In this document: positions 1 to 64,000 of the stretch, piece after piece
How positions within the stretch are numbered: the first letter of the stretch is position 1
Layout of the letters: each line of letters starts with the position of its first letter
Source of the DNA: Pseudomonas sp. DTU12.3
GTDB taxonomy: Bacteria > Pseudomonadota > Gammaproteobacteria > Pseudomonadales > Pseudomonadaceae
Assembly: GCF_004124275.1 (NCBI RefSeq)
Contig: NZ_CP027218.1
Span: 1,119,501-1,183,500 of the forward strand
Length of the DNA: 64,000 bases
Direction of reading: 5' to 3'
Notes under the pieces: generated by a model
The model's input: only the letters and a program-made list of their open reading frames with translations
Databases searched by the model: none
What the model was told of the DNA's origin: nothing
Position numbers and translations under genes: made by a program

Positions 1-167
1 AGGCCAGCGTTGAGCTGGGTGATGTCGCTCATCCAGTTGCTGCGGTCGATCAGGCCACCTAGGCTGGTCCAGCCCGTCAGGGCCAGCACGCAGGTCAGGG
101 CCAGTACCAGGCCGAAGCCCAGGCCCAGTTTCATGTTCACGCTGATGTTGCCGAACCAGCTATTCAT
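1..167 (-). CDS. Methyl-accepting chemotaxis protein, N-terminal part only
   Basis: The reverse strand encodes a protein beginning MNSWFGNISVNMKLGLGFGL, followed by a hydrophobic stretch (about residues 13-32). This is the usual first membrane helix of Pseudomonas chemoreceptors; the coding sequence runs off the left edge after about 55 residues, so ligand-binding and signalling domains are not seen. The start at 167 is supported by a GGAGG ribosome-binding site about 8 nt upstream. Chemoreceptors sit in the inner membrane and control CheA. The ligand cannot be told from this fragment. Confidence 0.8.
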   Translation of the reverse strand, partial: MNSWFGNISVNMKLGLGFGLVLALTCVLALTGWTSLGGLIDRSNWMSDITQLNAG

Positions 168-420
168 CACAAATCCTCCAGAAACGTAGGGTTTCTTGTC
201 GTCAGTTAGGCTGGAAGATTGTTGTTTTTTTGAGCCAGCAAGGGTGTTAGCAGGTCTGTATCGGCCGCAAAACCGAGAGCTGAAAGGATTTTGTCGGACA
301 GAATTTGTAACAATGGATCCCAAGACTTTTTTCACATGGGTTTCACTGGCTGCCGACGCCCGCCTCTGTACCTTCGCCGCATCGAATGACAAGTGATGCA
401 GGCTGGCGAGGCGGCTTTTT

Positions 421-1092
421 GTGGAATTGAGACTGAGTCTGTTCGGCGTCAAACGCTCGATCGATCTGAGCGGTCTGGCGCGTTTTCGCAACACCTGGGT
501 GGTGTTGGCGGCATCGGCATTGGTGATACCGCTGACGTTGTGGCTGCTCGCCCCGGCGGCGGTCCCCGACCTGGCCCATGGCAATGTGGCTGGCGCGCAG
601 GCGTTGGCAACGGGCTGGGGAAAAGGCGAGATGATCGTGCTGGTGCGCCATGTCGAGCGTTGCGATCACTCCAAAGCCGCGTGCCTGAGTGGCAATGACG
701 GCATCACCGACCGCTCGCGCAGTGTGGCGGTCGCGGTCGGCGCGCAATTCGAGCAACTGGGGCTGAACAATGCCGACATCTATAACAGCCCGATGGTGCG
801 CACCGTGCAGACCGCCGGGTATATGTTCAACCGTGCGGCGACCGGCGAAGACTGGTTGATCAGTTGCAAGGGGCGCATGTTGCAGGAGGCGCTTGCGCAC
901 AAGATCCCGGGTCGCAACCTGATTCTGGTGACCCACAGCGAATGCATGGCGCAAATCGAGAAAGACCTGAAGGTGCCCGCTTCCGATCCCGGCTACGGCT
1001 CTTCGCTGTTTGTTTCCGCTGCCAGTCCGGCGGCGCCGAAAATGCTCGGCTTCATTGAAGCCTCCGACTGGCACACGGTGACCACCGAATGA
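421..1092 (+). CDS. Histidine phosphatase superfamily protein, membrane-anchored (Ais/PmrG-like context)
   Basis: This 223-residue protein has one N-terminal membrane helix (about residues 25-43) and then a histidine phosphatase domain: LVRHVERCD carries the RHxxR catalytic motif (phospho-accepting His about 77) and VTHSE near residue 164 carries the second catalytic His. The helix suggests a periplasmic domain. The GTG start at 421 has a GAGG about 9 nt upstream. The stop overlaps the next start by 4 bp, so it is translationally coupled to the PAP2 phosphatase. An ArnT-like glycosyltransferase faces the pair. In enterics an Ais/PmrG phosphatase lies beside the arn lipid A genes, so a role in envelope phosphate metabolism is a reasonable inference, not shown here. 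Confidence 0.8.
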   Translation: MELRLSLFGVKRSIDLSGLARFRNTWVVLAASALVIPLTLWLLAPAAVPDLAHGNVAGAQALATGWGKGEMIVLVRHVERCDHSKAACLSGNDGITDRSRSVAVAVGAQFEQLGLNNADIYNSPMVRTVQTAGYMFNRAATGEDWLISCKGRMLQEALAHKIPGRNLILVTHSECMAQIEKDLKVPASDPGYGSSLFVSAASPAAPKMLGFIEASDWHTVTTE

Positions 1093-1919
1093 ACACTCGT
1101 TTTTACGCTTACAACTTCGGCATCCCGCTGGCCTGCGCGGCGTTGGTCTTCCTGATGTTCGACATGACCAAAATCGACATCGCCTTCAGCAATCTGTTGT
1201 TCGATCCGCTGACCCAGACGTTCCCGCTCGACAAAATCCACTTCTTCGAAAAGCTCACGCACAAATGGGCGCGGATCATTCCGAACTGGACGGCGGAAAT
1301 CGCCCTGATCGGCGCGATGCTTTCGGTGGTCTGGCCGTTGGTCAATCCGCAGAAGCGCCCACGACTCGGGGCTTTTCTCGAGCGAAGCAAAGTTGCTCCG
1401 CTGCTGCGATTTGCCGCCGATCACCGTAGGGATTTTTTCTTCGTCGTCGTGGCGTTTGCCGTTTGCACCGGCGTGATCCATTTCCTCAAGGCGCACACCA
1501 GCGTTTACTGCCCGATCGAGACCACACTTTACGGCGGGAAAATGGCTCACGTGGAGTGGTACAACAATTTCCAGCTGTTCCATGAAGCAGGAGAGGGGCG
1601 CTGCTGGCCGGGCGGGCATGCGTCGGGCGGCTTTACCATGCTGGCGTTGTACTTCGTTGCGCGCCGTTACCAGTGGCGCTTTTCCAATGCGATTCTGTGG
1701 GGCTCGCTGCTGCTCGGCTTTGTCTATGGCACGACGCGGGTCCTGCAAGGTTGGCACTACATGTCCCACACGTTCTGGGCCGGAATCTTCGTCTGGCTGG
1801 CCTGTTTGCTGACGGCACTGGCGTTTTATGGACGGGCGCGGCTGGAGCTGCCGGTGTTGCAGAAGCATCAACGGCCAGAGCCCGCCCGCACCTTGGCAAC
1901 TCCCTTGAGCAACGAATAA
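1089..1919 (+). CDS. PAP2-family membrane phosphatase
   Basis: This 276-residue integral membrane protein has several hydrophobic segments and the PAP2 motifs in order: a degenerate first motif around KAHTSVYCP, CWPGGHASGGF (PSGH-type motif 2) and TRVLQGWHYMSHTFWAG (motif 3 with Arg and catalytic His). The family removes phosphate from lipid phosphates such as undecaprenyl diphosphate, phosphatidylglycerol phosphate or lipid A, at the outer face of the inner membrane. It overlaps the upstream histidine phosphatase by 4 bp and is followed by an inverted REP doublet. With the ArnT-like neighbour, lipid A or undecaprenyl carrier recycling is the likeliest theme; the exact substrate is unknown. 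Confidence 0.88.
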   Translation: MNTRFYAYNFGIPLACAALVFLMFDMTKIDIAFSNLLFDPLTQTFPLDKIHFFEKLTHKWARIIPNWTAEIALIGAMLSVVWPLVNPQKRPRLGAFLERSKVAPLLRFAADHRRDFFFVVVAFAVCTGVIHFLKAHTSVYCPIETTLYGGKMAHVEWYNNFQLFHEAGEGRCWPGGHASGGFTMLALYFVARRYQWRFSNAILWGSLLLGFVYGTTRVLQGWHYMSHTFWAGIFVWLACLLTALAFYGRARLELPVLQKHQRPEPARTLATPLSNE

Positions 1920-1939
1920 CCCTGTGGCGAGGGGGATAT

Positions 1940-2044
1940 GTGGCGAGGGGATTTATCCCCGTTGGACTGCGCAGCAGTCCCCTTCTTTCTTGAATCAAAA
2001 GAGGGGGCGCTGCGCACCCCAACGGGGATAAATCCCCTCGCCAC
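1940..2044. repeat. Inverted REP doublet (REPIN-like)
   Basis: A 26-bp sequence at 1940-1965 containing GGCGAGGGGATTTATCCCC recurs as a perfect reverse complement at 2019-2044. A further partial copy of its start lies at 1924-1935. This is the arrangement of Pseudomonas fluorescens REP doublets. It lies between two convergent genes and may also help terminate both transcripts. Confidence 0.9.
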
Positions 2045-2065
2045 AAAGGTTGTATTCAGTCTGCT

Positions 2066-3544
2066 TCAGTTGCTGACAAAGTAGTACGCCTGGCGCCCGA
2101 CCATCATGGTCTTCAACACTTTCAGCGGTGCCGCCGGCTCGGTGTCCGCCGAGATCACCGCCACATTGGTGGCTGCCGCAGCGAGAAACTCGCGCAATTG
2201 CGCCTCGGTATCCAATCCCTTCAACACACTCTGCGTATAGAACACACTCGCACCGCCCACCCGTTCATTGGCTTGAAACAACGCAACCTGATGACCGTCC
2301 GCTTGCAACGCTTGAATGTGTTGGGTCAGCGGCAGGAACGACAGGTGTTTATCAGCGTTCGGCAACGTCCACTGTGCGGCAACGAGGTAGCTGCCGATCA
2401 CTACGGTAAGCACAGCAGCGGCCAATGCCTGACGATGCCTCGCGATTCGGCTGACAAAACCATGGGCGGATTCGTACGCTTTCAGCTTGTCGAACAACAC
2501 CCCCGCAAACTCGGCCGCAATCACCGCTGCCGCCGGGGTCATCGACATCAGGTACACCGTGCGTTTACTCGACGCCAACGTCAGCATCACGAATTGCGCA
2601 ACGATCCACAGGCTGAAAAACAGCAGGTATCGGTTGGCCTTCAGTTGTTTGCGAAAATGCCACAGCCCCAGATAAACCAGAATGTTCCACGGCAGAAAGG
2701 CTTCCGGCAGCTTGGCCAGGTAGTAGTAGAACGGCTCATAGTGACCGGCCTCGACGAACGATCCGCTGAAGCGGCCGACGCTGTTGGTCAGCAGCACTTC
2801 CTTCACCGCTTGCGCGCCGCCATGTTGATAGAGCACTGCGAGCCAGATCATCAGCGGAATCAGCCCGACCAGAGTCAGTAATCCTGGCCACAGCCAGTCA
2901 GCGACTTTCAGGCGCTTGTCGAGCAGATTGTCGGCCAGCAAGTAAGCAAAAATCACCACCCCCGGCATCGCCAGCCCCAGCACACCCTTACTCAACGTGG
3001 CGATGGCAATCCCGCCGACAAACAGCAAGGAGTTACCCACGCTCGATGCGCGTTGCGCCTGAAAAAATGCCAGCAACGCCGCTGTTACGCCGAGCGCCAG
3101 CAGCGCATCCTCGCCGACCCCGCGCACGTTGCTCCAATAACTGGCCATGGTCGCCAGCAAAATCCCGGCCGTCCAGGCGATCATTTTTGGCCGTTCGAAA
3201 CGGCGCAACATGCCGTAGAGCAACATCACGCTGAGTAAGCCGGCCACCGCCGACGCCAACCGCACCGCCCACGGCGACACACCGAAAAGCCGCATGGCGC
3301 CGGCATCGAGCCACAAACTCAGCGGTGGTTTTTCCAGAAACGGTTCGCCGAACAACCGAGGTGTCACCCAGTCGTTGTCGAGGTGCATCTCCATGGCGAT
3401 GCCGGCGACGCGAGCCTCGGTGGAGCCTTGCAATTGATGGTTGCCGAGGGCGAAGAAAAACAGCAAAGCGGCAAGCAGAAACAATGAAGTGGCGGCACGC
3501 GACATGGCATTCAGGCAACCGGAAGGGGCGGGAGGCCTGAGCAT
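2066..3544 (-). CDS. ArnT-like family 39 glycosyltransferase
   Basis: A 492-residue polytopic membrane protein. After an N-terminal helix it has the loop GSTEARVAGIAMEM with the acidic residue typical of GT-C/PMT enzymes, then GEPFLEKPPLSLWL, a signature close to ArnT (4-amino-4-deoxy-L-arabinose transferase). About ten more helices and a soluble periplasmic C-terminal part follow. Such enzymes move a sugar from an undecaprenyl carrier to a periplasmic acceptor such as lipid A. No arnBCAD genes are nearby, so the donor sugar is uncertain. An internal start at 3505 (MSRAATSL) is an alternative because neither start has a strong ribosome-binding site. Confidence 0.85.
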   Translation of the reverse strand: MLRPPAPSGCLNAMSRAATSLFLLAALLFFFALGNHQLQGSTEARVAGIAMEMHLDNDWVTPRLFGEPFLEKPPLSLWLDAGAMRLFGVSPWAVRLASAVAGLLSVMLLYGMLRRFERPKMIAWTAGILLATMASYWSNVRGVGEDALLALGVTAALLAFFQAQRASSVGNSLLFVGGIAIATLSKGVLGLAMPGVVIFAYLLADNLLDKRLKVADWLWPGLLTLVGLIPLMIWLAVLYQHGGAQAVKEVLLTNSVGRFSGSFVEAGHYEPFYYYLAKLPEAFLPWNILVYLGLWHFRKQLKANRYLLFFSLWIVAQFVMLTLASSKRTVYLMSMTPAAAVIAAEFAGVLFDKLKAYESAHGFVSRIARHRQALAAAVLTVVIGSYLVAAQWTLPNADKHLSFLPLTQHIQALQADGHQVALFQANERVGGASVFYTQSVLKGLDTEAQLREFLAAAATNVAVISADTEPAAPLKVLKTMMVGRQAYYFVSN

Positions 3545-3574
3545 ACTTCGCCAATGCTTAACAAATTGTGAAAC

Positions 3575-4162
3575 TCACGCCAGTCGTCGTGACCAACGCT
3601 GGTCCGGCGCCTCGAATGCCGGGTTGATCAACGCGGTCAGCACGTGATCCTGCCAGCGCCCGGCAATGTTCAGATACGCCTTGGCGTAACCCTCACGCTC
3701 GAAGCCGAGCTTTTCCAAGAGCCGTGCGCTGCGTTCATTGCCGGGAATGTAGTTGGCCATGATCCGGTGCAGGTTCTGCGTGTCGAACATGTAGGCGATA
3801 CCGGCCTCCAGCGCTTCACGCATCAGGCCCTGACCTTGATGTGCCTCATTGATGTGATAACCCAGATAACACGCCTGAAACGCCCCGCGAATGACTCCGC
3901 TGAAATTGCACGCGCCGATCATCTGCTGACCGTCCTGTGTCAACAACGCGAAATGCATCGCCAGCCCGGCTTCAAAGGCGCTGGCCTGAATTTCGAGTCG
4001 TCGGCGAATCTGCTCGGTGGAAAAGTACTCGGTGGTGCGAATCGGTGACCAGGGCGCGAGGTGGCGCAGGTTACGTTGGTAGAACTCACTTTCGAGGCCG
4101 GCCTGATCCGGCGCGAGTATCGCCAGCGTCAGGCGTTGGCAGGGCAGGGACAGCAGCGGCAT
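3575..4162 (-). CDS. rimJ: GNAT N-acetyltransferase, RimJ-like
   Basis: A 195-residue single-domain GNAT protein. The acetyl-CoA-binding region HQGQGLMREAL (Q/RxxGxG/A motif) lies near residues 109-119, and NLHRIMANYIPGNERSARLLEKLGF is the characteristic C-terminal half of the RimJ/RimL branch. These enzymes acetylate protein N-termini, RimJ acting on ribosomal protein S5. The start at 4162 (MPLLSLPCQRLTL) is typical of the family. The fold is certain; the substrate is inferred from overall resemblance. Confidence 0.82.
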   Translation of the reverse strand: MPLLSLPCQRLTLAILAPDQAGLESEFYQRNLRHLAPWSPIRTTEYFSTEQIRRRLEIQASAFEAGLAMHFALLTQDGQQMIGACNFSGVIRGAFQACYLGYHINEAHQGQGLMREALEAGIAYMFDTQNLHRIMANYIPGNERSARLLEKLGFEREGYAKAYLNIAGRWQDHVLTALINPAFEAPDQRWSRRLA

Positions 4163-4242
4163 CGGGCGCTCCGGTGAGTGGTATCAGGGGACAGGAAAAC
4201 ACAAATGCCCTATAAATTCTGCCTGCTTGTTGCACATACCCC

Positions 4243-4321
4243 TGTAGGAGCTGCCGAAGGCTGCGATCCTTTGAGCCTGTTTTTTAACATCAAAAGATCG
4301 CAGCCTGCGGCAGCTCCTGCA
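4243..4321. repeat. Inverted REP doublet, TGTAGGAGCTGCCG type
   Basis: The arms 4243-4268 and 4296-4321 are near-perfect reverse complements of 26 bp around a 27-bp T/A-rich spacer. They contain the Pseudomonas REP core GGAGCTGCCGAAGGCTGCG. It sits in the intergenic stretch 4163-4646, which otherwise holds only the terminator at 4519-4547 and no credible gene. Confidence 0.9.
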
Positions 4322-4518
4322 TTGGCCGTTTTGAGGAGGAGCAAATGGAATTTGCGTTTACGGCCGGCGCCGAATCGCTGACGTTGAGGCGTGCGGATCC
4401 GGTGTTTTGCTGAATCGGCCGGGTTCAGGTTGATCCGAATTCATCCACAGGCCCGCCATTCACTACGCCACGGTGTGCAAGACACTTGGGTTTATCGCTT
4501 CGACGGCAAATGCCAGGC

Positions 4519-4547
4519 AAAAAAAAGCCCGCGGGAGAGCCGCGGGC
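4519..4547 (-). terminator. Rho-independent terminator of the DUF2252 gene
   Basis: Read on the minus strand, the stem GCCCGCGG/CCGCGGGC (4527-4534 with 4540-4547) is followed by an uninterrupted run of T. It lies about 100 nt beyond the stop of the DUF2252 gene. Confidence 0.85.
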
Positions 4548-4646
4548 GAACCGTAGTTTCTTGAATGAGCGAGCGGACTTTACAGGTTTGATTGTGAAGG
4601 GGCAGTGAAGAAAAATTCATTTCTCCGGCAACCTGTCTAGCCCGGT

Positions 4647-6053
4647 TCAGGGCAGATGATCGGCGGCGAAATCGGCTTCCGACCGAGCGCGTAAACGGCC
4701 CTTGCGACAGGCATCCTGGAAACGTTCGAAATCACGTTCGTTCTGCGCGGTGTACTGTTGCGCGTACTTCAATAACGCATCGGCCAATGCATCGCCCTTG
4801 CCGATGTAACCGCTGATCTGCGCCGCTAACCCGGACGCCTTGGCATGCGCGCGAGCCAGCGCGCGGCCGCAGACCCGACCGTAAGCGGCGAAGGTTTCGG
4901 CGTCGAAGGTTTCCAGTTCGGCGGAGATTTTCATGTCGCGCAACTGCCGCACATAGAAATGCCGACCGCTGGGGCCAGTGGTCCAGCCGAGAAACAGGTC
5001 GCTGGCGGCTTGCATCAAGCGCTGCCCCTCGACCACTCGCTGACCTTCATGGCGTACCCGCGATTTGGCTTTGACGTAATCGGCGAGCACCGAGCGCCGC
5101 GCCTCCTTGAATTGCAGGAACAGCGGAAACTCCTGATCGTCGGTCAGCAACGCCACCAGACAGCGGGTACCGACGCTGCCGACACCGACCACTTTGAAAG
5201 CCATGTCCTGCACGTGAAACCGTGACAGCAGCTCGCGCCGGTCGGGCTGCAGCGTGCCGCGATAATCACGCATGAAAGTGTCGTACAGCGGACGCCAGTC
5301 TGACAGCCGCAGCCAGTCATCCTCGGCATCGAGCAGCGTGGTGTTTTTATGCAGATGGAAAATTTCCGGCAGGTCATCACGAATAATCAGACGCCCATGC
5401 TTGTCGCGCTCGCTGATCTTCGGCAGCAATTCAGCGTGAGTACGCCGCTCGGCTTTCTCGATGGCGCGCTCGACATGCTCAAGGGTACTTTTGCGTGCCT
5501 GGGCAAGCAGATCGTTATAGCTGATCGACTCGTACCAGTTCTCCAGCGAACTTTGCTCGGCACACTCCAGCAAGGTCGCCTGATAAGCGCCGACCATGTC
5601 GCGACAGACCTCCTCCTCGACTGACTCGCCATGACGCAGATCACGCGCGGCCACCACAAAACTTGCGGCCAGGCGTTTCAAATCCCACTCCCAGGGCCCG
5701 GGATGTGCCTCGTCGAAATCATTGACGCTGAACAACAGATTGCGCTCCGGCGTGGCGAAACCACCGAAATTCATCAGGTGACAATCGCCACAGATCGGCA
5801 GATTCAGGCCCATGGTCGCCGTGCCCGCCAAGTCATGTGCCTGCAACAACGCGTTGCCACGAAAGAACGTGAAGGGCGACACCAGCATGCGCCCATAACG
5901 CAACTCGACCAGCGACTCGACGCGGCCCTGACTCGACGCTTTGATCAACGGAATCGGATCGCGATTCATCTTGCCGGTGACAGCCTGATCACTGCGCGAA
6001 CACTTCTTGCGCGCGTCCTTGCCTTGTTGCATGCGGTCTTTAAGGGCAGTCAT
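4647..6053 (-). CDS. DUF2252 family protein
   Basis: From the internal ATG at 6053 this is a 468-residue protein of the DUF2252 family. Hallmarks are RYGRMLVSPFTFFRG, the metal/kinase-like core GDCHLMNFGGF, and VNDFDEAHPGPWEWDLKRLAASF. These match the family's protein-kinase-like (aminoglycoside phosphotransferase-type) fold; the biochemical role is unsettled. An upstream in-frame start at 6128 would overlap the preceding gene by 23 bp and adds residues that do not resemble the family, so 6053 is preferred. A terminator follows at 4519-4547. Confidence 0.85.
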   Translation of the reverse strand: MTALKDRMQQGKDARKKCSRSDQAVTGKMNRDPIPLIKASSQGRVESLVELRYGRMLVSPFTFFRGNALLQAHDLAGTATMGLNLPICGDCHLMNFGGFATPERNLLFSVNDFDEAHPGPWEWDLKRLAASFVVAARDLRHGESVEEEVCRDMVGAYQATLLECAEQSSLENWYESISYNDLLAQARKSTLEHVERAIEKAERRTHAELLPKISERDKHGRLIIRDDLPEIFHLHKNTTLLDAEDDWLRLSDWRPLYDTFMRDYRGTLQPDRRELLSRFHVQDMAFKVVGVGSVGTRCLVALLTDDQEFPLFLQFKEARRSVLADYVKAKSRVRHEGQRVVEGQRLMQAASDLFLGWTTGPSGRHFYVRQLRDMKISAELETFDAETFAAYGRVCGRALARAHAKASGLAAQISGYIGKGDALADALLKYAQQYTAQNERDFERFQDACRKGRLRARSEADFAADHLP

Positions 6054-6105
6054 GGTGGCTCGATGTACGGAATGGGCGCTGTGAGTGTAGAAGCGCTTTT
6101 GCGGT

Positions 6106-6537
6106 TTATCCGCCAGTGCCCGCATCACCCTTGGCGAGCTTTATCGACAGCGTGTAATCCGCCACCGCGTTACGTCGCGCGGCGTTGCGCATGAGGTAGA
6201 CCTGAACCGTGTACTCACCGTCGGCAGGCAGCGCCCCCGTAAAGTGATTGCCCATCATCGAACCGTTGAACAGCGCGCTGTCCGCATCTTTGGCGCTGAT
6301 GTTGAAATACGCCGATGTGCTGGATGGCTTGAAATCGACGGTCAACATCTGCCCAGCCTTGGCGTTGAGCGTGTACTGCGCCGTTTGATCGCCCTTGATC
6401 GATTGCTTGATCTGGGTATGGTCGGTGCCCGCCTTGAACACGACTTGCTCGACTCGCGGCGCAGGCGCCTCGGCTGCGTGGACGGACAGGGAGAGCAGGG
6501 CAGCCATGACGGCGGCGATCCAGGTATTCATGTTCAA
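6106..6537 (-). CDS. Periplasmic PliG-like inhibitor of g-type lysozyme (putative)
   Basis: A 143-residue exported protein: signal peptide MNMNTWIAAVMAALLSLSVHA with likely cleavage after AEA. The mature part resembles PliG (E. coli YcgK) in the pattern VVFKAGTDHTQIKQSIKGD, then AKAGQMLTVDF, then ALPADGEYTVQVYLMRNAAR near the C-terminus. PliG proteins bind and block goose-type lysozyme in the periplasm. The match is by pattern only. A second ATG two codons in is possible. It is the last core gene before the accessory region. Confidence 0.72.
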   Translation of the reverse strand: MNMNTWIAAVMAALLSLSVHAAEAPAPRVEQVVFKAGTDHTQIKQSIKGDQTAQYTLNAKAGQMLTVDFKPSSTSAYFNISAKDADSALFNGSMMGNHFTGALPADGEYTVQVYLMRNAARRNAVADYTLSIKLAKGDAGTGG

Positions 6538-6702
6538 CCTCGTTGCGCTTTGGAGTTTGCAGCATAGAGGTCATCGAGAGCTCTCGCTTAAACGTGGTGC
6601 GGATTATGTTGCGGGATTTGAGTGTGGGGGTGAGGGGAGAGCGTTGTGGCGGGGAGGGGCAGCACGGCGAGGGTCAGTTCGGCTTGGTGAACGGGATCCA
6701 GA

Positions 6703-6737
6703 AACGACAAAGCCCGCACTTGGCGGGCTTTGTCGTT
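6703..6737. terminator. Strong inverted repeat, probably the displaced ssrA terminator
   Basis: A 15-bp perfect stem, AACGACAAAGCCCGC (6703-6717) with its complement (6723-6737), closes a 5-nt loop. On the minus strand it directly follows an ssrA-end-like sequence, so it may be the original terminator of ssrA, moved about 41.7 kb away by the integrated element. The same stem recurs at 18772-18804. Confidence 0.6.
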
Positions 6738-6768
6738 GAGAGTTGGTGGGCAGGGTAATTTGAACTGG
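6705..6768. repeat. Left island junction: 47-bp direct repeat plus ssrA-end-like att candidate
   Basis: Positions 6705-6751 are identical to 18772-18818, and the match continues with few differences to 6768. On the minus strand, 6768-6744 reads CCAGTTCAAATTACCC then TGCCCACCA, which resembles the T-loop and CCA end of ssrA (GTTCAAATCCCCCCGGCTCC then ACCA, 48452-48429). It is read here as the distal attachment site of the island. The rest of 6538-6926 has no credible gene. Confidence 0.55.
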
Positions 6769-6814
6769 CCAGTATGGGTGCCGTATTCAATGGCTCGAGC
6801 CCGAGATTGTTTTT

Positions 6815-6836
6815 CTTGGGATACATAGGGATACAC
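6815..6836. promoter_or_regulatory. Candidate integrase arm-type site
   Basis: The tandem motif TTGGGATACATAGGGATAC lies about 47 bp inside the left att candidate. It has the same layout as the TTGGAATACC..TGGAATACCC pairs at 18884-18907 and 48293-48316. Tandem short motifs at this distance from a core are typical of arm sites bound by tyrosine integrases. Confidence 0.45.
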
Positions 6837-6926
6837 GGCGCCATTGGTTGCCTCAGTAAATGTCAAAAGGAACGGCTAAATTGACGCTCAGAATGTCAAC
6901 GATGAGCGGAGCTGGGGAATTGATAT

Positions 6927-7727
6927 ATGGCTGATCCGGTGAGTACAAGTCCGCCCGAGTCGTGGCCCAACAACAAATTAATGCTGGAAGCAGTCTACGG
7001 GTGGATCGATAGGCTCGACAGCTACCCGGGCTGGAAGAGTGGAATCGTAAAAATTTGATAGGACGCTGTTTGATGATGAATGGCTGTCAGACGAAGAACG
7101 CGAAACCCTCGAAGACTTCAGTTTCTCTGCTGAAGTAGATGAGCAATACGACGTCGTCTATCAATACCTGGGTCTTCACCAGACCATCCATGCACTGCGT
7201 GACTGTGAGTATTACTTTCGCCGGTATCCTTTTCGCGGATTGCCTGTAAGCCATTCAGACCACATTACGAACGTATGCGAGATGTACTTCGGTCGATTCT
7301 ATGAGTTCAGGAGCGGCTCAAGAACTACCTCAAGGCTCTAGACGCTTCGCTTCCAAGCCATCAGCTGGAGGTAGGCAAGTACATAAAACTATTCGACAAG
7401 GAGTTCGATCAGGAAATACGAGCTAGACATTCTGTGCATCACCACCAGCGCTTCTCGGACCACACAATTGACCGCATTTTCTTAACTCATACCCTGTCCA
7501 AAGTCCCGACAGGTCTTGGTTGGAAGGCAGAGAGAGAAAGAGCCTACCGAAAGGTTACGAGCGAATGGGTGGCACGTGTACGTAGGCGTGCGGCAAAGAT
7601 CGAAGAATTTCTCGAGGCAACCTCGGCGTTTGCGATTGCACACTGCACTTTCTTTCTCTTCACAGTGATGGGGCACCCACTCTTGGGTTGGGAATCAGCC
7701 AGGGGCCTCCTGGAGAAAGGGCTTTGA
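6927..7727 (+). pseudogene. Unknown protein gene broken by two frameshifts
   Basis: An ATG at 6927 with GGGGAA about 8 nt upstream opens a frame that stops at 7058. Shifting frame at the A-run 7049-7053 continues as FDRTLFDDEWLSDEERETL to about 7308. Returning to the first frame there continues as QERLKNYLKALDASLPSHQL to a stop at 7727. Together they would encode about 265 residues, charged and helical, with ARHSVHHHQRFSDHTIDR in the last third and a hydrophobic segment near the end. I do not recognise the family. Two opposite indels in an otherwise smooth protein suggest recent decay or sequencing error. A terminator follows at 7825. Confidence 0.6.
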
Positions 7728-7824
7728 TACAGGGGTCGGAAACCCGCAGGACTGCGTTAGTGGAAGGTTTTCAAAGTTACTGAAATTTCAGCCATTGAAA
7801 TCGAAAGAATTTTGCTGAAAATAC

Positions 7825-7859
7825 GCCATCGTTACCGCATCGGTAACGATGGCCTTTTT
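7825..7859 (+). terminator. Rho-independent terminator
   Basis: A perfect 12-bp stem, GCCATCGTTACC (7825-7836) with GGTAACGATGGC (7842-7853), is followed by CTTTTTG. It lies about 100 nt after the broken gene at 6927-7727. Confidence 0.88.
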
Positions 7860-8503
7860 GTTGATGATTATGGACACCTTGGGTCGTCAACCGAGTCAAC
7901 CTGTCAACCAATGTGAAAAAATCAGCCACTACCAAGATCGCGCGGGTTTTGTGCCCCGTGTCTTTCAGATTTGCTCAGGGGCCCGGCGACTTTCCGAGAC
8001 ACTGTGCATTTGCACCGGTGAACGGTGAGTTAACCCGGTTCACCTGTTCACTAAGCTGGGCACCTGTCCGCTAACAAAGTCCGGCGGGTTTCCGGCCCCG
8101 TGTATGTCCCTTCTTCTCGGGGGCCGGAGCCCGACGGAGTCTCCGCTGGAGGGTGTCATTGCTGATGGGGGTGGGGCAAACATATATAGGAAAACCGCGT
8201 GTAACTGGTGTTACAGGTGTAACGTAGCAGCTCAAGTTATTGATTCTATTGGGTAAACTACGCGTTACACTGATTGATTTCTCCTACGGTATGAGGTGTA
8301 GCATTAGCGAGCGGTGTAACGTTTTCATACCCTCTACGGGACAAGGCAGGAGCGCTGCTTGAAGCACAGTACGGCGCACTAGGACTGTAAATACTACTAG
8401 CAGCCATCCACGAGCGACTTTTGCGACCACACCTATTTAGGCAATGTGATGACGTGAGCCAGAAGAGGTTTTGTCAAGGCGCTAAAGATGTCTTGGATAT
8501 GTG
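7860..8503. other. Gene-free stretch left of the IS element
   Basis: No credible coding frame is seen. The stretch holds a GC-rich hairpin (CCGGCCCCG at 8092-8100 with its complement at 8118-8127) and a cluster of GTGTAAC motifs listed separately. It ends at the left inverted repeat of the IS3-family element. Confidence 0.5.
8199..8320. repeat. Cluster of GTGTAAC motifs (iteron-like)
   Basis: GTGTAAC occurs at 8199, 8217 and 8314 on the plus strand and at 8264-8270 on the minus strand, with a close variant GTGTTAC at 8208. Such clusters can be replication-origin iterons or regulator sites. A decayed replication gene (DUF927) lies in the same island, but no link is shown. Confidence 0.4.
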
Positions 8504-9746
<1,243 letters not shown>

Positions 9747-9845
9747 AGCTAGGAACGGACAGTAGAGTGTGCAGCCCGTTGAGAATGAGCTCACCACATC
9801 TTCAAGGCGGATTGAACAGTCCTTCGGATCCCCCGAAAAGTAGGC

Positions 9846-9873
9846 TTGACAAAACCTTGTGCCCTAATAAGAT
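9846..9873 (+). promoter_or_regulatory. Predicted sigma-70 promoter of the retron RNA
   Basis: TTGACA at 9846-9851 and TAAGAT at 9868-9873 are separated by 16 bp. The expected start of transcription, near 9880, coincides with the first arm of the retron RNA. Confidence 0.6.
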
Positions 9874-9879
9874 GGCGTC

Positions 9880-10053
9880 CTCTTTACGCGTTTTAGGAGC
9901 TTTCGAGCTCTAGTCCGGTGTATAGCCAGACTCTAATTTATTGAGCGGTATTAGTTGCGACGAAGGCTCGCGTGGGCTTCACTCGTCGCACTCGTACCTC
10001 GCACTCCTCGCAAAGCCCACGCGAGCCTTCGCCGCTATATCTTTGGTAAAGAG
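9880..10053 (+). ncRNA. Retron msr-msd RNA (Ec86/St85-like), predicted
   Basis: The element is bounded by an 8-nt inverted pair, CTCTTTAC (9880-9887) and GTAAAGAG (10046-10053), placed like the a1/a2 arms of retron RNAs. The msr part contains GAGCT-TTCG-AGCTC (9897-9910), a tetraloop hairpin. The msd part is an 18-bp perfect stem (9962-9979 with 10013-10030, extended by one pair at 9961/10031) closing a loop of repeated ACTCG/CCTCG units. It sits immediately upstream of the effector and reverse transcriptase genes, the order known for Ec86. The branching G and exact ends were not determined. Confidence 0.75.
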
Positions 10054-10099
10054 ACCTCCTGGAGACGCAAACAAGTGCCATGGACTAGGGTTGATTAAA

Positions 10100-11062
10100 G
10101 TGACTTTGAAGTTCGATGATAAAAGACTCGAGTCGCTAGCATTTATTTCTCTCGAAAACTCCCGTGTAATCCTGACTCACCCAATCCTTTTTCTCTGCGG
10201 CGGCCAGATCGACGTTAAATCGGCTGTGCCGATTTCTGTTAGAGGGGCGCTGGTTGAATATCTGCATAAAGCCCGATGTCATCTCGCGGACAGTATTACT
10301 CTTGCTGAAGACTTTAAAGATTGGATTCATGATGCTGTTTATAAGGATCTCTTGGCTTTCGAGAGTGATATTGCACACATATCGTCCCTGATAGTTATTA
10401 TTCTAGAAAGTCCAGGTGCGCTGGCGGAGCTTGGGCTATTCGTAAAAAACAAATCGCTGAAAAATAAAATATTGGTTTTTGTAAGGCAAGATCATTATGA
10501 GGAAAATTCTTTCATAAGGCTCGGGCCTTTAAGATATTTACAAGGCGTAAAGGAAAGTAGCGTCTGCTCATACCCGTGGGATGATGATGATCTTTCAGGA
10601 AGCCTCTCTACTTCATTGAAAGAAATGAGAGAGGATATTTTAGGTGCAATATCAACCAGGGATGGTTCAGAAGCATTCAATAAAGATAATGAGGGGCATA
10701 TCGCCTTTTTAATCTATGAGGTTGTAAAGGTTTTCAGGGCTTTAAAGTTTATGGAAATTGAAGCTTATCTTCAGGCTATTGGTATTACTGTTTCAAGGGA
10801 TAAGCTCAAAAGACTTCTTTTTCTTCTTGGTAAGTTTAATTTAATTGACAGCTCAAAGCGAGGGCATGTCGGGTATTATTATGTGACTCTCGATGTGGTA
10901 ATGGTGGAATTTGCGGGTAAATTCGAACCGACTAAGGTAAAGCTTTCAGCTCAGCAGTATTATGCAACCAATGATGGCGAGGCAAAAAGAATGCATGTTA
11001 TTCAGTCAGCCTACGCTAAGGCTGTGCCTGAGCCAGTGATTCTACCGGTGGGGGCGGACTGA
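10100..11062 (+). CDS. Retron effector, nucleoside-deoxyribosyltransferase-like with winged helix
   Basis: From the GTG at 10100 (AGGG about 9 nt upstream) the product is 320 residues. The open frame begins at 9941, but its first 50 codons cover the msd hairpin and do not look like protein. The N-terminal half contains FLCGGQIDV and IVIILESPGALAELGLFVKN, the pattern of the Ec86/St85 effector family, whose NDT-like domain acts as an N-glycosidase on nucleotides in type II-A retrons. The C-terminal part (about residues 190-265) looks like a winged helix ending HVGYYYVTLDVV. It overlaps the reverse transcriptase gene by one base. By family knowledge it is held inactive by the RT-msDNA complex until phage infection. 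Confidence 0.82.
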   Translation: MTLKFDDKRLESLAFISLENSRVILTHPILFLCGGQIDVKSAVPISVRGALVEYLHKARCHLADSITLAEDFKDWIHDAVYKDLLAFESDIAHISSLIVIILESPGALAELGLFVKNKSLKNKILVFVRQDHYEENSFIRLGPLRYLQGVKESSVCSYPWDDDDLSGSLSTSLKEMREDILGAISTRDGSEAFNKDNEGHIAFLIYEVVKVFRALKFMEIEAYLQAIGITVSRDKLKRLLFLLGKFNLIDSSKRGHVGYYYVTLDVVMVEFAGKFEPTKVKLSAQQYYATNDGEAKRMHVIQSAYAKAVPEPVILPVGAD

Positions 11063-12000
11063 TGCTGATATTAGAACAACTGGCAAGTAAGCTGTTGATT
11101 AGCACAGCAGAACTTGTAACCTTTGTGAATACGGCGCCTTATCGGTATAAGGTGTATACAATTCCTAAAAGGGGTGGTCGAGGGGTAAGGGTTATTGCGC
11201 AGCCTACAGAAGTGCTTAAAGTTATTCAGCGTATGGTTCTGGATAGCTTTTTGAAAGACCTTCCTGTACATGATTGCGCCACAGCATATCGAGACGGAGT
11301 CAGCATCAAGGAAAACGCTGTCGCGCACCTAGATAGCAAATATCTTTTAAAGATGGATTTTTCAGAATTTTTTCCTTCTATAAACCCGAGTGATCTTATT
11401 CTGCACATAAAGAAACACAAAGGAAGTGTTTCTCGAGAGGATGCATATGCAGTAAAAAAAATCTTTTTCTGGGCTAGAAAAAAAGATCCTTTGCACAGGC
11501 TTAGTATCGGTGCACCATCATCACCTTTTATATCAAACACATTAATGTATGAGTTTGACTGCAAGGTGTTCGATGAATGTGCTCGCGTCGGGGTTAACTA
11601 TACTCGTTATGCGGATGATCTTACATTTACTACCAATGTTAGGGGGGTGTTGTTTGGACTTCTCGATGTGGTTAATAAGATCTGCGCGGAGCTAACTTAC
11701 CCAAAATTAAGAATTAATTCAGATAAGACTGTTTTTTCATCAAAAGGTAACAATCGTCATATCACAGGGCTTGTGCTGACAAATGACGACAAAGTATCTC
11801 TAGGTCGGGAAAGAAAGAGGTACTTTAGGTCACTGATTCACAAGTATTCGCTTGGCGAATTATCTGGTGAAGATATCTATGCGCTCAAAGGGCGGCTTGC
11901 ATTCGCTAGGCATGTGGAACCAGAATTTTATAGTGCCGTAGTTAGAAAGTATGGTGCCGACCTCATCGCCTCAATTATGGTATTTCAAATATTAAAGTAA
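11062..12000 (+). CDS. Retron reverse transcriptase
   Basis: A 312-residue group II-like reverse transcriptase of the retron type. In order: IPKRGGRGVRVIAQP (RT1 region), NAVAHLDSKYLLKMDFSEFF (retron NAxxH motif and first catalytic Asp), IGAPSSPFISN (RT4), YTRYADDLTFT (catalytic YADD) and HITGLVLTNDD (variant of the VTG motif). It copies part of the adjacent RNA into msDNA with a branched RNA-DNA link. Its start overlaps the effector stop. The coding sequence is clearly richer in A+T than the core genes, a sign of transfer. Confidence 0.93.
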   Translation: MLILEQLASKLLISTAELVTFVNTAPYRYKVYTIPKRGGRGVRVIAQPTEVLKVIQRMVLDSFLKDLPVHDCATAYRDGVSIKENAVAHLDSKYLLKMDFSEFFPSINPSDLILHIKKHKGSVSREDAYAVKKIFFWARKKDPLHRLSIGAPSSPFISNTLMYEFDCKVFDECARVGVNYTRYADDLTFTTNVRGVLFGLLDVVNKICAELTYPKLRINSDKTVFSSKGNNRHITGLVLTNDDKVSLGRERKRYFRSLIHKYSLGELSGEDIYALKGRLAFARHVEPEFYSAVVRKYGADLIASIMVFQILK

Positions 12001-12187
12001 TATGTTCTTTAGTGTTTTGACTTGTCAATGAGCAGTATTCATTTGGCGCCCACTCTCAAAGGCTTAAAAAATAGGCCGCAACAGACGTGCCTTAGAAACC
12101 AGGATCCTTGCCCACGGCTCGATCACGACCTGATGCGGCCATTGAATCCATAATCCATAGACTGGGTGGCTATCGTGGTAAGTTGGC

Positions 12188-12514
12188 CTATGGTTTTTTA
12201 GACTGAAACCAAGCAGTTACATAGTTTGCACCGATTGCTCCAACTATAGCTGGGAACATTATTGTCCATAGCGAATTGTTACGTTGGGCATGCTCAATCA
12301 TTTCTTCGGTCATTGTGCCTCTGTCTTTAAGAAAGCTAAATATTGAAGAAAATTCCGACATCATGCCTAAAACTAATGTGGCCTCCATAATCAATATGAC
12401 GCCTGCTAAAAGCGAAGTGAGTCTCCAAGGCTCATGGCCTTTAACCAGGGTAAGTATAAGGAAAGCTGGAGCGACACCCATTACTACGCCAAATATTAGT
12501 GGAAAATCTTCCAT
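12188..12514 (-). CDS. Small membrane protein, unknown
   Basis: A 108-residue protein with four likely membrane segments (about residues 5-24, 30-52, a helix near 55-65 and 81-101). A good GAGG ribosome-binding site precedes the ATG at 12514. I do not recognise it. It lies on the strand opposite the retron, 330 bp downstream of a membrane-anchored PIN protein on the same strand. An inner-membrane location is inferred. Confidence 0.6.
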   Translation of the reverse strand: MEDFPLIFGVVMGVAPAFLILTLVKGHEPWRLTSLLAGVILIMEATLVLGMMSEFSSIFSFLKDRGTMTEEMIEHAQRNNSLWTIMFPAIVGAIGANYVTAWFQSKKP

Positions 12515-12844
12515 CTAAAACCTCAACTAAAATTAAATATTCGTAATTTTTACCGAGGATGAATATGAGAAGTGTTCACTGTCTCATTTCTTCGGCATGT
12601 AGACAGTGTTCAGTGAGAATAAGCTTCTGGCCGGTAACAGCTCTTCATAACAGGCTGCTATCGACCAGAAATTAGACACGCGGTATCTGTGGCTTGCGCA
12701 TGAATTCTCACTTTTTAATCCAGCTATTTCGCTAAAGTAATTTCTGAGCGGAAATGTAATGATTTTCACAGGTTGACTGTAAAGTACACAAGTGTTCACC
12801 ATGTCAGAAAGAAATAGCAAAAAACACGGCTGCTGTAAAAGATT
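12515..12844. other. Gene-free stretch
   Basis: No convincing gene. AGTGTTCA occurs at 12571, 12605 and near 12787. CACTGTCT (12577-12584) can pair with AGACAGTG (12601-12608), a weak stem-loop that could end transcription from the PIN gene on the minus strand or carry a promoter for the small membrane protein. Confidence 0.4.
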
Positions 12845-13690
12845 CTAGTTGAAAATCTTTTTCCAAATTTGCTCGAGTCGCGTGCCTTCAACACTTTTAC
12901 CAATATTGTCTAACCCTCTTACCATAACGTAAAGCCCTGCGAGGATTTGGATGGCTTTAATTACACTGAAACTTGAATAATCAAAATCAGGAATAACAAC
13001 ATTGTAAGCCATGACCAGACCGGCTCCAAATTCAAAAAAGCCATAGGATAGGCGATAATGTTCTCTGTACCAATACAGGCCGATGCCGAGCATCGGAAGT
13101 ACGAATAGTGTACCCCAAACTGAAATGGATGAAATCAATAACTGAAGGTTGATGAATGTCAAAATGCCGAGGATGGTTACAACGATGCCGAGTAAGAAGC
13201 TTGTGATTAAGTAACGCTGTTGTTTTGAAATAATATTTCTTGCAGTGGCTTCAATGCTTTTATCTATCGCCACATCCCGTAATTCTCCTAGTAGCTCAGC
13301 TCCGCTAATGCATCTAAGTCCATAATATTTTATAAATTTAGTAAGAAAGTTGTCTGCTGTAACAAGGCAGACTGAGGCTTTGCCGTCGAGTTCAGCATAA
13401 TATTGAACGATTCGTGCTATTTCCAGATCCGTGTGATCGAGCCGGTGCGCATCTTTAGGGGATACTACCGGCTCAGTCACCAATTGGAATGGTGCTTGAG
13501 CGATGCGAACACCTTTCTTTATCGCTTCGTCGATTACTTCTTGAACGCCACCGTTAACTCCGCGTGAGCGCCTTTGCTTGAACTGATCGAGAACTACCTG
13601 AGGAATGACTAAGTTATTTCCCGCAGCCATGGCTAGAATATCAGGATGCTGAACCAAAACGTTTGTGTCTAATATGAAATGTTTTATCAC
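12845..13690 (-). CDS. PIN-domain nuclease fused to a membrane anchor
   Basis: A 281-residue protein from a GTG start at 13690 (AGGAT 9 nt upstream). Residues 1-140 are a PIN domain of the PhoH-N-terminal type: HFILDTNVLVQHPDIL, then IPQVVLDQFKQRR, DHTDLEIARI and LVTADNFLTKF give the acidic active-site set. Residues about 160-260 contain four membrane helices, followed by a short basic tail. PIN domains are Mg-dependent RNases. A membrane-tethered PIN is unusual, and with the retron next door a phage-defence or toxin role is plausible but inferred. No antitoxin is evident unless it is the 108-residue protein downstream. Confidence 0.75.
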   Translation of the reverse strand: MIKHFILDTNVLVQHPDILAMAAGNNLVIPQVVLDQFKQRRSRGVNGGVQEVIDEAIKKGVRIAQAPFQLVTEPVVSPKDAHRLDHTDLEIARIVQYYAELDGKASVCLVTADNFLTKFIKYYGLRCISGAELLGELRDVAIDKSIEATARNIISKQQRYLITSFLLGIVVTILGILTFINLQLLISSISVWGTLFVLPMLGIGLYWYREHYRLSYGFFEFGAGLVMAYNVVIPDFDYSSFSVIKAIQILAGLYVMVRGLDNIGKSVEGTRLEQIWKKIFN

Positions 13691-14140
13691 TATTAATATC
13701 CTGAGCTAAAAAATGTAACTGAAATCTTTGTCTAAACGAGGGAGATAGCATATGCGCAGCTAAAATGTGGCTGGGTTTGCGGGGGCGTGATGAAATGATA
13801 ACGATTGGCCATTATTTAGTCCATCGCCACTTTTCCCGATCCCCGCCTGTCATGTCCAGCTGCGGGCAACCAAAAGAGTACATCTCCACTGTTTTTTTGC
13901 CGAAAGCGATCACTCTTTAGCCGCAGCAATTGATTCGTAGTTGCGGCTCAAAGATTTTGTGGGTATGTACAAACCGTGGCGGATAACTTGTGCATTGCGG
14001 TCAGATAAGGAGCCTGACGTTAGATGGGGAGGCAACCCCGCCAGCGCTTTCGGGGTTTTCCGCGTTTTGAGCCTGGCTAGCTGAATGTTTCCGCGCTTTC
14101 GCTGGTAGGATGGCCTCACACATCTTCAGCAGGTAAGCAC
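13691..14140. other. Gene-free stretch with two hairpins
   Basis: No credible gene is seen. CCGCAGCAATTG (from 13920) partly pairs with the CAATTGATTCGTAGTTGCGG region, and AACCCCG/CGGGGTT (about 14034-14056) followed by TTCC looks like a terminator. The latter lies just before the plus-strand gene at 14141. Confidence 0.4.
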
Positions 14141-15082
14141 ATGTTCGATCTACTCAAACTGCTCACCGACAACAGCCCATCGCTCACTAACGACATGCAG
14201 GTCTGGTTTGAAAAGTATCGGGCGGACGCCGCGTGGAATGTCTATTCAGATTACTGCGTGGGCAATACGGATAAGGCTAACGATAGCTTCTCGTTTGTCA
14301 TCACGCTTAGGCACGATACTGATCAGAATTTCTCAGAATACATTGCGAATGTAGCGCCAAAGGATCTGAAGAAAACCCGTCAGGCTTCCGAGGGACTGAT
14401 CTCCTACCTCAACTTTCCAGTCACGTTCAGCGTCTCTTTCATTGTTGAGAGGGAATCGAAGCTGCTAAGAGATTTCATCACTAACGAAAATATCCATGAT
14501 TTTTGCTTAGGGCTGCGTGAGCTCATTGCGTTATGGTCCGCTGAGCCTGAAGCAGATAGAGAATACTGGAAGCGAATCGACAAAGCTCTTGGGGAGTTTG
14601 CATTTGATGTTAAACGAAAAAAATTCAATGCCAAACTTGCTAGGCAAGTACTTCTGACATCTACATTTGCCGCATTCCTTTTTTTGACTTTGAATCAGCT
14701 CAAGGAACCGTCTCACCTCCGCTGGGTTACTGATCGCGATGCGACTTTCGAAAAGTATAACGAGGTCGCTTTTGACATCGCTTACATCTTGTTTCTCCTC
14801 TTTCGACTCCAGTCAGGGGCTGTCAAATACCCTAACAAGCCGCAGTTTTTGTTCGCCTACCCGTATATGGACGGAAAAACAGATTATGCGGCGCACGTTA
14901 GGCTCCCAGACTACTTAGCTGGTCTCTGTGCCGATATAAAGCTACCAAGCATGGAGTTCAGTCATACGAAGTTTGAGCGGATTTTCGGTGACGCGATCAT
15001 AAATTCGACAAATAATGTCGTTCTCCAGATATTGGGTAACTCAGAAAAAATCACAGCAAGACGCCTTACCTTTAAGGCGTGA
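14141..15082 (+). CDS. Unknown protein, 313 residues
   Basis: A well-formed gene with AGG about 8 nt before the ATG. The product is soluble overall, with charged helices, an Arg/Lys-rich segment near residues 155-165 (KRKKFNAKLARQV) and two hydrophobic patches (about 167-182 and 215-226). I do not recognise a domain. It stands alone between gene-free stretches in the part of the island carrying the retron and the PIN protein, so a defence role is possible by position only. Confidence 0.65.
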   Translation: MFDLLKLLTDNSPSLTNDMQVWFEKYRADAAWNVYSDYCVGNTDKANDSFSFVITLRHDTDQNFSEYIANVAPKDLKKTRQASEGLISYLNFPVTFSVSFIVERESKLLRDFITNENIHDFCLGLRELIALWSAEPEADREYWKRIDKALGEFAFDVKRKKFNAKLARQVLLTSTFAAFLFLTLNQLKEPSHLRWVTDRDATFEKYNEVAFDIAYILFLLFRLQSGAVKYPNKPQFLFAYPYMDGKTDYAAHVRLPDYLAGLCADIKLPSMEFSHTKFERIFGDAIINSTNNVVLQILGNSEKITARRLTFKA

Positions 15083-15544
15083 TCAATGAGCGCTTGTTTT
15101 AGTGAGGTGCTACTTGCCAACTAATACCATTCACGGTGAAGGGACAAAATAGATTTTTATTTGATTGCTACGTCTCCTTTACAATCATCTCAGCTACGTG
15201 AGATTTACCGGTTACTGATCTGGCTCTGTAAAAGTGAATGATTGAACTGATGCGGGACACGCCGCTCTGAATATCCCAGGAGCTCCAAGAGATGGCGGCC
15301 CTAGCGCTGCTTCTCTTCTGACGAGAATCAGCGGCAGTTTGTTGGCAGTGGCAGTGGCAGTGGCAGTGGCGACACCTGAGTCAGTGAAAGGCATGAGTTT
15401 ATAACTCAATAAGAGTATGCCCGCGATGGTGTGCTATTAGCCGGAAGCCGCCATCAATCCGGGTATTGAAGCGCCCGACTGCGCACGTCTGTCGTGGTTT
15501 CGGCTGGGAGTTGTATATTAATTTAGGGGGTTAAAGGCATACAA
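15083..15544. other. Gene-free stretch
   Basis: No gene is supported. The only striking element is the GGCAGT tandem repeat listed separately. A minus-strand frame across it would encode a run of Ala-Thr and is probably not a gene. Confidence 0.4.
15344..15367. repeat. Hexanucleotide tandem repeat (GGCAGT)x4
   Basis: Four perfect consecutive GGCAGT units followed by a partial GGC. Such repeats can change in copy number by slippage. No gene that would be affected can be identified. Confidence 0.85.
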
Positions 15545-15569
15545 CAAAAAAGGGCCCTTGATGAGCCCT
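15545..15569 (-). terminator. Rho-independent terminator of the mvaT-like gene
   Basis: On the minus strand, about 20 nt after the stop of the MvaT-family gene, AGGGC and GCCCT form a stem followed by TTTTTTG. Confidence 0.8.
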
Positions 15570-15588
15570 TATTCAGGTGAAGCTGTTT

Positions 15589-15954
15589 TTAGTTCTTCAG
15601 CCATCCTTCGACGACGTCGGCTCCAAATTCAGCTTTCCACTGTTTCAAGGCTCTATGATTCCCGCCTTTAGTTTCGATTACTTCACCGGTGGTCGGGTTT
15701 TTATACACCTTGGTTTCGCGCTGCTTGCGAGTTTTTTTAGGTGAAGCTACAGCTTGACGATTAGCGGTGTGGTGCGGTTCCAGCAGATTGATGATGTGCT
15801 TCAGACTGAAACCATACTGATCGAGCAGTTTGCGCAGCTTTGTTTCGAACTCAATTTCTTTCTTCAGGCCGTCATTACCTTTCAGTGCTTCCAGTGCCTG
15901 GAGCTGCTCAGCTAGGTGTTTTTCCAGCTGACGGTATTCCGCGAGTTTGGACAT
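15589..15954 (-). CDS. MvaT/MvaU-family nucleoid-associated protein (island-borne)
   Basis: A 121-residue H-NS-like protein of the Pseudomonas MvaT family. MSKLAEYRQLEKHLAEQL begins the coiled-coil dimerisation domain (residues 1-60). A linker with SPKKTRKQRE follows, and then the DNA-binding domain KVYKNPTTGEVIETKGGNHR ALKQWKAEFGADVVEGWL. AAGGA precedes the ATG at 15954 at good spacing. MvaT proteins bind A+T-rich, often foreign DNA and silence it. A copy on an island can keep cargo quiet or modulate the host MvaT. It sits downstream of the decayed replication genes on the same strand. Confidence 0.92.
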   Translation of the reverse strand: MSKLAEYRQLEKHLAEQLQALEALKGNDGLKKEIEFETKLRKLLDQYGFSLKHIINLLEPHHTANRQAVASPKKTRKQRETKVYKNPTTGEVIETKGGNHRALKQWKAEFGADVVEGWLKN

Positions 15955-16022
15955 TTGAATTTCCTTGTTCTGACTGGCTGTACGTGGTTATTTGGATAGT
16001 AGCGGTGGATGCAAGTTCATCA

Positions 16023-16211
16023 CTATTTCCGGCGATTCAGTTGGCTTTCAATATGCGCCATTTCCGATTTAATCGCGTTGATGGTTAACGTCTGTATTGG
16101 ATCGGTTTTGCCCGGCCCCGCGTTGATGGTCTTCAGCAGTGCACTGAGATGGGCCTTCCGATTTTTAAGCGTGTTAGACCAGCTCGCGCTGTTCTGTATC
16201 GGCTTGTTCAT
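16023..16211 (-). CDS. Small hypothetical protein
   Basis: A 62-residue basic helical protein from ATG 16211, with AAGGATGG just upstream; an in-frame ATG at 16220 is the alternative. It overlaps the 3' end of the upstream decayed coiled-coil gene by about 38 bp, as expected for consecutive genes of one operon. No family is recognised. Confidence 0.45.
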   Translation of the reverse strand: MNKPIQNSASWSNTLKNRKAHLSALLKTINAGPGKTDPIQTLTINAIKSEMAHIESQLNRRK

Positions 16212-17111
16212 TAAGTCCATCCTTGCGTTGATCCAGATTGCTCATATCTTCGGGCTGCTGCACTGGCGGGCTGTCGAGCTGGATTAAGTCCCGCGCGCTG
16301 TATTGGTAAGAGCGGTTTATGAGCTCGTGCCATGTCCATCGCCCATGATTTTCACCTTGTTCGGGGACGGCCAGATTCATCATCCCTACCTGATCAAGAT
16401 CCAGCAGTTTGTAATTAGCCCATAGCTTTCCACCCACCTCGAACAACGCTTTCGCGGCCTCGTTCCATCGCTCCTCCAGCACAGTCTGCGAGAGCCAAAG
16501 CGCGGTGCGTTCTATCGCCCTATGTTTTTCCTGCGCTTCAGCGATGTATTTATCTACGGTGAGCATCTCTTGATCCAAAGCGGCGATGATCAGGTGTTGC
16601 CGCCGGTCATGTTCGGCGGCGGCTGTCAGGTTCTTCGCCGCCTTTTGTGCGTCGGTGTTGGCGGTCTTCTCGCCTTCGGTATCGCCCCAACGGCCTGTGC
16701 GTATGCAGTGGCAGCGTCCGTTTCCGCCTGGCGCGCTTTGGTCATGTCCTCCGCTGCCTGATTGCGGATCTGTTCTAGGCGAGTGCTGAGGCTTTGGCGC
16801 TTTTCGTTTAGCTCCTGCTCATCAGCCTTCCAGTTATCCATCGCCTCGATGTAACCCGCCATCAGGGAATCGCAGTTGAGAAGATTCTCATGGCGACTGA
16901 TCTTCCGATCCAAAAGGTCGGCATTGTTGTTGCTCGAGTCGAAATGCCGTTTCAGCTCGTTGTACTTGTCCCGCAGTTCGCGTTTCCGATCTGGTTCTAA
17001 CGGGGCGTCACCTTCCAGCACGGTCTCAAGTGGCAGCATTTCGGCGTGCAACCGTTCTGCCTCGCTGCGCAGTTGGTCGCGACGGTCTTTCAGGTCTTGA
17101 ATATCGTTCAT
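16174..17111 (-). pseudogene. Coiled-coil protein gene, frameshifted
   Basis: From ATG 17111 the frame encodes a long coiled coil (MNDIQDLKDRRDQLRSEAE to about residue 140), then runs into improbable Arg/Pro-rich sequence and stops at 16626. Shifting frame at the GTTGGGGCG run near 16685 gives GDTEGEKTANTDAQKAAK leading smoothly into a second frame that ends at 16174 (DQEMLTVDKYIAEAQEKHRA). The intact protein would be about 310 residues. It lies directly downstream of the DUF927 remnant, a common pairing in ssrA- or tRNA-linked Pseudomonas islands. Function unknown. Confidence 0.65.
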
Positions 17112-17204
17112 GTGCTCAGTCTCTGTTCAATTTGATTGTGGGTTGTTTGGCTGGCTGGCGAGGCCGGAAATAAGCCGGCGCTACCTCGATCAGCAGAGAT
17201 GCCC

Positions 17205-18570
17205 TCAGGCAGCCCGAGCCTCGCTCTCATCCATTCCTGGAATCGTCTTCACGATGTAGCAGCGTTGCGTGCCGAGACCGGGTAGCCGGATCAGGCTCGA
17301 CGCCTTACCGTCTTTGCCGGGCTCCAGAACACCGCGCTGTAGCAGTTCCTTGTTCACCGCGTTTATGTTCATGCCTCGGAAGATTTCCGAGCGCCATAAC
17401 TCGGGGAGCACGTAGTAGGTATTGGTGGTGTGAAGAGCGTCGCCCAAACCGTGCTCCAGCGTTTTACGAAAGCCGAGTCGGTCGATAGTGCGCGGCCCGT
17501 GCTCATCGATTTTTGCCGCCGCTGATTCCCATCGCGTGAAGCGGCTTTCACCGAAGCGCTCGATGACCTGGCGCAGCCGCGCCAAGATCGCATCGCCCTC
17601 GAAGTTGCCTGCGCGGCCGCGCTCGTTCATCCATGCATTGAGACACACTCGAGCAGCGGTGGTGGCAGTGCCGTCGGGCCAGCCTGTGATGCCCATCGCC
17701 GTGGCCAGCTCGCCCGCTGCTGCGGCGAGACCGAAGCGAGCGGCTGCACGGTGCGCTTGTCCACTGGCCGATGCTGGTAACGACTAGGCAATAAAGCCTT
17801 CCAGCGTGCGGCGCAGGATGGCGGACCATCCGTGACGCTTACCGGGTTCACACAGCGCCGTCAGAAAGGCCGTGAGCGGCGTGCCGTAGTACTTCGCTAC
17901 GCGTGCCTTGAGCGCGTCGGACAGTGCCGCCGCATCCTCAAAACCGTTAAGCACATCGAACATGCCAAGGCCTTTGCTGGCATCGGCCGGGACAGCGAGC
18001 ATGCGCACTTCCATACCCGCTTTCAGTTCCTTGTTCGCTTCTGCCATGTGCTGGGCCAAGGTCTTCTCGCCGGTGGAGAGAAATAGCAAGCGCCACTCCT
18101 GTACCTGTCGGCCAGCTTGGCCTCGATCGTTGGCGCGTGCCTTGCCGGTGCCATTGCCGAGCATGTACACCGTCTCGCCGATAATGCGCGGGTCGCACAT
18201 GCCGATTTCATCCAAGACCAGAAGGCCGTCGGAATGCGCGGCGGCAATGGATTCGAGCGCGTTGTCGGTGGACCGCCACGAACGCACCAGCCGCGGCGCG
18301 CCGTAGATCGAGGGCCACTTGCAGATGCTTTGTCTTGCCGCCGGAAGTCTCGCCATAAAGGTGAAAGCCGCCCTACTCATGGCCGAGCATGTGCAGTAGC
18401 GGACCCGCAAAGGCCACGCCTACGACCGACGCCAAACGGTGAAGACCGATACACAGCGCGCCGATCTGCTCCTGACATTGCTCAAGCGCACCGGCTGCTC
18501 TGACCGGAAAAGCTGCGCACCGGCTTCGTAGGAATGCCCGTACCGGCATGGTGCTTGTCGACCTGTTCAA
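17205..18570 (-). pseudogene. DUF927 replication helicase-like gene, decayed
   Basis: Pieces of one DUF927 protein are spread over frames. A 5' part contains AGPLLHMLGHE, a stop, then GGFHLYGETSGGKT, whose GETSGGKT is a Walker A motif. After a frameshift near 18315 the main frame runs YGAPRLVRSWRSTDNALE, then GLLVLDEIGMCDP (Walker B). An in-frame TAG at 17784-17786 interrupts it after RRTLEGFIA, and the same frame continues to 17205 with HRAAARFGLAAAAGELATAM. DUF927 proteins resemble the helicase part of plasmid and satellite primases. This island has probably lost its own replication. Confidence 0.78.
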
Positions 18571-18771
18571 GCGCGCTGATGAAAGAGTGGGCTAGCTGGC
18601 AGGATATGTTCAGGACCACCATGCCCGAGGAATGACCTGCGAGCAGGCATATGACGGACCTTCAGTTGGGAATGGTCAGTAGGCAGAACGCCCGAGATGG
18701 ATGTTGCTGAAAAGTCGCTGAGCGGTGTGCGATTCAGCATCAACCCTGAGCAGCATTGCATCACCCAGATG

Positions 18772-18836
18772 CGACAAAGCCCGCACTTGGCGGGCTTTGT
18801 CGTTGAGAGTTGGTGGGCCGGGGTAATCTGAACTGG
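18772..18836. repeat. Internal island junction: second copy of terminator plus ssrA-end-like sequence
   Basis: Positions 18772-18818 are identical to 6705-6751. On the minus strand 18836-18811 reads CCAGTTCAGATTACCCCGGC then CCACCA, even closer to the real ssrA end than the left copy. It is best read as the junction between two elements integrated one after the other at ssrA. Confidence 0.6.
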
Positions 18837-18883
18837 GTTATTAAGTTGTTGATTTTAATAGATAATTATCGGTTAAGTATTCT

Positions 18884-18907
18884 CTTGGAATACCTTCTGG
18901 AATACCC
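18884..18907. promoter_or_regulatory. Candidate integrase arm-type site, inner end of the second island
   Basis: CTTGGAATACC then TTCTGGAATACCC matches 48293-48316 at 23 of 24 positions. The two copies lie just inside the two ends of the 18.8-48.4 kb element, in the same direction, as expected for binding sites of its integrase. Confidence 0.6.
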
Positions 18908-18948
18908 ATCGATGAATTTGAATTTGGGACGCTTTGGGTTGAGAGAAC

Positions 18949-19839
18949 TTATCGTGTCACGAGGTAAAGCCTGTGCGCTGTCTCACTCAGTATGAGCTCC
19001 TCAAGAATTTTCGTCCTGGACAACTGATGCTCTTCGGCAAGCTTATCGAGCGCGGCGTTGATGTTGTTGTTAAGCACAAAGTTGTACTGCTTCTTGTGGG
19101 TAGCGTTCACTCGCGTCTTTTGCGTGCTCCAGCGTCTCTTGATCTTCTCCACGTAGAGCTCTTTTTCGCCGGATGAGGCACCACTGTGGTCGAAAAACTC
19201 CAGTAGCTCGCCGTGTCGGGTGAAAGGCTTCTCTCGTCGGATGAGCGTCGGCTGGTTCTGCTCAAGCCAGCTCCACGCCAGTGAGCATTTTTCTCGCTCA
19301 TCTTGGTCTTTGAACCACTTGAAGATTTTGTCGGTTCGCAGGTGCTCATTCCAGTCTTCCGCAAGGTAGCGTAACGCCCTCTCTTTCCTACCGAAATCCG
19401 TATTCCAAAGATCGAAAAGTACTATCACCTGATCCTTGTTGGGCAGTGTTCGGAAAATGCTGTTGCGAAGCCTTAGGTTGGTCTTCCTCATGGCTTCTAC
19501 TGCCAACCATTTTGGCTGCCGCCCGTTCCTTTCTATCCAGCCAAAAGCCTCCAGCGGAAGGAGTTGCGTTTCTCGAGCGTGTTCAAGATCGCGCTTTAGA
19601 CTTCGCTTGTACTTGAGTGTCCGCGCGATTTTGTCACGCATCGTAGGGCTATTGAATTGGCAGTCATCGAGGCGCTCTCCTTCCCGTCCGACTAGAGATA
19701 GCCACAGCCAGGCCACCTCTCGGTTATTTAGTGACCATCCAGTCAGCAAGGCAGAAAGATTGTCATCGTCATCTTTTTGAGCGTCTTCGCTCAGAATAAA
19801 GGTCATGGATAGATCGCTTATAGATGTTTTGTAGAGCAT
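18949..19839 (-). CDS. Unknown island protein with ribbon-helix-helix-like C-terminus
   Basis: A 296-residue charged helical protein. The C-terminal part KKQYNFVLNNNINAALDKLA followed by EEHQLSRTKILEELI has the strand-helix-helix spacing of ribbon-helix-helix DNA-binding proteins. The N-terminal 230 residues match nothing I recognise. No strong ribosome-binding site precedes 19839; ATG 19806 (MTFILSED) is an alternative start. It is the innermost gene at the left end of the second island. Confidence 0.6.
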   Translation of the reverse strand: MLYKTSISDLSMTFILSEDAQKDDDDNLSALLTGWSLNNREVAWLWLSLVGREGERLDDCQFNSPTMRDKIARTLKYKRSLKRDLEHARETQLLPLEAFGWIERNGRQPKWLAVEAMRKTNLRLRNSIFRTLPNKDQVIVLFDLWNTDFGRKERALRYLAEDWNEHLRTDKIFKWFKDQDEREKCSLAWSWLEQNQPTLIRREKPFTRHGELLEFFDHSGASSGEKELYVEKIKRRWSTQKTRVNATHKKQYNFVLNNNINAALDKLAEEHQLSRTKILEELILSETAHRLYLVTR

Positions 19840-20217
19840 GTTAAGACGATTTTTAGACGTAAGATAGGGTTGTAATAGATGAGATTAAATTCTGTTGGGG
19901 GCCGGTTTGTATGACCCTTATAGCTTTTATGGTTGCTGCAAACTGGATTTTGGTAAGTCGTTAAACCTGAATGCTTCCATGCCAGTCGGGTTACTTAAGC
20001 AGTTTGTTGAGGCCACGATTGACTAGGGATGGTCACGCTCCTTTGAAATTATGCCCGTGGCGGGTCTGCGTACTACTGAATGAGTGCTCGCACCGACGCT
20101 GATGCGGAAGTCCTGGCACTGACAAGGTGATTGCCGTGATTACGATTTTGGATTGTTCCTGAACAGTATTTTTTTACTGCCACTGCAGATCCTCTGAGCT
20201 AACAGAGGAGCCCGCTC
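19840..20217. other. Gene-free stretch upstream of alpA-like gene
   Basis: Nothing coding is seen. The last 80 bp contain the ribosome-binding site and presumably the promoter of the AlpA-like gene. Confidence 0.4.
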
Positions 20218-20445
20218 ATGAGGATCATTCGCCTGAAAGAAGTAATCGATTCGACCGGCTTGGCACGGTCGACCATCTACAAGTACATCGGGGAGGGCAC
20301 CTTCCCGAAGCCGGTTTCGTTGGGGGATCGCTGCGTCGGCTGGGTAGACAGCGAGGTACACGACTGGATCCTGGCAAGGATTGAGGAGCGCGATTCGGCT
20401 GAAGACTCTCCAGTCCGACTTGGCCGCCTGGGCGTGGTCAGCTAG
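20218..20445 (+). CDS. AlpA-family regulator
   Basis: A 75-residue protein with the AlpA/MerR-like helix-turn-helix: MRIIRLKEVIDSTGLARSTI then YKYIGEGTFPKPVSLG and WVDSEVHDWILARI, almost the whole family consensus. GAGG lies 8 nt upstream of the ATG. AlpA proteins regulate excision and integrase genes of P4-like islands. It is followed by a strong terminator at 20459-20489. Confidence 0.92.
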   Translation: MRIIRLKEVIDSTGLARSTIYKYIGEGTFPKPVSLGDRCVGWVDSEVHDWILARIEERDSAEDSPVRLGRLGVVS

Positions 20446-20458
20446 TAGCTAACTTTTA

Positions 20459-20493
20459 GGCCATGACCGGGCGAAAGCCCGTCATGGCCTTTA
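20459..20493 (+). terminator. Rho-independent terminator after the AlpA-like gene
   Basis: GGCCATGAC and GTCATGGCC enclose an inner CGGGC/GCCCG stem with a GAAA tetraloop, followed by TTTATG, 14 nt past the stop codon. Confidence 0.85.
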
Positions 20494-20922
20494 TGCCGGT
20501 TGAGCCTTGCCGACCACTTGGCACTCCCTCCAGTAAGTCCGGGTGATGTTGCTCCCCATCGCTCGGGTTGCTGGAGGTCAGAGGGCCAGTGCCGGAGCTG
20601 TTGGAGCTGCCGGACGATGATTTATTTCCGGAGTGAGGCATAGGGTGAAAATGACGGTGTGGCTGGTTAGTCGGGGTCATTTTCCCAGGCACATCGAGGA
20701 AGGTGTTTTCGGTATGGGTAATATGCTTTTACTACTACTTACCACCTGTAAGGTTAGTAGGCTGGATACATCATCACCTGATGGGCTATTACCCCTTTGG
20801 CTCGCATACCGGTGGTATCACAACTATCTACTCGGTAGAGGTCTATCGGCCCGGAAAAGGTAGCGGTTAAAAATTACACAGTAGGCACTGGTTATGTAAC
20901 TCACTAACTGAGAGTCATAACC
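20494..20922. other. Leader region of the Gp2-like gene
   Basis: No credible gene is seen. The imperfect inverted pair CTACTTACC / GGTTAGTAG (about 20737-20763) lies in it. Short TTACTACTACTTACC runs of this kind commonly precede Gp2-type genes in Pseudomonas islands; their role is not known. Confidence 0.35.
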
Positions 20923-21591
20923 ATGCTTCGACATCCCGATAACACCAATCTCCATCTGCACCGCGAAGACACCTTCGAAGGCTTGCCAGTCATGGTCGAG
21001 AAAGGCCCCTTCGTTCGGCAATACCTATCCCGCTTGAAGCGCACCATAGATTTGGCTCTTAGCCAATACTCCAGAGTACTGGCCTTTAGAGTGGATCTCC
21101 GTCTGCCGCTCGGAGTCGATCTACCTGAATATGCGTACACGAATGAGGTCATAAGTAGGTTCGTAGCTTCCTTCAGCGCGAAGATCGAGCATAACCGTGA
21201 CAAGGCTCGTGAGCGGAGCCTGTACGCTCATGACTGCAAGGTCCGCTACGTCTGGGCCAGAGAAGTGGGGAATGGCAACAGGCCTCATTACCACCTGGTG
21301 ATATTGCTCAATCGAGATGCGTACCGGGCAGTAGGTCGGCTTGTATCCAGACGACCAAGGATCTTTAGTCGCATGGAGGAGGCATGGGCCAGTGCTTTGG
21401 GCCTGCCTGACGATCAAGTTGACGGGCTGGTCGAGATCCCTCGCAACGCAGAGTACCGATTAAACCGGTATCTGCGTGCCGGCGATGAGGACGTGCTGCC
21501 GGGTCTGTTCTACCGCGCCAGCTACCTGTGCAAGTCAGCTACGAAGTTGTATGGGGACAACCACCATTGCTTTGGATGCAGCAGGAGCTAA
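20923..21591 (+). CDS. Inovirus Gp2-like / YagK-YfjJ domain protein
   Basis: A 222-residue protein with VWAREVGNGNRPHYHLVILLN at its centre, the HxH-type core (here HYH) seen in the YagK/YfjJ C-terminal domain and inovirus Gp2 proteins, which resemble rolling-circle replication proteins. The C-terminal CKSATKLYGDNHHCFGCSRS is also typical. These genes are common cargo of P4-like islands and are often paired with AlpA, as here. Role in this element is not established. Confidence 0.82.
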   Translation: MLRHPDNTNLHLHREDTFEGLPVMVEKGPFVRQYLSRLKRTIDLALSQYSRVLAFRVDLRLPLGVDLPEYAYTNEVISRFVASFSAKIEHNRDKARERSLYAHDCKVRYVWAREVGNGNRPHYHLVILLNRDAYRAVGRLVSRRPRIFSRMEEAWASALGLPDDQVDGLVEIPRNAEYRLNRYLRAGDEDVLPGLFYRASYLCKSATKLYGDNHHCFGCSRS

Positions 21592-21670
21592 GTCACGACT
21601 CTGGTCTTGCCTCGAGTAGAGGCGCCAACACTATAGAAATCCCTGGTTCGTCGCTAAGATGCCCTGTTAT

Positions 21671-21696
21671 CATCATTTTTAGCATGACTAATGATG
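21671..21696 (+). promoter_or_regulatory. Candidate BrxR operator
   Basis: CATCATT (21671-21677) and AATGATG (21690-21696) form a perfect 7-bp inverted repeat with a 12-bp spacer, 25 bp before the brxR start. Known BrxR/WYL regulators bind inverted repeats upstream of their own BREX operon. This is the only obvious one in the 130-bp leader. Confidence 0.5.
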
Positions 21697-21721
21697 GCAG
21701 TGTGGACAAGGATCAATTTAA

Positions 21722-22615
21722 ATGCCGAATCTGGCACCGGGTGGAGCCTCACCTAATCAACGCGAACGCCTTTGGCAGATCGATTTCCTCGCGCGTTTTC
21801 GTGGTCAGGTGTCCCGGCAGGATCTGGTGCGTCGCTTTGGCATTGCACTGTCAAACGCCACTCGGGACTTCACTCTCTACCGTCAGTTGGCACCTGATAA
21901 CCTGGATTATGACCACCGCGACAAGGTGTATCGCAGGGCTAAAGGCTTCCAACCTCTGTTCATCTATGATTGTGAACATACCCTGCAAACCCTGACCTGG
22001 GGCCAAGGGGTGGGATTGGAAGCCTGTGACCAGCCGATTCTTGTTGACTCTGCGCCGACACTGAATCAGCCCGATCTAGATATTCTGGCAGCGGTATCCC
22101 GTGCCATGTATGCAGCCAAGGCGCTGACCATCCGTTATGTGTCTGTTAGTAGCGGTGAATCTACACGTGAAATTGTGCCGCACAGCTTGGTCAATACTGG
22201 CCAGCGCTGGCATACGCGCGCCTATTGTAGATCGCATTCCGAGTTCAGGGATTTTGTGCTGACCCGCATCACCGTCGCAGACGAAGTGGACGGTTTGATC
22301 GATGCAACGGTTGAGTCTTTGGCTCAGGATCAGGAGTGGAATCGTGAAGTGGAGCTGGAGCTGATTCCGCACCCCCGCGCAACCTATTCCCGTGCCATCG
22401 AGTTGGATTACGGTCTCGACTCCGGGCAATCCATCAAACTGTCAGTCCGGGCAGTAATGGCCGGCTATCTGCTGCGGCGTTGGGGTGTCGACTGCAGTCC
22501 CAAGGCATCATTGCACCCTGATGAGTATCAACTGGCGTTGCGTGACCCCGAGTGGGTCGCAAACCAGGTCAACCTGTCCATTGCCCCTGGCTTTAATGAT
22601 GAGAACGGCCGCTGA
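21722..22615 (+). CDS. brxR: BrxR, WYL-domain transcriptional regulator of BREX
   Basis: A 297-residue protein with an N-terminal winged helix (REERLWQ-like start, then RFRGQVSRQDLVRRFGIALS), a central WYL domain (about residues 125-200: YAAKALTIRYVSVSSGE, HSLVNTGQRWHTRAYCRSHS, FRDFVLTRI) and a WCX-type C-terminal domain. AAGGA lies about 9 nt before ATG 21722. BrxR represses BREX transcription by binding upstream inverted repeats. Here it heads the operon, overlapping brxA by one base (TGATG), with a candidate operator at 21671-21696. Confidence 0.9.
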   Translation: MPNLAPGGASPNQRERLWQIDFLARFRGQVSRQDLVRRFGIALSNATRDFTLYRQLAPDNLDYDHRDKVYRRAKGFQPLFIYDCEHTLQTLTWGQGVGLEACDQPILVDSAPTLNQPDLDILAAVSRAMYAAKALTIRYVSVSSGESTREIVPHSLVNTGQRWHTRAYCRSHSEFRDFVLTRITVADEVDGLIDATVESLAQDQEWNREVELELIPHPRATYSRAIELDYGLDSGQSIKLSVRAVMAGYLLRRWGVDCSPKASLHPDEYQLALRDPEWVANQVNLSIAPGFNDENGR

Positions 22616-23394
22616 TGAGCACGACCGAATCCCAACAAAAATTTGGCTTCAAGTTCGGCCGCAACGGTGCCCACTCCGCCCGCACCATGATGCTGGCAGA
22701 GATTACCGAGCTGTTTCATGGTCGTGGAATTGAGGCGAGCCTCGCCCAATACCAGGAAGACATAGAACTATTCAACGTGCTGCATAAGCCAACTGAGAAG
22801 GCAAGAAAGCTGACTTGGCGTCACCTGATCGACCTTTATGGCATGGATATCACTCTCCCGCTGTTCCGGACCTTTCGCCGTTTATGGGAGAGCGACGAAT
22901 CCGCAAGACCCATGCTTGCTTGCCAAATGGCGCTGGCTCGGGACCCGCTGCTGCAACTGTCCCAAGACAAGATCCTTTCGCTGGCGTCAGGTCAATGGCT
23001 GCCCCGTGAGGAAATGGAGCAGGCGCTGGACGAGCAATGCCCTGATCGCTACAGCAAAGCGATGCTTAAATCTCTGGCGCAGAACGTCAACGGCACCTGG
23101 ACGCATGCAGGCTTTCTGAAAGGGCGAACTAAAAAGCACCGTGCTGAGCCAGTGGTGCGCCCGGTCAACGTGGTGTTTGCCTTGTTTCTCGCTTATTTGC
23201 AAGGCGCCACCGGCAACCGGCTGTTTACCAGTAAATGGACCCTCCTGCTTAGCAGCCGCCAGGAGCGATTGCTGGAGTTGGCCCGTCAGGCCAGCTACAG
23301 CGGGATGATTAATTTCAAACACTCCAGTGAGGTGGTGGAAGTAACCTTCCCCGACTACCTGAGCAAGGAAGAGGAGTCCTGGTTGCATGAGTAA
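22615..23394 (+). CDS. brxA: BrxA, BREX DUF1819 protein
   Basis: A 259-residue DUF1819 protein. ARTMMLAEITELF at the N-terminus, the helical centre KLTWRHLIDLYGMDITLPLF and a C-terminal FKHSSEVVEVTFPDY agree with the family. BrxA is a small NusB-like DNA-binding component needed for full BREX protection. It overlaps brxR by one base and brxB by eight, so the set is translated together. Confidence 0.9.
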   Translation: MSTTESQQKFGFKFGRNGAHSARTMMLAEITELFHGRGIEASLAQYQEDIELFNVLHKPTEKARKLTWRHLIDLYGMDITLPLFRTFRRLWESDESARPMLACQMALARDPLLQLSQDKILSLASGQWLPREEMEQALDEQCPDRYSKAMLKSLAQNVNGTWTHAGFLKGRTKKHRAEPVVRPVNVVFALFLAYLQGATGNRLFTSKWTLLLSSRQERLLELARQASYSGMINFKHSSEVVEVTFPDYLSKEEESWLHE

Positions 23395-23932
23395 CCGACT
23401 GAACCGCCTTATCAAGAGCTACGCCAACCATATCAGCCTGCCTTGGATGAAGGGCTTGGCCAATGAACAGCGGGTGTTGTTTGCCGTTTACCATAAAGAG
23501 GACGAGCTCAAACTGCGTGCCAGGGTTGAAGAGTTTCGACTGGCTACCGAAAGCGCCGGTCACCCGTGGCTTGAGCTGGATGTTACCCGCCTGTTCTCTG
23601 GCTGGATGGCCAAGCAGAAGTACCGCGAAGACTACTTTGAAGACCCGGATACCCTAGCTCCCAAGTATAAGACCTTTGTCCGTCAGTCGGTCGAAGAGCT
23701 AGCTGAACGAATCAACAACCAAGCCGATGATAAGACCGTTGTCGCCCTCATAGGCTGCGGCACCCTGTTTGGTTTTGCCTCGGTCTCTGACTTTGTTAAA
23801 CAGCTGGCCGAGCATGTTCCGGGACGCCTATTGGTGCTCTTTCCAGGTGAGTACATTAATAACAGCTACCGCCTGCTCGATGCCCGCGATGGCTGGGGTT
23901 ACCAGGCTACTGCGATCACCGCAGATAACTGA
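23387..23932 (+). CDS. brxB: BrxB, BREX DUF1788 protein
   Basis: A 181-residue DUF1788 protein. Typical sequence includes PWLELDVTRLFSGWMA, VALIGCGTLFGFASVSDFV and LLVLFPGEYINNSYRLLDAR, the last being the family's best-known block. BrxB is required for both BREX methylation and restriction and is thought to be a structural link between components. It starts inside brxA; a 55-bp gap separates it from brxC. Confidence 0.93.
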   Translation: MSNRLNRLIKSYANHISLPWMKGLANEQRVLFAVYHKEDELKLRARVEEFRLATESAGHPWLELDVTRLFSGWMAKQKYREDYFEDPDTLAPKYKTFVRQSVEELAERINNQADDKTVVALIGCGTLFGFASVSDFVKQLAEHVPGRLLVLFPGEYINNSYRLLDARDGWGYQATAITADN

Positions 23933-23987
23933 TTCAGTCATATAAAGACACTAACGCACAGATTGGCGCAGTAGGCGCAAAGGGAGC

Positions 23988-26900
23988 ATGCCCAGGATGT
24001 TGAACCGCGAGATTTACCAGCTCGACCCCCAGCAGAATCGCCTGGAAAACAATGGTGTAGCTGAAGTTAAGGACGACCAGTCAGCCCAGGCACTCAAGAC
24101 CCTGCGCTACGAGTTGCAAACCTTTGTCTGCGATGGTGAGTACCAAGCCGGGCTCGACAAAATACTGTCTGCCTACCTGCGCAATTTGGGCGGCCAGCAC
24201 GAACAGCCCGGTGTGTGGATCTCTGGCTTCTTCGGTTCCGGTAAATCGCACCTGGCCAAAATGCTCCGCGCGCTGTGGACTAACCAGCCGTTCAGCGATG
24301 GCGTCTCTGCTCGCGATATTGCCGATTTGCCGCAGGAGGTCATAGACCACTTTAAGGAGCTGAGCAACGCCGCAAAACGCCACGGCGGTCTGCATGCCGC
24401 CTCTGGTACTTTGGGCTCCGGTGCTAACAACAACGTGCGTCTGGCGCTGCTCAACATTGTGTTCAAGTCCGCCGGTCTTCCCGAGCAGTACCATCAGGCC
24501 CGCTTTGTGCTGTGGCTGAAAAAGCAGGGTATTTTTGATCGGATCAAAGACAAGGTCGAAACTGCGGGCGACAGCTGGGACGACGAGCTAGAAGACCTCT
24601 ACGTTTCCCGAAGCATTGCCGGGGCACTGCTTGAGGTAGACAGCACCCTGGGCGATGACATCAAAGGTGTGCGCCAGCTACTGCGTGAGCAGTACCCAAA
24701 CGTTCAGGATGTCACCAACCAGCAGATGGTCGATGCTATTTACGACGCCCTATCCAAAGAAGGTCAGTTCCCGCTAACCTTGGTGGTGCTCGATGAGGTG
24801 CAACAGTACGTCGGCTCCGATACCGACAAAGCGCACCAAGTCCAAGAAGTAGTAGAAACCTGCTGCAAGCATTCTATCTTCCAGAACAAGCTGCTGTTTG
24901 TTGCCACCGGCCAGAGCGCCCTGTCGGGCATGCCTAATTTGCAGCGTCTGCTCGGTCGCTTCCAGATTCCAATTCAGTTGTCCGATACCGATGTCGAGTC
25001 GGTGATCCGCAAGGTCATCCTTCAGAAAAAAGCATCGGCCAAACCGCAGTTGGAACAGGTGCTGAAGTCCCATCTGGGCGAGATCTCGCGCCAGCTGCGT
25101 GGTACCAAAATCGAGCATCATCAAGATGACGAAAAAGTCATGTTGGCCGATTACCCGCTGCTTCCTGTGCGCCGCCGCTTCTGGGAGCGGGTGCTGCGTA
25201 TTGTCGACACCACCGGCACTGTTTCGCAATTGCGTAACCAGCTCAAGGTCATCCACGAAGCCGCTCAGGCCACCGCCGATTTGCCGCTTGGCCATGTGGT
25301 GCCGGCGGACTTCATTTACAACCAAATCGCAGTCAACCTGCTGCAAACGGGCGTAATCTCCAAAGAAATTGCCGAAACCATTGCTCGCCTGTCCGCCGGC
25401 GATGCTGACGATAAGCTCAAGTCGCGCATTCTAGGGTTGGTGCTGCTGATCGGTAAACTGCCTTCAGATCCCACCGCCGACTGCGGAGTGCGGGCCACCG
25501 CCGACATGCTGGCTGACCTGCTGATTGATGACCTCAATAGTGGCAAAGATTCTATTCGTACCAGCGTGCCTAAACTGCTGCAGGCATTGGCCGACGAAGG
25601 TCTGGTTATGCCTATGCAAACCAGCACCGGCACCGAGTTCCGTTTGCAAACTCAGGAGAGTGCGCAGTGGTACGACACACTTCGCCAGGAAGAAGCCGAC
25701 CTGCGCGGCAATATGCAGCGTATCGAAAATATCCGCGTAGACCTGTTGCACAAAGAACTGCGCCGCCAATTAGCCCAGGTGCGTCTCACCCAGGGCAAGT
25801 GCAACGAGCCGCGCCAAGTTATCCCTTGCTTTGACGCCGAGTTGCCCAAAGACGCCAAAGAAAAAGTCTACGTCTGGGTGCAGGACGAGATCGGATTAGG
25901 CATAACGGAAAAAAGCTTTCTTGCAGATGCTCGCAGTTGTCACCCCGGAGATCCTACTATTTTCGTATTTGTGCCGGGACGTAATCGCTCCGAGTTAACA
26001 AACGCCATCCTTGCCGAACACGCAGCTCACGCCACCTTGGAAAATCGCGGCATCCCCAATACCGATGCCGGCAAAGACGCCCGCAGCGCGATGGAAACCC
26101 GCTACCGCGATGCGCAAAAGCAGGTGCAAGCATTTCTGCGCGAAATCTTCGAAGGTGTGCAAGTGCTTCAGGCCGGAGGCAACGAAGTAGACGGCAACAC
26201 GATTGCTGAACGAGTAGAAACCGCTGCCAAAGCCTCGTTGATTCGCCTCTATCGCGACTTCGATGCCGCCGACCACCCCGGCTGGGGCAAGGTATACGAC
26301 CGCGCCAGTAAAGAGGGTGGGCAAAACGCCCTGGAAGCACTGGGCTACAGCGGTGATGTCGAACAGCACCCGGTGTGTGCGGCCATCAAGCGCTATATCG
26401 GGGTATCGAAAAAAGGCAGCGAGATCCGTGAGCACTTTCTGGGCGGCTCCTACGGCTGGCCGCAGGACGCCATCGACGGCGGTCTGGCCGTCCTCATGGC
26501 CACTGGCATTCTCATCGCCTACGACAACCGCAATAACCCGGTTACCGCCACAACGCTGGATCGCAAGCAGATCACTCAAACCAGCTATAAGCCGGAAAGC
26601 ATCACCATCCGCCCGGTAGACCTGATCAAGATACGTGGTGTACTCAGCAGCAGCGGCATCGATTGTCAGCCCGGTGAAGAAGCTAGCAAGCTGCCACTTC
26701 TGGCTGAAAAAGGTCGTGAACTAGCCAAGCGCGCCGGGGGGGAAGCCCCTCTGCCGAAAACCCCCGACAGCCGTATTTTCGACGAGCTGGCGCGTCACTC
26801 TGGTAATGCACAACTCAAGCATGTGCTCGATGAGCAAGACGCCATAAAACAGGCGGTCAAAGCTTGGGCCGATATTGCCCAACGTATCGAAGCGCGGCGC

Positions 26901-27467
26901 AGTGATTGGGCGCGGCTCAAAAACCTGCTCGATCTTAGTCGTGGTCTGTCTTTCCATGCTGCTATCCAGACCGAGGTGGATGCCATAGTCAGCCATCGAT
27001 CCCTGCTGGATGACCCCAATCCGGTATCCGGCCTGGTTCAGCAGCTGGTTAATAAGCTGCGCGATGCCATCCAGTTTCATGTGCAGGCCTATCAGGACCG
27101 GTATGCCGAATGCCTAATCCAACTGCAGGCCGACAGCCACTGGCAGCAACTCAGTGAGCAGCAAAAAAGCGACATCCTCGGCAAACGTAAACTGCTTTCC
27201 TTGGCGCAACCGGCGCTGAACGACGCCGAGGCCATTATTGACAGCCTCAATGAAGTCAGCCTGGAGCAGTGGACAGATCGCACTGAGTCGCTGTCCAGTA
27301 AATTTGATAACGCACGCATGGAAGCCGTTCAACTGCTGCAACCCAAACTGCAGCGCATCAGCCTGCCGCGCAAAACCTTCGAGACCGAAGCCGACGTCGA
27401 CACCTGGCTGGCAGAAGTGAAGCAACAGGTTCTCGACAAACTCAACGACGGACCGGTGACCTTCTGA
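23988..27467 (+). CDS. brxC: BrxC, large P-loop ATPase of BREX
   Basis: A 1159-residue AAA+-type protein, a usual size for BrxC (PglY). WISGFFGSGKSHLAKMLRAL near residue 80 is the Walker A motif, and TLVVLDEVQQYVG near residue 265 the Walker B motif. Sensor-like VATGQSALSG follows. The long C-terminal half is helical. BrxC is essential for BREX and is related to origin-recognition-type ATPases. ATG at 23988 follows AAGGGAGC closely; ATG 23997 (MLNREIYQ) has a more usual spacing and is an alternative. It overlaps pglX by one base. Confidence 0.95.
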   Translation: MPRMLNREIYQLDPQQNRLENNGVAEVKDDQSAQALKTLRYELQTFVCDGEYQAGLDKILSAYLRNLGGQHEQPGVWISGFFGSGKSHLAKMLRALWTNQPFSDGVSARDIADLPQEVIDHFKELSNAAKRHGGLHAASGTLGSGANNNVRLALLNIVFKSAGLPEQYHQARFVLWLKKQGIFDRIKDKVETAGDSWDDELEDLYVSRSIAGALLEVDSTLGDDIKGVRQLLREQYPNVQDVTNQQMVDAIYDALSKEGQFPLTLVVLDEVQQYVGSDTDKAHQVQEVVETCCKHSIFQNKLLFVATGQSALSGMPNLQRLLGRFQIPIQLSDTDVESVIRKVILQKKASAKPQLEQVLKSHLGEISRQLRGTKIEHHQDDEKVMLADYPLLPVRRRFWERVLRIVDTTGTVSQLRNQLKVIHEAAQATADLPLGHVVPADFIYNQIAVNLLQTGVISKEIAETIARLSAGDADDKLKSRILGLVLLIGKLPSDPTADCGVRATADMLADLLIDDLNSGKDSIRTSVPKLLQALADEGLVMPMQTSTGTEFRLQTQESAQWYDTLRQEEADLRGNMQRIENIRVDLLHKELRRQLAQVRLTQGKCNEPRQVIPCFDAELPKDAKEKVYVWVQDEIGLGITEKSFLADARSCHPGDPTIFVFVPGRNRSELTNAILAEHAAHATLENRGIPNTDAGKDARSAMETRYRDAQKQVQAFLREIFEGVQVLQAGGNEVDGNTIAERVETAAKASLIRLYRDFDAADHPGWGKVYDRASKEGGQNALEALGYSGDVEQHPVCAAIKRYIGVSKKGSEIREHFLGGSYGWPQDAIDGGLAVLMATGILIAYDNRNNPVTATTLDRKQITQTSYKPESITIRPVDLIKIRGVLSSSGIDCQPGEEASKLPLLAEKGRELAKRAGGEAPLPKTPDSRIFDELARHSGNAQLKHVLDEQDAIKQAVKAWADIAQRIEARRSDWARLKNLLDLSRGLSFHAAIQTEVDAIVSHRSLLDDPNPVSGLVQQLVNKLRDAIQFHVQAYQDRYAECLIQLQADSHWQQLSEQQKSDILGKRKLLSLAQPALNDAEAIIDSLNEVSLEQWTDRTESLSSKFDNARMEAVQLLQPKLQRISLPRKTFETEADVDTWLAEVKQQVLDKLNDGPVTF

Positions 27468-30400
27468 TGACTCGACAGCCCCTCGATAAAGCCCTTCGCC
27501 GTACGTTGGAAGCCACTGTCGTCAAAGCCCGCGACATCGCCGAGCAAGCGGCTACCCAGGCCGTCAAACGACTCGGCGTGGGCGATGCTAAGCCGGCCGA
27601 CTATCTGAGTGATGAGCAGCGCAAGCTGCGCACCCGTCTGCGCGCCCATGGCCGTCAGCTAGGTGATAACAAAGATGCCAACGGCCAACAATCCATCCAC
27701 AAGCTTGTCACAGAAGTCGCCTACGAACACTGGCACCGCATGTTGTTTGCGCGCTTTCTGGAGCAGAACAACTTGCTTATGTATGACGAGCACACGCAGT
27801 TGACCCTGGCCGAATGTAATGAGCTGGTGCAAGACCCGGATGTGGCTCGCGACGAACTAGAACGCCACTGCCAAAGTGGCTGGGAGCTGGCTGGGGTGCT
27901 GGCCTCCAAGATGCTGCCGCAAATTTTCCGTATCGACTCGCCGGTATTCGAGTTGGAGCTTGCCCCAGAACATCAGCGCAGCCTTGAGCAGCTGGTGACC
28001 GGCCTGGCTATAGAAACCTTCCAGGCCCAGGATAGCCTGGGTTGGGTCTATCAGTTCTGGCAGAGCAAGCGAAAAAAAGAAGTTAATGATTCCGAGGTTA
28101 AGATTGGCGCCGACGAACTCTCGCCGGTCACGCAGCTGTTTACCGAACCCTATATGGTCAGCTTTCTGCTGGATAACAGCCTGGGCAGCTGGTGGGCCGG
28201 TCAACGTCTGACCGATAGCGACTGGCAGCAGGCCAATAGCGAGCAGGAGCTGCGCGACAAAGCCGCCATCCCCGGCGTGCCACTTAAGTTTTTGCGGTTT
28301 GTAAAAGATGAAACTACCCAGCAATGGCAGCCAGCTTCCGGCACCTTCGATGCCTGGCCCAAACAGCTGAGTGAAATCAAAGCGCTCGACCCCTGCTGCG
28401 GCTCCGGCCATTTTCTAGTCGCCGCCTTTTTGATGCTGGTGCCCATGCGCATGCAGGCCGAGAATTTCACGGCCCAGCAGGCCATCGATCGTGTGCTCAC
28501 AGATAACCTGCACGGCCTAGAGCTGGATCAGCGCTGCGTGGAGCTGGCAGCCTTTACTGTAGCGCTGGAAGCCTGGCGCTATCCGGACGCTGATGGCTAT
28601 CGCAGCCTGCCGGAAATGCACCTGGCCTGTAGTGGTCTGTCTATCGCCGCCGCCCGCGATGAATGGAAAGAACTCAGCCGTAAGGCCGGCAAGCAGAACC
28701 TGACCATCGCCCTGGACTGGATGTACCAGACCTTCCAGGATGCGCCGGTACTCGGCAGTCTGATCAACCCACGCCACAGCAAGGCCGCACAAATCGCCCA
28801 GTGGAGCCAATTGCAGCAACTGCTAGGCGAGGCGCTGTCGCAGGAGCAAATCAACCAGCAGAGTGAAGCCGAAGCAGAGGTATCTGTCCGCACTAACCGC
28901 TTGGAAGCGGGCATTGTTGCTCAAGGCCTGGCAAAGGCCGCCGAGCTACTGGCCGGGCAGTACACCTGGGTCATCACCAACGTGCCTTACCTGGCGCGTG
29001 GTAAGCAGAACGATACCCTCAAAGAGTATTGCGAAGCCTATTACCCCGCAGGCAAAAACGATCTGGCTACGGTTTTCCTCGACCGCTGTTTGGAGTTTTG
29101 TACCCAAGGTGGCACGGCAAGTATTGTTTTGCCGCAGAACTGGCTGTTTCAAACAACCTATAGAAAGTTCCGAGAAAAGCTGCTGCAGAACGACAGCTGG
29201 CATTTGATTGCTCGCTTGGGGCCGGGTGCATTCGAGACCATCAGTGGTGAGGTGGTCAAAGCGATTCTGATTAGCCTGAGCCGAGGCAATGCGGCTGGCC
29301 AGTCGGCGGATCTGCTGCAAAGTGGCGAGCAGGACAACTGGATTCGTGGAGTGGATGTGTCCGAGGCACGAACCGCGGCAGAGAAGGCGGCGGGGCTGCT
29401 GGCGGATGAAGTGAAGAGTATGGAGCAGGGTAAGCAATTGGAGAATCCGGATGCTCGCGTTGCTTTAGATGTACTCGGAGTAGATACATTGTTAGCTGAG
29501 AGTGCAGATAGCTTTCTTGGTTTAGGGACAGGTGGGTTTGAACAGTTTGGGCGCTGCTACTGGGAATTTTATGAAAAGCCGAGTTGCTGGGATTGGCTGC
29601 AATCATCGGCACAGAATAGCGATGCAATGTTCGATGGATTGTCTCTGTTAGTCGCTTGGGATCATACAACGAACAGAGTTAGAGGGATGGATAAGCTATA
29701 CCGTGAGAGAATTCATAATCAAGACCAGAGCGGGCAACAAGCATGGCACAAGAAAGGTATTTCTATTGCGCTGATGAAGGGGCTGCGTAGCTCTCTTTAC
29801 CTTGGTAACCGCTATGATAAGTCTATGGCTGCGATTATTCCTCGTGATATGAAGAGCCTTAAAGCGATGTATGTATATTGCACCTCGCCGGATTTTCATG
29901 ATCGAGTAAGGGAAATTGACCAAAACATTATAGTGGCCAATGGAACGTTGGTTAAGGTTCCTTTCGACTTCGGCTATTGGACTAGTGTCGCCGAAGAAAA
30001 ATACCCTAACGGCCTACCCCAGCCTTTCACGAACAACCCTACCCAATGGATCTTCCACGGTCATCCCTGTGGCGCGGTGATCTGGGACGAACAGGCCAAG
30101 TGGACCGCCCATGGCGAACTGCGTGTCGATGACAGCGTGCTGCAAGTGGCTGTCGCCCGCCTGCTCGGCTACCGCTGGCCGGCGGAGCTGGATGCAAACA
30201 TGGAGCTGGCCTCAGAACAGCGTGAATGGGTGCAGCGATGCCAAGCACTGGATGCCTATGTGGATGACGACGGCATTGTTTGCCTACCCGCCGTGCGCGG
30301 TGAAAAAGCTGCCGACCAACGCCTGGAAGCTCTGCTGCAAGCCGCCTACGGCGATGCCTGGACCACACCACTGAAAAACCGCTTGCTGGAAACCGTCGGC

Positions 30401-30994
30401 AGCAAATCCCTCAACCTCTGGCTGCGCGATAAGTTCTTCGAGCAGCACTGTAAATTATTCCAGCACCGGCCGTTTATTTGGCACATTTGGGACGGACTCA
30501 ACGACGGCTTTAGCGCCCTGGTCAACTACCACAAACTCGACAAGTCCGGCCTCGAACGGCTGATCTACACCTATCTAGGTGACTGGATCCGCACCCAACA
30601 AGCCGGCATGGCCAACGGTGAAGACGGGGCTCAGGAACGGCTGCTTGCTGCCGAAGCGCTCAAGCACGAGCTGGAAGCTATCCTCGAAGGCGAAGCCCCC
30701 TACGATATTTTCGTGCGCTGGAAGCCCCAGGCCGAACAACCCATCGGCTGGACCCCTGATCTAAACGACGGTGTGCGCCTCAACATCCGCCCATTCCTGA
30801 ACGCTCGCAGTGTCGGCAAAAAAGGTGCGGGCATTCTGCGCTGGATGCCCAACATCAAATGGGCCAAAGACCGCGGCAAAGACGTCGAATCCGCCCCCTG
30901 GTACACCCTCGGCCTGCAATACGACGAAGGCGAAGGCGCACGGATTAACGATCACCATCTGACGTTGGCTGAGAAACAGGCGGCAAGGAGCTAG
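27467..30994 (+). CDS. pglX: PglX (BrxX), BREX adenine-specific DNA methyltransferase
   Basis: An 1175-residue protein. LDPCCGSGHFLVAAF (about residue 305) is the S-adenosylmethionine-binding motif and VITNVPYL (about residue 505) is the catalytic NPPY-type motif, here NVPY. It methylates one adenine of a non-palindromic site, marking host DNA as self and guiding BREX against unmarked phage DNA. The segment about 29430-30010 is visibly richer in A+T than both flanks and falls in the region of target recognition, which suggests exchange of specificity. The brxU start lies 3 nt after the stop. Confidence 0.95.
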   Translation: MTRQPLDKALRRTLEATVVKARDIAEQAATQAVKRLGVGDAKPADYLSDEQRKLRTRLRAHGRQLGDNKDANGQQSIHKLVTEVAYEHWHRMLFARFLEQNNLLMYDEHTQLTLAECNELVQDPDVARDELERHCQSGWELAGVLASKMLPQIFRIDSPVFELELAPEHQRSLEQLVTGLAIETFQAQDSLGWVYQFWQSKRKKEVNDSEVKIGADELSPVTQLFTEPYMVSFLLDNSLGSWWAGQRLTDSDWQQANSEQELRDKAAIPGVPLKFLRFVKDETTQQWQPASGTFDAWPKQLSEIKALDPCCGSGHFLVAAFLMLVPMRMQAENFTAQQAIDRVLTDNLHGLELDQRCVELAAFTVALEAWRYPDADGYRSLPEMHLACSGLSIAAARDEWKELSRKAGKQNLTIALDWMYQTFQDAPVLGSLINPRHSKAAQIAQWSQLQQLLGEALSQEQINQQSEAEAEVSVRTNRLEAGIVAQGLAKAAELLAGQYTWVITNVPYLARGKQNDTLKEYCEAYYPAGKNDLATVFLDRCLEFCTQGGTASIVLPQNWLFQTTYRKFREKLLQNDSWHLIARLGPGAFETISGEVVKAILISLSRGNAAGQSADLLQSGEQDNWIRGVDVSEARTAAEKAAGLLADEVKSMEQGKQLENPDARVALDVLGVDTLLAESADSFLGLGTGGFEQFGRCYWEFYEKPSCWDWLQSSAQNSDAMFDGLSLLVAWDHTTNRVRGMDKLYRERIHNQDQSGQQAWHKKGISIALMKGLRSSLYLGNRYDKSMAAIIPRDMKSLKAMYVYCTSPDFHDRVREIDQNIIVANGTLVKVPFDFGYWTSVAEEKYPNGLPQPFTNNPTQWIFHGHPCGAVIWDEQAKWTAHGELRVDDSVLQVAVARLLGYRWPAELDANMELASEQREWVQRCQALDAYVDDDGIVCLPAVRGEKAADQRLEALLQAAYGDAWTTPLKNRLLETVGSKSLNLWLRDKFFEQHCKLFQHRPFIWHIWDGLNDGFSALVNYHKLDKSGLERLIYTYLGDWIRTQQAGMANGEDGAQERLLAAEALKHELEAILEGEAPYDIFVRWKPQAEQPIGWTPDLNDGVRLNIRPFLNARSVGKKGAGILRWMPNIKWAKDRGKDVESAPWYTLGLQYDEGEGARINDHHLTLAEKQAARS

Positions 30995-30997
30995 TCC

Positions 30998-32791
30998 ATG
31001 ATCAAGTCCGTTTACAACTACCCGGTTTCTACCCTGCTCGATATCGAGAGTGGGGTGGTTTATGCCATCCCGCGGTACCAGCGTGAATACACCTGGAGCC
31101 GTGCGCAGTGGGATGCGCTGTTTGAGGATCTGTTGGACAACGAGCTGCATTATTTCCTCGGCTCGATCATCTGCATTAACCAGTCGCAAGATGCCCTGAC
31201 TGTACAAAGCCTGGAGCTGGTGGACGGGCAGCAACGCATGACCACACTGTCTTTGCTGCTGGCGGCGGTCTATCAGAGCTACCGCACCCTGCCGAATCTG
31301 GGCATGGAGCAACAGATTGAGCTGTACAACCTCAAGCACAAACTGGTGCTGAAGAAAAAGTCGGATCAGCCACGCCTGATCCCCCAGGTGCAGAACAACA
31401 ACCAACAGGACTACTTCGCGGTGCTCGGCCAGACCGGCATTTTGGACGATGTGGAGATTGTGCCGAATGCCGGCAATCGGCGGGTTATGAAAGCCTTTCG
31501 GCATTTTATCAGCCGAATTGAACTGTACCTGGAGCACAGTGCTGACCCCATTGTGAGCTTGCAGGCTCTGCTGGAGAAAGTGAACACCGCCACCCTGGTC
31601 AAAATTGAGGTCGCCGGGCATTCCGATGCCTACACCTTGTTCGAGTCGCTGAACAATCGCGGTGTACCGTTGACGGCCATTGACCTCATCAAGAACAAAT
31701 TGCTCGCAGTACTGGAGTCCAAAGACCCTGGCAGCATCGACAAGCAGTACAACCGCTGGAAAAAGGTGATTGACGCCCTTGGTGATGACTACGCCGTGCA
31801 GGAGCGTTTCTTTCGCCAGTATTACAACGCGTTCAAACCCGATCTGAAGGATGTCGTTTCAGTACCGGTGGCCACCAAATCAAACCTGATGCAGGTGTAT
31901 GAAAAGCTGATCGCCCATGATGCCGAGGGCTTTTTGCACGCCATGATTCGTCTGTCCAGTCGCTACGCTCAAATTGTCGGCTACCGTGCTGTGCCTGAGC
32001 AGCCCAAACTCTCCAGCTTGCTGCTCTCGCTGGACCGCATCCAGGGGGCTGCCGCTTATTTGCTTCTCATGGTGCTGATGGAGCGCCAAACCGAGCTGGA
32101 ACTGAATCATGAGCACCTTGAACAGGCAGTGATCTTTCTGATTGCCTTCTTTGTTCGGCGCAACACGACCGACCTACCGCCTACCCGTGATTTGACCCGT
32201 ATCTTCATGGATGTGGCCGAGACCATCCGTGGGCTACGTGCTGGTGATGTGGTCAATCATATTCAGCGCACGCTTCAAGCCGAAAGCGCTAGTGATGAGC
32301 AGTTCGAGAAAAGCCTCAGAGGTCCGATCTACGAAGACAATAAAGCGGTTTGCCGCTTTGTCCTTTGCGCCCTTGAGGAAGGCCGCATGACTCGCGAAAC
32401 CAAGGTCGATCTGTGGGCGCTGAAAGGCAAGCAGTATGTATGGACTATCGAGCATATCTTCCCCCAGGGTGAAAACATCCCTGACAGTTGGGTGCAAATG
32501 ATTGCCGATGGAGATGCGAGTCTGGCCGAGCAACACCGTCAGACCTACGCCCACTGCCTGGGTAACCTAACCATATCTGGCTACAACAGCGCACTGGGCA
32601 ATAAGAGCTTTGCTGAGAAGCAAAGCCGCACCGACAGCCAGGGTCGGGAGGTCGGGTACAACAACGGTCTCTATCTGAACCATGCACTGGCCGCGGAGGA
32701 CTGCTGGACCGTGGAAAAGCTGGAGGCGAGAACGATGCAATTGGTGCAAGAGGTACAGGCGAAGTATCCATTGGTTATTACGGTCACATGA
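30998..32791 (+). CDS. brxU: BrxU-like GmrSD-type (DUF262/DUF1524) endonuclease within BREX
   Basis: A 597-residue protein with an N-terminal DUF262 domain (YAIPRYQREYTWSRAQWD and LVDGQQRMTTLSLLL, the DGQQR nucleotide-binding motif near residue 77) and a C-terminal DUF1524 HNH-like domain (WTIEHIFPQGENIP, then HCLGNLTISGYNSALGN and SFAEK). This is the layout of GmrSD type IV restriction enzymes, which cut DNA with modified cytosines. The position between pglX and pglZ is the same as that of brxU in the BREX locus of Escherichia fergusonii, which supports the name. It would cover phages whose DNA modification defeats BREX. Confidence 0.9.
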   Translation: MIKSVYNYPVSTLLDIESGVVYAIPRYQREYTWSRAQWDALFEDLLDNELHYFLGSIICINQSQDALTVQSLELVDGQQRMTTLSLLLAAVYQSYRTLPNLGMEQQIELYNLKHKLVLKKKSDQPRLIPQVQNNNQQDYFAVLGQTGILDDVEIVPNAGNRRVMKAFRHFISRIELYLEHSADPIVSLQALLEKVNTATLVKIEVAGHSDAYTLFESLNNRGVPLTAIDLIKNKLLAVLESKDPGSIDKQYNRWKKVIDALGDDYAVQERFFRQYYNAFKPDLKDVVSVPVATKSNLMQVYEKLIAHDAEGFLHAMIRLSSRYAQIVGYRAVPEQPKLSSLLLSLDRIQGAAAYLLLMVLMERQTELELNHEHLEQAVIFLIAFFVRRNTTDLPPTRDLTRIFMDVAETIRGLRAGDVVNHIQRTLQAESASDEQFEKSLRGPIYEDNKAVCRFVLCALEEGRMTRETKVDLWALKGKQYVWTIEHIFPQGENIPDSWVQMIADGDASLAEQHRQTYAHCLGNLTISGYNSALGNKSFAEKQSRTDSQGREVGYNNGLYLNHALAAEDCWTVEKLEARTMQLVQEVQAKYPLVITVT

Positions 32792-32822
32792 TCAAGCCTG
32801 CTCAATGAATCCAAGGATTGAT

Positions 32823-35141
32823 ATGAAACTGATTGATTTGCTGGCCAACGAAATCCGGAACAGCGCTGCCTACAACTCCAATGTGCAAGTCGCTCCCAGC
32901 GTAATTCTGTGGACGGACACCCTGCGCCAGTGGGAGCCAGCATTGCCATTGTTACGAGCTGCAATGCCTGAGCTGATCGTGTTGGGTGACTACGCCCCCG
33001 AAAAGAAAGTAGGTCCAGCCATCTGGATCAAATGTGTTGTGGAGAATGCGCTGCCCAGCATCGAGCTCCCAGCCGATCGAACGCCGATCCTGTATTTACC
33101 GGGCGTGGAACGCCGCGACTTGCGTGCAATCGGTGCTTGCCCGGACGACCTCAAACCGCTGGCTGAGCTGCAGTACCGAGGTTGTTGGTGGATCTACAAC
33201 AACTCTGGCCGTGATTGGACGGTGAACGCCTTTCTGATCTCCAGTAACGGCGGAGCAGGGCTGGATGTCGCCAAGGATGAGAAATCCCAACAAGCCATGC
33301 TGCGTGTTTTACCTGAGATTCTGGAAAGCGAGCGTGATGAGCTGTGCAACCGCCGGCTCGAGGCTGCAGATTTCAATAAGCTAGTTAGCAGCGACCCGGT
33401 GCGTGATTTACTCAGTTGGATGAATGACAGCAAAAGCTGCCGTGAGCGCTGGGACGGGTCACGCTGGCAAGCACTGGTCGGCATCTGCGAAACCGAATAC
33501 CACTTCAATCCTGAACAGGATGGAGAGTTGACGGCCGCCGAATTGCTGTGCCAACGCCAGGGTATCTGGGACGGTGTTTGGCAACGCTATGCTGAGTCTT
33601 GCCGCCACTACCCGTTCTTGCCGCAGTTAATGCTCAAGGTCCAGCCTGATTTGGCTTCCAGCGGTGAAAGCTATCCGGCTATCAATTTGAGTGAAGAGGG
33701 ATACCTGGAGCAGACGCTACAGCAGTTGCTTGAGCAAGATGCTACTCAGGTTCGCCAAAGCCTGCAGACCCTTGAGCAACGGCATGCTCAACGGCGTACT
33801 TGGATTTGGTTTGAGCTTGATCTGGCTCCGTTGGCAGGCGTGCTTGGTCACCTGAGCCAAGTGGCTCAGAAGACCACAAAGGTCTTCTCCGGCGTTGATG
33901 CAGAGGAAATGGCGGCGCAGTATCGGGAGCACTATTGGCAGGCTGATGATCAGATGCTCAAAGCCTTGGCTTCCCCCTTGTCCGCAAGTCAGCAAGTTCT
34001 TGTGCAGCAGATCCTCGCGCTGATCTACACCCCATGGTTGGATGAGGTGACGCGCAATTTCCAAGGTGTGATCAAATCTAGGGGCTATCCGGGTAGCAAC
34101 CAGGTGAATGAAGCCACGGCTGAGTATGCCGCGGGTGGTGAAGTGGTATTTTTCGTAGACGGCCTACGCTACGACATTGCCCAGCGTCTGAATCAGGCTC
34201 TGCAAGGATTGGGAGCAGTAACGCTTTCTACAAACTGGGCAGCTTTGCCTTCAGTGACGTCGACCGCGAAAGCAGCCGTAACGCCGGTGCATAACCGATT
34301 GACTGGCAGAACCACCGATCGGGATTTTGAGCCCAGCTTGCTAGACGAAGACAAGGACTTCTCAGCTTATTACCTGAAGAAGTTTCTGCAGGAAAAAGGC
34401 TGGCAATATTTGGATGAGGGCGATTCAGGCGATCCTGTGTCCAATGCTTGGGTTCAAAGCGGCGATATTGACAAAGAAGGCCACGTGAAGGGGCTCAAGC
34501 TGGCGGCGCGAATTGATACCTTACTGGCTGAAGTCGTGGAGCGGGTTGAAGAGCTCCTGGCTGCAGGCTGGCGCAAAATTCGCATCGTCACCGACCATGG
34601 CTGGATGCTGACGCCCGCACCGATGGTGAAGGTCGAATTGCCCAAACACTTGACCGAAACGCGCTGGGGCCGCTGCGCGGTCATCAAGGATTCTGTGGAC
34701 AGCGGTTATCAACAGGTAGGTTGGTACTGGAACGGTGCCGTCAGTATTGCCATGGCTCCAGGTGCCTGTAGTTTCAAGGCAGGACAGCACTATGATCACG
34801 GTGGCCTAAGCCTGCAGGAGTGTTTGACGCCGGTGCTAGAGGTACGCAGCACACAAGTCCCAGTCACTACCTCAGCGATCTCTGCAACACTCTCGGATCT
34901 GCGCTGGGTGGGATTGACCTGTAAAGTCCAGGCGCAAACCAGTGCTGAAGGGGTACTGGCGGTACTCAGAACGCACCCGGCTGACCCGGATTCAGAGATC
35001 ACCAAGCGCAAGCCGCTAAAAGAAGGCAAGTGCACTCTATTGGTAGATGACCAGTATGAGGGCACTACTGCTGTATTAGTGCTGCTGGATGACCAGGGCA
35101 ACGTGCTCGCGAAAAAACCAACTTTGGTAGGAGACGAGTAA
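32823..35141 (+). CDS. pglZ: PglZ (BrxZ), alkaline-phosphatase-superfamily BREX component
   Basis: From ATG 32823 (AAGGA 7 nt upstream) the product is 772 residues; the open frame extends upstream to 32682 only inside brxU. The C-terminal half holds the PglZ domain: GGEVVFFVDGLRYDIAQRL with the metal-binding Asp, SVTSTAKAAVTPV, IRIVTDHGWMLTPAPM with the TDHG metal motif, and CSFKAGQHYDHGGLSLQECL with the DHGG metal motif. PglZ is a metal-dependent phosphodiesterase-like protein and the family signature of all BREX types. It is followed at once by brxL. Confidence 0.95.
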   Translation: MKLIDLLANEIRNSAAYNSNVQVAPSVILWTDTLRQWEPALPLLRAAMPELIVLGDYAPEKKVGPAIWIKCVVENALPSIELPADRTPILYLPGVERRDLRAIGACPDDLKPLAELQYRGCWWIYNNSGRDWTVNAFLISSNGGAGLDVAKDEKSQQAMLRVLPEILESERDELCNRRLEAADFNKLVSSDPVRDLLSWMNDSKSCRERWDGSRWQALVGICETEYHFNPEQDGELTAAELLCQRQGIWDGVWQRYAESCRHYPFLPQLMLKVQPDLASSGESYPAINLSEEGYLEQTLQQLLEQDATQVRQSLQTLEQRHAQRRTWIWFELDLAPLAGVLGHLSQVAQKTTKVFSGVDAEEMAAQYREHYWQADDQMLKALASPLSASQQVLVQQILALIYTPWLDEVTRNFQGVIKSRGYPGSNQVNEATAEYAAGGEVVFFVDGLRYDIAQRLNQALQGLGAVTLSTNWAALPSVTSTAKAAVTPVHNRLTGRTTDRDFEPSLLDEDKDFSAYYLKKFLQEKGWQYLDEGDSGDPVSNAWVQSGDIDKEGHVKGLKLAARIDTLLAEVVERVEELLAAGWRKIRIVTDHGWMLTPAPMVKVELPKHLTETRWGRCAVIKDSVDSGYQQVGWYWNGAVSIAMAPGACSFKAGQHYDHGGLSLQECLTPVLEVRSTQVPVTTSAISATLSDLRWVGLTCKVQAQTSAEGVLAVLRTHPADPDSEITKRKPLKEGKCTLLVDDQYEGTTAVLVLLDDQGNVLAKKPTLVGDE

Positions 35142-37190
35142 GTGGAAATGGATACGCTGGACCGTAAGTCCGCGGAGGTCTTTGAGGGGTACTTGGTTCG
35201 CAAAGACCTGGTGCGCACTTTTGCGCGTCAATTTCCGGTTCCGACCTATGTCGTCGAGTTCATGCTGGGTAGATATTGCGCTTCAACCGATCCCATTGAA
35301 ATCGAAGAGGGTTTGGAAATCGTTCAGCGACAGCTGTCCGATCGTACCGTGCGTGCCGGCGAAGAAGAGCTGTTCAAGGCACGCGCCTATAAAACCGGCT
35401 CTGCCAAACTGATCGATATTGTCAGCGTGCGGTTTGTAGAAAAGGAAGGTGGCTACCTGGCGTCGTTGCCCAGCTTGAATCTCAATCGTGTGCGCATCCC
35501 AGACAAAATTGTTGATGACAACGAGCGTCTGCTGACCGGTGGCTTTTATGCTGAGGTGACGCTGGAGTACGACAGCATCATTGCTGAGGAAAAGGGGCAC
35601 GCCTTTGGCATTGCAGAGTTGCGCCCCATCCAAATGTCCAAGCGCAATGTGTTGGATATCATGGCAGAGGCGCGCACCCGATTCGGCAGCGAAGAGTGGC
35701 GGGATTTCCTCACACGCTCCATCGGCCTGGAGCCAAGCGCGCTGTCACCGCGAGCTATAGACGCCATCATGCTTCGCATGGTGCCGTTCGTTGAGCGCAA
35801 CTACAACATGGTCGAGCTGGGGCCGCGGGGCACGGGCAAGAGTCACCTATTTCAGCAAATATCGCCCTACGCGCATTTGATCTCAGGCGGCAAGGCGACC
35901 ATCGCCAAGATGTTCGTCAACAACGCCAGCGGGCAGCGCGGCTTGGTGTGCCAGTACGATGTGGTTTGCTTTGATGAGGTCAGTGGGATCTCCTTCGATA
36001 CCAAGGAAGGGATCAACATCATGAAGGGCTACATGGAGTCCGGCGAGTTCAGTCGTGGGAAGGAAAGCATTCGAGCCGATGGCTCCATGGTGTTTGTCGG
36101 TAACTTCGATGTCGATGTCGAACACCAGCAGCGAGTAGGCCATCTGTTTGGCCCACTCCCAGCAGAGATGCGTGATGACACTGCCTGGATGGACCGTATC
36201 CATTGCTATCTACCTGGCTGGGATGTACCTAAAATGAACAAGACTCTGACCACCGACCACTTTGGCCTGGTCAGTGATTTCTTCTCCGAATGTATGAGTC
36301 GCCTGCGTTTCCAGAGCCGCGTATCTGCCATGCAGAATCGCGTTCACCTGGGCGGAGCACTCAGTGGTCGCGATACCAATGCGGTCAACAAAACCGTCTC
36401 CGGCTTGCTCAAGCTGATGTATCCAGGTCAGGACATGGTTGTGTCCGACGAAGATTTGGAATGGGCTACTCGTTTAGGGCTTGAGGTACGGCGTCGGGTC
36501 AAGGAACAGCAAAAGCGAGTCGGAGCCGCCGAGTTTCGTAACACCCACTTCAGTTACTTCATCGGTGATGACGGGATCGAGAAGTTCGTGGCTACGCCGG
36601 AGCTGCGCGCCGACAACGAAATCGGTGATGACCCACTGGAACCGGGCCAGATCTGGACCATCAGCGAAGGTGGGGCGGACATCGACGACAACGCTGGCCT
36701 GTATCGCATCGAGGTGAATGAAGGCCCTGGATCTGGAGTACGCATACTCAATAATCCGGCACCCGCAGCCTTCAAGGAGTCGCTGCGCTATGCCGAGCAG
36801 AACTTGTATTCCAGAGCAACTCAGCTCATCGGAGACCGCGACCCACGCGCCCATGAGTTCTCCGTTCAGCTCAGAGCCTACGACGCCGCCAAACGCGGTT
36901 CCAAACTGGGCATGGCGGCGCTGATTGCGATGTGTAGCAGCTTGCTGAAAAAGTCGGTGAAGGGCGGAGTGATCGTCGTCGGCGAGATAAACCTGGGCGG
37001 CTCGATCGAGCCGATTAGCAGCGCAGTGAACATTGCCGAGCTGGCGGTAGAGAAGGGCGCAAGCGTGCTGCTCATGCCTGTCACAGCAAGGCGCCAGCTG
37101 TATGACCTATCTGATGACATGGCAACAAAGATCGACATCCAGTTCTACCAGGATGCACGGGATGCGTTGTTGAAAGCGATTGTGGAGTAG
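35142..37190 (+). CDS. brxL: BrxL, Lon-like ATPase of type I BREX
   Basis: A 682-residue protein. The N-terminal domain is followed by AAA+ motifs: ELGPRGTGKSHLFQQISPY (Walker A, about residue 230) and DVVCFDEVSGISF (Walker B). The C-terminal Lon-protease-like domain contains GGVIVVGEINLGGSIEPISS and ends ASVLLMPVTARRQLYDLS. BrxL forms DNA-binding barrels and is required for phage restriction but not for methylation. GGAG lies 8 nt before the GTG at 35142; ATG 35148 is an alternative. The gene starts directly after the pglZ stop. Confidence 0.95.
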   Translation: MEMDTLDRKSAEVFEGYLVRKDLVRTFARQFPVPTYVVEFMLGRYCASTDPIEIEEGLEIVQRQLSDRTVRAGEEELFKARAYKTGSAKLIDIVSVRFVEKEGGYLASLPSLNLNRVRIPDKIVDDNERLLTGGFYAEVTLEYDSIIAEEKGHAFGIAELRPIQMSKRNVLDIMAEARTRFGSEEWRDFLTRSIGLEPSALSPRAIDAIMLRMVPFVERNYNMVELGPRGTGKSHLFQQISPYAHLISGGKATIAKMFVNNASGQRGLVCQYDVVCFDEVSGISFDTKEGINIMKGYMESGEFSRGKESIRADGSMVFVGNFDVDVEHQQRVGHLFGPLPAEMRDDTAWMDRIHCYLPGWDVPKMNKTLTTDHFGLVSDFFSECMSRLRFQSRVSAMQNRVHLGGALSGRDTNAVNKTVSGLLKLMYPGQDMVVSDEDLEWATRLGLEVRRRVKEQQKRVGAAEFRNTHFSYFIGDDGIEKFVATPELRADNEIGDDPLEPGQIWTISEGGADIDDNAGLYRIEVNEGPGSGVRILNNPAPAAFKESLRYAEQNLYSRATQLIGDRDPRAHEFSVQLRAYDAAKRGSKLGMAALIAMCSSLLKKSVKGGVIVVGEINLGGSIEPISSAVNIAELAVEKGASVLLMPVTARRQLYDLSDDMATKIDIQFYQDARDALLKAIVE

Positions 37191-37297
37191 GGGGATGGAA
37201 GCCAACTGCGTACCGTTTAGCAATCATTGACGACTGCCTCAGAGCCGCCCTTGTCCACAGGGCAAGTCTGCGGTCTGAAGCTGCAGCAGATTGGGTG

Positions 37298-37357
37298 AAA
37301 AAAAAACCATACATCAACCGACGTCCATCGCCTGCTAGCGATGGGCGTCGGTTGATG
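37298..37357. terminator. Terminator between brxL and the radC group
   Basis: A long stem, CATCAACCGACG plus CCATCGC, pairs with GCGATGG plus CGTCGGTTGATG (37312-37357). On the minus strand it is followed by a run of T (37298-37306), so it ends the radC transcript. It may also stop the BREX operon from the other side. Confidence 0.8.
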
Positions 37358-37364
37358 CTTACGT

Positions 37365-37547
37365 TTATCCAGATGTGTTATTTGCAGTGCTCCGTAGCCG
37401 ACTGAAAATCAGGCAAGTCAGTACAGCTGCAATCAGCAGTGGCGGAAACCGCACCATGAGAACCAAAAAAAGTAGCGCGGTCATGCACCCGGCAAGAATG
37501 CCGACGAACATGAACATGGTTGCGAAAATCAGTACCAGTCGCTTCAT
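37365..37547 (-). CDS. Small membrane protein, unknown
   Basis: A 60-residue, mostly hydrophobic protein from ATG 37547 with GAGGGAAG just upstream. MKRLVLIFATMFMFVGILAG forms one helix and LLFLVLMVRFPPLLIAAVLT a second. It lies 10 bp after radC on the same strand and shares its terminator. No family is recognised. Confidence 0.55.
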   Translation of the reverse strand: MKRLVLIFATMFMFVGILAGCMTALLFLVLMVRFPPLLIAAVLTCLIFSRLRSTANNTSG

Positions 37548-37557
37548 GCTTCTTCCC

Positions 37558-38055
37558 TCACAGGTAGCCCTGTTCCGCCAGCGATGTACAGCCGTCACTG
37601 CCAACGATGATGTGGTCCAGCGTTCTTACCCCAATCAGATTCAGCGCCTCTCTGAGCGTGTTCGTCAGCGAGCGGTCAGCCTGACTGGGCTCGGGATCGC
37701 CGGATGGGTGGTTGTGCACCAAAATCACGGCTGCGGCGTTTTGCTCTAGGGCGATCTTGACCACCTCCCGCGGGTACACGCTTGCACCGTCAAGGGTGCC
37801 TCTGAATAGCTCCCGAAAGCTGATTACCCGATGTTTAGTATCGAGCAGTAACAAGGCAAAAACTTCGTGCTCGTGATACTGCAGCAGTGTCTGCAAGTGG
37901 CTGAATACCTGCTTCGGATCAGTCAGTGCCCTGCCTTTAGACAGGCGACTCATCGCTAGTTGTTGAGCCATCTGCAGGATGTCGGCCTCTGTGACAGGGG
38001 ATTCCATGACATAGGTTCCGGTCGTTTCACCGGCTTTGAGCTTGTGATATTTCAT
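37558..38055 (-). CDS. radC: RadC-family JAB-domain protein
   Basis: A 165-residue protein from ATG 38055 (AAGGA upstream); the open frame reaches further but without RadC-like sequence. AVILVHNHPSGDPEPSQAD holds the JAMM metal motif HxH...SxxD, and LLLLDTKHRVISFRELFRGT and RTLDHIIVG are also typical. It lacks the N-terminal UPF0758 helix-hairpin-helix half of chromosomal RadC, as is usual for island copies. Its function is unknown; such genes are common on integrative elements and phages near anti-restriction genes. Confidence 0.92.
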   Translation of the reverse strand: MKYHKLKAGETTGTYVMESPVTEADILQMAQQLAMSRLSKGRALTDPKQVFSHLQTLLQYHEHEVFALLLLDTKHRVISFRELFRGTLDGASVYPREVVKIALEQNAAAVILVHNHPSGDPEPSQADRSLTNTLREALNLIGVRTLDHIIVGSDGCTSLAEQGYL

Positions 38056-38134
38056 GCGAAAAATCCTTTTGAACACAGTGCGGCATAAGCGCTGCGTAAC
38101 GCGCAGCACTGTCCGGGAAAAGGTGGGTTGTGGA

Positions 38135-38464
38135 TCAGGCGGGCAAGTTGAAGCGATGACCACAGAGGAGGCAGAGATTGTTCGCCAGGACGTGACGATC
38201 CAGTTTTTCGCCAAGCTGAGCACCAAGCGCGCACCCTCCAACACCACCAGCGAGGCCGCCGAGGACTGCTCCGGAGATTGCGCCCAGGGTGAGACCTAGC
38301 GGTCCGGCAATAGCACCGACAGCAGCGCCGAACCGGCCGCCTGCTAGTGCAGAGCTTGCGCCCTGCGCCGCGCCGCCAACGGTGCCAATGGCTGCGCCAA
38401 TTTTCATAGCGTTTCTGAGTGAGGAAATTTTGGAGGAGTTACAGAGGGGGCACTGCGATGACAT
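38135..38464 (-). CDS. Glycine-zipper protein with terminal zinc-ribbon cysteines
   Basis: A 109-residue protein from ATG 38464 (GGAGA upstream). CPLCNSSKISSLRNAMKIGA at the N-terminus and NNLCLLCGHRFNLP at the C-terminus each carry a CxxC pair, which could together bind one zinc. The centre is a Gly/Ala-rich hydrophobic glycine zipper (about residues 20-75). This protein is often found beside island radC genes. Function unknown; membrane association is likely. Confidence 0.7.
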   Translation of the reverse strand: MSSQCPLCNSSKISSLRNAMKIGAAIGTVGGAAQGASSALAGGRFGAAVGAIAGPLGLTLGAISGAVLGGLAGGVGGCALGAQLGEKLDRHVLANNLCLLCGHRFNLPA

Positions 38465-39096
38465 GGGATGTCTCCATAGAGGGATTGTCATGGCAGTAAT
38501 GTAGGGCTGTGATTTTTTTGAATCGTAGAAACTCTTTTAATAAGCGATCTGATTGCTAGGGCGGGAACGACTCAGCACGGCCTTGGCGAGCTGCCGAAGT
38601 CGGCCAACAGAAGTCAGCAGGCGAGGGAATGGCAAAGCGGCGTGCGACTTTAAGCGACCAAAGGTGAATGACGTGAAAGAAATGTACAGGTGTATTAGCC
38701 AACCGCTTACCGTTCTGCGTCCAGTTCCACAGTTACTCCTTTCGTTTTCGGCAGTTCTGATATGTCGGCTATTAGCGACAGAAAACATTCCTGAGACTGA
38801 GGCGGCGTTGATCAATGACTCAGGGTTCCAGTGAGCCTGGGCTCAATGGACACAGCATGCCTCCCGATGGTCGTAGCGGGTGAGTTGTTCGCGGTCATAA
38901 GCATCCTGCAACTAAGTCATGTATCCCGGAACGACTCCCCCGATCGGGTCTTCGGTTGGGCTTCGGCGCGACATCGCTACATATCAGGGCAGCATCTCGA
39001 GGCTGGCAATCAATCAAGGAGCAATTGGTACTGCCGATATAGAGCTATTAAGACGTCGGCGAAGGTGATCGATGTCCGCTAGCGGGAAACGTTTGA
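38465..39096. other. Gene-free stretch
   Basis: Two short plus-strand frames cross it, but neither has a ribosome-binding site or protein-like composition. No repeats or hairpins stand out. It may be the remains of a former gene. Confidence 0.4.
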
Positions 39097-40545
39097 GTGA
39101 GAAAGCTACCAAGAAATTACGCGGTTCTTCTGTTTTGTCTGGTGCTATCAGGTTGCTCCAGTTTATTTTCCGGCAGTCGTGAAGTGCCGATTTCCGAAGA
39201 GCAGAAAACCAGGCTTCATGACTTGGGGGGAATGTCCTCTTTCATATTGCCGAGGGTCAACAATGGCGAGTCGGGTGTATATACCCTGGTCGTGGCGTTT
39301 GATGGCACCAACAACGACCTCTTCAATACTCCTGACTCGGAAAACGCCACGGTGGTTGGCAGGCTTTATCAGGATGTTGTCGATGAAATTCGCAAGGGGA
39401 GTGAAAAGGCGTCTATCCCTGTGGATGCTTTGTCGGCGATTTACTATCGGGGTCCGGGTTGTCCTTCCTGGGTGGCATGCCCCTTTGATTCGGCGATTGG
39501 CTGGAGTACCTGGCTATCGGCCCGTCGGGCCGTAGCAGACGTAGAGTCCAAAATTACGAATCTGGATTCCGGGGTCAGGGAGATTCGTGTCGTTGTCATC
39601 GGCTTCAGTCGGGGGGCGGCAACGTCTCGATATTTCCTTAATCTGTTGGCCAGTAAGCCGTTGGTGAACGTTTGGGGTGAAGCGCTCACAGTGCGGTCCT
39701 ACGCGTTGTTGTTCGATACGGTAGCAACCGGGATGGCGAACTATCTGGATCTGGCGTTACCAGCGAATCTGGAGTTCGCATACCACTTTGTGGCCCAGAA
39801 CGAAACTCGCAAGTTTTTCGGGCTGGTGGTCGATGCCGATGATGGGTACGAAAATAATCCTCTGGCGAAACTGTTTTACTTTCCTCAGCGGATTGTGACG
39901 ATTGAAGTACCGGGAGCGCACTCGGACTTGGGTGACTCCTACAAAAAAGGTGCCGGCATGGCGGTCACGCAGTATGCCCGAATGGCGATGGCAAGGATGG
40001 GACTGAGGCCAAACTTGAAAAACTACAATTGCGCCTTGCCTGAAAACAGTGAGCAGCCAGGCTGTCGCGTGCTGGATGAAGGGCTCCATGACTCACGGGG
40101 TACGATTGATCTCTTGCTGAAAGTGCCATCGCCTTATGGTTGTTTCAATTACCGTGAGAAAACCGTGAGGCCTAGTCAGATGAGTCTCGACGATGCGATG
40201 AGTCTGACGTTGCGGCGCTATGACGGCATTGGGAATTTTCCGTTGGATAATGGAAATCTCTTACGTTTTCAATGGCTGGAAAATTATCGCTTCATTAGTC
40301 TGGGTGGCCCTCATCCAGTTCTATATCCTCGAATCAGTGACATCGGCTTTAATGCTGTAGTCGTGCCGGTGGGTGAGCGATTGAAAGTGGTGCTGAGAGG
40401 CGTGAATAACGATCAGGTGTACACCGTGCCCGAGCGAGTTTTGCAGCGGGTGCGTGAAACATCTGGGCGGTCCGAGCTTGAACTGAATCTGATCAAGGGG
40501 GAGCCGCGCTGGATCGTCAATGGCTGTATGCCGGACGAGGACTGA
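39097..40545 (+). CDS. Tle1-like (DUF2235) alpha/beta-hydrolase lipoprotein
   Basis: A 482-residue protein from a GTG start (GGGAA 9 nt upstream). The signal peptide ends LFCLVLSGCSS, a lipobox with Cys at residue 20, so it is probably anchored to a membrane as a lipoprotein. YTLVVAFDGTNNDLF is the DUF2235 first strand, VVIGFSRGAATSRYF holds the nucleophile GxSxG, and IEVPGAHSDLGDSY a conserved His/Asp block. Tle1-type enzymes are phospholipases, many of them type VI effectors. No VgrG or immunity gene is adjacent, and a lipoprotein signal is not usual for an effector, so it may be an immunity-type or defence lipase. Confidence 0.78.
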   Translation: MRKLPRNYAVLLFCLVLSGCSSLFSGSREVPISEEQKTRLHDLGGMSSFILPRVNNGESGVYTLVVAFDGTNNDLFNTPDSENATVVGRLYQDVVDEIRKGSEKASIPVDALSAIYYRGPGCPSWVACPFDSAIGWSTWLSARRAVADVESKITNLDSGVREIRVVVIGFSRGAATSRYFLNLLASKPLVNVWGEALTVRSYALLFDTVATGMANYLDLALPANLEFAYHFVAQNETRKFFGLVVDADDGYENNPLAKLFYFPQRIVTIEVPGAHSDLGDSYKKGAGMAVTQYARMAMARMGLRPNLKNYNCALPENSEQPGCRVLDEGLHDSRGTIDLLLKVPSPYGCFNYREKTVRPSQMSLDDAMSLTLRRYDGIGNFPLDNGNLLRFQWLENYRFISLGGPHPVLYPRISDIGFNAVVVPVGERLKVVLRGVNNDQVYTVPERVLQRVRETSGRSELELNLIKGEPRWIVNGCMPDED

Positions 40546-40845
40546 GCGGCTGGCCGACATCATGCGTCGCTGCATGGGCAGGGTGATGGTCATCACTAAT
40601 GATCACCAGAAGGTCTTTGGTCGTGGTGATTGTACCAATGCGGTCACTGTGAAGCCTGGTTTTACACAGCGTCTTCGAGGCAGCTACTCAATAGCTGTAT
40701 GCGCCCTGTCCAATATGCGATGCGCACCTGATCAAAGATGATCAGCATGCGGATTATGAGTTGGGATGATGAGCCAAGTGCAAACTGCGTAAACACGCAT
40801 GGCGTGTTTACTGGTCCCTTACTGTCTAGCCGATTACTGACCGAT
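40546..40845. other. Intergenic stretch with a perfect hairpin
   Basis: GTAAACACGC (40789-40798) and GCGTGTTTAC (40802-40811) form a 10-bp stem with an ATG loop, 35 bp past the stop of the minus-strand PIN gene. It has no T-run but may act as the end of that operon. No gene is seen in the rest. Confidence 0.5.
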
Positions 40846-41472
40846 TCAACAACGTCCTGCTGCCTTGAGTTTTATGAGCCGCCTCAGGCTTGGGCAGAAC
40901 CTTACATTCTCACAACCGATCACCTCTTGAATCCAGTCGAATTGGGCTTCTCGAACTTGCATTCTGGCGTTTTTCAACGCCTGAAGCGTTGCCATAGCTA
41001 GCACTTCATCTCCGAGTGAAATCCGCACAGGTTCATAGGCGAGAATATCCACCGTCGTAATCAGGCGTAGATTTTCAAAGCGTTCAGAGGAGATCTTGGT
41101 TGCTTTTTTTTCATCAATGACAGCGGTGAAACTGTTGCAATGTGCAAGCGCGAGTGTCGCGGCTTCTCCATCTCCGAGCGAGGCCGCCGTGGATCCGGAT
41201 ACCAAGTCGAAGAAGTGCTCTAATGCAATGCCAGAGAGCTCTTCTCTCTTTAAAATTTGATTATGGATTAGCTCCAAAAGCTGTTTCGGTTCAGGCCGGC
41301 CGTTTGCTGCCCCTAGCTCAATCTCTCGTATTACATTGTCGGTGACGACTATAGGAGTCGGAACTGCTTGCAGGATTGCGCTTGCATGATCGGTCGCCAG
41401 CAAGTTGATGATGACACCGGCGTCAAGAACGAGAATGCTATCTTGATCAGTGAGGCAGCTTGAAAAGGTCAT
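40846..41472 (-). CDS. PIN-domain protein, last gene of the QueC-like operon
   Basis: A 208-residue protein from ATG 41472, which lies inside the 3' end of the XRE-ImmA gene (26-bp overlap). The PIN active-site acidic residues are visible: ILVLDAGVIINLLA, VIREIELG, SLGDGEAATLALA and FTAVIDEKKA, in the order of the DUF3368-type PIN group. PIN proteins are usually RNases and often toxins. The C-terminal 70 residues are an extra part. The adjacent HTH-protease could act as its regulator or activator, which is inference. Confidence 0.82.
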   Translation of the reverse strand: MTFSSCLTDQDSILVLDAGVIINLLATDHASAILQAVPTPIVVTDNVIREIELGAANGRPEPKQLLELIHNQILKREELSGIALEHFFDLVSGSTAASLGDGEAATLALAHCNSFTAVIDEKKATKISSERFENLRLITTVDILAYEPVRISLGDEVLAMATLQALKNARMQVREAQFDWIQEVIGCENVRFCPSLRRLIKLKAAGRC

Positions 41473-42616
41473 CAACTTCATCCTCTTCTGCCTCATCAAG
41501 CAATTCGCGTACTTTCGACCGATCGAGCTTAAGCAAATCAGACATTTGCCCTTCGCTGATTAGATCCTTTTTCCAGGCATCGATAGCTAACAAAAAAAGC
41601 CTGGTTGATTGCGCGCCTTCCATAGGCGTGGAATCGTGAGATATCGTGCCTAGTACCTGCTGGGCTTGGTCGTCGGTTATACCGCCATTATCCATAAACC
41701 AATCCCACGTTCCCTTTTTCGTCAGGTCCAATTCTTCAAGCCTCATCACCATCGCTTGGCGTGAAATGCCAAAGAAACTAGCGAGCAGGATGATGTGCCG
41801 ACGAGTGAGGTGGGTTGATCCAATGGTCACTTCCTTGAACTTTTCCATGACAGTGCGGGCAGGCGTCAGAAAAGCACTACCGAAAGCATTCGCGTAACGC
41901 TCTTCACGCGAGTTCTCATACTTTTCGGCTTGATAGATTTCGGGCTGACGCCGCGTCGCTATAAAGTGCCCTAGCTCGTGGGCGCCAGTCTGGGTTTGAC
42001 GATCCTTCCGATGTACTGCATTTATTAGCATACAGGCGCCGACGGCGTCGTCATAGGCAAATAGCCCAGACACTTTCGATTCAAGTCTCCGGCTATAAAC
42101 ACGAATTCCGAGTTGCATCTCTATGAGTGAAAACAGATTTTGGATGGGGCTCTCACCGAGCCCTAGCCAGCTTCGGAGGCTATGTGCATCGTGCTCTGCT
42201 TGTTTACGTACATCGCCAGGTAAGATGCTTTTTTCGGTCGGATAATTCGAGGTTTTCCGAACGCCCAAAATGTTCTCAAGTTCTACTTCAGCTCTGACGA
42301 GATCATTCAGCATCCGAGCAGCTTGATCGATACCTGCGTCACCAGTGTCTGGGAGTGAGCGGAAACGAGGAACAAGGTCCACATGGACCGCTTCTCGACG
42401 TAGCAACGAGTTGGCAGATAATCCATAACAGCGACTAAGCATCTGGATCTCGTCGAGCCTTGCAGAGCGCTGCCCTTTTTCAATGGCCACGAGAGTGGTT
42501 CGAGCAAAGCCAACTGCTTTGGCAGCTGCGTCTTGAGTCATGGCCGCGGTTTCGCGCGCGACCTTCAGTCGCTCGCCCAGTTCAGCTGGGTTTAGTTCAA
42601 AGTCTGGTTTGGTCAT
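41447..42616 (-). CDS. XRE helix-turn-helix plus ImmA/IrrE metallopeptidase
   Basis: A 389-residue protein from ATG 42616, overlapping the QueC-like stop by 4 bp (ATGA). Residues about 10-70 are an XRE HTH (LGERLKVARETAAMTQDAAA, then VGFARTTLVAIEKGQRS). The centre holds the zinc-peptidase motif TGAHELGHFIATRR (HExxH). Such proteins cleave repressors or antitoxins in response to stress or mobile DNA (ImmA, IrrE). The HTH makes it the obvious binder of the TGACA-N-TGTCA boxes in front of the operon. The C-terminal 130 residues are helical. Confidence 0.88.
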   Translation of the reverse strand: MTKPDFELNPAELGERLKVARETAAMTQDAAAKAVGFARTTLVAIEKGQRSARLDEIQMLSRCYGLSANSLLRREAVHVDLVPRFRSLPDTGDAGIDQAARMLNDLVRAEVELENILGVRKTSNYPTEKSILPGDVRKQAEHDAHSLRSWLGLGESPIQNLFSLIEMQLGIRVYSRRLESKVSGLFAYDDAVGACMLINAVHRKDRQTQTGAHELGHFIATRRQPEIYQAEKYENSREERYANAFGSAFLTPARTVMEKFKEVTIGSTHLTRRHIILLASFFGISRQAMVMRLEELDLTKKGTWDWFMDNGGITDDQAQQVLGTISHDSTPMEGAQSTRLFLLAIDAWKKDLISEGQMSDLLKLDRSKVRELLDEAEEDEVDDLFKLPH

Positions 42617-43986
42617 GATGCGCCATCTATCCACTTCCTCACGAACGACTCTGATCTCATATCGCCCGTGAACGCTGACCATTCCTTGGCATGTTGCTGC
42701 AAGAGCCTGTCAAGGTTCTGCGCCACGGTATGTGGCGACTCGGCCAGAGCTCGAGCCAGTTCGCTCGTTCTGCGGCGTTTGATCAGTTCGTACTGCGAAG
42801 ATTCCCGAATCGAAGAAAGGTGTTCGAAATGAAGCACCCCTGCGATAGCGTATTGTCGCAAGGCTTTAGTAAAACTGGTGAATTCTTTTGCTGCGCCTGT
42901 TTCCCAGGTCGGGCTGTCTAGGGATTCCCATACATAGTTCGTTGGTGGCTCCTCCAATCCTGCAGCGTGAACGCTAAGGCGGCGAAGCATACACGCGGCG
43001 CATATGCCGCACTGTCTTCTTGCGCCTGAAACGGCTACCTGTCGGGATTGCTGCCAGCACGACCTGGTCGTTATCCAATTCACGTTAGGGCCACAGGTTT
43101 CCACAAACTCGCGCAGGGTCTCGCCTTTCGTCATCCAAAGCCTGGGAAAGGTGTACTGGAATCGGTAACCAAGAAGTGCTTCGATAAAGCGCTCCATCAG
43201 CTTGGTGAAGACGGGGTGATTTCGATAGTCCTCATACCCATGTGCAACAGGAAGGAGCACAGGTGCAAGTGCACCTTGTCCGCTTTCGGGGATGATGGCC
43301 ATTGGAGCATCAATTAGATACGCCGCAACTGCCGATATGATGCTGAATTTGAATCCGCGGCTGCGTGCACTTCTCTCAGCGCTTCTTGCATCATCAAGCT
43401 TGACTGAATATGGGATGGCCGTGAATGGAATCCTTTGGCGTTCCTTTTTTGAAATGTCGTGTTGTTTGCTCCCTATTCGAAGACGAATCAGGCGTTTACC
43501 TAGGCGCTTGCTCTCAAGCTCAGAGACCGCACGTGAGTCCATTCCATCACTGAAGGCAATGACAGCCTCTGCATCGGAAGGAAAAGCTATTTGGCCTTGC
43601 GGCGGTCTCTGTGCAGCTTGTTTTCGAGGTCCAAAATTGAAATGCCAGTCGTCTCCGGTCAAAAGGTTCAGTGCGTTGACGAGCGCTCGGTTTACCTTGT
43701 TACTCGACCACCGCTCAACGTCGTGTACTGGAGCGTGAACGATGAATCGACGGCCCCAATTCATGGAACTGCGGACAAGGTAGCGATCACAGAACTCAAC
43801 TGCAGCGGCTATGAGTAGTGCGTCATACGTTACGGGCTCCCATTTGTCATGGGATGAGAAGGATGCGAGAGCCTCGAGGTCGAACTCGATGTTCTTCTCG
43901 ATGTAACACGGGATTACGCCGTTTCTTTTGCGGGCGCTAGGTTCAAGTATATCTACAGCTATTTCCTTAGGCGGGAAGGTGTTCAT
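42613..43986 (-). CDS. QueC-like PP-loop ATPase
   Basis: A 457-residue protein. AVIAFSDGMDSRAVSELE near residue 140 is a PP-loop (SGGxDS variant) and GARRQCGICAACMLRRLSVH near residue 330 is the CxxCxxC zinc site of QueC, the preQ0 synthase. It is much longer than housekeeping QueC (about 230 residues), with an N-terminal 135-residue extension and a helical C-terminus. Defence systems such as Qat and some CBASS loci carry QueC-like enzymes; neither their ATPase, TatD nor cyclase partners are here. It starts on the stop of the 189-residue gene and overlaps the HTH-protease gene. Confidence 0.8.
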   Translation of the reverse strand: MNTFPPKEIAVDILEPSARKRNGVIPCYIEKNIEFDLEALASFSSHDKWEPVTYDALLIAAAVEFCDRYLVRSSMNWGRRFIVHAPVHDVERWSSNKVNRALVNALNLLTGDDWHFNFGPRKQAAQRPPQGQIAFPSDAEAVIAFSDGMDSRAVSELESKRLGKRLIRLRIGSKQHDISKKERQRIPFTAIPYSVKLDDARSAERSARSRGFKFSIISAVAAYLIDAPMAIIPESGQGALAPVLLPVAHGYEDYRNHPVFTKLMERFIEALLGYRFQYTFPRLWMTKGETLREFVETCGPNVNWITTRSCWQQSRQVAVSGARRQCGICAACMLRRLSVHAAGLEEPPTNYVWESLDSPTWETGAAKEFTSFTKALRQYAIAGVLHFEHLSSIRESSQYELIKRRRTSELARALAESPHTVAQNLDRLLQQHAKEWSAFTGDMRSESFVRKWIDGAS

Positions 43987-44555
43987 CACAACGATACCCC
44001 GTCATCAAGACCTTCCATCTTCCTCGGTGGAGCGATTCGTACGGGCTCTGGGCCCACAAGATCCAGACCGAGCTGGGTGCTCGATAGAGTAGAAATGGCA
44101 TTCTGTAGTCTCTTACTCACGTGCTCTGCTCTTTGCTCGTTTGAGTCGCGAAGGTAGTGTTCTTCGATCGACCGTATGTTCGCGTGGCAGCGGTCTTTGG
44201 CGGCGAGGCCTACTGCCTCATGGAATGCTTCAATTCCAAATTTCCCTTCATGGATAAGGGCGATGCTCCATTCCACAAGATTCGTTCCAAAAACGGAGGC
44301 TGCTGCAAATGCTTTCGCATCTTCAAGTTGCGTAAGCGCGATTTCTCGAATTTCCAGAGAGTTATCACAGCCGGTAAACACTGCTTTCAGGGCTTCCATC
44401 AGGAGCCACGAGACCTCCATTTTGAAGTCACTGGCAACTGCATGCTTCGTAGCATCAGCTATCTGGGAGGCATCGTAGGTGTCTTTGTCCGCACGCTTTG
44501 CCAGTTCTTTCCATGGCTTTCGCAGCTTCAAGCTTCTATGTGGCCCATCGCTCAT
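43986..44555 (-). CDS. Unknown helical protein, first gene of the QueC-like operon
   Basis: A 189-residue protein starting MSDGPHRSLKLRKPWKELAK, with GGGGG about 10 nt upstream of the ATG at 44555. It is helical throughout with no recognisable motif, and has a Pro/Arg-rich tail (GPEPVRIAPPRKMEGLDDG). The stop shares a base with the start of the QueC-like gene, so the two are translationally coupled. It may be a partner or substrate of that enzyme; this is inferred from position only. Confidence 0.7.
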   Translation of the reverse strand: MSDGPHRSLKLRKPWKELAKRADKDTYDASQIADATKHAVASDFKMEVSWLLMEALKAVFTGCDNSLEIREIALTQLEDAKAFAAASVFGTNLVEWSIALIHEGKFGIEAFHEAVGLAAKDRCHANIRSIEEHYLRDSNEQRAEHVSKRLQNAISTLSSTQLGLDLVGPEPVRIAPPRKMEGLDDGVSL

Positions 44556-44582
44556 TTCGTCCAGCCCCCAGTGAATACCGGT

Positions 44583-44627
44583 TTTGACATTGTCAGATAT
44601 TAGTACTAAAAATCTGACAATGTCAAA
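44583..44627 (-). promoter_or_regulatory. Promoter within a perfect inverted repeat, operator of the QueC-like operon
   Basis: A 16-bp perfect inverted repeat, TTTGACATTGTCAGAT (44583-44598) and its complement (44612-44627), has a 13-bp spacer. Each arm itself contains a palindrome TGACA-N-TGTCA. On the minus strand TTGACA is followed after 18 bp by TAATAT, a good sigma-70 promoter ending 28 bp or so before the leader of the 44555 start. A dimeric HTH protein on either box would block the promoter. Confidence 0.8.
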
Positions 44628-44715
44628 GGCGCAATTGGAAACAAGGATGTGCCCGATGATTTCGGTTTCTCAATAGAGTAGAAGCTGATTTTCGTCAGCG
44701 CATAGGACATGCCAT

Positions 44716-45392
44716 TTATGCGCGGGGGGTACGGATGAGTCGGTAGCCTTCAATGCAAAACCAATCTGAGTCTCTGAGCCCTTCGTACAGGGCAGTTTTC
44801 CAAGAGTTGGTGTCACGGGCGTATCTCGAACGAAATTGACCATCAAGATGCTGGCGAACCCCATCGGGGCCTGAGCTAGCCCCGACCTCCTCAAGCGAAT
44901 AAGAGATATCTGCCATTTCACTGGCAGCTTGTGCAGCGTAGAGCTCACCGAGGCCCATAACTCGAAAATGATGATGCACGCGTTTTGTGAGCACTTCACT
45001 CCATGTCCCCGCAGGACGTACGGCAAAGGATATCGTTGGTGGCGAAGATGCCCGAACTTCAACAACGAGCCAGCGCTCATTGCCCAGGTTGTCATAGTAA
45101 GGATGTAGGGTTTGATCCTCGGCTCTCGTGGCAACCCCCGCAAGCTTGCGTTTGTTGCAGTCTGAGCAAGCAGGGACAAGGTTGGCCGGTGTCAAATTGA
45201 GCTTGGGGTGGCGAGTTTGAGGCAAGTAATGGTCAACCGTGGCGACGGTCCTCTGAGCACACAATGGACAAATGCCGAACTCAGGAGCCATTCTGATCTG
45301 CTCATAAAGTGATCTTGACGGTGACCCCTTCCGGGCAAAGTGCGACTTGTAGATTATTCCCATCAAGTCTGCATTGAGCTGTGGGGTCACTG
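44716..45392 (-). pseudogene. HNH endonuclease gene, 5' end removed by the IS element
   Basis: The remaining 225 residues hold an HNH core: GICPLCAQRTVATVDHYLPQ, then LTPANLVPACSDCNKRKL. The two CxxC pairs and DH/N match the Cys4-HNH type. At 45392 the frame runs into the inverted repeat of the IS3-family element, and the residues beyond come from the IS. No start lies between the IS and the HNH motif with a good ribosome-binding site. HNH genes of this kind often follow an ATPase or helicase gene, and a UvrD remnant lies on the far side of the IS. Confidence 0.7.
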
Positions 45393-45454
45393 TGAATCGC
45401 CCCTGGTTTCGTAGACACCTCTTTGCCTTAAACTGAGGCCAATTAGGAGGTGTC

Positions 45455-45733
45455 ATGAGCAACCCGCGTTACCCCGAAGAATTCAAAACCCAAGCGGTCA
45501 ATCAAGTGACTGAAAAGAAGCTGCCTGTCGCTGATGTAGCGGCACGTCTTGGCGTGTCGACGCATAGCCTCTATGCCTGGATAAAGCGCTACAGCAAACC
45601 TCAAGAGGAGCGGCAGCAGGACGATGATCAGCACGCCGAACTGCGTCGTCTGCGAGCGGAACTCAAGCGGGTCACTGAAGAGCGAGACATCTTAAAAAAG
45701 GCCGCCGCGTACTTTGCCAAGGAGTGCGGCTGA
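45455..45733 (+). CDS. IS3-family OrfA
   Basis: A 92-residue transposase-type HTH protein (MSNPRYPEEFKTQAVNQVTE, then VADVAARLGVSTHSLYAWIK) ending in a leucine zipper. GGAGG lies 7 nt before the ATG. The A-run A6G at 45694-45700 is the expected slippage site for making the OrfAB transposase. Confidence 0.92.
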   Translation: MSNPRYPEEFKTQAVNQVTEKKLPVADVAARLGVSTHSLYAWIKRYSKPQEERQQDDDQHAELRRLRAELKRVTEERDILKKAAAYFAKECG

Positions 45734-46605
45734 AGTACGCCTTTATCAAGCAGCGAGCAGGCGACTATTCCATACGACGGCTTTGCCTGACGCTGAAAGT
45801 CCACCCCAGTGGTTATTACGCTTGGTTGTCTGAGCCGCAATCTGCACGCGCTAAAGACGACCAGCGATTGCTGGGTTTGATCAAGCATTCATGGCTGGAG
45901 AGCGGCGGAGTTTATGGCTATCGCAAAATCCATGACGATCTGCGCGAGGTCGGTGAAGATTGTGGTCGGCATCGTGTGGCGAGGCTGATGCGTCTTGAGG
46001 GTCTGCGCTCTCAGACAGGGTATCGACGACGCCCTGGAAAGTACGGCGGTAAGCCAGCGGTTGCCTCACCCAATTTGCTGAAGCGCCAGTTCGATGTCGT
46101 AGAACCCAACAAGGTTTGGGTCACCGACATCACCTACATTCGTACTTATGAGGGCTGGCTGTATTTGGCTGTGGTCCTGGATCTGTTTTCTCGTCAGGTC
46201 GTTGGCTGGTCAATGAAGTCGCAAATGACCAGTGATTTGGCCATTGATGCGTTATTGATGGCGGTTTGGAGGCGTAAACCGAAACAGGAGGTGATGGTTC
46301 ACTCCGACCAAGGCAGCCAGTACAGCAGCACCGATTGGCGCAGCTTTTTGAAGGCGAACAATTTAGTTGCCAGCATGAGTCGCCGAGGCAACTGTCATGA
46401 CAACGCCGTGGCCGAGAGCTTTTTCCAGCTTCTAAAGCGGGAACGAATCAAGCGGAAAATCTACACCACGCGGGAAGATGCTCGTAGTGATGTGTTCGAT
46501 TACATCGAGATGTTCTACAACGCAAAACGCCGGCATGGTTTCAACAATCAGCTGTCACCGATAGAGTTTGAAAAGCGTTACGCAATGAGCTTGAAAGGTG
46601 TCTAG
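45724..46605 (+). CDS. IS3-family OrfB transposase
   Basis: A 293-residue OrfB in the -1 frame relative to OrfA, overlapping it by 10 bp. It has the HTH_21 region (GGVYGYRKIHDDLRE) and the DDE core: [23 protein letters not shown] and NCHDNAVAESFFQLLKRE. It would mainly be made as OrfAB by slippage at 45694-45700. It appears intact. Confidence 0.93.
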   Translation: MRLKYAFIKQRAGDYSIRRLCLTLKVHPSGYYAWLSEPQSARAKDDQRLLGLIKHSWLESGGVYGYRKIHDDLREVGEDCGRHRVARLMRLEGLRSQTGYRRRPGKYGGKPAVASPNLLKRQFDVVEPNKVWVTDITYIRTYEGWLYLAVVLDLFSRQVVGWSMKSQMTSDLAIDALLMAVWRRKPKQEVMVHSDQGSQYSSTDWRSFLKANNLVASMSRRGNCHDNAVAESFFQLLKRERIKRKIYTTREDARSDVFDYIEMFYNAKRRHGFNNQLSPIEFEKRYAMSLKGV

Positions 46606-46624
46606 AAAATCCGGGGCGATTCAC

Positions 46625-46986
46625 TTCGAATTGCTGTGATTAGTTGGGACTCATGCGAGTCAAACATCAGGTGAGCCTGTGCTTTTGCACGTGTCACGCC
46701 AACGTAGATCAAACTTGCGGCTTCCGCCAGTTGCTTACCGGTCCTATTTCAGGAGCTTGGAAATACGCCGTTCTCCACGCCCATCATGATAGCAGCCCGA
46801 AACCCTACCCCCTTCGAGCTGTGGAGCATCATTAGGTTGATCTGGTCGGGATTTTTAGCCTGATTGCCGAAGATATCTGCCTTGAAATCTTGCAGCGTAT
46901 TCCCTTGGGTTACTGCGTCGAAGATTCGCGAGAGTATCGATCTCGTCGGCCAGGCCCAGCTCGCTGGTGGTGAGATCCTGCGCCAG
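46625..46986 (-). pseudogene. UvrD-type helicase, C-terminal remnant
   Basis: Minus-strand reading gives RIFDAVTQGNTLQDFKADIF, then INLMMLHSSKGVGFRAAIMM and GVENGVFPSS, a stop, and in the same frame LIYVGVTRAKAQAHLMFDS. LHSSKG and YVGVTRAK are motifs V and VI of UvrD/Rep-like helicases. The 5' side is also out of frame (LAQDLTTSELGLADEIDTL) and the helicase core is missing. The fragment ends at the IS. It may belong to the same lost module as the HNH fragment. Confidence 0.72.
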
Positions 46987-48255
46987 CTATCGTACTGATA
47001 CCGCTTTTAACCTCGTAGCTGCCTGGGTGGCCGACATAGACAAACTACCCATACCTGCTCGGTGAATATGCTCACTCCACCATTTCATCATTGGTCTTCT
47101 GCGTTCAATGTAATCCGCACGATTGTAGGCGCTACGCACCTCATCTTTGTCCACGTGCGCAAGTGCGACCTCGATCAACTCGGGGTCCCATCCCTGTTCG
47201 TTGAGGATGGTACTGGCCATGGAGCGCATGCCATGGCTCACCAAGCGCCCTTCAAAGCCCATCCGTTTCAGGGCCATGTTTGCCGTCTGGCTATTGCAGT
47301 GAGTTCGTGGGTCTCTGTCGGCTGGGAACACGTACTCTCTGTGTCCGCTGTAGGGCTTGATCGTCTCTATCAGAGCAAGTGCGTGTTCGGTCAGCGGTAT
47401 GACGTGAGCGCGTCGCTTCTTCATACGTTCCGCCGGGATCGTCCAGATTTTCTTGTCGAGGTCGATGTCAGCCCAGGACGTCGTGGCGGCTTCCGCAGGG
47501 CGGGTCATGGTGTGGAGTTGCCATTCGATCAGGCAGCGGGTTGTTCTCTTTATGCTCGCATTGGCGATGGCGACCATTAACTCTGGCAGCTCTTCCGGGC
47601 GGAGGGCTGCCATGTTCTGCTTTTTCGGCTTCTTGAAAACGGCCCGAATGCCGCTGAGCGGATTGGCAAAGATCATTCCCGAGTTCACACCGTAGGTCAT
47701 GATCTCGTTGAGTCGTTGGGTCAGTCGCTTCACTGTCTCCAGGCTGCCTTTGGTTTCCAAAGGGCGCAGCAGCTCGATGACCCTCGGGGCATTGATCTGC
47801 GAGATAGGTGTTGTTCCCAGCGATGGAAAGACATGCAGCGTAAGCGAGCGCCAGATGTCCTCGGCATACGCCTGAGTGACCGAATCTTTTTTCAGTTCAA
47901 ACCAGGCAGATGCCACGTTCTCGAACGTGTGCTCGGTTGCCTGCCTTTTTGTCTGCTCCAACTCGCTACGTTGTTCTTTCGGATCGATGCCCTGGGCGAG
48001 AAGCTCTCTGGCTTCGACCGTCTTCTTCCTGGCTTGCGCGAGTGAGAGCTCTGGATAGGTGCCGAGGCCCATATTGATGCGGTTCTTGGTGATCGGCTGC
48101 CGATAGTTGAAATTCCAGAGCGTCGAACCATTGACCCTCACGCGCAGCTGTAAACCGTCTCCATCGCTGAGGACGTAGTCCTTGTCTTTCGGCTTTACCG
48201 CTTTGAGCTGGCGGTCAGAGAGGCGGGTGGCTTGGGCGCACATGAGGTGTTCCAT
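46987..48255 (-). CDS. P4-type tyrosine integrase at ssrA
   Basis: From ATG 48255 the product is 422 residues (ATG 48243, MCAQATRLSDRQ, is an alternative; the open frame reaches 48393). An N-terminal DUF4102-type domain (LSDRQLKAVKPKDKDYVLSD) is followed by a SAM-like core-binding domain and the catalytic domain with HTMTRPAEAAT (Arg), VSHGMRSMASTILNE (HxxR) and ALAHVDKDEVRSAYNRAD (His and Tyr). It lies about 170 bp from the ssrA 3' end, pointing away from it, the normal layout for an element integrated in ssrA. It is the only integrase in the region. Confidence 0.93.
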   Translation of the reverse strand: MEHLMCAQATRLSDRQLKAVKPKDKDYVLSDGDGLQLRVRVNGSTLWNFNYRQPITKNRINMGLGTYPELSLAQARKKTVEARELLAQGIDPKEQRSELEQTKRQATEHTFENVASAWFELKKDSVTQAYAEDIWRSLTLHVFPSLGTTPISQINAPRVIELLRPLETKGSLETVKRLTQRLNEIMTYGVNSGMIFANPLSGIRAVFKKPKKQNMAALRPEELPELMVAIANASIKRTTRCLIEWQLHTMTRPAEAATTSWADIDLDKKIWTIPAERMKKRRAHVIPLTEHALALIETIKPYSGHREYVFPADRDPRTHCNSQTANMALKRMGFEGRLVSHGMRSMASTILNEQGWDPELIEVALAHVDKDEVRSAYNRADYIERRRPMMKWWSEHIHRAGMGSLSMSATQAATRLKAVSVR

Positions 48256-48292
48256 GACATCAATTGGTATTCCAAAAATTACCACTGAAGGG

Positions 48293-48316
48293 CTTGGAAT
48301 ACCATCTGGAATACCC
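48293..48316. promoter_or_regulatory. Candidate arm-type site upstream of the integrase gene
   Basis: CTTGGAATACC then ATCTGGAATACCC, matching 18884-18907 at 23 of 24 positions. A further inverted half, GGTATTCCAA, lies at 48267-48276. Binding by the integrase here could also repress its own promoter. Confidence 0.55.
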
Positions 48317-48391
48317 GATGTCGTGGATTGTGCCGGACGTCCATGGACGCTAATAGACCCTAAAGCCTTGATTTTGCTGGATTTCAGGCAC

Positions 48392-48415
48392 AAAAAAAGA
48401 CGTCCGTGGACGTCT
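48392..48415 (-). terminator. Terminator now serving ssrA
   Basis: On the minus strand, 14 nt after the CCA end of tmRNA, the stem AGACGTCC/GGACGTCT (48398-48415) is followed by seven T. It belongs to the island side of the junction and would replace the original ssrA terminator. Confidence 0.85.
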
Positions 48416-48428
48416 TTAGATGATGAAG

Positions 48429-48817
48429 TGGTGGAGCCGGGGGGATTTGAACCCCCGTCCGCCAGTACTCCGCTGTCGGTACTACATGCGTAGCCGTTTC
48501 TATTAAGTTAACCCTCAGCGACCCGAAGGGCAGGGTGCTTTGGGCGAGTTGTGTAAGTTTTAGCCGCTTCGTCCACAACGTACTGCACGGCGATTCTGTT
48601 CTATATGACAATCATTTTGGGTTTACAGACATCCCCTGATGATTGCTGGACCCGAAGGTACCAGGAGCATTGTCAGCTGCAATTAAGCAGCGAGAGCAAC
48701 ACCGTATTGGTCGTCATTGGCAACTATAAGTAGTTGCAACAGTGGATTTACGACTTCTGTTACCAAGTCGGCATGCACCTAAAGTTTCGCAACCGGCGTC
48801 GAATCCTAAACGGCCCC
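48429..48817 (-). ncRNA. ssrA: Transfer-messenger RNA (tmRNA)
   Basis: The 389-nt RNA begins GGGGCCGTTTAGGATTCGAC and ends with a tRNA-like T-arm GTTCAAATCCCC and CCACCA. The mRNA-like part encodes the tag ANDDQYGVALAA followed by TAA. With SmpB it rescues stalled ribosomes and tags the unfinished protein for degradation. Its 3' end is the attachment site of the neighbouring island and remains complete after integration. smpB is about 9.6 kb away. Confidence 0.98.
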
Positions 48818-48883
48818 GAACTCATTGCTCAGTACAGCTGTTTGAGCAACAAGCCTGCGCAGTGTACGCCAATCAGCCCACAA

Positions 48884-48903
48884 GGCCAACCCGAAGGTTG
48901 GCC
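48884..48903 (-). terminator. Hairpin terminator of the periplasmic protein gene
   Basis: GGCCAACC and GGTTGGCC form an 8-bp stem with a CGAA loop, 11 nt past the stop at 48914. Confidence 0.7.
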
Positions 48904-48913
48904 GCGACGCTGA

Positions 48914-49192
48914 TCAGTTGTTGGTACCGGTGGACTTGCGCAGTTCGACGATGGTTTGCGAGGTTTCTGCAATGCAGTCGTCGATTTTGCCTTGAGCCTT
49001 CAGCGCCTTGGCCTTGGCCACACTGGTTTCAGCGCGCTGGGTCAGTTCCGGGTTCGCTGACAGCTGCCCCTTGGCATTGTCGATGGTCTGAATATTGGCA
49101 TCGCAGAGGTCGGCAGGCTTGCCGTCAGCGAAGGAAGTGGAAGCCAGCATCGAGGCAGTAACGAACAGACCTAACAGTACAGAACGTTTCAT
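48914..49192 (-). CDS. Small exported protein, unknown
   Basis: A 92-residue protein from ATG 49192 with AAGGAG 7 nt upstream. The signal peptide MKRSVLLGLFVTASMLASTSFA is followed by a helical mature part with two cysteines (DLCDANIQTI and DDCIAETSQ), which could form a disulfide. The family is widespread in Pseudomonas without a known function. Periplasmic location is inferred. Confidence 0.8.
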   Translation of the reverse strand: MKRSVLLGLFVTASMLASTSFADGKPADLCDANIQTIDNAKGQLSANPELTQRAETSVAKAKALKAQGKIDDCIAETSQTIVELRKSTGTNN

Positions 49193-49321
49193 GTGTATCT
49201 CCTTGAACTGAGGGATCCAGACTTCGCTGGCCGTCAGGACGGGCAACCGTATGGAAGGAAAACCCCGATGCGTCGGGGTTAATCTGTGGACTACAGTCGC
49301 GCGCAAGGGTTCTATTTTTCT

Positions 49322-52128
<2,807 letters not shown>

Positions 52129-52132
<4 letters not shown>

Positions 52133-52800
52133 TGGTCCTCCAGGATCAACACCACCAGGTCTTTCGGGCCGTGCGCGCCGTACGCCAGCACTTGCTCGAT
52201 GTCGGCGGTTTTCGACGGACCGGAGACCAGCAGTGCATTGGTCGGCATACCTTGCGCCCAATTGAATTCATGTTGCACCTGAAAGAAGTTGTCGCGGATT
52301 TCGCTGGCCTTGAGCAGGGCGAAATGCACCGGCGGTACCAGGCTCATCAAGCGCGGTTCTTCGCGGGTTGGCCAGATGATCAGGCTGCCGGTGGCGGCAA
52401 TCGCGCCGAGGGTGCCGGTGAGGCTGGCCGGGGTGTCGTCGAACAGCTCGGCTTTCCACTCTTCCATCGGCCGGTCGTAGGATTTCAGTGCAGGCAGATC
52501 AGGATTGTTCGCCCAATGCTGTGTGATGCGTTGCCCATGCGCTGTAGTCGGCGCGATCAGCAGGCTCGGCAATTGACGGTCGTGCAGCAGTTGCTCGAGC
52601 AGCGCCGGCCATTCTGCGTCTGAGGTCATGTGGATTTCGGTGTGTACCGCTTCCATCAGTTTGCGCAGTTGCGGAATGCGCTGTTCGGCAGTGTAGGTGT
52701 AAGGCTGCGTCAGCAGATCGACATCGAAGTCGTCGGCAATTGGCGTGGTGCCAGTCAGACTTTTCCGCAGTTTGCCGAGGATATTGTGCTTGGCGCTCAT
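52129..52800 (-). CDS. lutC: LutC/LldG, L-lactate oxidation subunit
   Basis: A 223-residue LUD-domain protein (DUF162). It begins MSAKHNILGKLRKSL and ends with the LUD block LVSGPSKTADIEQVLAYGAH then GPKDLVVLILED, typical of LutC. It joins LutA and LutB in the iron-sulphur L-lactate oxidising complex. It overlaps lutB by one base and dld by four. Confidence 0.93.
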
Positions 52801-54254
52801 CAGCGGTCTCCCTGTTTGGCCAGATGCTCGCGGGCCATGTCATGCAGTGAGCGAGCGGCGGGTTTTGGCGCGCTGTGGTTTTGTGTCCAAGGGCCGACGT
52901 TGCTCGGGGTCAGGGCACGCAGGCGCGTGGCGAAGAAACCGAACAATCGATACAAGGTTGGAGAGCTATTGAGTTTCGCCCAGGCGTTCCAGATAAAACG
53001 TTCCTTGCGCGAATATTTGCTGCCCTGACCGCGCATCACTTGGTGCGGGCTGTCCGGGGCTTTGACGTTTTCTTCGCGCAGGCGTCGCAGGATCGCCGGG
53101 ATAGGAATTTTTACCGGACACACTTCTCCGCAGGCGCCGCACAGCGAAGATGCACTCGGGTGATCCGGGACTTTCGCCAGACCGACCATGTGCGGGGTGA
53201 TGATTTTGCCGATCGGCCCGGGATACACCTCGCCATACGTGTGACCGCCGACGCGGGTGTAGACCGGGCAATGATTCATGCAGGCGCCGCAGCGGATGCA
53301 GTTCAAGGTCTGGCGCAATTCACTGTCGGCGAAAGCCTGGCTGCGACCGTTGTCGAGCAGCACCAGATGCACTTCCTGCGGGCCGTCGAGTTCGTGTTCC
53401 TTGCGCGGACCGGAGATCATGTTGACGTAAGTGGTGATCGGAATACCCAGCGCCGAGCGGGTCAACAGTGACAGCAGCGGCACTACATCGCGGAGATTTT
53501 CGACAACCTTTTCGATGCCGGTGACGGCGATGTGCACCGGCGGCACGGTGGTGGTCATGCGGCCGTTGCCTTCGTTTTCCACCAGCAGCAGGGTGCCGGT
53601 TTCGGCCACGGCGAAGTTGACACCGGAGACGCCGATGTCCGCTTCGAAGAATTTCTGCCGCAAGACTTTGCGACCGATTTGAATGAGTTGGTCAACGTCC
53701 TTGGTGTATTCCACGCCAAGTTTGTCGTGGAACAAGGACGCGACCTGACCGGCATTCTTGTGGATCGCCGGCATAATGATGTGTGAAGGCTTCTCGTGGT
53801 CGAGCTGGACGATGTATTCCCCCATGTCGGACTCCAGGCATTCAATGCCTTGAGCCTCGAGGAAATGGTTCATCTCCATCTCTTCGCTGACCATCGATTT
53901 GCCCTTGATCACTTGCCGCGCCTCGTGAGCACGGATGATCGATAAGACGATGCCATTGGCCTCGTCCACCGTTTCCGCCCAGTGCACTGTCACACCGTTG
54001 CGGGTCAGGTTCTGTTCCAGTTGCTCGAGCAGGTCGGGCAACTTGGAGAGCGCGCGGGCTTTGATCGAATTGCCCAGTGCGCGCAAATGTTCTCTTTCGT
54101 GGGCATCGCTGAAAGCCGCTGCCCGCTTGACCATCAATGAATCCATCGCAGTGCGGAAGTTGTTCCGCAGTTGCTGATCACCGAGGGCGTTGTGCGCCCG
54201 GGTGCGGAAATCTTCTTCTACGGCGACCGTAGGAATAATCGCGGAAGTGCTCAT
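52800..54254 (-). CDS. lutB: LutB/LldF, iron-sulphur L-lactate oxidation subunit
   Basis: A 484-residue protein from ATG 54254 (overlapping the lutA stop by 4 bp; the open frame extends upstream to 54359). An N-terminal LUD domain contains EEMEMNHFLEAQGIECLESD. Two [4Fe-4S] motifs follow, CIRCGACMNHCPVY (about residue 316) and CGACGEVCPVKIP (about residue 366). LutB is the electron-transfer core of the LutABC complex. Confidence 0.95.
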   Translation of the reverse strand: MSTSAIIPTVAVEEDFRTRAHNALGDQQLRNNFRTAMDSLMVKRAAAFSDAHEREHLRALGNSIKARALSKLPDLLEQLEQNLTRNGVTVHWAETVDEANGIVLSIIRAHEARQVIKGKSMVSEEMEMNHFLEAQGIECLESDMGEYIVQLDHEKPSHIIMPAIHKNAGQVASLFHDKLGVEYTKDVDQLIQIGRKVLRQKFFEADIGVSGVNFAVAETGTLLLVENEGNGRMTTTVPPVHIAVTGIEKVVENLRDVVPLLSLLTRSALGIPITTYVNMISGPRKEHELDGPQEVHLVLLDNGRSQAFADSELRQTLNCIRCGACMNHCPVYTRVGGHTYGEVYPGPIGKIITPHMVGLAKVPDHPSASSLCGACGEVCPVKIPIPAILRRLREENVKAPDSPHQVMRGQGSKYSRKERFIWNAWAKLNSSPTLYRLFGFFATRLRALTPSNVGPWTQNHSAPKPAARSLHDMAREHLAKQGDR

Positions 54255-55075
54255 TGCGCACCCCCGGTTCGTTGCCACAGAAAGCTGGCGAGATGTTGCC
54301 CGCGTAGCGTTTCTTTTTGTTTCTCCAATGCGCCGTTGATGTTCATCAAACAGCCACAATCGGCGCTCAATACCTTATGCGCGCCGGAATCCTTTAACGA
54401 TTTGGTCTTGTCAGCCACCATCGCGCCGGAAATGTCTGGCATACGGACGCTGAATGTTCCGCCGAAGCCACAGCATTCGCTTTCGTGGTCATGGTTGACC
54501 CTTTCCACGTTGCTCAACTGCGCCAACAACTCGCGGCCGTGCAGGTGGGTGTTCATTTCGCGGCGCGCCGAACACGAAGTGTGCAGGGCGACTTTGACCG
54601 GTTCGCCGCTGTCCTTGAGCTGCACCTTGCAGACAAACAACAGGAACTCGGCCAGTTCATAGGTGCGGGCCGCGAGGGCCTGAACCTGTTTCAACGTGTC
54701 CGGCTCGTCCTTGAACAAGTCGGCGTAATGTTCGCGCAGCATGCCGGCGCAGGAACCTGACGGCACCACCACCGGATAATCGCCGGCAAACAGCGCCAGT
54801 TGCGAGCGCGCCACCGTCCGCGCCTGCTCGGTGTAACCCGAGGTGTAGGCGGGTTGGCCGCAGCAGCTTTGCCCTTGCGGGTACTCGACCCGAATCCCTT
54901 CGCGCTCCAGCAAGTGGATCGCGTCCATCCCGGCTTCGGGGTAGAACAGGTCAACCACGCACGTCCCGAACAAATAGACCCTCGACGGTTTCTCGCTGGG
55001 GTATTGCCGAGGTTCGGGCAGTGGCGGTGCCACGCGGGTCGCGTTCGGCACAGCGTTGTAAAAAAGCTCGCTCAT
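54251..55075 (-). CDS. lutA: LutA/LldE, cysteine-rich L-lactate oxidation subunit
   Basis: A 274-residue protein from ATG 55075 (CGGAGA upstream; the open frame continues to 55189). Two CCG domains are visible: GQSCCGQPAYTSGY (about residue 85) and ESECCGFGGTFSVRMPDIS (about residue 200). They bind the unusual iron-sulphur cluster of the heterodisulphide reductase type. The gene follows lldP after 150 bp and is coupled to lutB. Confidence 0.94.
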   Translation of the reverse strand: MSELFYNAVPNATRVAPPLPEPRQYPSEKPSRVYLFGTCVVDLFYPEAGMDAIHLLEREGIRVEYPQGQSCCGQPAYTSGYTEQARTVARSQLALFAGDYPVVVPSGSCAGMLREHYADLFKDEPDTLKQVQALAARTYELAEFLLFVCKVQLKDSGEPVKVALHTSCSARREMNTHLHGRELLAQLSNVERVNHDHESECCGFGGTFSVRMPDISGAMVADKTKSLKDSGAHKVLSADCGCLMNINGALEKQKETLRGQHLASFLWQRTGGAQ

Positions 55076-55225
55076 CAGGCGTGTCTCCGGGTGGTCCCGG
55101 TTATCCGTCTGTTGCGGCTGCTGAATATAGAGAACCTTGCTTTCAGCAGCCTTACAGACCGGGTGGTGAATTGCTGACGCCGGCATCACGAACCGGCGTC
55201 GGTTTTTTCCATGCTTCTTGTAGGT

Positions 55226-56920
55226 TTAGTGCACCAGCATGCCGGTGAACCAGTAGGCCTGAGCCAGGGTGATCAGGCCGACAATCGTTGCAAAGAATAG
55301 GCTGTGCTTGAGGGTGAAGCGGAACAGATCCGATTCCTTGCCCACCAGCCCGGTCGCGGCGCAGGCCACGGCGATCGATTGTGGCGAGATCATTTTGCCG
55401 GTCACGCCGCCGCTGGTGTTCGCCGCCACCAGCAGGACGTCGTTGACGCCGATCTGGTGTGCAGTGGTTGCTTGCAGCGAACTGAACAGCGCGTTGGACG
55501 ATGTATCGGAACCGGTGAGGAACACGCCCAGCCACCCCAGGAACGGCGAGAAAAACGGGAAGGCAGAGCCCGTCGCCGCCAATACCAGCGCCATGGTCGA
55601 AGACATGCCGGAATAGTTGGTGACGAAGGCGAACGCCAGCACCATGCCGATCGACAGAATTGGCCAGCGCAGTTCGTAGAAGGTCTCTTTCAAAGTGGTA
55701 AGACCAGTTTTGAAATTGATCTTCAGCACTAGCATCGAGATCAGCGCGGAGAAGAAAATCGCCGTGCCGGTCGCGGAAATCGGATCGAGTTTGAACACTG
55801 CCGGAATGGCCGTCGGGGTGGCCACGATCGGTGCGGTTTTGATCACCAACTGATCAAGGTGCGGAATCGCGAAGTTGAACACCCAGCTGTACATCGAACC
55901 GCCGGCGGCGAACATCGCCTTGAAAGGCTTCAGCGTCCAGATGGTCACCAGCACGGTGAGGATCAGGAACGGCGACCAAGCTTTGAAAATTTCCCCAAGG
56001 CTGTAAGGCGAAGCTACGGTTGTGCGTTTCTGACCGAAACCACCGGCGCTGGCGGTGATCGCGGCGCTGGATGTGGCGCCAGCGATCTGCGCGCCTGCGG
56101 TGCGTTTCGGCTGCCAGACCTTGAGGAACAGGGTCAGGGAAATCAGGCTGGCCAGGGCCGAGGTGATGTCCGGCAGCTCTGGGCCAATGAAGTTCGAAGT
56201 GAAATATTGGGTGACGGCGAAGCTCAGGCCAGCCACCAGTGCAGCGGGCCAGGTTTCACGCACGCCGCGCAGGCCATCCATCATGAACACCAGCCAGAAC
56301 GGCACGAACAGCGAGAGCAGCGGCAGTTGCCGACCGGTCATGGCGCCGATTTTGAACGCATCGATGCCGGTCACTTGGCCGGCAACGATGATCGGAATCC
56401 CCAGTGCGCCGAACGCCACCGGTGCGGTGTTGGCGATCAGGCACAGGCCGGCGGCGTACAGCGGGTTGAAGCCCAGCCCGACAAGAAGTGCGGCAGTAAT
56501 CGCCACGGGCGCGCCAAAACCGGCAGCACCTTCGAGGAACGCGCCGAAGCAGAAACCGATCAGCAGCACTTGCAGGCGCTGATCGTCAGTAATCGATAAC
56601 ACCGAACTGCGAATGATCTCGAACTGACCACTTTTGACGGTCAGTTTGTAGAGGAATACCGCCGCGACAATGATCCAGGCAATCGGCCACAGACCGTAGG
56701 CGAAACCATAACCGGCGGCGGCGAAGGCCATATCCACTGGCATCTGGAACGCGAAGATCGCCACGGCAATTGATAGCGCGAGAGTGATGCTGCCGGCCAC
56801 ATGGCCTTTGAGGCGGAACACCGCCAGCGCGAGAAAGAAGAACACGATGGGAATGACGGCCGCGAGTGCGGACACGCCGAGACTGCCGAGCGGGCTGTAG
56901 AGCTGTTGCCAGGTTTGCAT
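55226..56920 (-). CDS. lldP: L-lactate permease
   Basis: A 564-residue inner-membrane transporter of the LctP family with about 12-14 helices. Family blocks include [20 protein letters not shown] and [19 protein letters not shown], and near the C-terminus [18 protein letters not shown] and [20 protein letters not shown]. It imports lactate (also glycolate) with protons. First gene of the minus-strand operon lldP-lutABC-dld; a candidate LldR operator lies 50 bp upstream. Confidence 0.96.
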
Positions 56921-56971
56921 ATGGGGTGGCCCCTAATTGTTGTTGGTCAGGCACTGTCAGCGTTTTTGGTT

Positions 56972-56988
56972 AATTGGTAAGACCATTT
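56972..56988. promoter_or_regulatory. Candidate LldR operator
   Basis: AATTGGT-AAG-ACCATTT is a nearly perfect palindrome of the GntR/FadR type and resembles known LldR sites (AATTGGT..ACCAATT). It lies between the divergent lldP and lldR genes. Repression relieved by lactate is the expected mode. Confidence 0.65.
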
Positions 56989-57182
56989 TACAAGCGCTGT
57001 TGGCTAGGGTAAAAGCCTTGATGTCGGTGTGTCAATTTGTCGCCCTGAAACTTTTGTCGAATCAGCGGTGCAGATCGCATCTGATCCGGTTTCGGCAAGT
57101 GGCGTCTGGTAGGTGTCGGCAAGGCGCCGATAGGCCAGAATAGAGAGCCCGGCGAGCGGTCGGGATCGTGGAGAAATGAGTT

Positions 57183-57950
57183 ATGGGGTTTGATCAGATA
57201 CGTCAGCGCCGTTTGTCTGACGATATTGTCGAGCGACTCGAGGGGATGATCCTCGAGGGCACGCTGAAGTCCGGCGAACGGCTTCCGGCGGAGCGCGCGC
57301 TGGCCGAGCAATTTGGCGTATCACGTCCGTCGCTGCGCGAAGCGATCCAGAAACTGGCAGCCAAGGGCTTGCTGGTCAGCCGTCAGGGCGGCGGCAACTA
57401 TGTCGTGGAAAGCCTCGGTTCGACGTTCAGCGATCCGCTGCTGCAGTTGCTCGAAAGCAATCCTGAAGCACAGCGCGACTTGCTCGAGTTTCGGCACACT
57501 CTGGAGGCATCGTGTGCCTATTACGCGGCATTACGCGCAACCGATGTTGATCGTGAAAGGCTGTCCGCTGCGTTCGCAGAGTTGCAGGACTGCTATTCGC
57601 GCCACGACGAAGTCAGTCGGGCGGAGGAGGGCGCGGCGGATGCGAAATTCCATCTGGCGATTGCTGAGGCCAGTCATAACGCGGTGTTGCTGCACACCAT
57701 TCGTGGCTTGTTCGATTTGCTCAAGCGTAACGTTGTGACCAACATTGGCGGCATGTACAAGCAGCGCACGGAAACCCGCGACATGCTGATCACTCAGCAT
57801 CGGGAATTGTATCTGGCGATTATCGAAGGTCGTGCGGAGCAGGCTCGGGAGGTTTCCAGCCGACATATCCTGTATGTGCAGGAAGTGCTGGAAGAGGTGC
57901 GGCAGGAAGTTCAGCGCGTGGCTCGGGCGGAGCGGCGCAAGGGGATGTGA
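57183..57950 (+). CDS. lldR: LldR, GntR/FadR-family regulator of lactate use
   Basis: A 255-residue protein. The GntR winged helix (LEGTLKSGERLPAERALAEQ then FGVSRPSLREAIQKL) spans about residues 20-75. The FadR-type C-terminal ligand domain contains EFRHTLEASCAYYAALR, DAKFHLAIAEASHN and QHRELYLAIIEGRAE. It is transcribed away from lldP, the standard position of LldR, and probably represses the operon in the absence of lactate. Confidence 0.9.
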   Translation: MGFDQIRQRRLSDDIVERLEGMILEGTLKSGERLPAERALAEQFGVSRPSLREAIQKLAAKGLLVSRQGGGNYVVESLGSTFSDPLLQLLESNPEAQRDLLEFRHTLEASCAYYAALRATDVDRERLSAAFAELQDCYSRHDEVSRAEEGAADAKFHLAIAEASHNAVLLHTIRGLFDLLKRNVVTNIGGMYKQRTETRDMLITQHRELYLAIIEGRAEQAREVSSRHILYVQEVLEEVRQEVQRVARAERRKGM

Positions 57951-57982
57951 TCAGTTATTTCTGTGTTGATGCTGCAATAGCT

Positions 57983-58048
57983 TTCGCGAGCAAGCCCGCT
58001 CCCACATTTGAAATGCATTCCAAATGTGGGCGCGGGCTTGCTCGCGAA
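57983..58048. repeat. Inverted REP doublet, TTCGCGAGCAAGCCCGC type
   Basis: The arms TTCGCGAGCAAGCCCGC and its complement GCGGGCTTGCTCGCGAA, with inner CCCACATTTG/CAAATGTGGG arms, make one large hairpin. It lies between the convergent lldR and smpB genes. This is one of the commonest REP types of the P. fluorescens group. Confidence 0.9.
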
Positions 58049-58070
58049 TACGCTTTAAAGGCAGAAGAAA

Positions 58071-58553
58071 TTAGTCTTCCTTGCCCTTGTTGCGTACTGC
58101 GCGTTGCAACTCACGGCCGGCATCGCGCTCGCGCTCGGTATCACGCTTGTCGTATTCCTTCTTGCCCTTGCCCAGAGCGATCTCGCACTTGACCATGTGC
58201 TTGCTCCAGTACCAGGACAGGCAGACGCAGGCGTAACCCTTTTGCTGCACCATCGCTGCAAGCTTTTCCAGCTCGCGGCGGTTGAGCAGCAGTTTGCGTG
58301 TGCGCACCGGGTCAGCGATGACGTGGGTGCTTGCGGTCATCAGAGGCGTGATGTGGCTACCGAGCAGCCACGCTTCGCCATCCTTGAGCAGGACATAGCT
58401 GTCGACCAGCTGTAGCTTGCTTGCCCGCAGACTTTTTACTTCCCAGCCGGCCAGGACCAGACCAGCCTCGAACTTGTGCTCGATGAAGTAATCGTGTCGC
58501 GCCTTTTTGTTCTGCGCGATGGTCCCTGTTGGGTGTTTCTTCTGTTTAGCCAT
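58071..58553 (-). CDS. smpB: SmpB, tmRNA-binding protein
   Basis: A 160-residue protein with the complete family sequence: [40 protein letters not shown], and the basic C-terminal tail [16 protein letters not shown] that enters the empty mRNA channel of the ribosome. It binds the tRNA-like part of tmRNA (ssrA at 48429-48817) and is required for trans-translation. Confidence 0.98.
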
Positions 58554-58672
58554 AGGGGCGGCATTATATGGAGATAAACGGCTGTCGGCTACGGTGATGC
58601 TGCGTGCTTGAGCAGGTTGAGTGAATCCCGGACAATGCGGCCTCTTTTTCTAACGCTTGGGCGTGATAAACG

Positions 58673-60076
58673 ATGTCGACAGACAAGGTTTCTGTCCACG
58701 GCAGTTGGGCTAGCCGCTGGGTTTTCATATTCGCCGCGACCGGTTCGGCCGTGGGGTTGGGCAGCATCTGGAAGTTCCCGTACATGGTCGGGGTCTACGG
58801 CGGCGGCGCCTTTGTGCTGATGTTTCTGGCATGCATTGCCTTGATCGGTATCCCGGTAATGCTGGCCGAAACCCTGATTGGTCGGCGTGCGCGGCAGAGT
58901 CCGGCCAACGCCTTGAAGGTACTGGCAATCGAGGCAGGGCATTCGCCCAAGTGGTCGTGGGGGGCGTTTGCCGGGATGATCACGGCGCTGCTGATCCTGT
59001 CTTTCTATAGCGTGGTCGGCGGCTGGTCGCTGGATTACATCATCGACATGGGGCGTGGGGATTTCCAGGGCGTAACGGCTGATCAGGTCGGGGCGTACTT
59101 CGGGAATGTCATCTCCAATCCTTGGCGCCTGACACTTTGGCACACGATTTTTATGCTGTTATCGGCTTTCGTGATCGCCAAAGGCGTAGTTGCCGGGCTT
59201 GAGCGCAGCTTGCGAATCATGATGCCGCTGCTGTTCGTGATGATTCTGGTGTTGCTCGGTTACAGCATGACCACCGGACATTTCATGGAGGGCGTGCACT
59301 TCATGTTCGACTTCCACCCGGAAAAGGTTCTCGACGGCTTGCTGCCGGCAATGGGACACGCATTCTTTTCTCTGAGTGTGGGCGTCGGTTCAATCATGAT
59401 CTACGGCGCCTACATGCCGAAAAACGCGTCGCTGTCCGGCACCGTTGTCGGTGTGGCGCTGCTGGATACCTTCGTTTCGCTGGTCGCCGGCCTGGCCTTG
59501 TTCCCGATCGTATTCGCAGCGGGCCTCAACCCGAGCGAAGGCCCGGGCCTGATGTTCGTCAGCCTGCCATTTGCCTTTGGTAACGTCGCGTTCGGTCAGT
59601 TGATGGGCGTGGTGTTCTTCGTTCTGGTGGCCGTTGCAGCATGGAGTTCGGCAATTTCCCTGCTCGAACCGATGGTGGCGTATCTGGTTGAACGCACCAA
59701 AGTCAGCCGCGCCTGGGTGACTTTCTGGCTGGCTTTCACTTGCTGGTTCGTCGGTTTGGGCACGGTGTTCTCCTTCAATATCTGGAAGGAAGCCAAATTT
59801 TTCGTGAACGAAGACGAGATGTTTCACCTCTACCAATGGGGAGCGAAGAGCGGTCTGGACTTCTTTGGCGTGATCGATTTCTTCACCTCGCGGATCATGT
59901 TGCCGCTCGGTGGCCTGTGTTTCGTGCTGTTTGCCGGATGGGTGATGGGGCGTGAAGCGGTGCGTGACGAGTTGTCGATCCGTAATCCGGCACTGTTTGC
60001 CCTGTCTTTGTTCTTGATGCGCTACGTGGCGCCTATCGGCATTCTTGTAGTGTTTGCCGCTCAGCTCTGGAAGTAA
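58673..60076 (+). CDS. Sodium-dependent transporter, SNF (neurotransmitter symporter) family
   Basis: A 467-residue protein with about 11-12 membrane helices. The first helix contains GSAVGLGSIWKFPYMVGVYGG, the family's sodium- and substrate-binding signature of LeuT-like proteins. FFSLSVGVGSIMIYGAYMP is the helix 6 region. Bacterial members import amino acids with sodium; the substrate is unknown here. It overlaps the longest frame of the next gene but ends 7 bp before the preferred ratA start. Confidence 0.92.
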   Translation: MSTDKVSVHGSWASRWVFIFAATGSAVGLGSIWKFPYMVGVYGGGAFVLMFLACIALIGIPVMLAETLIGRRARQSPANALKVLAIEAGHSPKWSWGAFAGMITALLILSFYSVVGGWSLDYIIDMGRGDFQGVTADQVGAYFGNVISNPWRLTLWHTIFMLLSAFVIAKGVVAGLERSLRIMMPLLFVMILVLLGYSMTTGHFMEGVHFMFDFHPEKVLDGLLPAMGHAFFSLSVGVGSIMIYGAYMPKNASLSGTVVGVALLDTFVSLVAGLALFPIVFAAGLNPSEGPGLMFVSLPFAFGNVAFGQLMGVVFFVLVAVAAWSSAISLLEPMVAYLVERTKVSRAWVTFWLAFTCWFVGLGTVFSFNIWKEAKFFVNEDEMFHLYQWGAKSGLDFFGVIDFFTSRIMLPLGGLCFVLFAGWVMGREAVRDELSIRNPALFALSLFLMRYVAPIGILVVFAAQLWK

Positions 60077-60083
60077 CGCTTAC

Positions 60084-60518
60084 ATGACGACACATATTCA
60101 ACGATCAGCGCTGCTGCCGTACCCGGCGCAATTTCTCTATGACCTCGTCAACGATGTGGCGCGTTATCCGGAGTTTCTGCCGTGGTGCTCGGCGGCCGAG
60201 GTGCTGGAAAGCTCACCGGAGCATATGCGCGCCAGCGTCGGGGTGGCGAAGGGCGGCCTCAGCCAGCACTTCGTCACACGCAATACGCTGGTGCCGGGGC
60301 AGTCGATCGAGATGAACCTTGAAGAAGGTCCGTTCAATCAATTGCACGGCGTCTGGGTGTTCAAGGTGTTGAATGAGAAGGCCTGCAAAATCAGTCTCGA
60401 TCTGTCCTTCGATTATGCCGGGCCTCTGGTTCGGGCCACGTTGGGACCGCTGTTCAATCAGGCGGCGAATACGCTGGTGGATGCGTTCTGTCAGCGCGCC
60501 AAGCAGATGCATGGTTGA
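60084..60518 (+). CDS. ratA: RatA-type START-domain protein
   Basis: A 144-residue protein from ATG 60084 (an upstream start at 60054 lies inside the transporter gene). PYPAQFLYDLVNDVARYPEF and LPWCSAAEVL begin the domain and FDYAGPLVRATLGPLFNQAA ends it, as in RatA/PasT and the coenzyme Q-binding COQ10 family. In E. coli RatA was described as a toxin blocking 70S formation; other work points to ubiquinone binding. It is followed by ratB, the usual pair. Confidence 0.9.
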   Translation: MTTHIQRSALLPYPAQFLYDLVNDVARYPEFLPWCSAAEVLESSPEHMRASVGVAKGGLSQHFVTRNTLVPGQSIEMNLEEGPFNQLHGVWVFKVLNEKACKISLDLSFDYAGPLVRATLGPLFNQAANTLVDAFCQRAKQMHG

Positions 60519-60825
60519 GACGATGATCGAAATCGAGGTGGTGTATGCCGCCGTTGATCGTCAGGTTTTGCGCGTGGTCAGTGTTCCGCAAGGCACGACC
60601 GTGCGCGAAGCCGTGCTCAAGTCCGGCATTGGCGATGAGTTTGCGCAGCTGAATCTGGCTGACTGCCCGCTGGGAGTTTTCGGCAAGGTGGTTGCCGATC
60701 CGCAGAGTCGACCGGTTCAGGCGGGCGATCGCATCGAAATCTACCGGCCATTGCTGGCTGATCCGAAAGAGGTTCGACGCTTGCGGGCAGCAAAGGCTGT
60801 CGAGGCGAAAGCGCGACATCAGTGA
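60511..60825 (+). CDS. ratB: RatB/RnfH-family ubiquitin-like protein
   Basis: A 104-residue protein of the RnfH family (beta-grasp fold). MIEIEVVYAAVDRQVLRVVS, LADCPLGVFGKVV and DRIEIYRPLLADPKEVRRLR are typical. It probably starts at ATG 60511, overlapping ratA by 8 bp; ATG 60523 is the alternative. Function is not settled; it is conserved beside ratA. Confidence 0.9.
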   Translation: MVETMIEIEVVYAAVDRQVLRVVSVPQGTTVREAVLKSGIGDEFAQLNLADCPLGVFGKVVADPQSRPVQAGDRIEIYRPLLADPKEVRRLRAAKAVEAKARHQ

Positions 60826-60839
60826 GCAGGCCAAACGGC

Positions 60840-60880
60840 AGGCAATAAAAAACCCGGAATTTCCGGGTTTTTTATTGCCT
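60840..60880. terminator. Bidirectional terminator between ratB and bamE
   Basis: A perfect 20-bp stem with a one-base loop, built on AAAAAACCCGGAA / TTCCGGGTTTTTT. It gives a hairpin plus T-run in both directions and serves the two convergent genes. Confidence 0.95.
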
Positions 60881-60886
60881 CGCAAA

Positions 60887-61417
60887 TTACTGCGGCGAGG
60901 TGTCCAGCGGCTCTGGTGTCGGAACCGGAACGGTTTCTACGCCATCGACGTCCTTCTGGATCTGATCCAGCAAGGAGCCTGGCTTGGCCGGTTTTTCCGG
61001 TTTCGGCTTCTCGGCGTTTTCAGCAGGGGCGGTCACGTTGGTCGTGCCGCTGTCCTTGCCGAGAATGGCTTCGTCACGGCTCACGCCGGGCATGAAGTCA
61101 CCCGACAGGCTGACAAGCTGGTCGTTTGAGTTGAAAATAACGCTGACGCGTTCCTGTTGGCGTTCACCGCCACCCGGTTGCAGGCTGTACAGATAATCCC
61201 AGCGATCGGCATGGAACGTGTCGGTCAGCAGGGGGTTACCCATGATAAACCGTACTTGCGGCCGGGTCATTCCCGGGCGTAACTGGTCTATCATATCCTG
61301 CGTGACGACATTGCCCTGCTGGATGTCGATTTTGTAAACCCCGGGGAATGAACAACCGGCGAGTGCGAGCAGTCCCACAAAGGTGAAACTGGTTAGCAAG
61401 AGCTTGGTGTTTTGCAT
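60887..61417 (-). CDS. bamE: BamE (OmlA) outer-membrane assembly lipoprotein
   Basis: A 176-residue lipoprotein with lipobox [10 protein letters not shown]. The BamE domain follows: [40 protein letters not shown] and [11 protein letters not shown]. The C-terminal 60 residues are a Pro/Glu/Lys-rich extension typical of Pseudomonas OmlA. It is part of the BAM complex that inserts beta-barrel proteins. It is divergent from fur, as in other Pseudomonas. Confidence 0.96.
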
Positions 61418-61514
61418 CGGTGGGCGACTTCCACTATCTTGGCTGGGACAACGTAAACGCCGATCATACCCGCATTAAGAGAAGCTGCGAAGCAGCATCG
61501 CGAGAAAGCTGACC

Positions 61515-61919
61515 ATGGTTGAAAATAGCGAACTACGCAAAGCCGGCCTTAAAGTGACCCTGCCACGGGTCAAGATCTTGCAAATGCTCGACTCCACCGA
61601 GCAGCGTCACATGAGTGCCGAGGACGTCTACAAGGCGTTGATGGAAGCTGGCGAGGACGTCGGTCTGGCCACGGTTTACCGTGTTCTGACCCAGTTCGAA
61701 GCGGCTGGCCTCGTTGTCCGTCACAATTTCGACGGCGGCCACGCGGTCTTCGAATTGGCCGACGGCGGTCACCACGACCATATGGTCGATGTGGAGACCG
61801 GTGAGGTTGTCGAATTCGTCAGCCCGGAAATCGAAAAACTCCAGAAGGCAATTGCCGACGAGCACGGTGTCGAGTTGGTGGATCACAACCTGGTGCTGTA
61901 CATCCGCAAGAAAAAGTAA
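61515..61919 (+). CDS. fur: Fur, ferric uptake regulator
   Basis: A 134-residue protein with the complete Fur pattern: LRKAGLKVTLPRVKILQML, DVGLATVYRVLTQFEAAGLV (recognition helix), and the metal site GGHHDHMVDVETGEVVEF. It represses iron-uptake genes when bound to ferrous iron. The C-terminus is short and lacks the second Cys pair, as usual in Pseudomonas. It is divergent from bamE. Confidence 0.98.
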   Translation: MVENSELRKAGLKVTLPRVKILQMLDSTEQRHMSAEDVYKALMEAGEDVGLATVYRVLTQFEAAGLVVRHNFDGGHAVFELADGGHHDHMVDVETGEVVEFVSPEIEKLQKAIADEHGVELVDHNLVLYIRKKK

Positions 61920-61951
61920 GCATGTCGCGCGAATTCAGGTTCGCGAAACGA

Positions 61952-61982
61952 ACGAAGGCGACCCCAGGGTCGCCTTCGTGCT
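61952..61982. terminator. Terminator between fur and recN
   Basis: ACGAAGGCGACCC and GGGTCGCCTTCGT form a 13-bp perfect stem between the two convergent genes, with a short T-rich run on the plus side. Confidence 0.85.
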
Positions 61983-61993
61983 TTCTGCCGTTC

Positions 61994-63667
61994 TCAAACT
62001 TTCGCGGTGACGACCATTTTCTTCGCGTGGGCCAGTGATTCCTTGGTCAGATCGATACCGCCAAGCATCCGCGCGACTTCTTCTATACGGTCGTTCTTGC
62101 TCAGTTTGGAAACGGCGGTGTGCGTCGCCTCTTCACCACGGACCTTGTGCACGAACAGATGTTGATGGCCCTGCGCTGCCACTTGCGGCAAGTGCGTGAC
62201 GGTCAGTACTTGGCCGCGATCGCCGAGGCGACGCAGCAATTGGCCGACAATTTCAGCCGTCGGGCCGCCAATGCCGACGTCGACTTCGTCGAACACCAGT
62301 GTTGGCACCCGCGAGGTCTGAGCGGTGATCACCTGAATCGCCAGGCTGATCCGCGACAGTTCACCGCCGGAAGCCACTTTGGCCAGGGCTTTCAAGGGTT
62401 GGCCAGGGTTGGCACTGACCAGCAGTTCAACCTGTTCCAGTCCATTGGGCAGCAGTTCGTCGCTGCTGTTGGCGCGTAGTTCGATGGTGAAGCGACCACC
62501 AGGCATGCCCAGACGCTGAATTTCCTGCTCCACCGCGCTGGCCAGACTGCCAGCCGCCTGATGGCGCAAGTCGCTCAGCTCTCGGGCCTTCTCTTGATAA
62601 TGACGGGCATAGGATGCGAGTTCCTCACCCAGGCGCTCGATGGATTCGTCGTTGGCGTTGAGTGTTTCGATTTCATCCAGCAGTTTTTGCTGCATTTCCG
62701 CGACCTCGGTCGGCTGGATCCGGTGTTTGCGCGCCAGGGTATAGATCGCATCGAGGCGTTCTTCCAGATACTGCAGGCGGGCCGGATCGGCATCGAAGTT
62801 GTCGAGGAAACGGTTGAGTTCGCCGACGGCTTCTTCGACCTGGATCTGCGCGCTGGTCAGCAGACTGCTGGCTTCGCCGAGGGCGCCGACCGAGTTGTTG
62901 ACGCTCGACAGGCGATTGAGGCTGGCGGTCAGCGCATTCAGGACATTGCCGGAATCACTTTCGCTGCACTGCTCGACCACTTGCCGGCAGATGCCCAGCA
63001 GGGTTTCGGCGTTGGTCAGGTTTTTGTGTTCCTGCTCCAGTTGTTCGAGTTCATTATCGCCGAGACCGAGGTTTTCCAGCTCTTCAAGCTGATAGCTGAG
63101 CAATTGATGGCGTGCGCGCTGTTCATCACCGGAGTTGGAGAGGCGCTCCAGCTCCTGGCGAGTCTGTCGCCAGCGCTGGGCGGCAAGCTGAACCTGGCGG
63201 GCCAGATCGGTAGCGCCCGCGTACTCGTCCAGCAAACGGCGATGGGTATCGGTTTTCAGCAGGGACTGATGTTCGTGCTGGCTATGAATGTCGATCAGCA
63301 ATTCGCCGAGAGACTTGAGATCACCCAGCGGGCAGGGTGTGCCGTTGATATAGCCGCGCGAACGGCCTTCGCTGGTGATCACCCGACGGAGGATGCACGG
63401 ACCGTCGATGTCCAGATCGCGCTCGGCGAGCCACGCGCTGGCTTCGGGAATGTCGACGAGGTCAAAAGTCGCGAGGATGTCGGCCTTGTCGGCGCCGGGG
63501 CGAACCACGCCGCTGTCGGCACGATCGCCCAGCGTCAGACCCAGCGCGTCGAGCATGATCGACTTGCCAGCGCCGGTTTCCCCTGTGATCACGCTCATCC
63601 CGCGATCAAGTTCGAGATCGAGATGTTCAACGATGGCGTAGTTGTGTACGGACAGGTGCACCAGCAT
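61994..63667 (-). CDS. recN: RecN, DNA repair ATPase
   Basis: A 557-residue SMC-like protein. VITGETGAGKSIMLDALGLT is the Walker A motif near residue 30. ELSRISLAIQVI (signature) and TLVFDEVDVGIGGPTAE (Walker B) lie in the C-terminal head. A long coiled coil is between. RecN helps double-strand break repair. A LexA box 25 bp upstream indicates SOS control. Confidence 0.97.
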   Translation of the reverse strand: MLVHLSVHNYAIVEHLDLELDRGMSVITGETGAGKSIMLDALGLTLGDRADSGVVRPGADKADILATFDLVDIPEASAWLAERDLDIDGPCILRRVITSEGRSRGYINGTPCPLGDLKSLGELLIDIHSQHEHQSLLKTDTHRRLLDEYAGATDLARQVQLAAQRWRQTRQELERLSNSGDEQRARHQLLSYQLEELENLGLGDNELEQLEQEHKNLTNAETLLGICRQVVEQCSESDSGNVLNALTASLNRLSSVNNSVGALGEASSLLTSAQIQVEEAVGELNRFLDNFDADPARLQYLEERLDAIYTLARKHRIQPTEVAEMQQKLLDEIETLNANDESIERLGEELASYARHYQEKARELSDLRHQAAGSLASAVEQEIQRLGMPGGRFTIELRANSSDELLPNGLEQVELLVSANPGQPLKALAKVASGGELSRISLAIQVITAQTSRVPTLVFDEVDVGIGGPTAEIVGQLLRRLGDRGQVLTVTHLPQVAAQGHQHLFVHKVRGEEATHTAVSKLSKNDRIEEVARMLGGIDLTKESLAHAKKMVVTAKV

Positions 63668-63691
63668 AACGGCCGCTCCCAGGCTTTAGGT

Positions 63692-63707
63692 CTGGTTATT
63701 TATACAG
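63692..63707 (-). promoter_or_regulatory. LexA box of recN
   Basis: CTGGTTATTTATACAG fits the gammaproteobacterial SOS box CTG-N10-CAG with an A/T-rich centre, 25 bp before the recN start. Confidence 0.85.
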
Positions 63708-63826
63708 TGTTTTGTTTCTGGCTGACAATGCCTGTCCTTAGCTCGATTTGCTTGAACTGAAAATGTTCTTAGCGCATCGGGGAATGAGAATGTGGCACTT
63801 TTTTGTAGGGTTAATGCTTGAAGACC

Positions 63827-63854
63827 CTTGAAGCCTGATTTTGCGGCCCCATAT
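63827..63854 (+). promoter_or_regulatory. Heat-shock (sigma-32) promoter of grpE
   Basis: CTTGAA at 63827-63832 and CCCCATAT at 63847-63854 are separated by 14 bp, an exact match to the sigma-32 consensus, 55 bp upstream of grpE. Confidence 0.88.
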
Positions 63855-63909
63855 ATCGGGGCAGAAGCGCGAGTCAGGCTCGCGGACGAAATTGAAAGGA
63901 GAATTCTAT

Positions 63910-64000
63910 GGCTGACGAACAGACAGTAGATACGCAAAACCCAGAAGCCAATCAGGCACCCGCAGGTTCGGGTGATGACCTGGCGACCCGTGTACAAGTG
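63910..64000 (+). CDS. grpE: GrpE, nucleotide-exchange factor for DnaK (N-terminal part)
   Basis: The first 30 codons (MADEQTVDTQNPEANQAPAG and onward) are the acidic, flexible N-terminus of Pseudomonas GrpE. AAAGGAG lies about 8 nt before the ATG, and a sigma-32 promoter precedes it. The identification rests on this start, the promoter and the recN-grpE gene order; the window ends here. Confidence 0.88.

Follow-up and report, generated by a model that had tools for sequence, protein, structure and literature searches.

Several of the systems closest to the locus described here rely on an XRE-type protein and on an ImmA-like peptidase. For XRE-COG2856 fusions, a LexA-like role and a link to PIN toxins have been proposed, as a passage of PMC2701414 puts it. 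The peptidase ImmA cleaves the repressor ImmR, a similar cleavage of the HTH part having been suggested for Rosmer-like antitoxins (in the relevant part of PMC10440598), and PprI/IrrE is reported to cleave DdrO (PMC10904395, in part). As for QueC-like enzymes, that of type IV CBASS modifies the N-terminal glycine of its partner (MGGS), and Qat has been proposed to act on an N-terminal glycine likewise (MGTS), according to passages of PMC13279940, which describe the role of QueC-family proteins in further defence systems, type IV CBASS apart, as unknown or open. Moreover, qatA and qatD lie near only about a third of the QatC cluster of PMC13329287, as stated in its main text, and this leaves room for operons in which a gene of no assigned family (g1) is followed by a QatC-like, an XRE and a PIN gene; XRE, ImmA and toxin are not mentioned in that main text.

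An operon of this kind lies in Pseudomonas sp. DTU12.3, in the stretch of 64,000 nucleotides that was analysed as a whole and is hereafter called the window. It consists of four minus-strand genes with overlapping ends: g1 (43986-44555), the QatC/QueC-like g2 (42613-43989), the XRE-ImmA gene g3 (41447-42616), whose product is the proposed repressor, antitoxin and protease, and g4 (40846-41472), which encodes a PIN-like putative nuclease, the proposed toxin. The g2 protein (458 aa) matches the Pfam QueC model (29.3 bits, cut-off 22) and the QatC chains 9zee and 9vlk of the PDB; its score against the NCBIfam QatC model, 119.9 bits, is below the curated cut-off of 280 and thus falls short of the QatC family score. 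The g3 protein (389 aa) combines Pfam HTH_3 and Peptidase_M78 and matches the RmrA models of PADLOC with up to 92.3 bits (E 6.5e-27; PADLOC shows no curated cut-off). Its true start is probably the ATG at 42616, overlapping the g2 stop, because the match in many homologues begins only there; the list of open reading frames extends g3 to 42682. In the g3 alignment the HExxH motif (213-217; H213, E214, H217) and the downstream E239 are invariant in 27/27 proteins, while the predicted structure (mean pLDDT 42) was unusable. The g4 protein (208 aa if its start is at 41472) matches PADLOC PDC-S70, no RmrT model having matched; acidic residues of PIN type are conserved in the alignment, and Pfam PIN matches 10 of the 24 aligned members (E <=0.1), the window's own g4 not being among them. 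QatA and QatD models were absent from the hits of the scanned window genes (seven genes against Pfam, five against PADLOC).

In front of this operon, the sequence-only reading had described a perfect 16-bp inverted repeat containing two TGACA-N-TGTCA boxes, and the sequence reads as claimed. The left arm, TTTGACATTGTCAGAT (44583-44598, plus strand), is the exact reverse complement of the right arm (44612-44627), and each arm encloses an 11-bp palindrome, on the plus strand TGACATTGTCA at 44585-44595 and TGACAATGTCA at 44615-44625; the repeat finder drew wider arms, 44574-44601 and 44609-44636, with 82% identity over 28 nt. The minus-strand promoter TTGACA-N18-TAATAT that had been read over the boxes was recovered by a promoter scan (44597-44626, with TTGACA at 44626, a spacer of 18 nt and TAATAT ending at 44597; 10/12 consensus matches). 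The region scanned, 44300-44900, gave two promoter-like sites against 0.6 expected from shuffles, the second being TTGACA-18-AAAAAT on the plus strand, likewise 10/12. As placed from the -10, transcription would start at about 44590, some 35 nt before the g1 ATG (44555). On the minus strand, box 1 (O1, 44615-44625) reads TGACATTGTCA and overlaps the -35 TTGACA (44626-44621), and box 2 (O2, 44585-44595) reads TGACAATGTCA and covers the predicted transcription start; the -35 and the start site are the positions that a repressor would need to cover. The repeat was also considered as an mRNA hairpin, a reading which was rejected since box 2 alone would be transcribed and most homologues are without a long inverted repeat.

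The number of boxes in the window is by itself not unusual: TGACANTGTCA with <=1 mismatch has only two matches there, the TGACATTGTCA and TGACAATGTCA boxes, both exact, and shuffled sequence gives a mean of 2.06 matches at the same tolerance. Across the whole 6.27-Mb genome, TGACANTGTCA occurs at five palindromic places, two of which are at the g1 promoter, 30 bp apart; the other three have a C/G centre, the A/T-centred form being restricted to the g1 promoter. The main evidence that the boxes are not due to chance is their conservation in distant operons.

Homologous loci were collected from several sources. A scan of the GTDB genome collection with g1 disclosed 11 loci in Pseudomonas, Bradyrhizobium, Thauera and Janthinobacterium, and tblastn on plasmids gave 16 records for g1 and 135 for g3. 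Among the 23 plasmid stretches examined, 20 carry the module; the remaining three (L168-L170) harbor XRE-ImmA genes of 28% identity, outside the module and without g1 and QueC. XRE orthologues (E <=1e-40) were found in 6/249 genomes of the genus, 4/398 of the phylum, 8/347 of the order of one hit and 2/274 of the class, the source genome being counted in the genus, phylum and class sets and the phylum and order sets sharing two genomes. Together with 15 whole-genome stretches and the window itself, the 11 GTDB and 20 plasmid loci form a module set of 47, several of which are the same contig reached twice; a non-redundant set (g1 <85% similar) comprises 30 loci. All 47 loci share the order g1-QueC-XRE, and tblastn detected a g4 relative in each, behind g3 by coordinates; g1 itself, whose identity to the window copy goes down to 17%, was found by tblastn in 34 loci and assigned by position in 13. 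The g1 starts are those annotated (with the only exception of L166), and in unannotated loci a start preceding x-D-G was preferred. Some copies are apparently damaged (g1 of 112 aa in L156; QueC annotated as fragments, or short, in L152 and L164), and in L161 the g4 relative lies on the plus strand at 8144-8704 by tblastn, where the record annotates an open reading frame on the opposite strand, so that this copy may be damaged or misannotated.

The module spans Gamma-, Beta- and Alphaproteobacteria, given the classes to which we take Thauera and Janthinobacterium to belong, and 20/47 loci are records of the plasmid collection. Several module loci adjoin genes annotated as toxin-antitoxin, restriction or abortive-infection genes. 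The XRE protein had no match in viral contigs and two weak partial matches only in phages, and no match was found in E. coli at the DNA level.

The scan of homologous operons that had been suggested as a check found the boxes conserved in Gamma-, Beta- and Alphaproteobacteria. This bears out an operator that had been predicted from the bare sequence, and the lack of conservation named beforehand as a refutation did not occur. In the 130 bp upstream of g1, the full TGACA-N-TGTCA is present at 11/30 non-redundant loci (2 matches elsewhere) and TGACA-N-TGTC at 16/30 (4 matches elsewhere), the background amounting to 575,976 strand-bases. A widened class, TTGAC[AT][AT]TGTC or TTGACATGTC, is found at 27/30 loci (44/47 overall) with a single match elsewhere; it was framed after inspecting the same loci, to be read beside the unwidened counts of 16/30 and 11/30. 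The three misses are each one base off (L154 TTGACATTGTT, L167 TCGACATTGTC, L198 TTGACAATGTT); the box of L164 is TTGACTTTGTC, and L166 fits the placement only with a g1 start at 3064, against the annotated 2995. The identity of 94% within the box and the column scores come from loci selected for the box and are therefore not evidence on their own.

In the genus, a loose operator pattern was found in 10 of the 249 genomes, against 2 for a reversed-pattern control. In 6 of the 10 the operator is adjacent to g1, and the genomes with an XRE orthologue are these six and no others; the remaining four have none of g1-g4 within their 3-kb loci. In viral contigs the loose pattern occurs in at least 120 stretches, none of the 120 listed encoding g1-g4 (one has a weak integrase match), which indicates that the pattern is unspecific in a very large collection.

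The double palindrome pointed out at the outset stands in part: the boxes are conserved before homologous operons, whereas 16-bp arms with two full palindromes are confined to close Pseudomonas copies. Pseudomonas indica has two full boxes with shorter arms (L011), and L198 has two variant boxes. Most of the remaining loci either retain box 2 as a half-site that merges with the ribosome-binding site or have the further half-site upstream; in many cases the Shine-Dalgarno GGAG takes the place of the right half of box 2. The conserved core consists of the -35 box and, at a distance of about three helical turns, a half-site. With the first T of the -35 box as reference for the offsets, the exact half-sites besides box 1 are mainly TGACA at +31/32 in 19/30 loci and TGTCA at -23 in 9/30; the next most frequent, TGTCA at +37, occurs in 2 loci and corresponds to the right half of a full box 2. 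Each main offset places the half-site 30-31 bp away from its counterpart in box 1, near three helical turns, a phasing that suggests neighbouring dimers on one face of the DNA. A second dimer at box 2 is uncertain, since box 2 is a half-site in most loci.

The layout varies with the recognition helix of the XRE protein. Loci with an ARTT helix have an exact downstream TGACA in 18/19 cases and a half-site at -23 in 0/19, with exceptions showing an upstream half-site at -24 (L190) or -25 (L167). Those with an SRPT helix have the -23 half-site (at least 6/8 bases) in 10/10 cases and an exact downstream half-site in 1/10; seven of these ten carry a TTGACT variant, found in 0/19 ARTT loci, and keep TTGTC, the A-type box being kept in the other three. 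Since two clades are involved, these counts are not independent, and Fisher values overstate their independence. A further type is represented by L198, whose XRE protein is 39-40% identical and has a KRPS helix: in its boxes, TTGACAATGTTA and TAACAATGTTA, three of the four half-sites are changed alike, the unchanged fourth being the -35 half. The half-site spacing is 33 in L167 and L198. In the SRPT clade (L162-L166, L171, L172, L191, L194-L196), a TGTCAGAT-like site is located 30 bp upstream of the right half of the -35 box, possibly an activator-like position.

Taken as a whole, it is quite probable that this region is the autoregulatory operator-promoter of a mobile module, bound by XRE-ImmA dimers, with an ImmA-driven release as the proposed way out of repression. 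The comparison of sequences shows the conservation of the box, its phasing, the link between layout and helix clade, and the absence of A/T-centred boxes from the rest of the genome. As to the boxes, the best reading would be that the XRE-ImmA protein encoded in the operon binds them, and repression and cooperativity by the same protein are what we infer. Autorepression is argued for by the fact that no HTH protein other than that of g3 is shared by the 47 module loci, that the box class is found near g3 itself in 0/47 loci, and that the relatives with 28% identity (L168-L170) lack the g1-operator box; the match between layout and helix clade points the same way indirectly. In L169, a different palindrome, TTGACATAGAATGTC, was seen by eye upstream of 4989 at a -35-like place; it may represent the same layout with another operator.

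According to the proposed mechanism, XRE-ImmA dimers would occupy the -35 box and, in a cooperative manner, also a second site at a distance of about three helical turns. The bound dimers would hide both the -35 and the start site, leaving a near-consensus promoter almost silent. As g3 sits inside the operon and has no such box itself, XRE-ImmA would repress its own operon in a negative feedback, as in toxin-antitoxin operons. Upon stress or infection, the ImmA domain might inactivate the HTH part, in cis or in trans, so that transcription would rise and the PIN toxin be freed. The proteolytic release and its trigger, perhaps a virus, may be conjectured at this stage; release by the peptidase is made plausible by the invariance of the zinc motif in the g3 proteins, and this putative step agrees with earlier proposals. 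Reporter output from the g1 promoter would then read the state of the XRE-ImmA switch.

The main rival to peptidase release is a toxin-antitoxin feedback without self-proteolysis: the boxes would bind XRE-ImmA as a classical type II toxin-antitoxin complex, with the PIN protein as co-repressor, derepression through turnover of the antitoxin by host proteases, and a structural or sensory ImmA domain. The arrangement expected of type II systems is indeed present, i.e., an antitoxin-type HTH gene adjoining a PIN-like gene (the proposed toxin) on mobile DNA, and g4 closely follows g3 in 47/47 module loci (tblastn). In addition, XRE-COG2856 fusions adjoining PIN toxins have been predicted to be toxin-antitoxin systems (in the part of PMC2701414 that deals with them), and RmrA, which has an ImmA domain, is described as a confirmed antitoxin in a passage of PMC10440598. 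However, HExxH and the glutamate are kept in all 27 aligned proteins, as for an active enzyme rather than a scaffold. This alternative deserves to be taken seriously, though on balance we would not expect it to hold.

It might also be supposed that the conservation reflects a strong sigma-70 promoter alone, with no operator at all. In its left half the box is identical with the -35 consensus, which selection would keep regardless, and a bare TTGACA is found upstream of g1 in 22/30 loci, yet it has 78 matches elsewhere. Against this, the TGTC past the -35 and the half-sites at -23 and +31/32 recur and are not promoter elements, whereas pairwise identity, in 23 loci picked for the strict box, is 37% in the spacer and 25% in the upstream flank. 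Moreover, the seven loci with TTGACT have a worse -35 and still keep TTGTC. With the TGTC half and the phased half-sites recurring next to a drifting spacer and flank, a promoter-only conservation was rejected as very improbable. Slightly less credible again is the use of the boxes by another host regulator, whose chances are small given that A/T-centred boxes are found nowhere else in the genome and that the layout accompanies the module in Gamma-, Beta- and Alphaproteobacteria alike. The least credible reading is that of matS-like MatP sites; the E. coli consensus of matS, GTGACATTGTCAC, shares the core of the boxes, and its degenerate 13-bp form is GTGACRNYGTCAC. A printed matS contains TGACATTGTCA (in a part of PMC8669397), but the outer G/C of matS is absent from both boxes, the degenerate form occurs at 4 genomic places with none at the g1 promoter, and the homologous operators are found on rhizobial plasmids and comprise TTGACATGTCA, TTGACTTTGTC and TAACAATGTTA, which break matS. 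Both the host regulon and matS were rejected by the genome counts of the box and matS patterns. When the operator letters were looked up in the literature, MatP/matS was the only bacterial DNA-binding-site context recognised, by title, among the matches listed.

Besides the proposed XRE-ImmA switch, g1 stands out, a protein of 189 aa, mostly helical in its model and with low-confidence, possibly disordered ends. The best of five structure models reached a pLDDT of 82, the remaining four 42-45. With this model, Foldseek returned no match at E 0.001, and VIA-align gave middling helical matches, QatB being absent from those listed. The g1 profile found nothing convincing among PDB sequences (best E 0.036), and in a PADLOC scan of 26 g1 members seven families were hit by one member each (best 0.00026), which was treated as chance. 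In the alignment of 26 sequences, M1, D3 and G4 are the only invariant residues, and M-x-D-G starts g1 in 47/47 loci (residue 2 is S in 35, T in 10, R in 1 and Q in 1); this N-terminus is of low confidence in the sole usable model. At the start of a protein that otherwise evolves fast and whose gene immediately precedes a QatC-like one, M-x-D-G is a candidate tag for N-terminal modification, parallel to MGGS and MGTS rather than a match to them, since the glycine is residue 4, not 2. It is tempting, if doubtful, to picture a defence module in which the QatC-like enzyme would add a deazaguanine-type group to the g1 N-terminus, and the modified g1, as sensor or trigger, would cause self-cleavage or release of XRE-ImmA, opening the promoter and freeing the PIN protein. 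If this were true, the two-box promoter would be a readout of protein-nucleobase modification.

As for the genomic setting, a tyrosine integrase (46987-48393) directly adjoins the 3' end of a tmRNA gene (48429-48817), and the operon would appear to be carried on an island that integrated at ssrA; no 14-mer copy of the ssrA 3' end, as a second attachment repeat, was found within the window. Just upstream of the operon, at 44716-45462, lies an HNH protein of the candidate defence family PDC-M01B, of which residues 148-248 alone have matches in L003-L005 and L009, with no match in the examined stretches of L006-L008, L010, L012 and L013. An IS3-type transposase pair (45455-46605), recognised by eye from the translations of open reading frames, separates the HNH gene from the integrase. 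The box marks a mobile module in which a QatC-like enzyme is combined with a proposed protease-antitoxin and a putative nuclease, and since the role of the QueC family beyond type IV CBASS is described as open (in a passage of PMC13279940), the g1 promoter makes one case testable.

The four-gene module was not found in open PMC full texts (without supplements), among the matches listed. Several known systems resemble it. In the CapH/CapP pair, an XRE repressor is inactivated by an ImmA/IrrE-type metallopeptidase. The same likeness holds for ImmR/ImmA and DdrO/IrrE, as described in parts of PMC2701414 and PMC10904395. In all three pairs the repressor and the protease are separate proteins, whereas g3 is one chain. 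C proteins of restriction-modification systems, which are small, offer another comparison. Their operators (C boxes) lie in the operon's own promoter and are bound cooperatively by the HTH protein that the operon encodes (PMC3874152, in part), as is proposed for XRE-ImmA. However, C proteins also activate, whereas the -35 is here already consensus and the HTH is fused to a protease. The first half of the operon resembles qatABCD, in that a QueC-like protein of QatC type is preceded by a small, helical protein conserved at its very N-terminus; yet QatB begins with MGTS (in a passage of PMC13279940) and g1 with M-x-D-G, and g2 is followed in 47/47 loci by XRE-ImmA and a PIN-like protein instead of the ATPase and TatD DNase of Qat. 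The second half resembles RosmerTA (RmrA/RmrT) of the XRE-COG2856/PIN class, in which a fused XRE-ImmA likewise precedes a PIN-like protein (parts of PMC2701414 and PMC10440598). It differs from RosmerTA in that g1 and the QatC-like gene come first in 47/47 loci, with the conserved box before g1, and in that the window's g4 matches PDC-S70 and not the RmrT model. An XRE-ImmA protein adjoining a PIN protein was already known, and the operator adds a new example to a type of circuit that is known as well.
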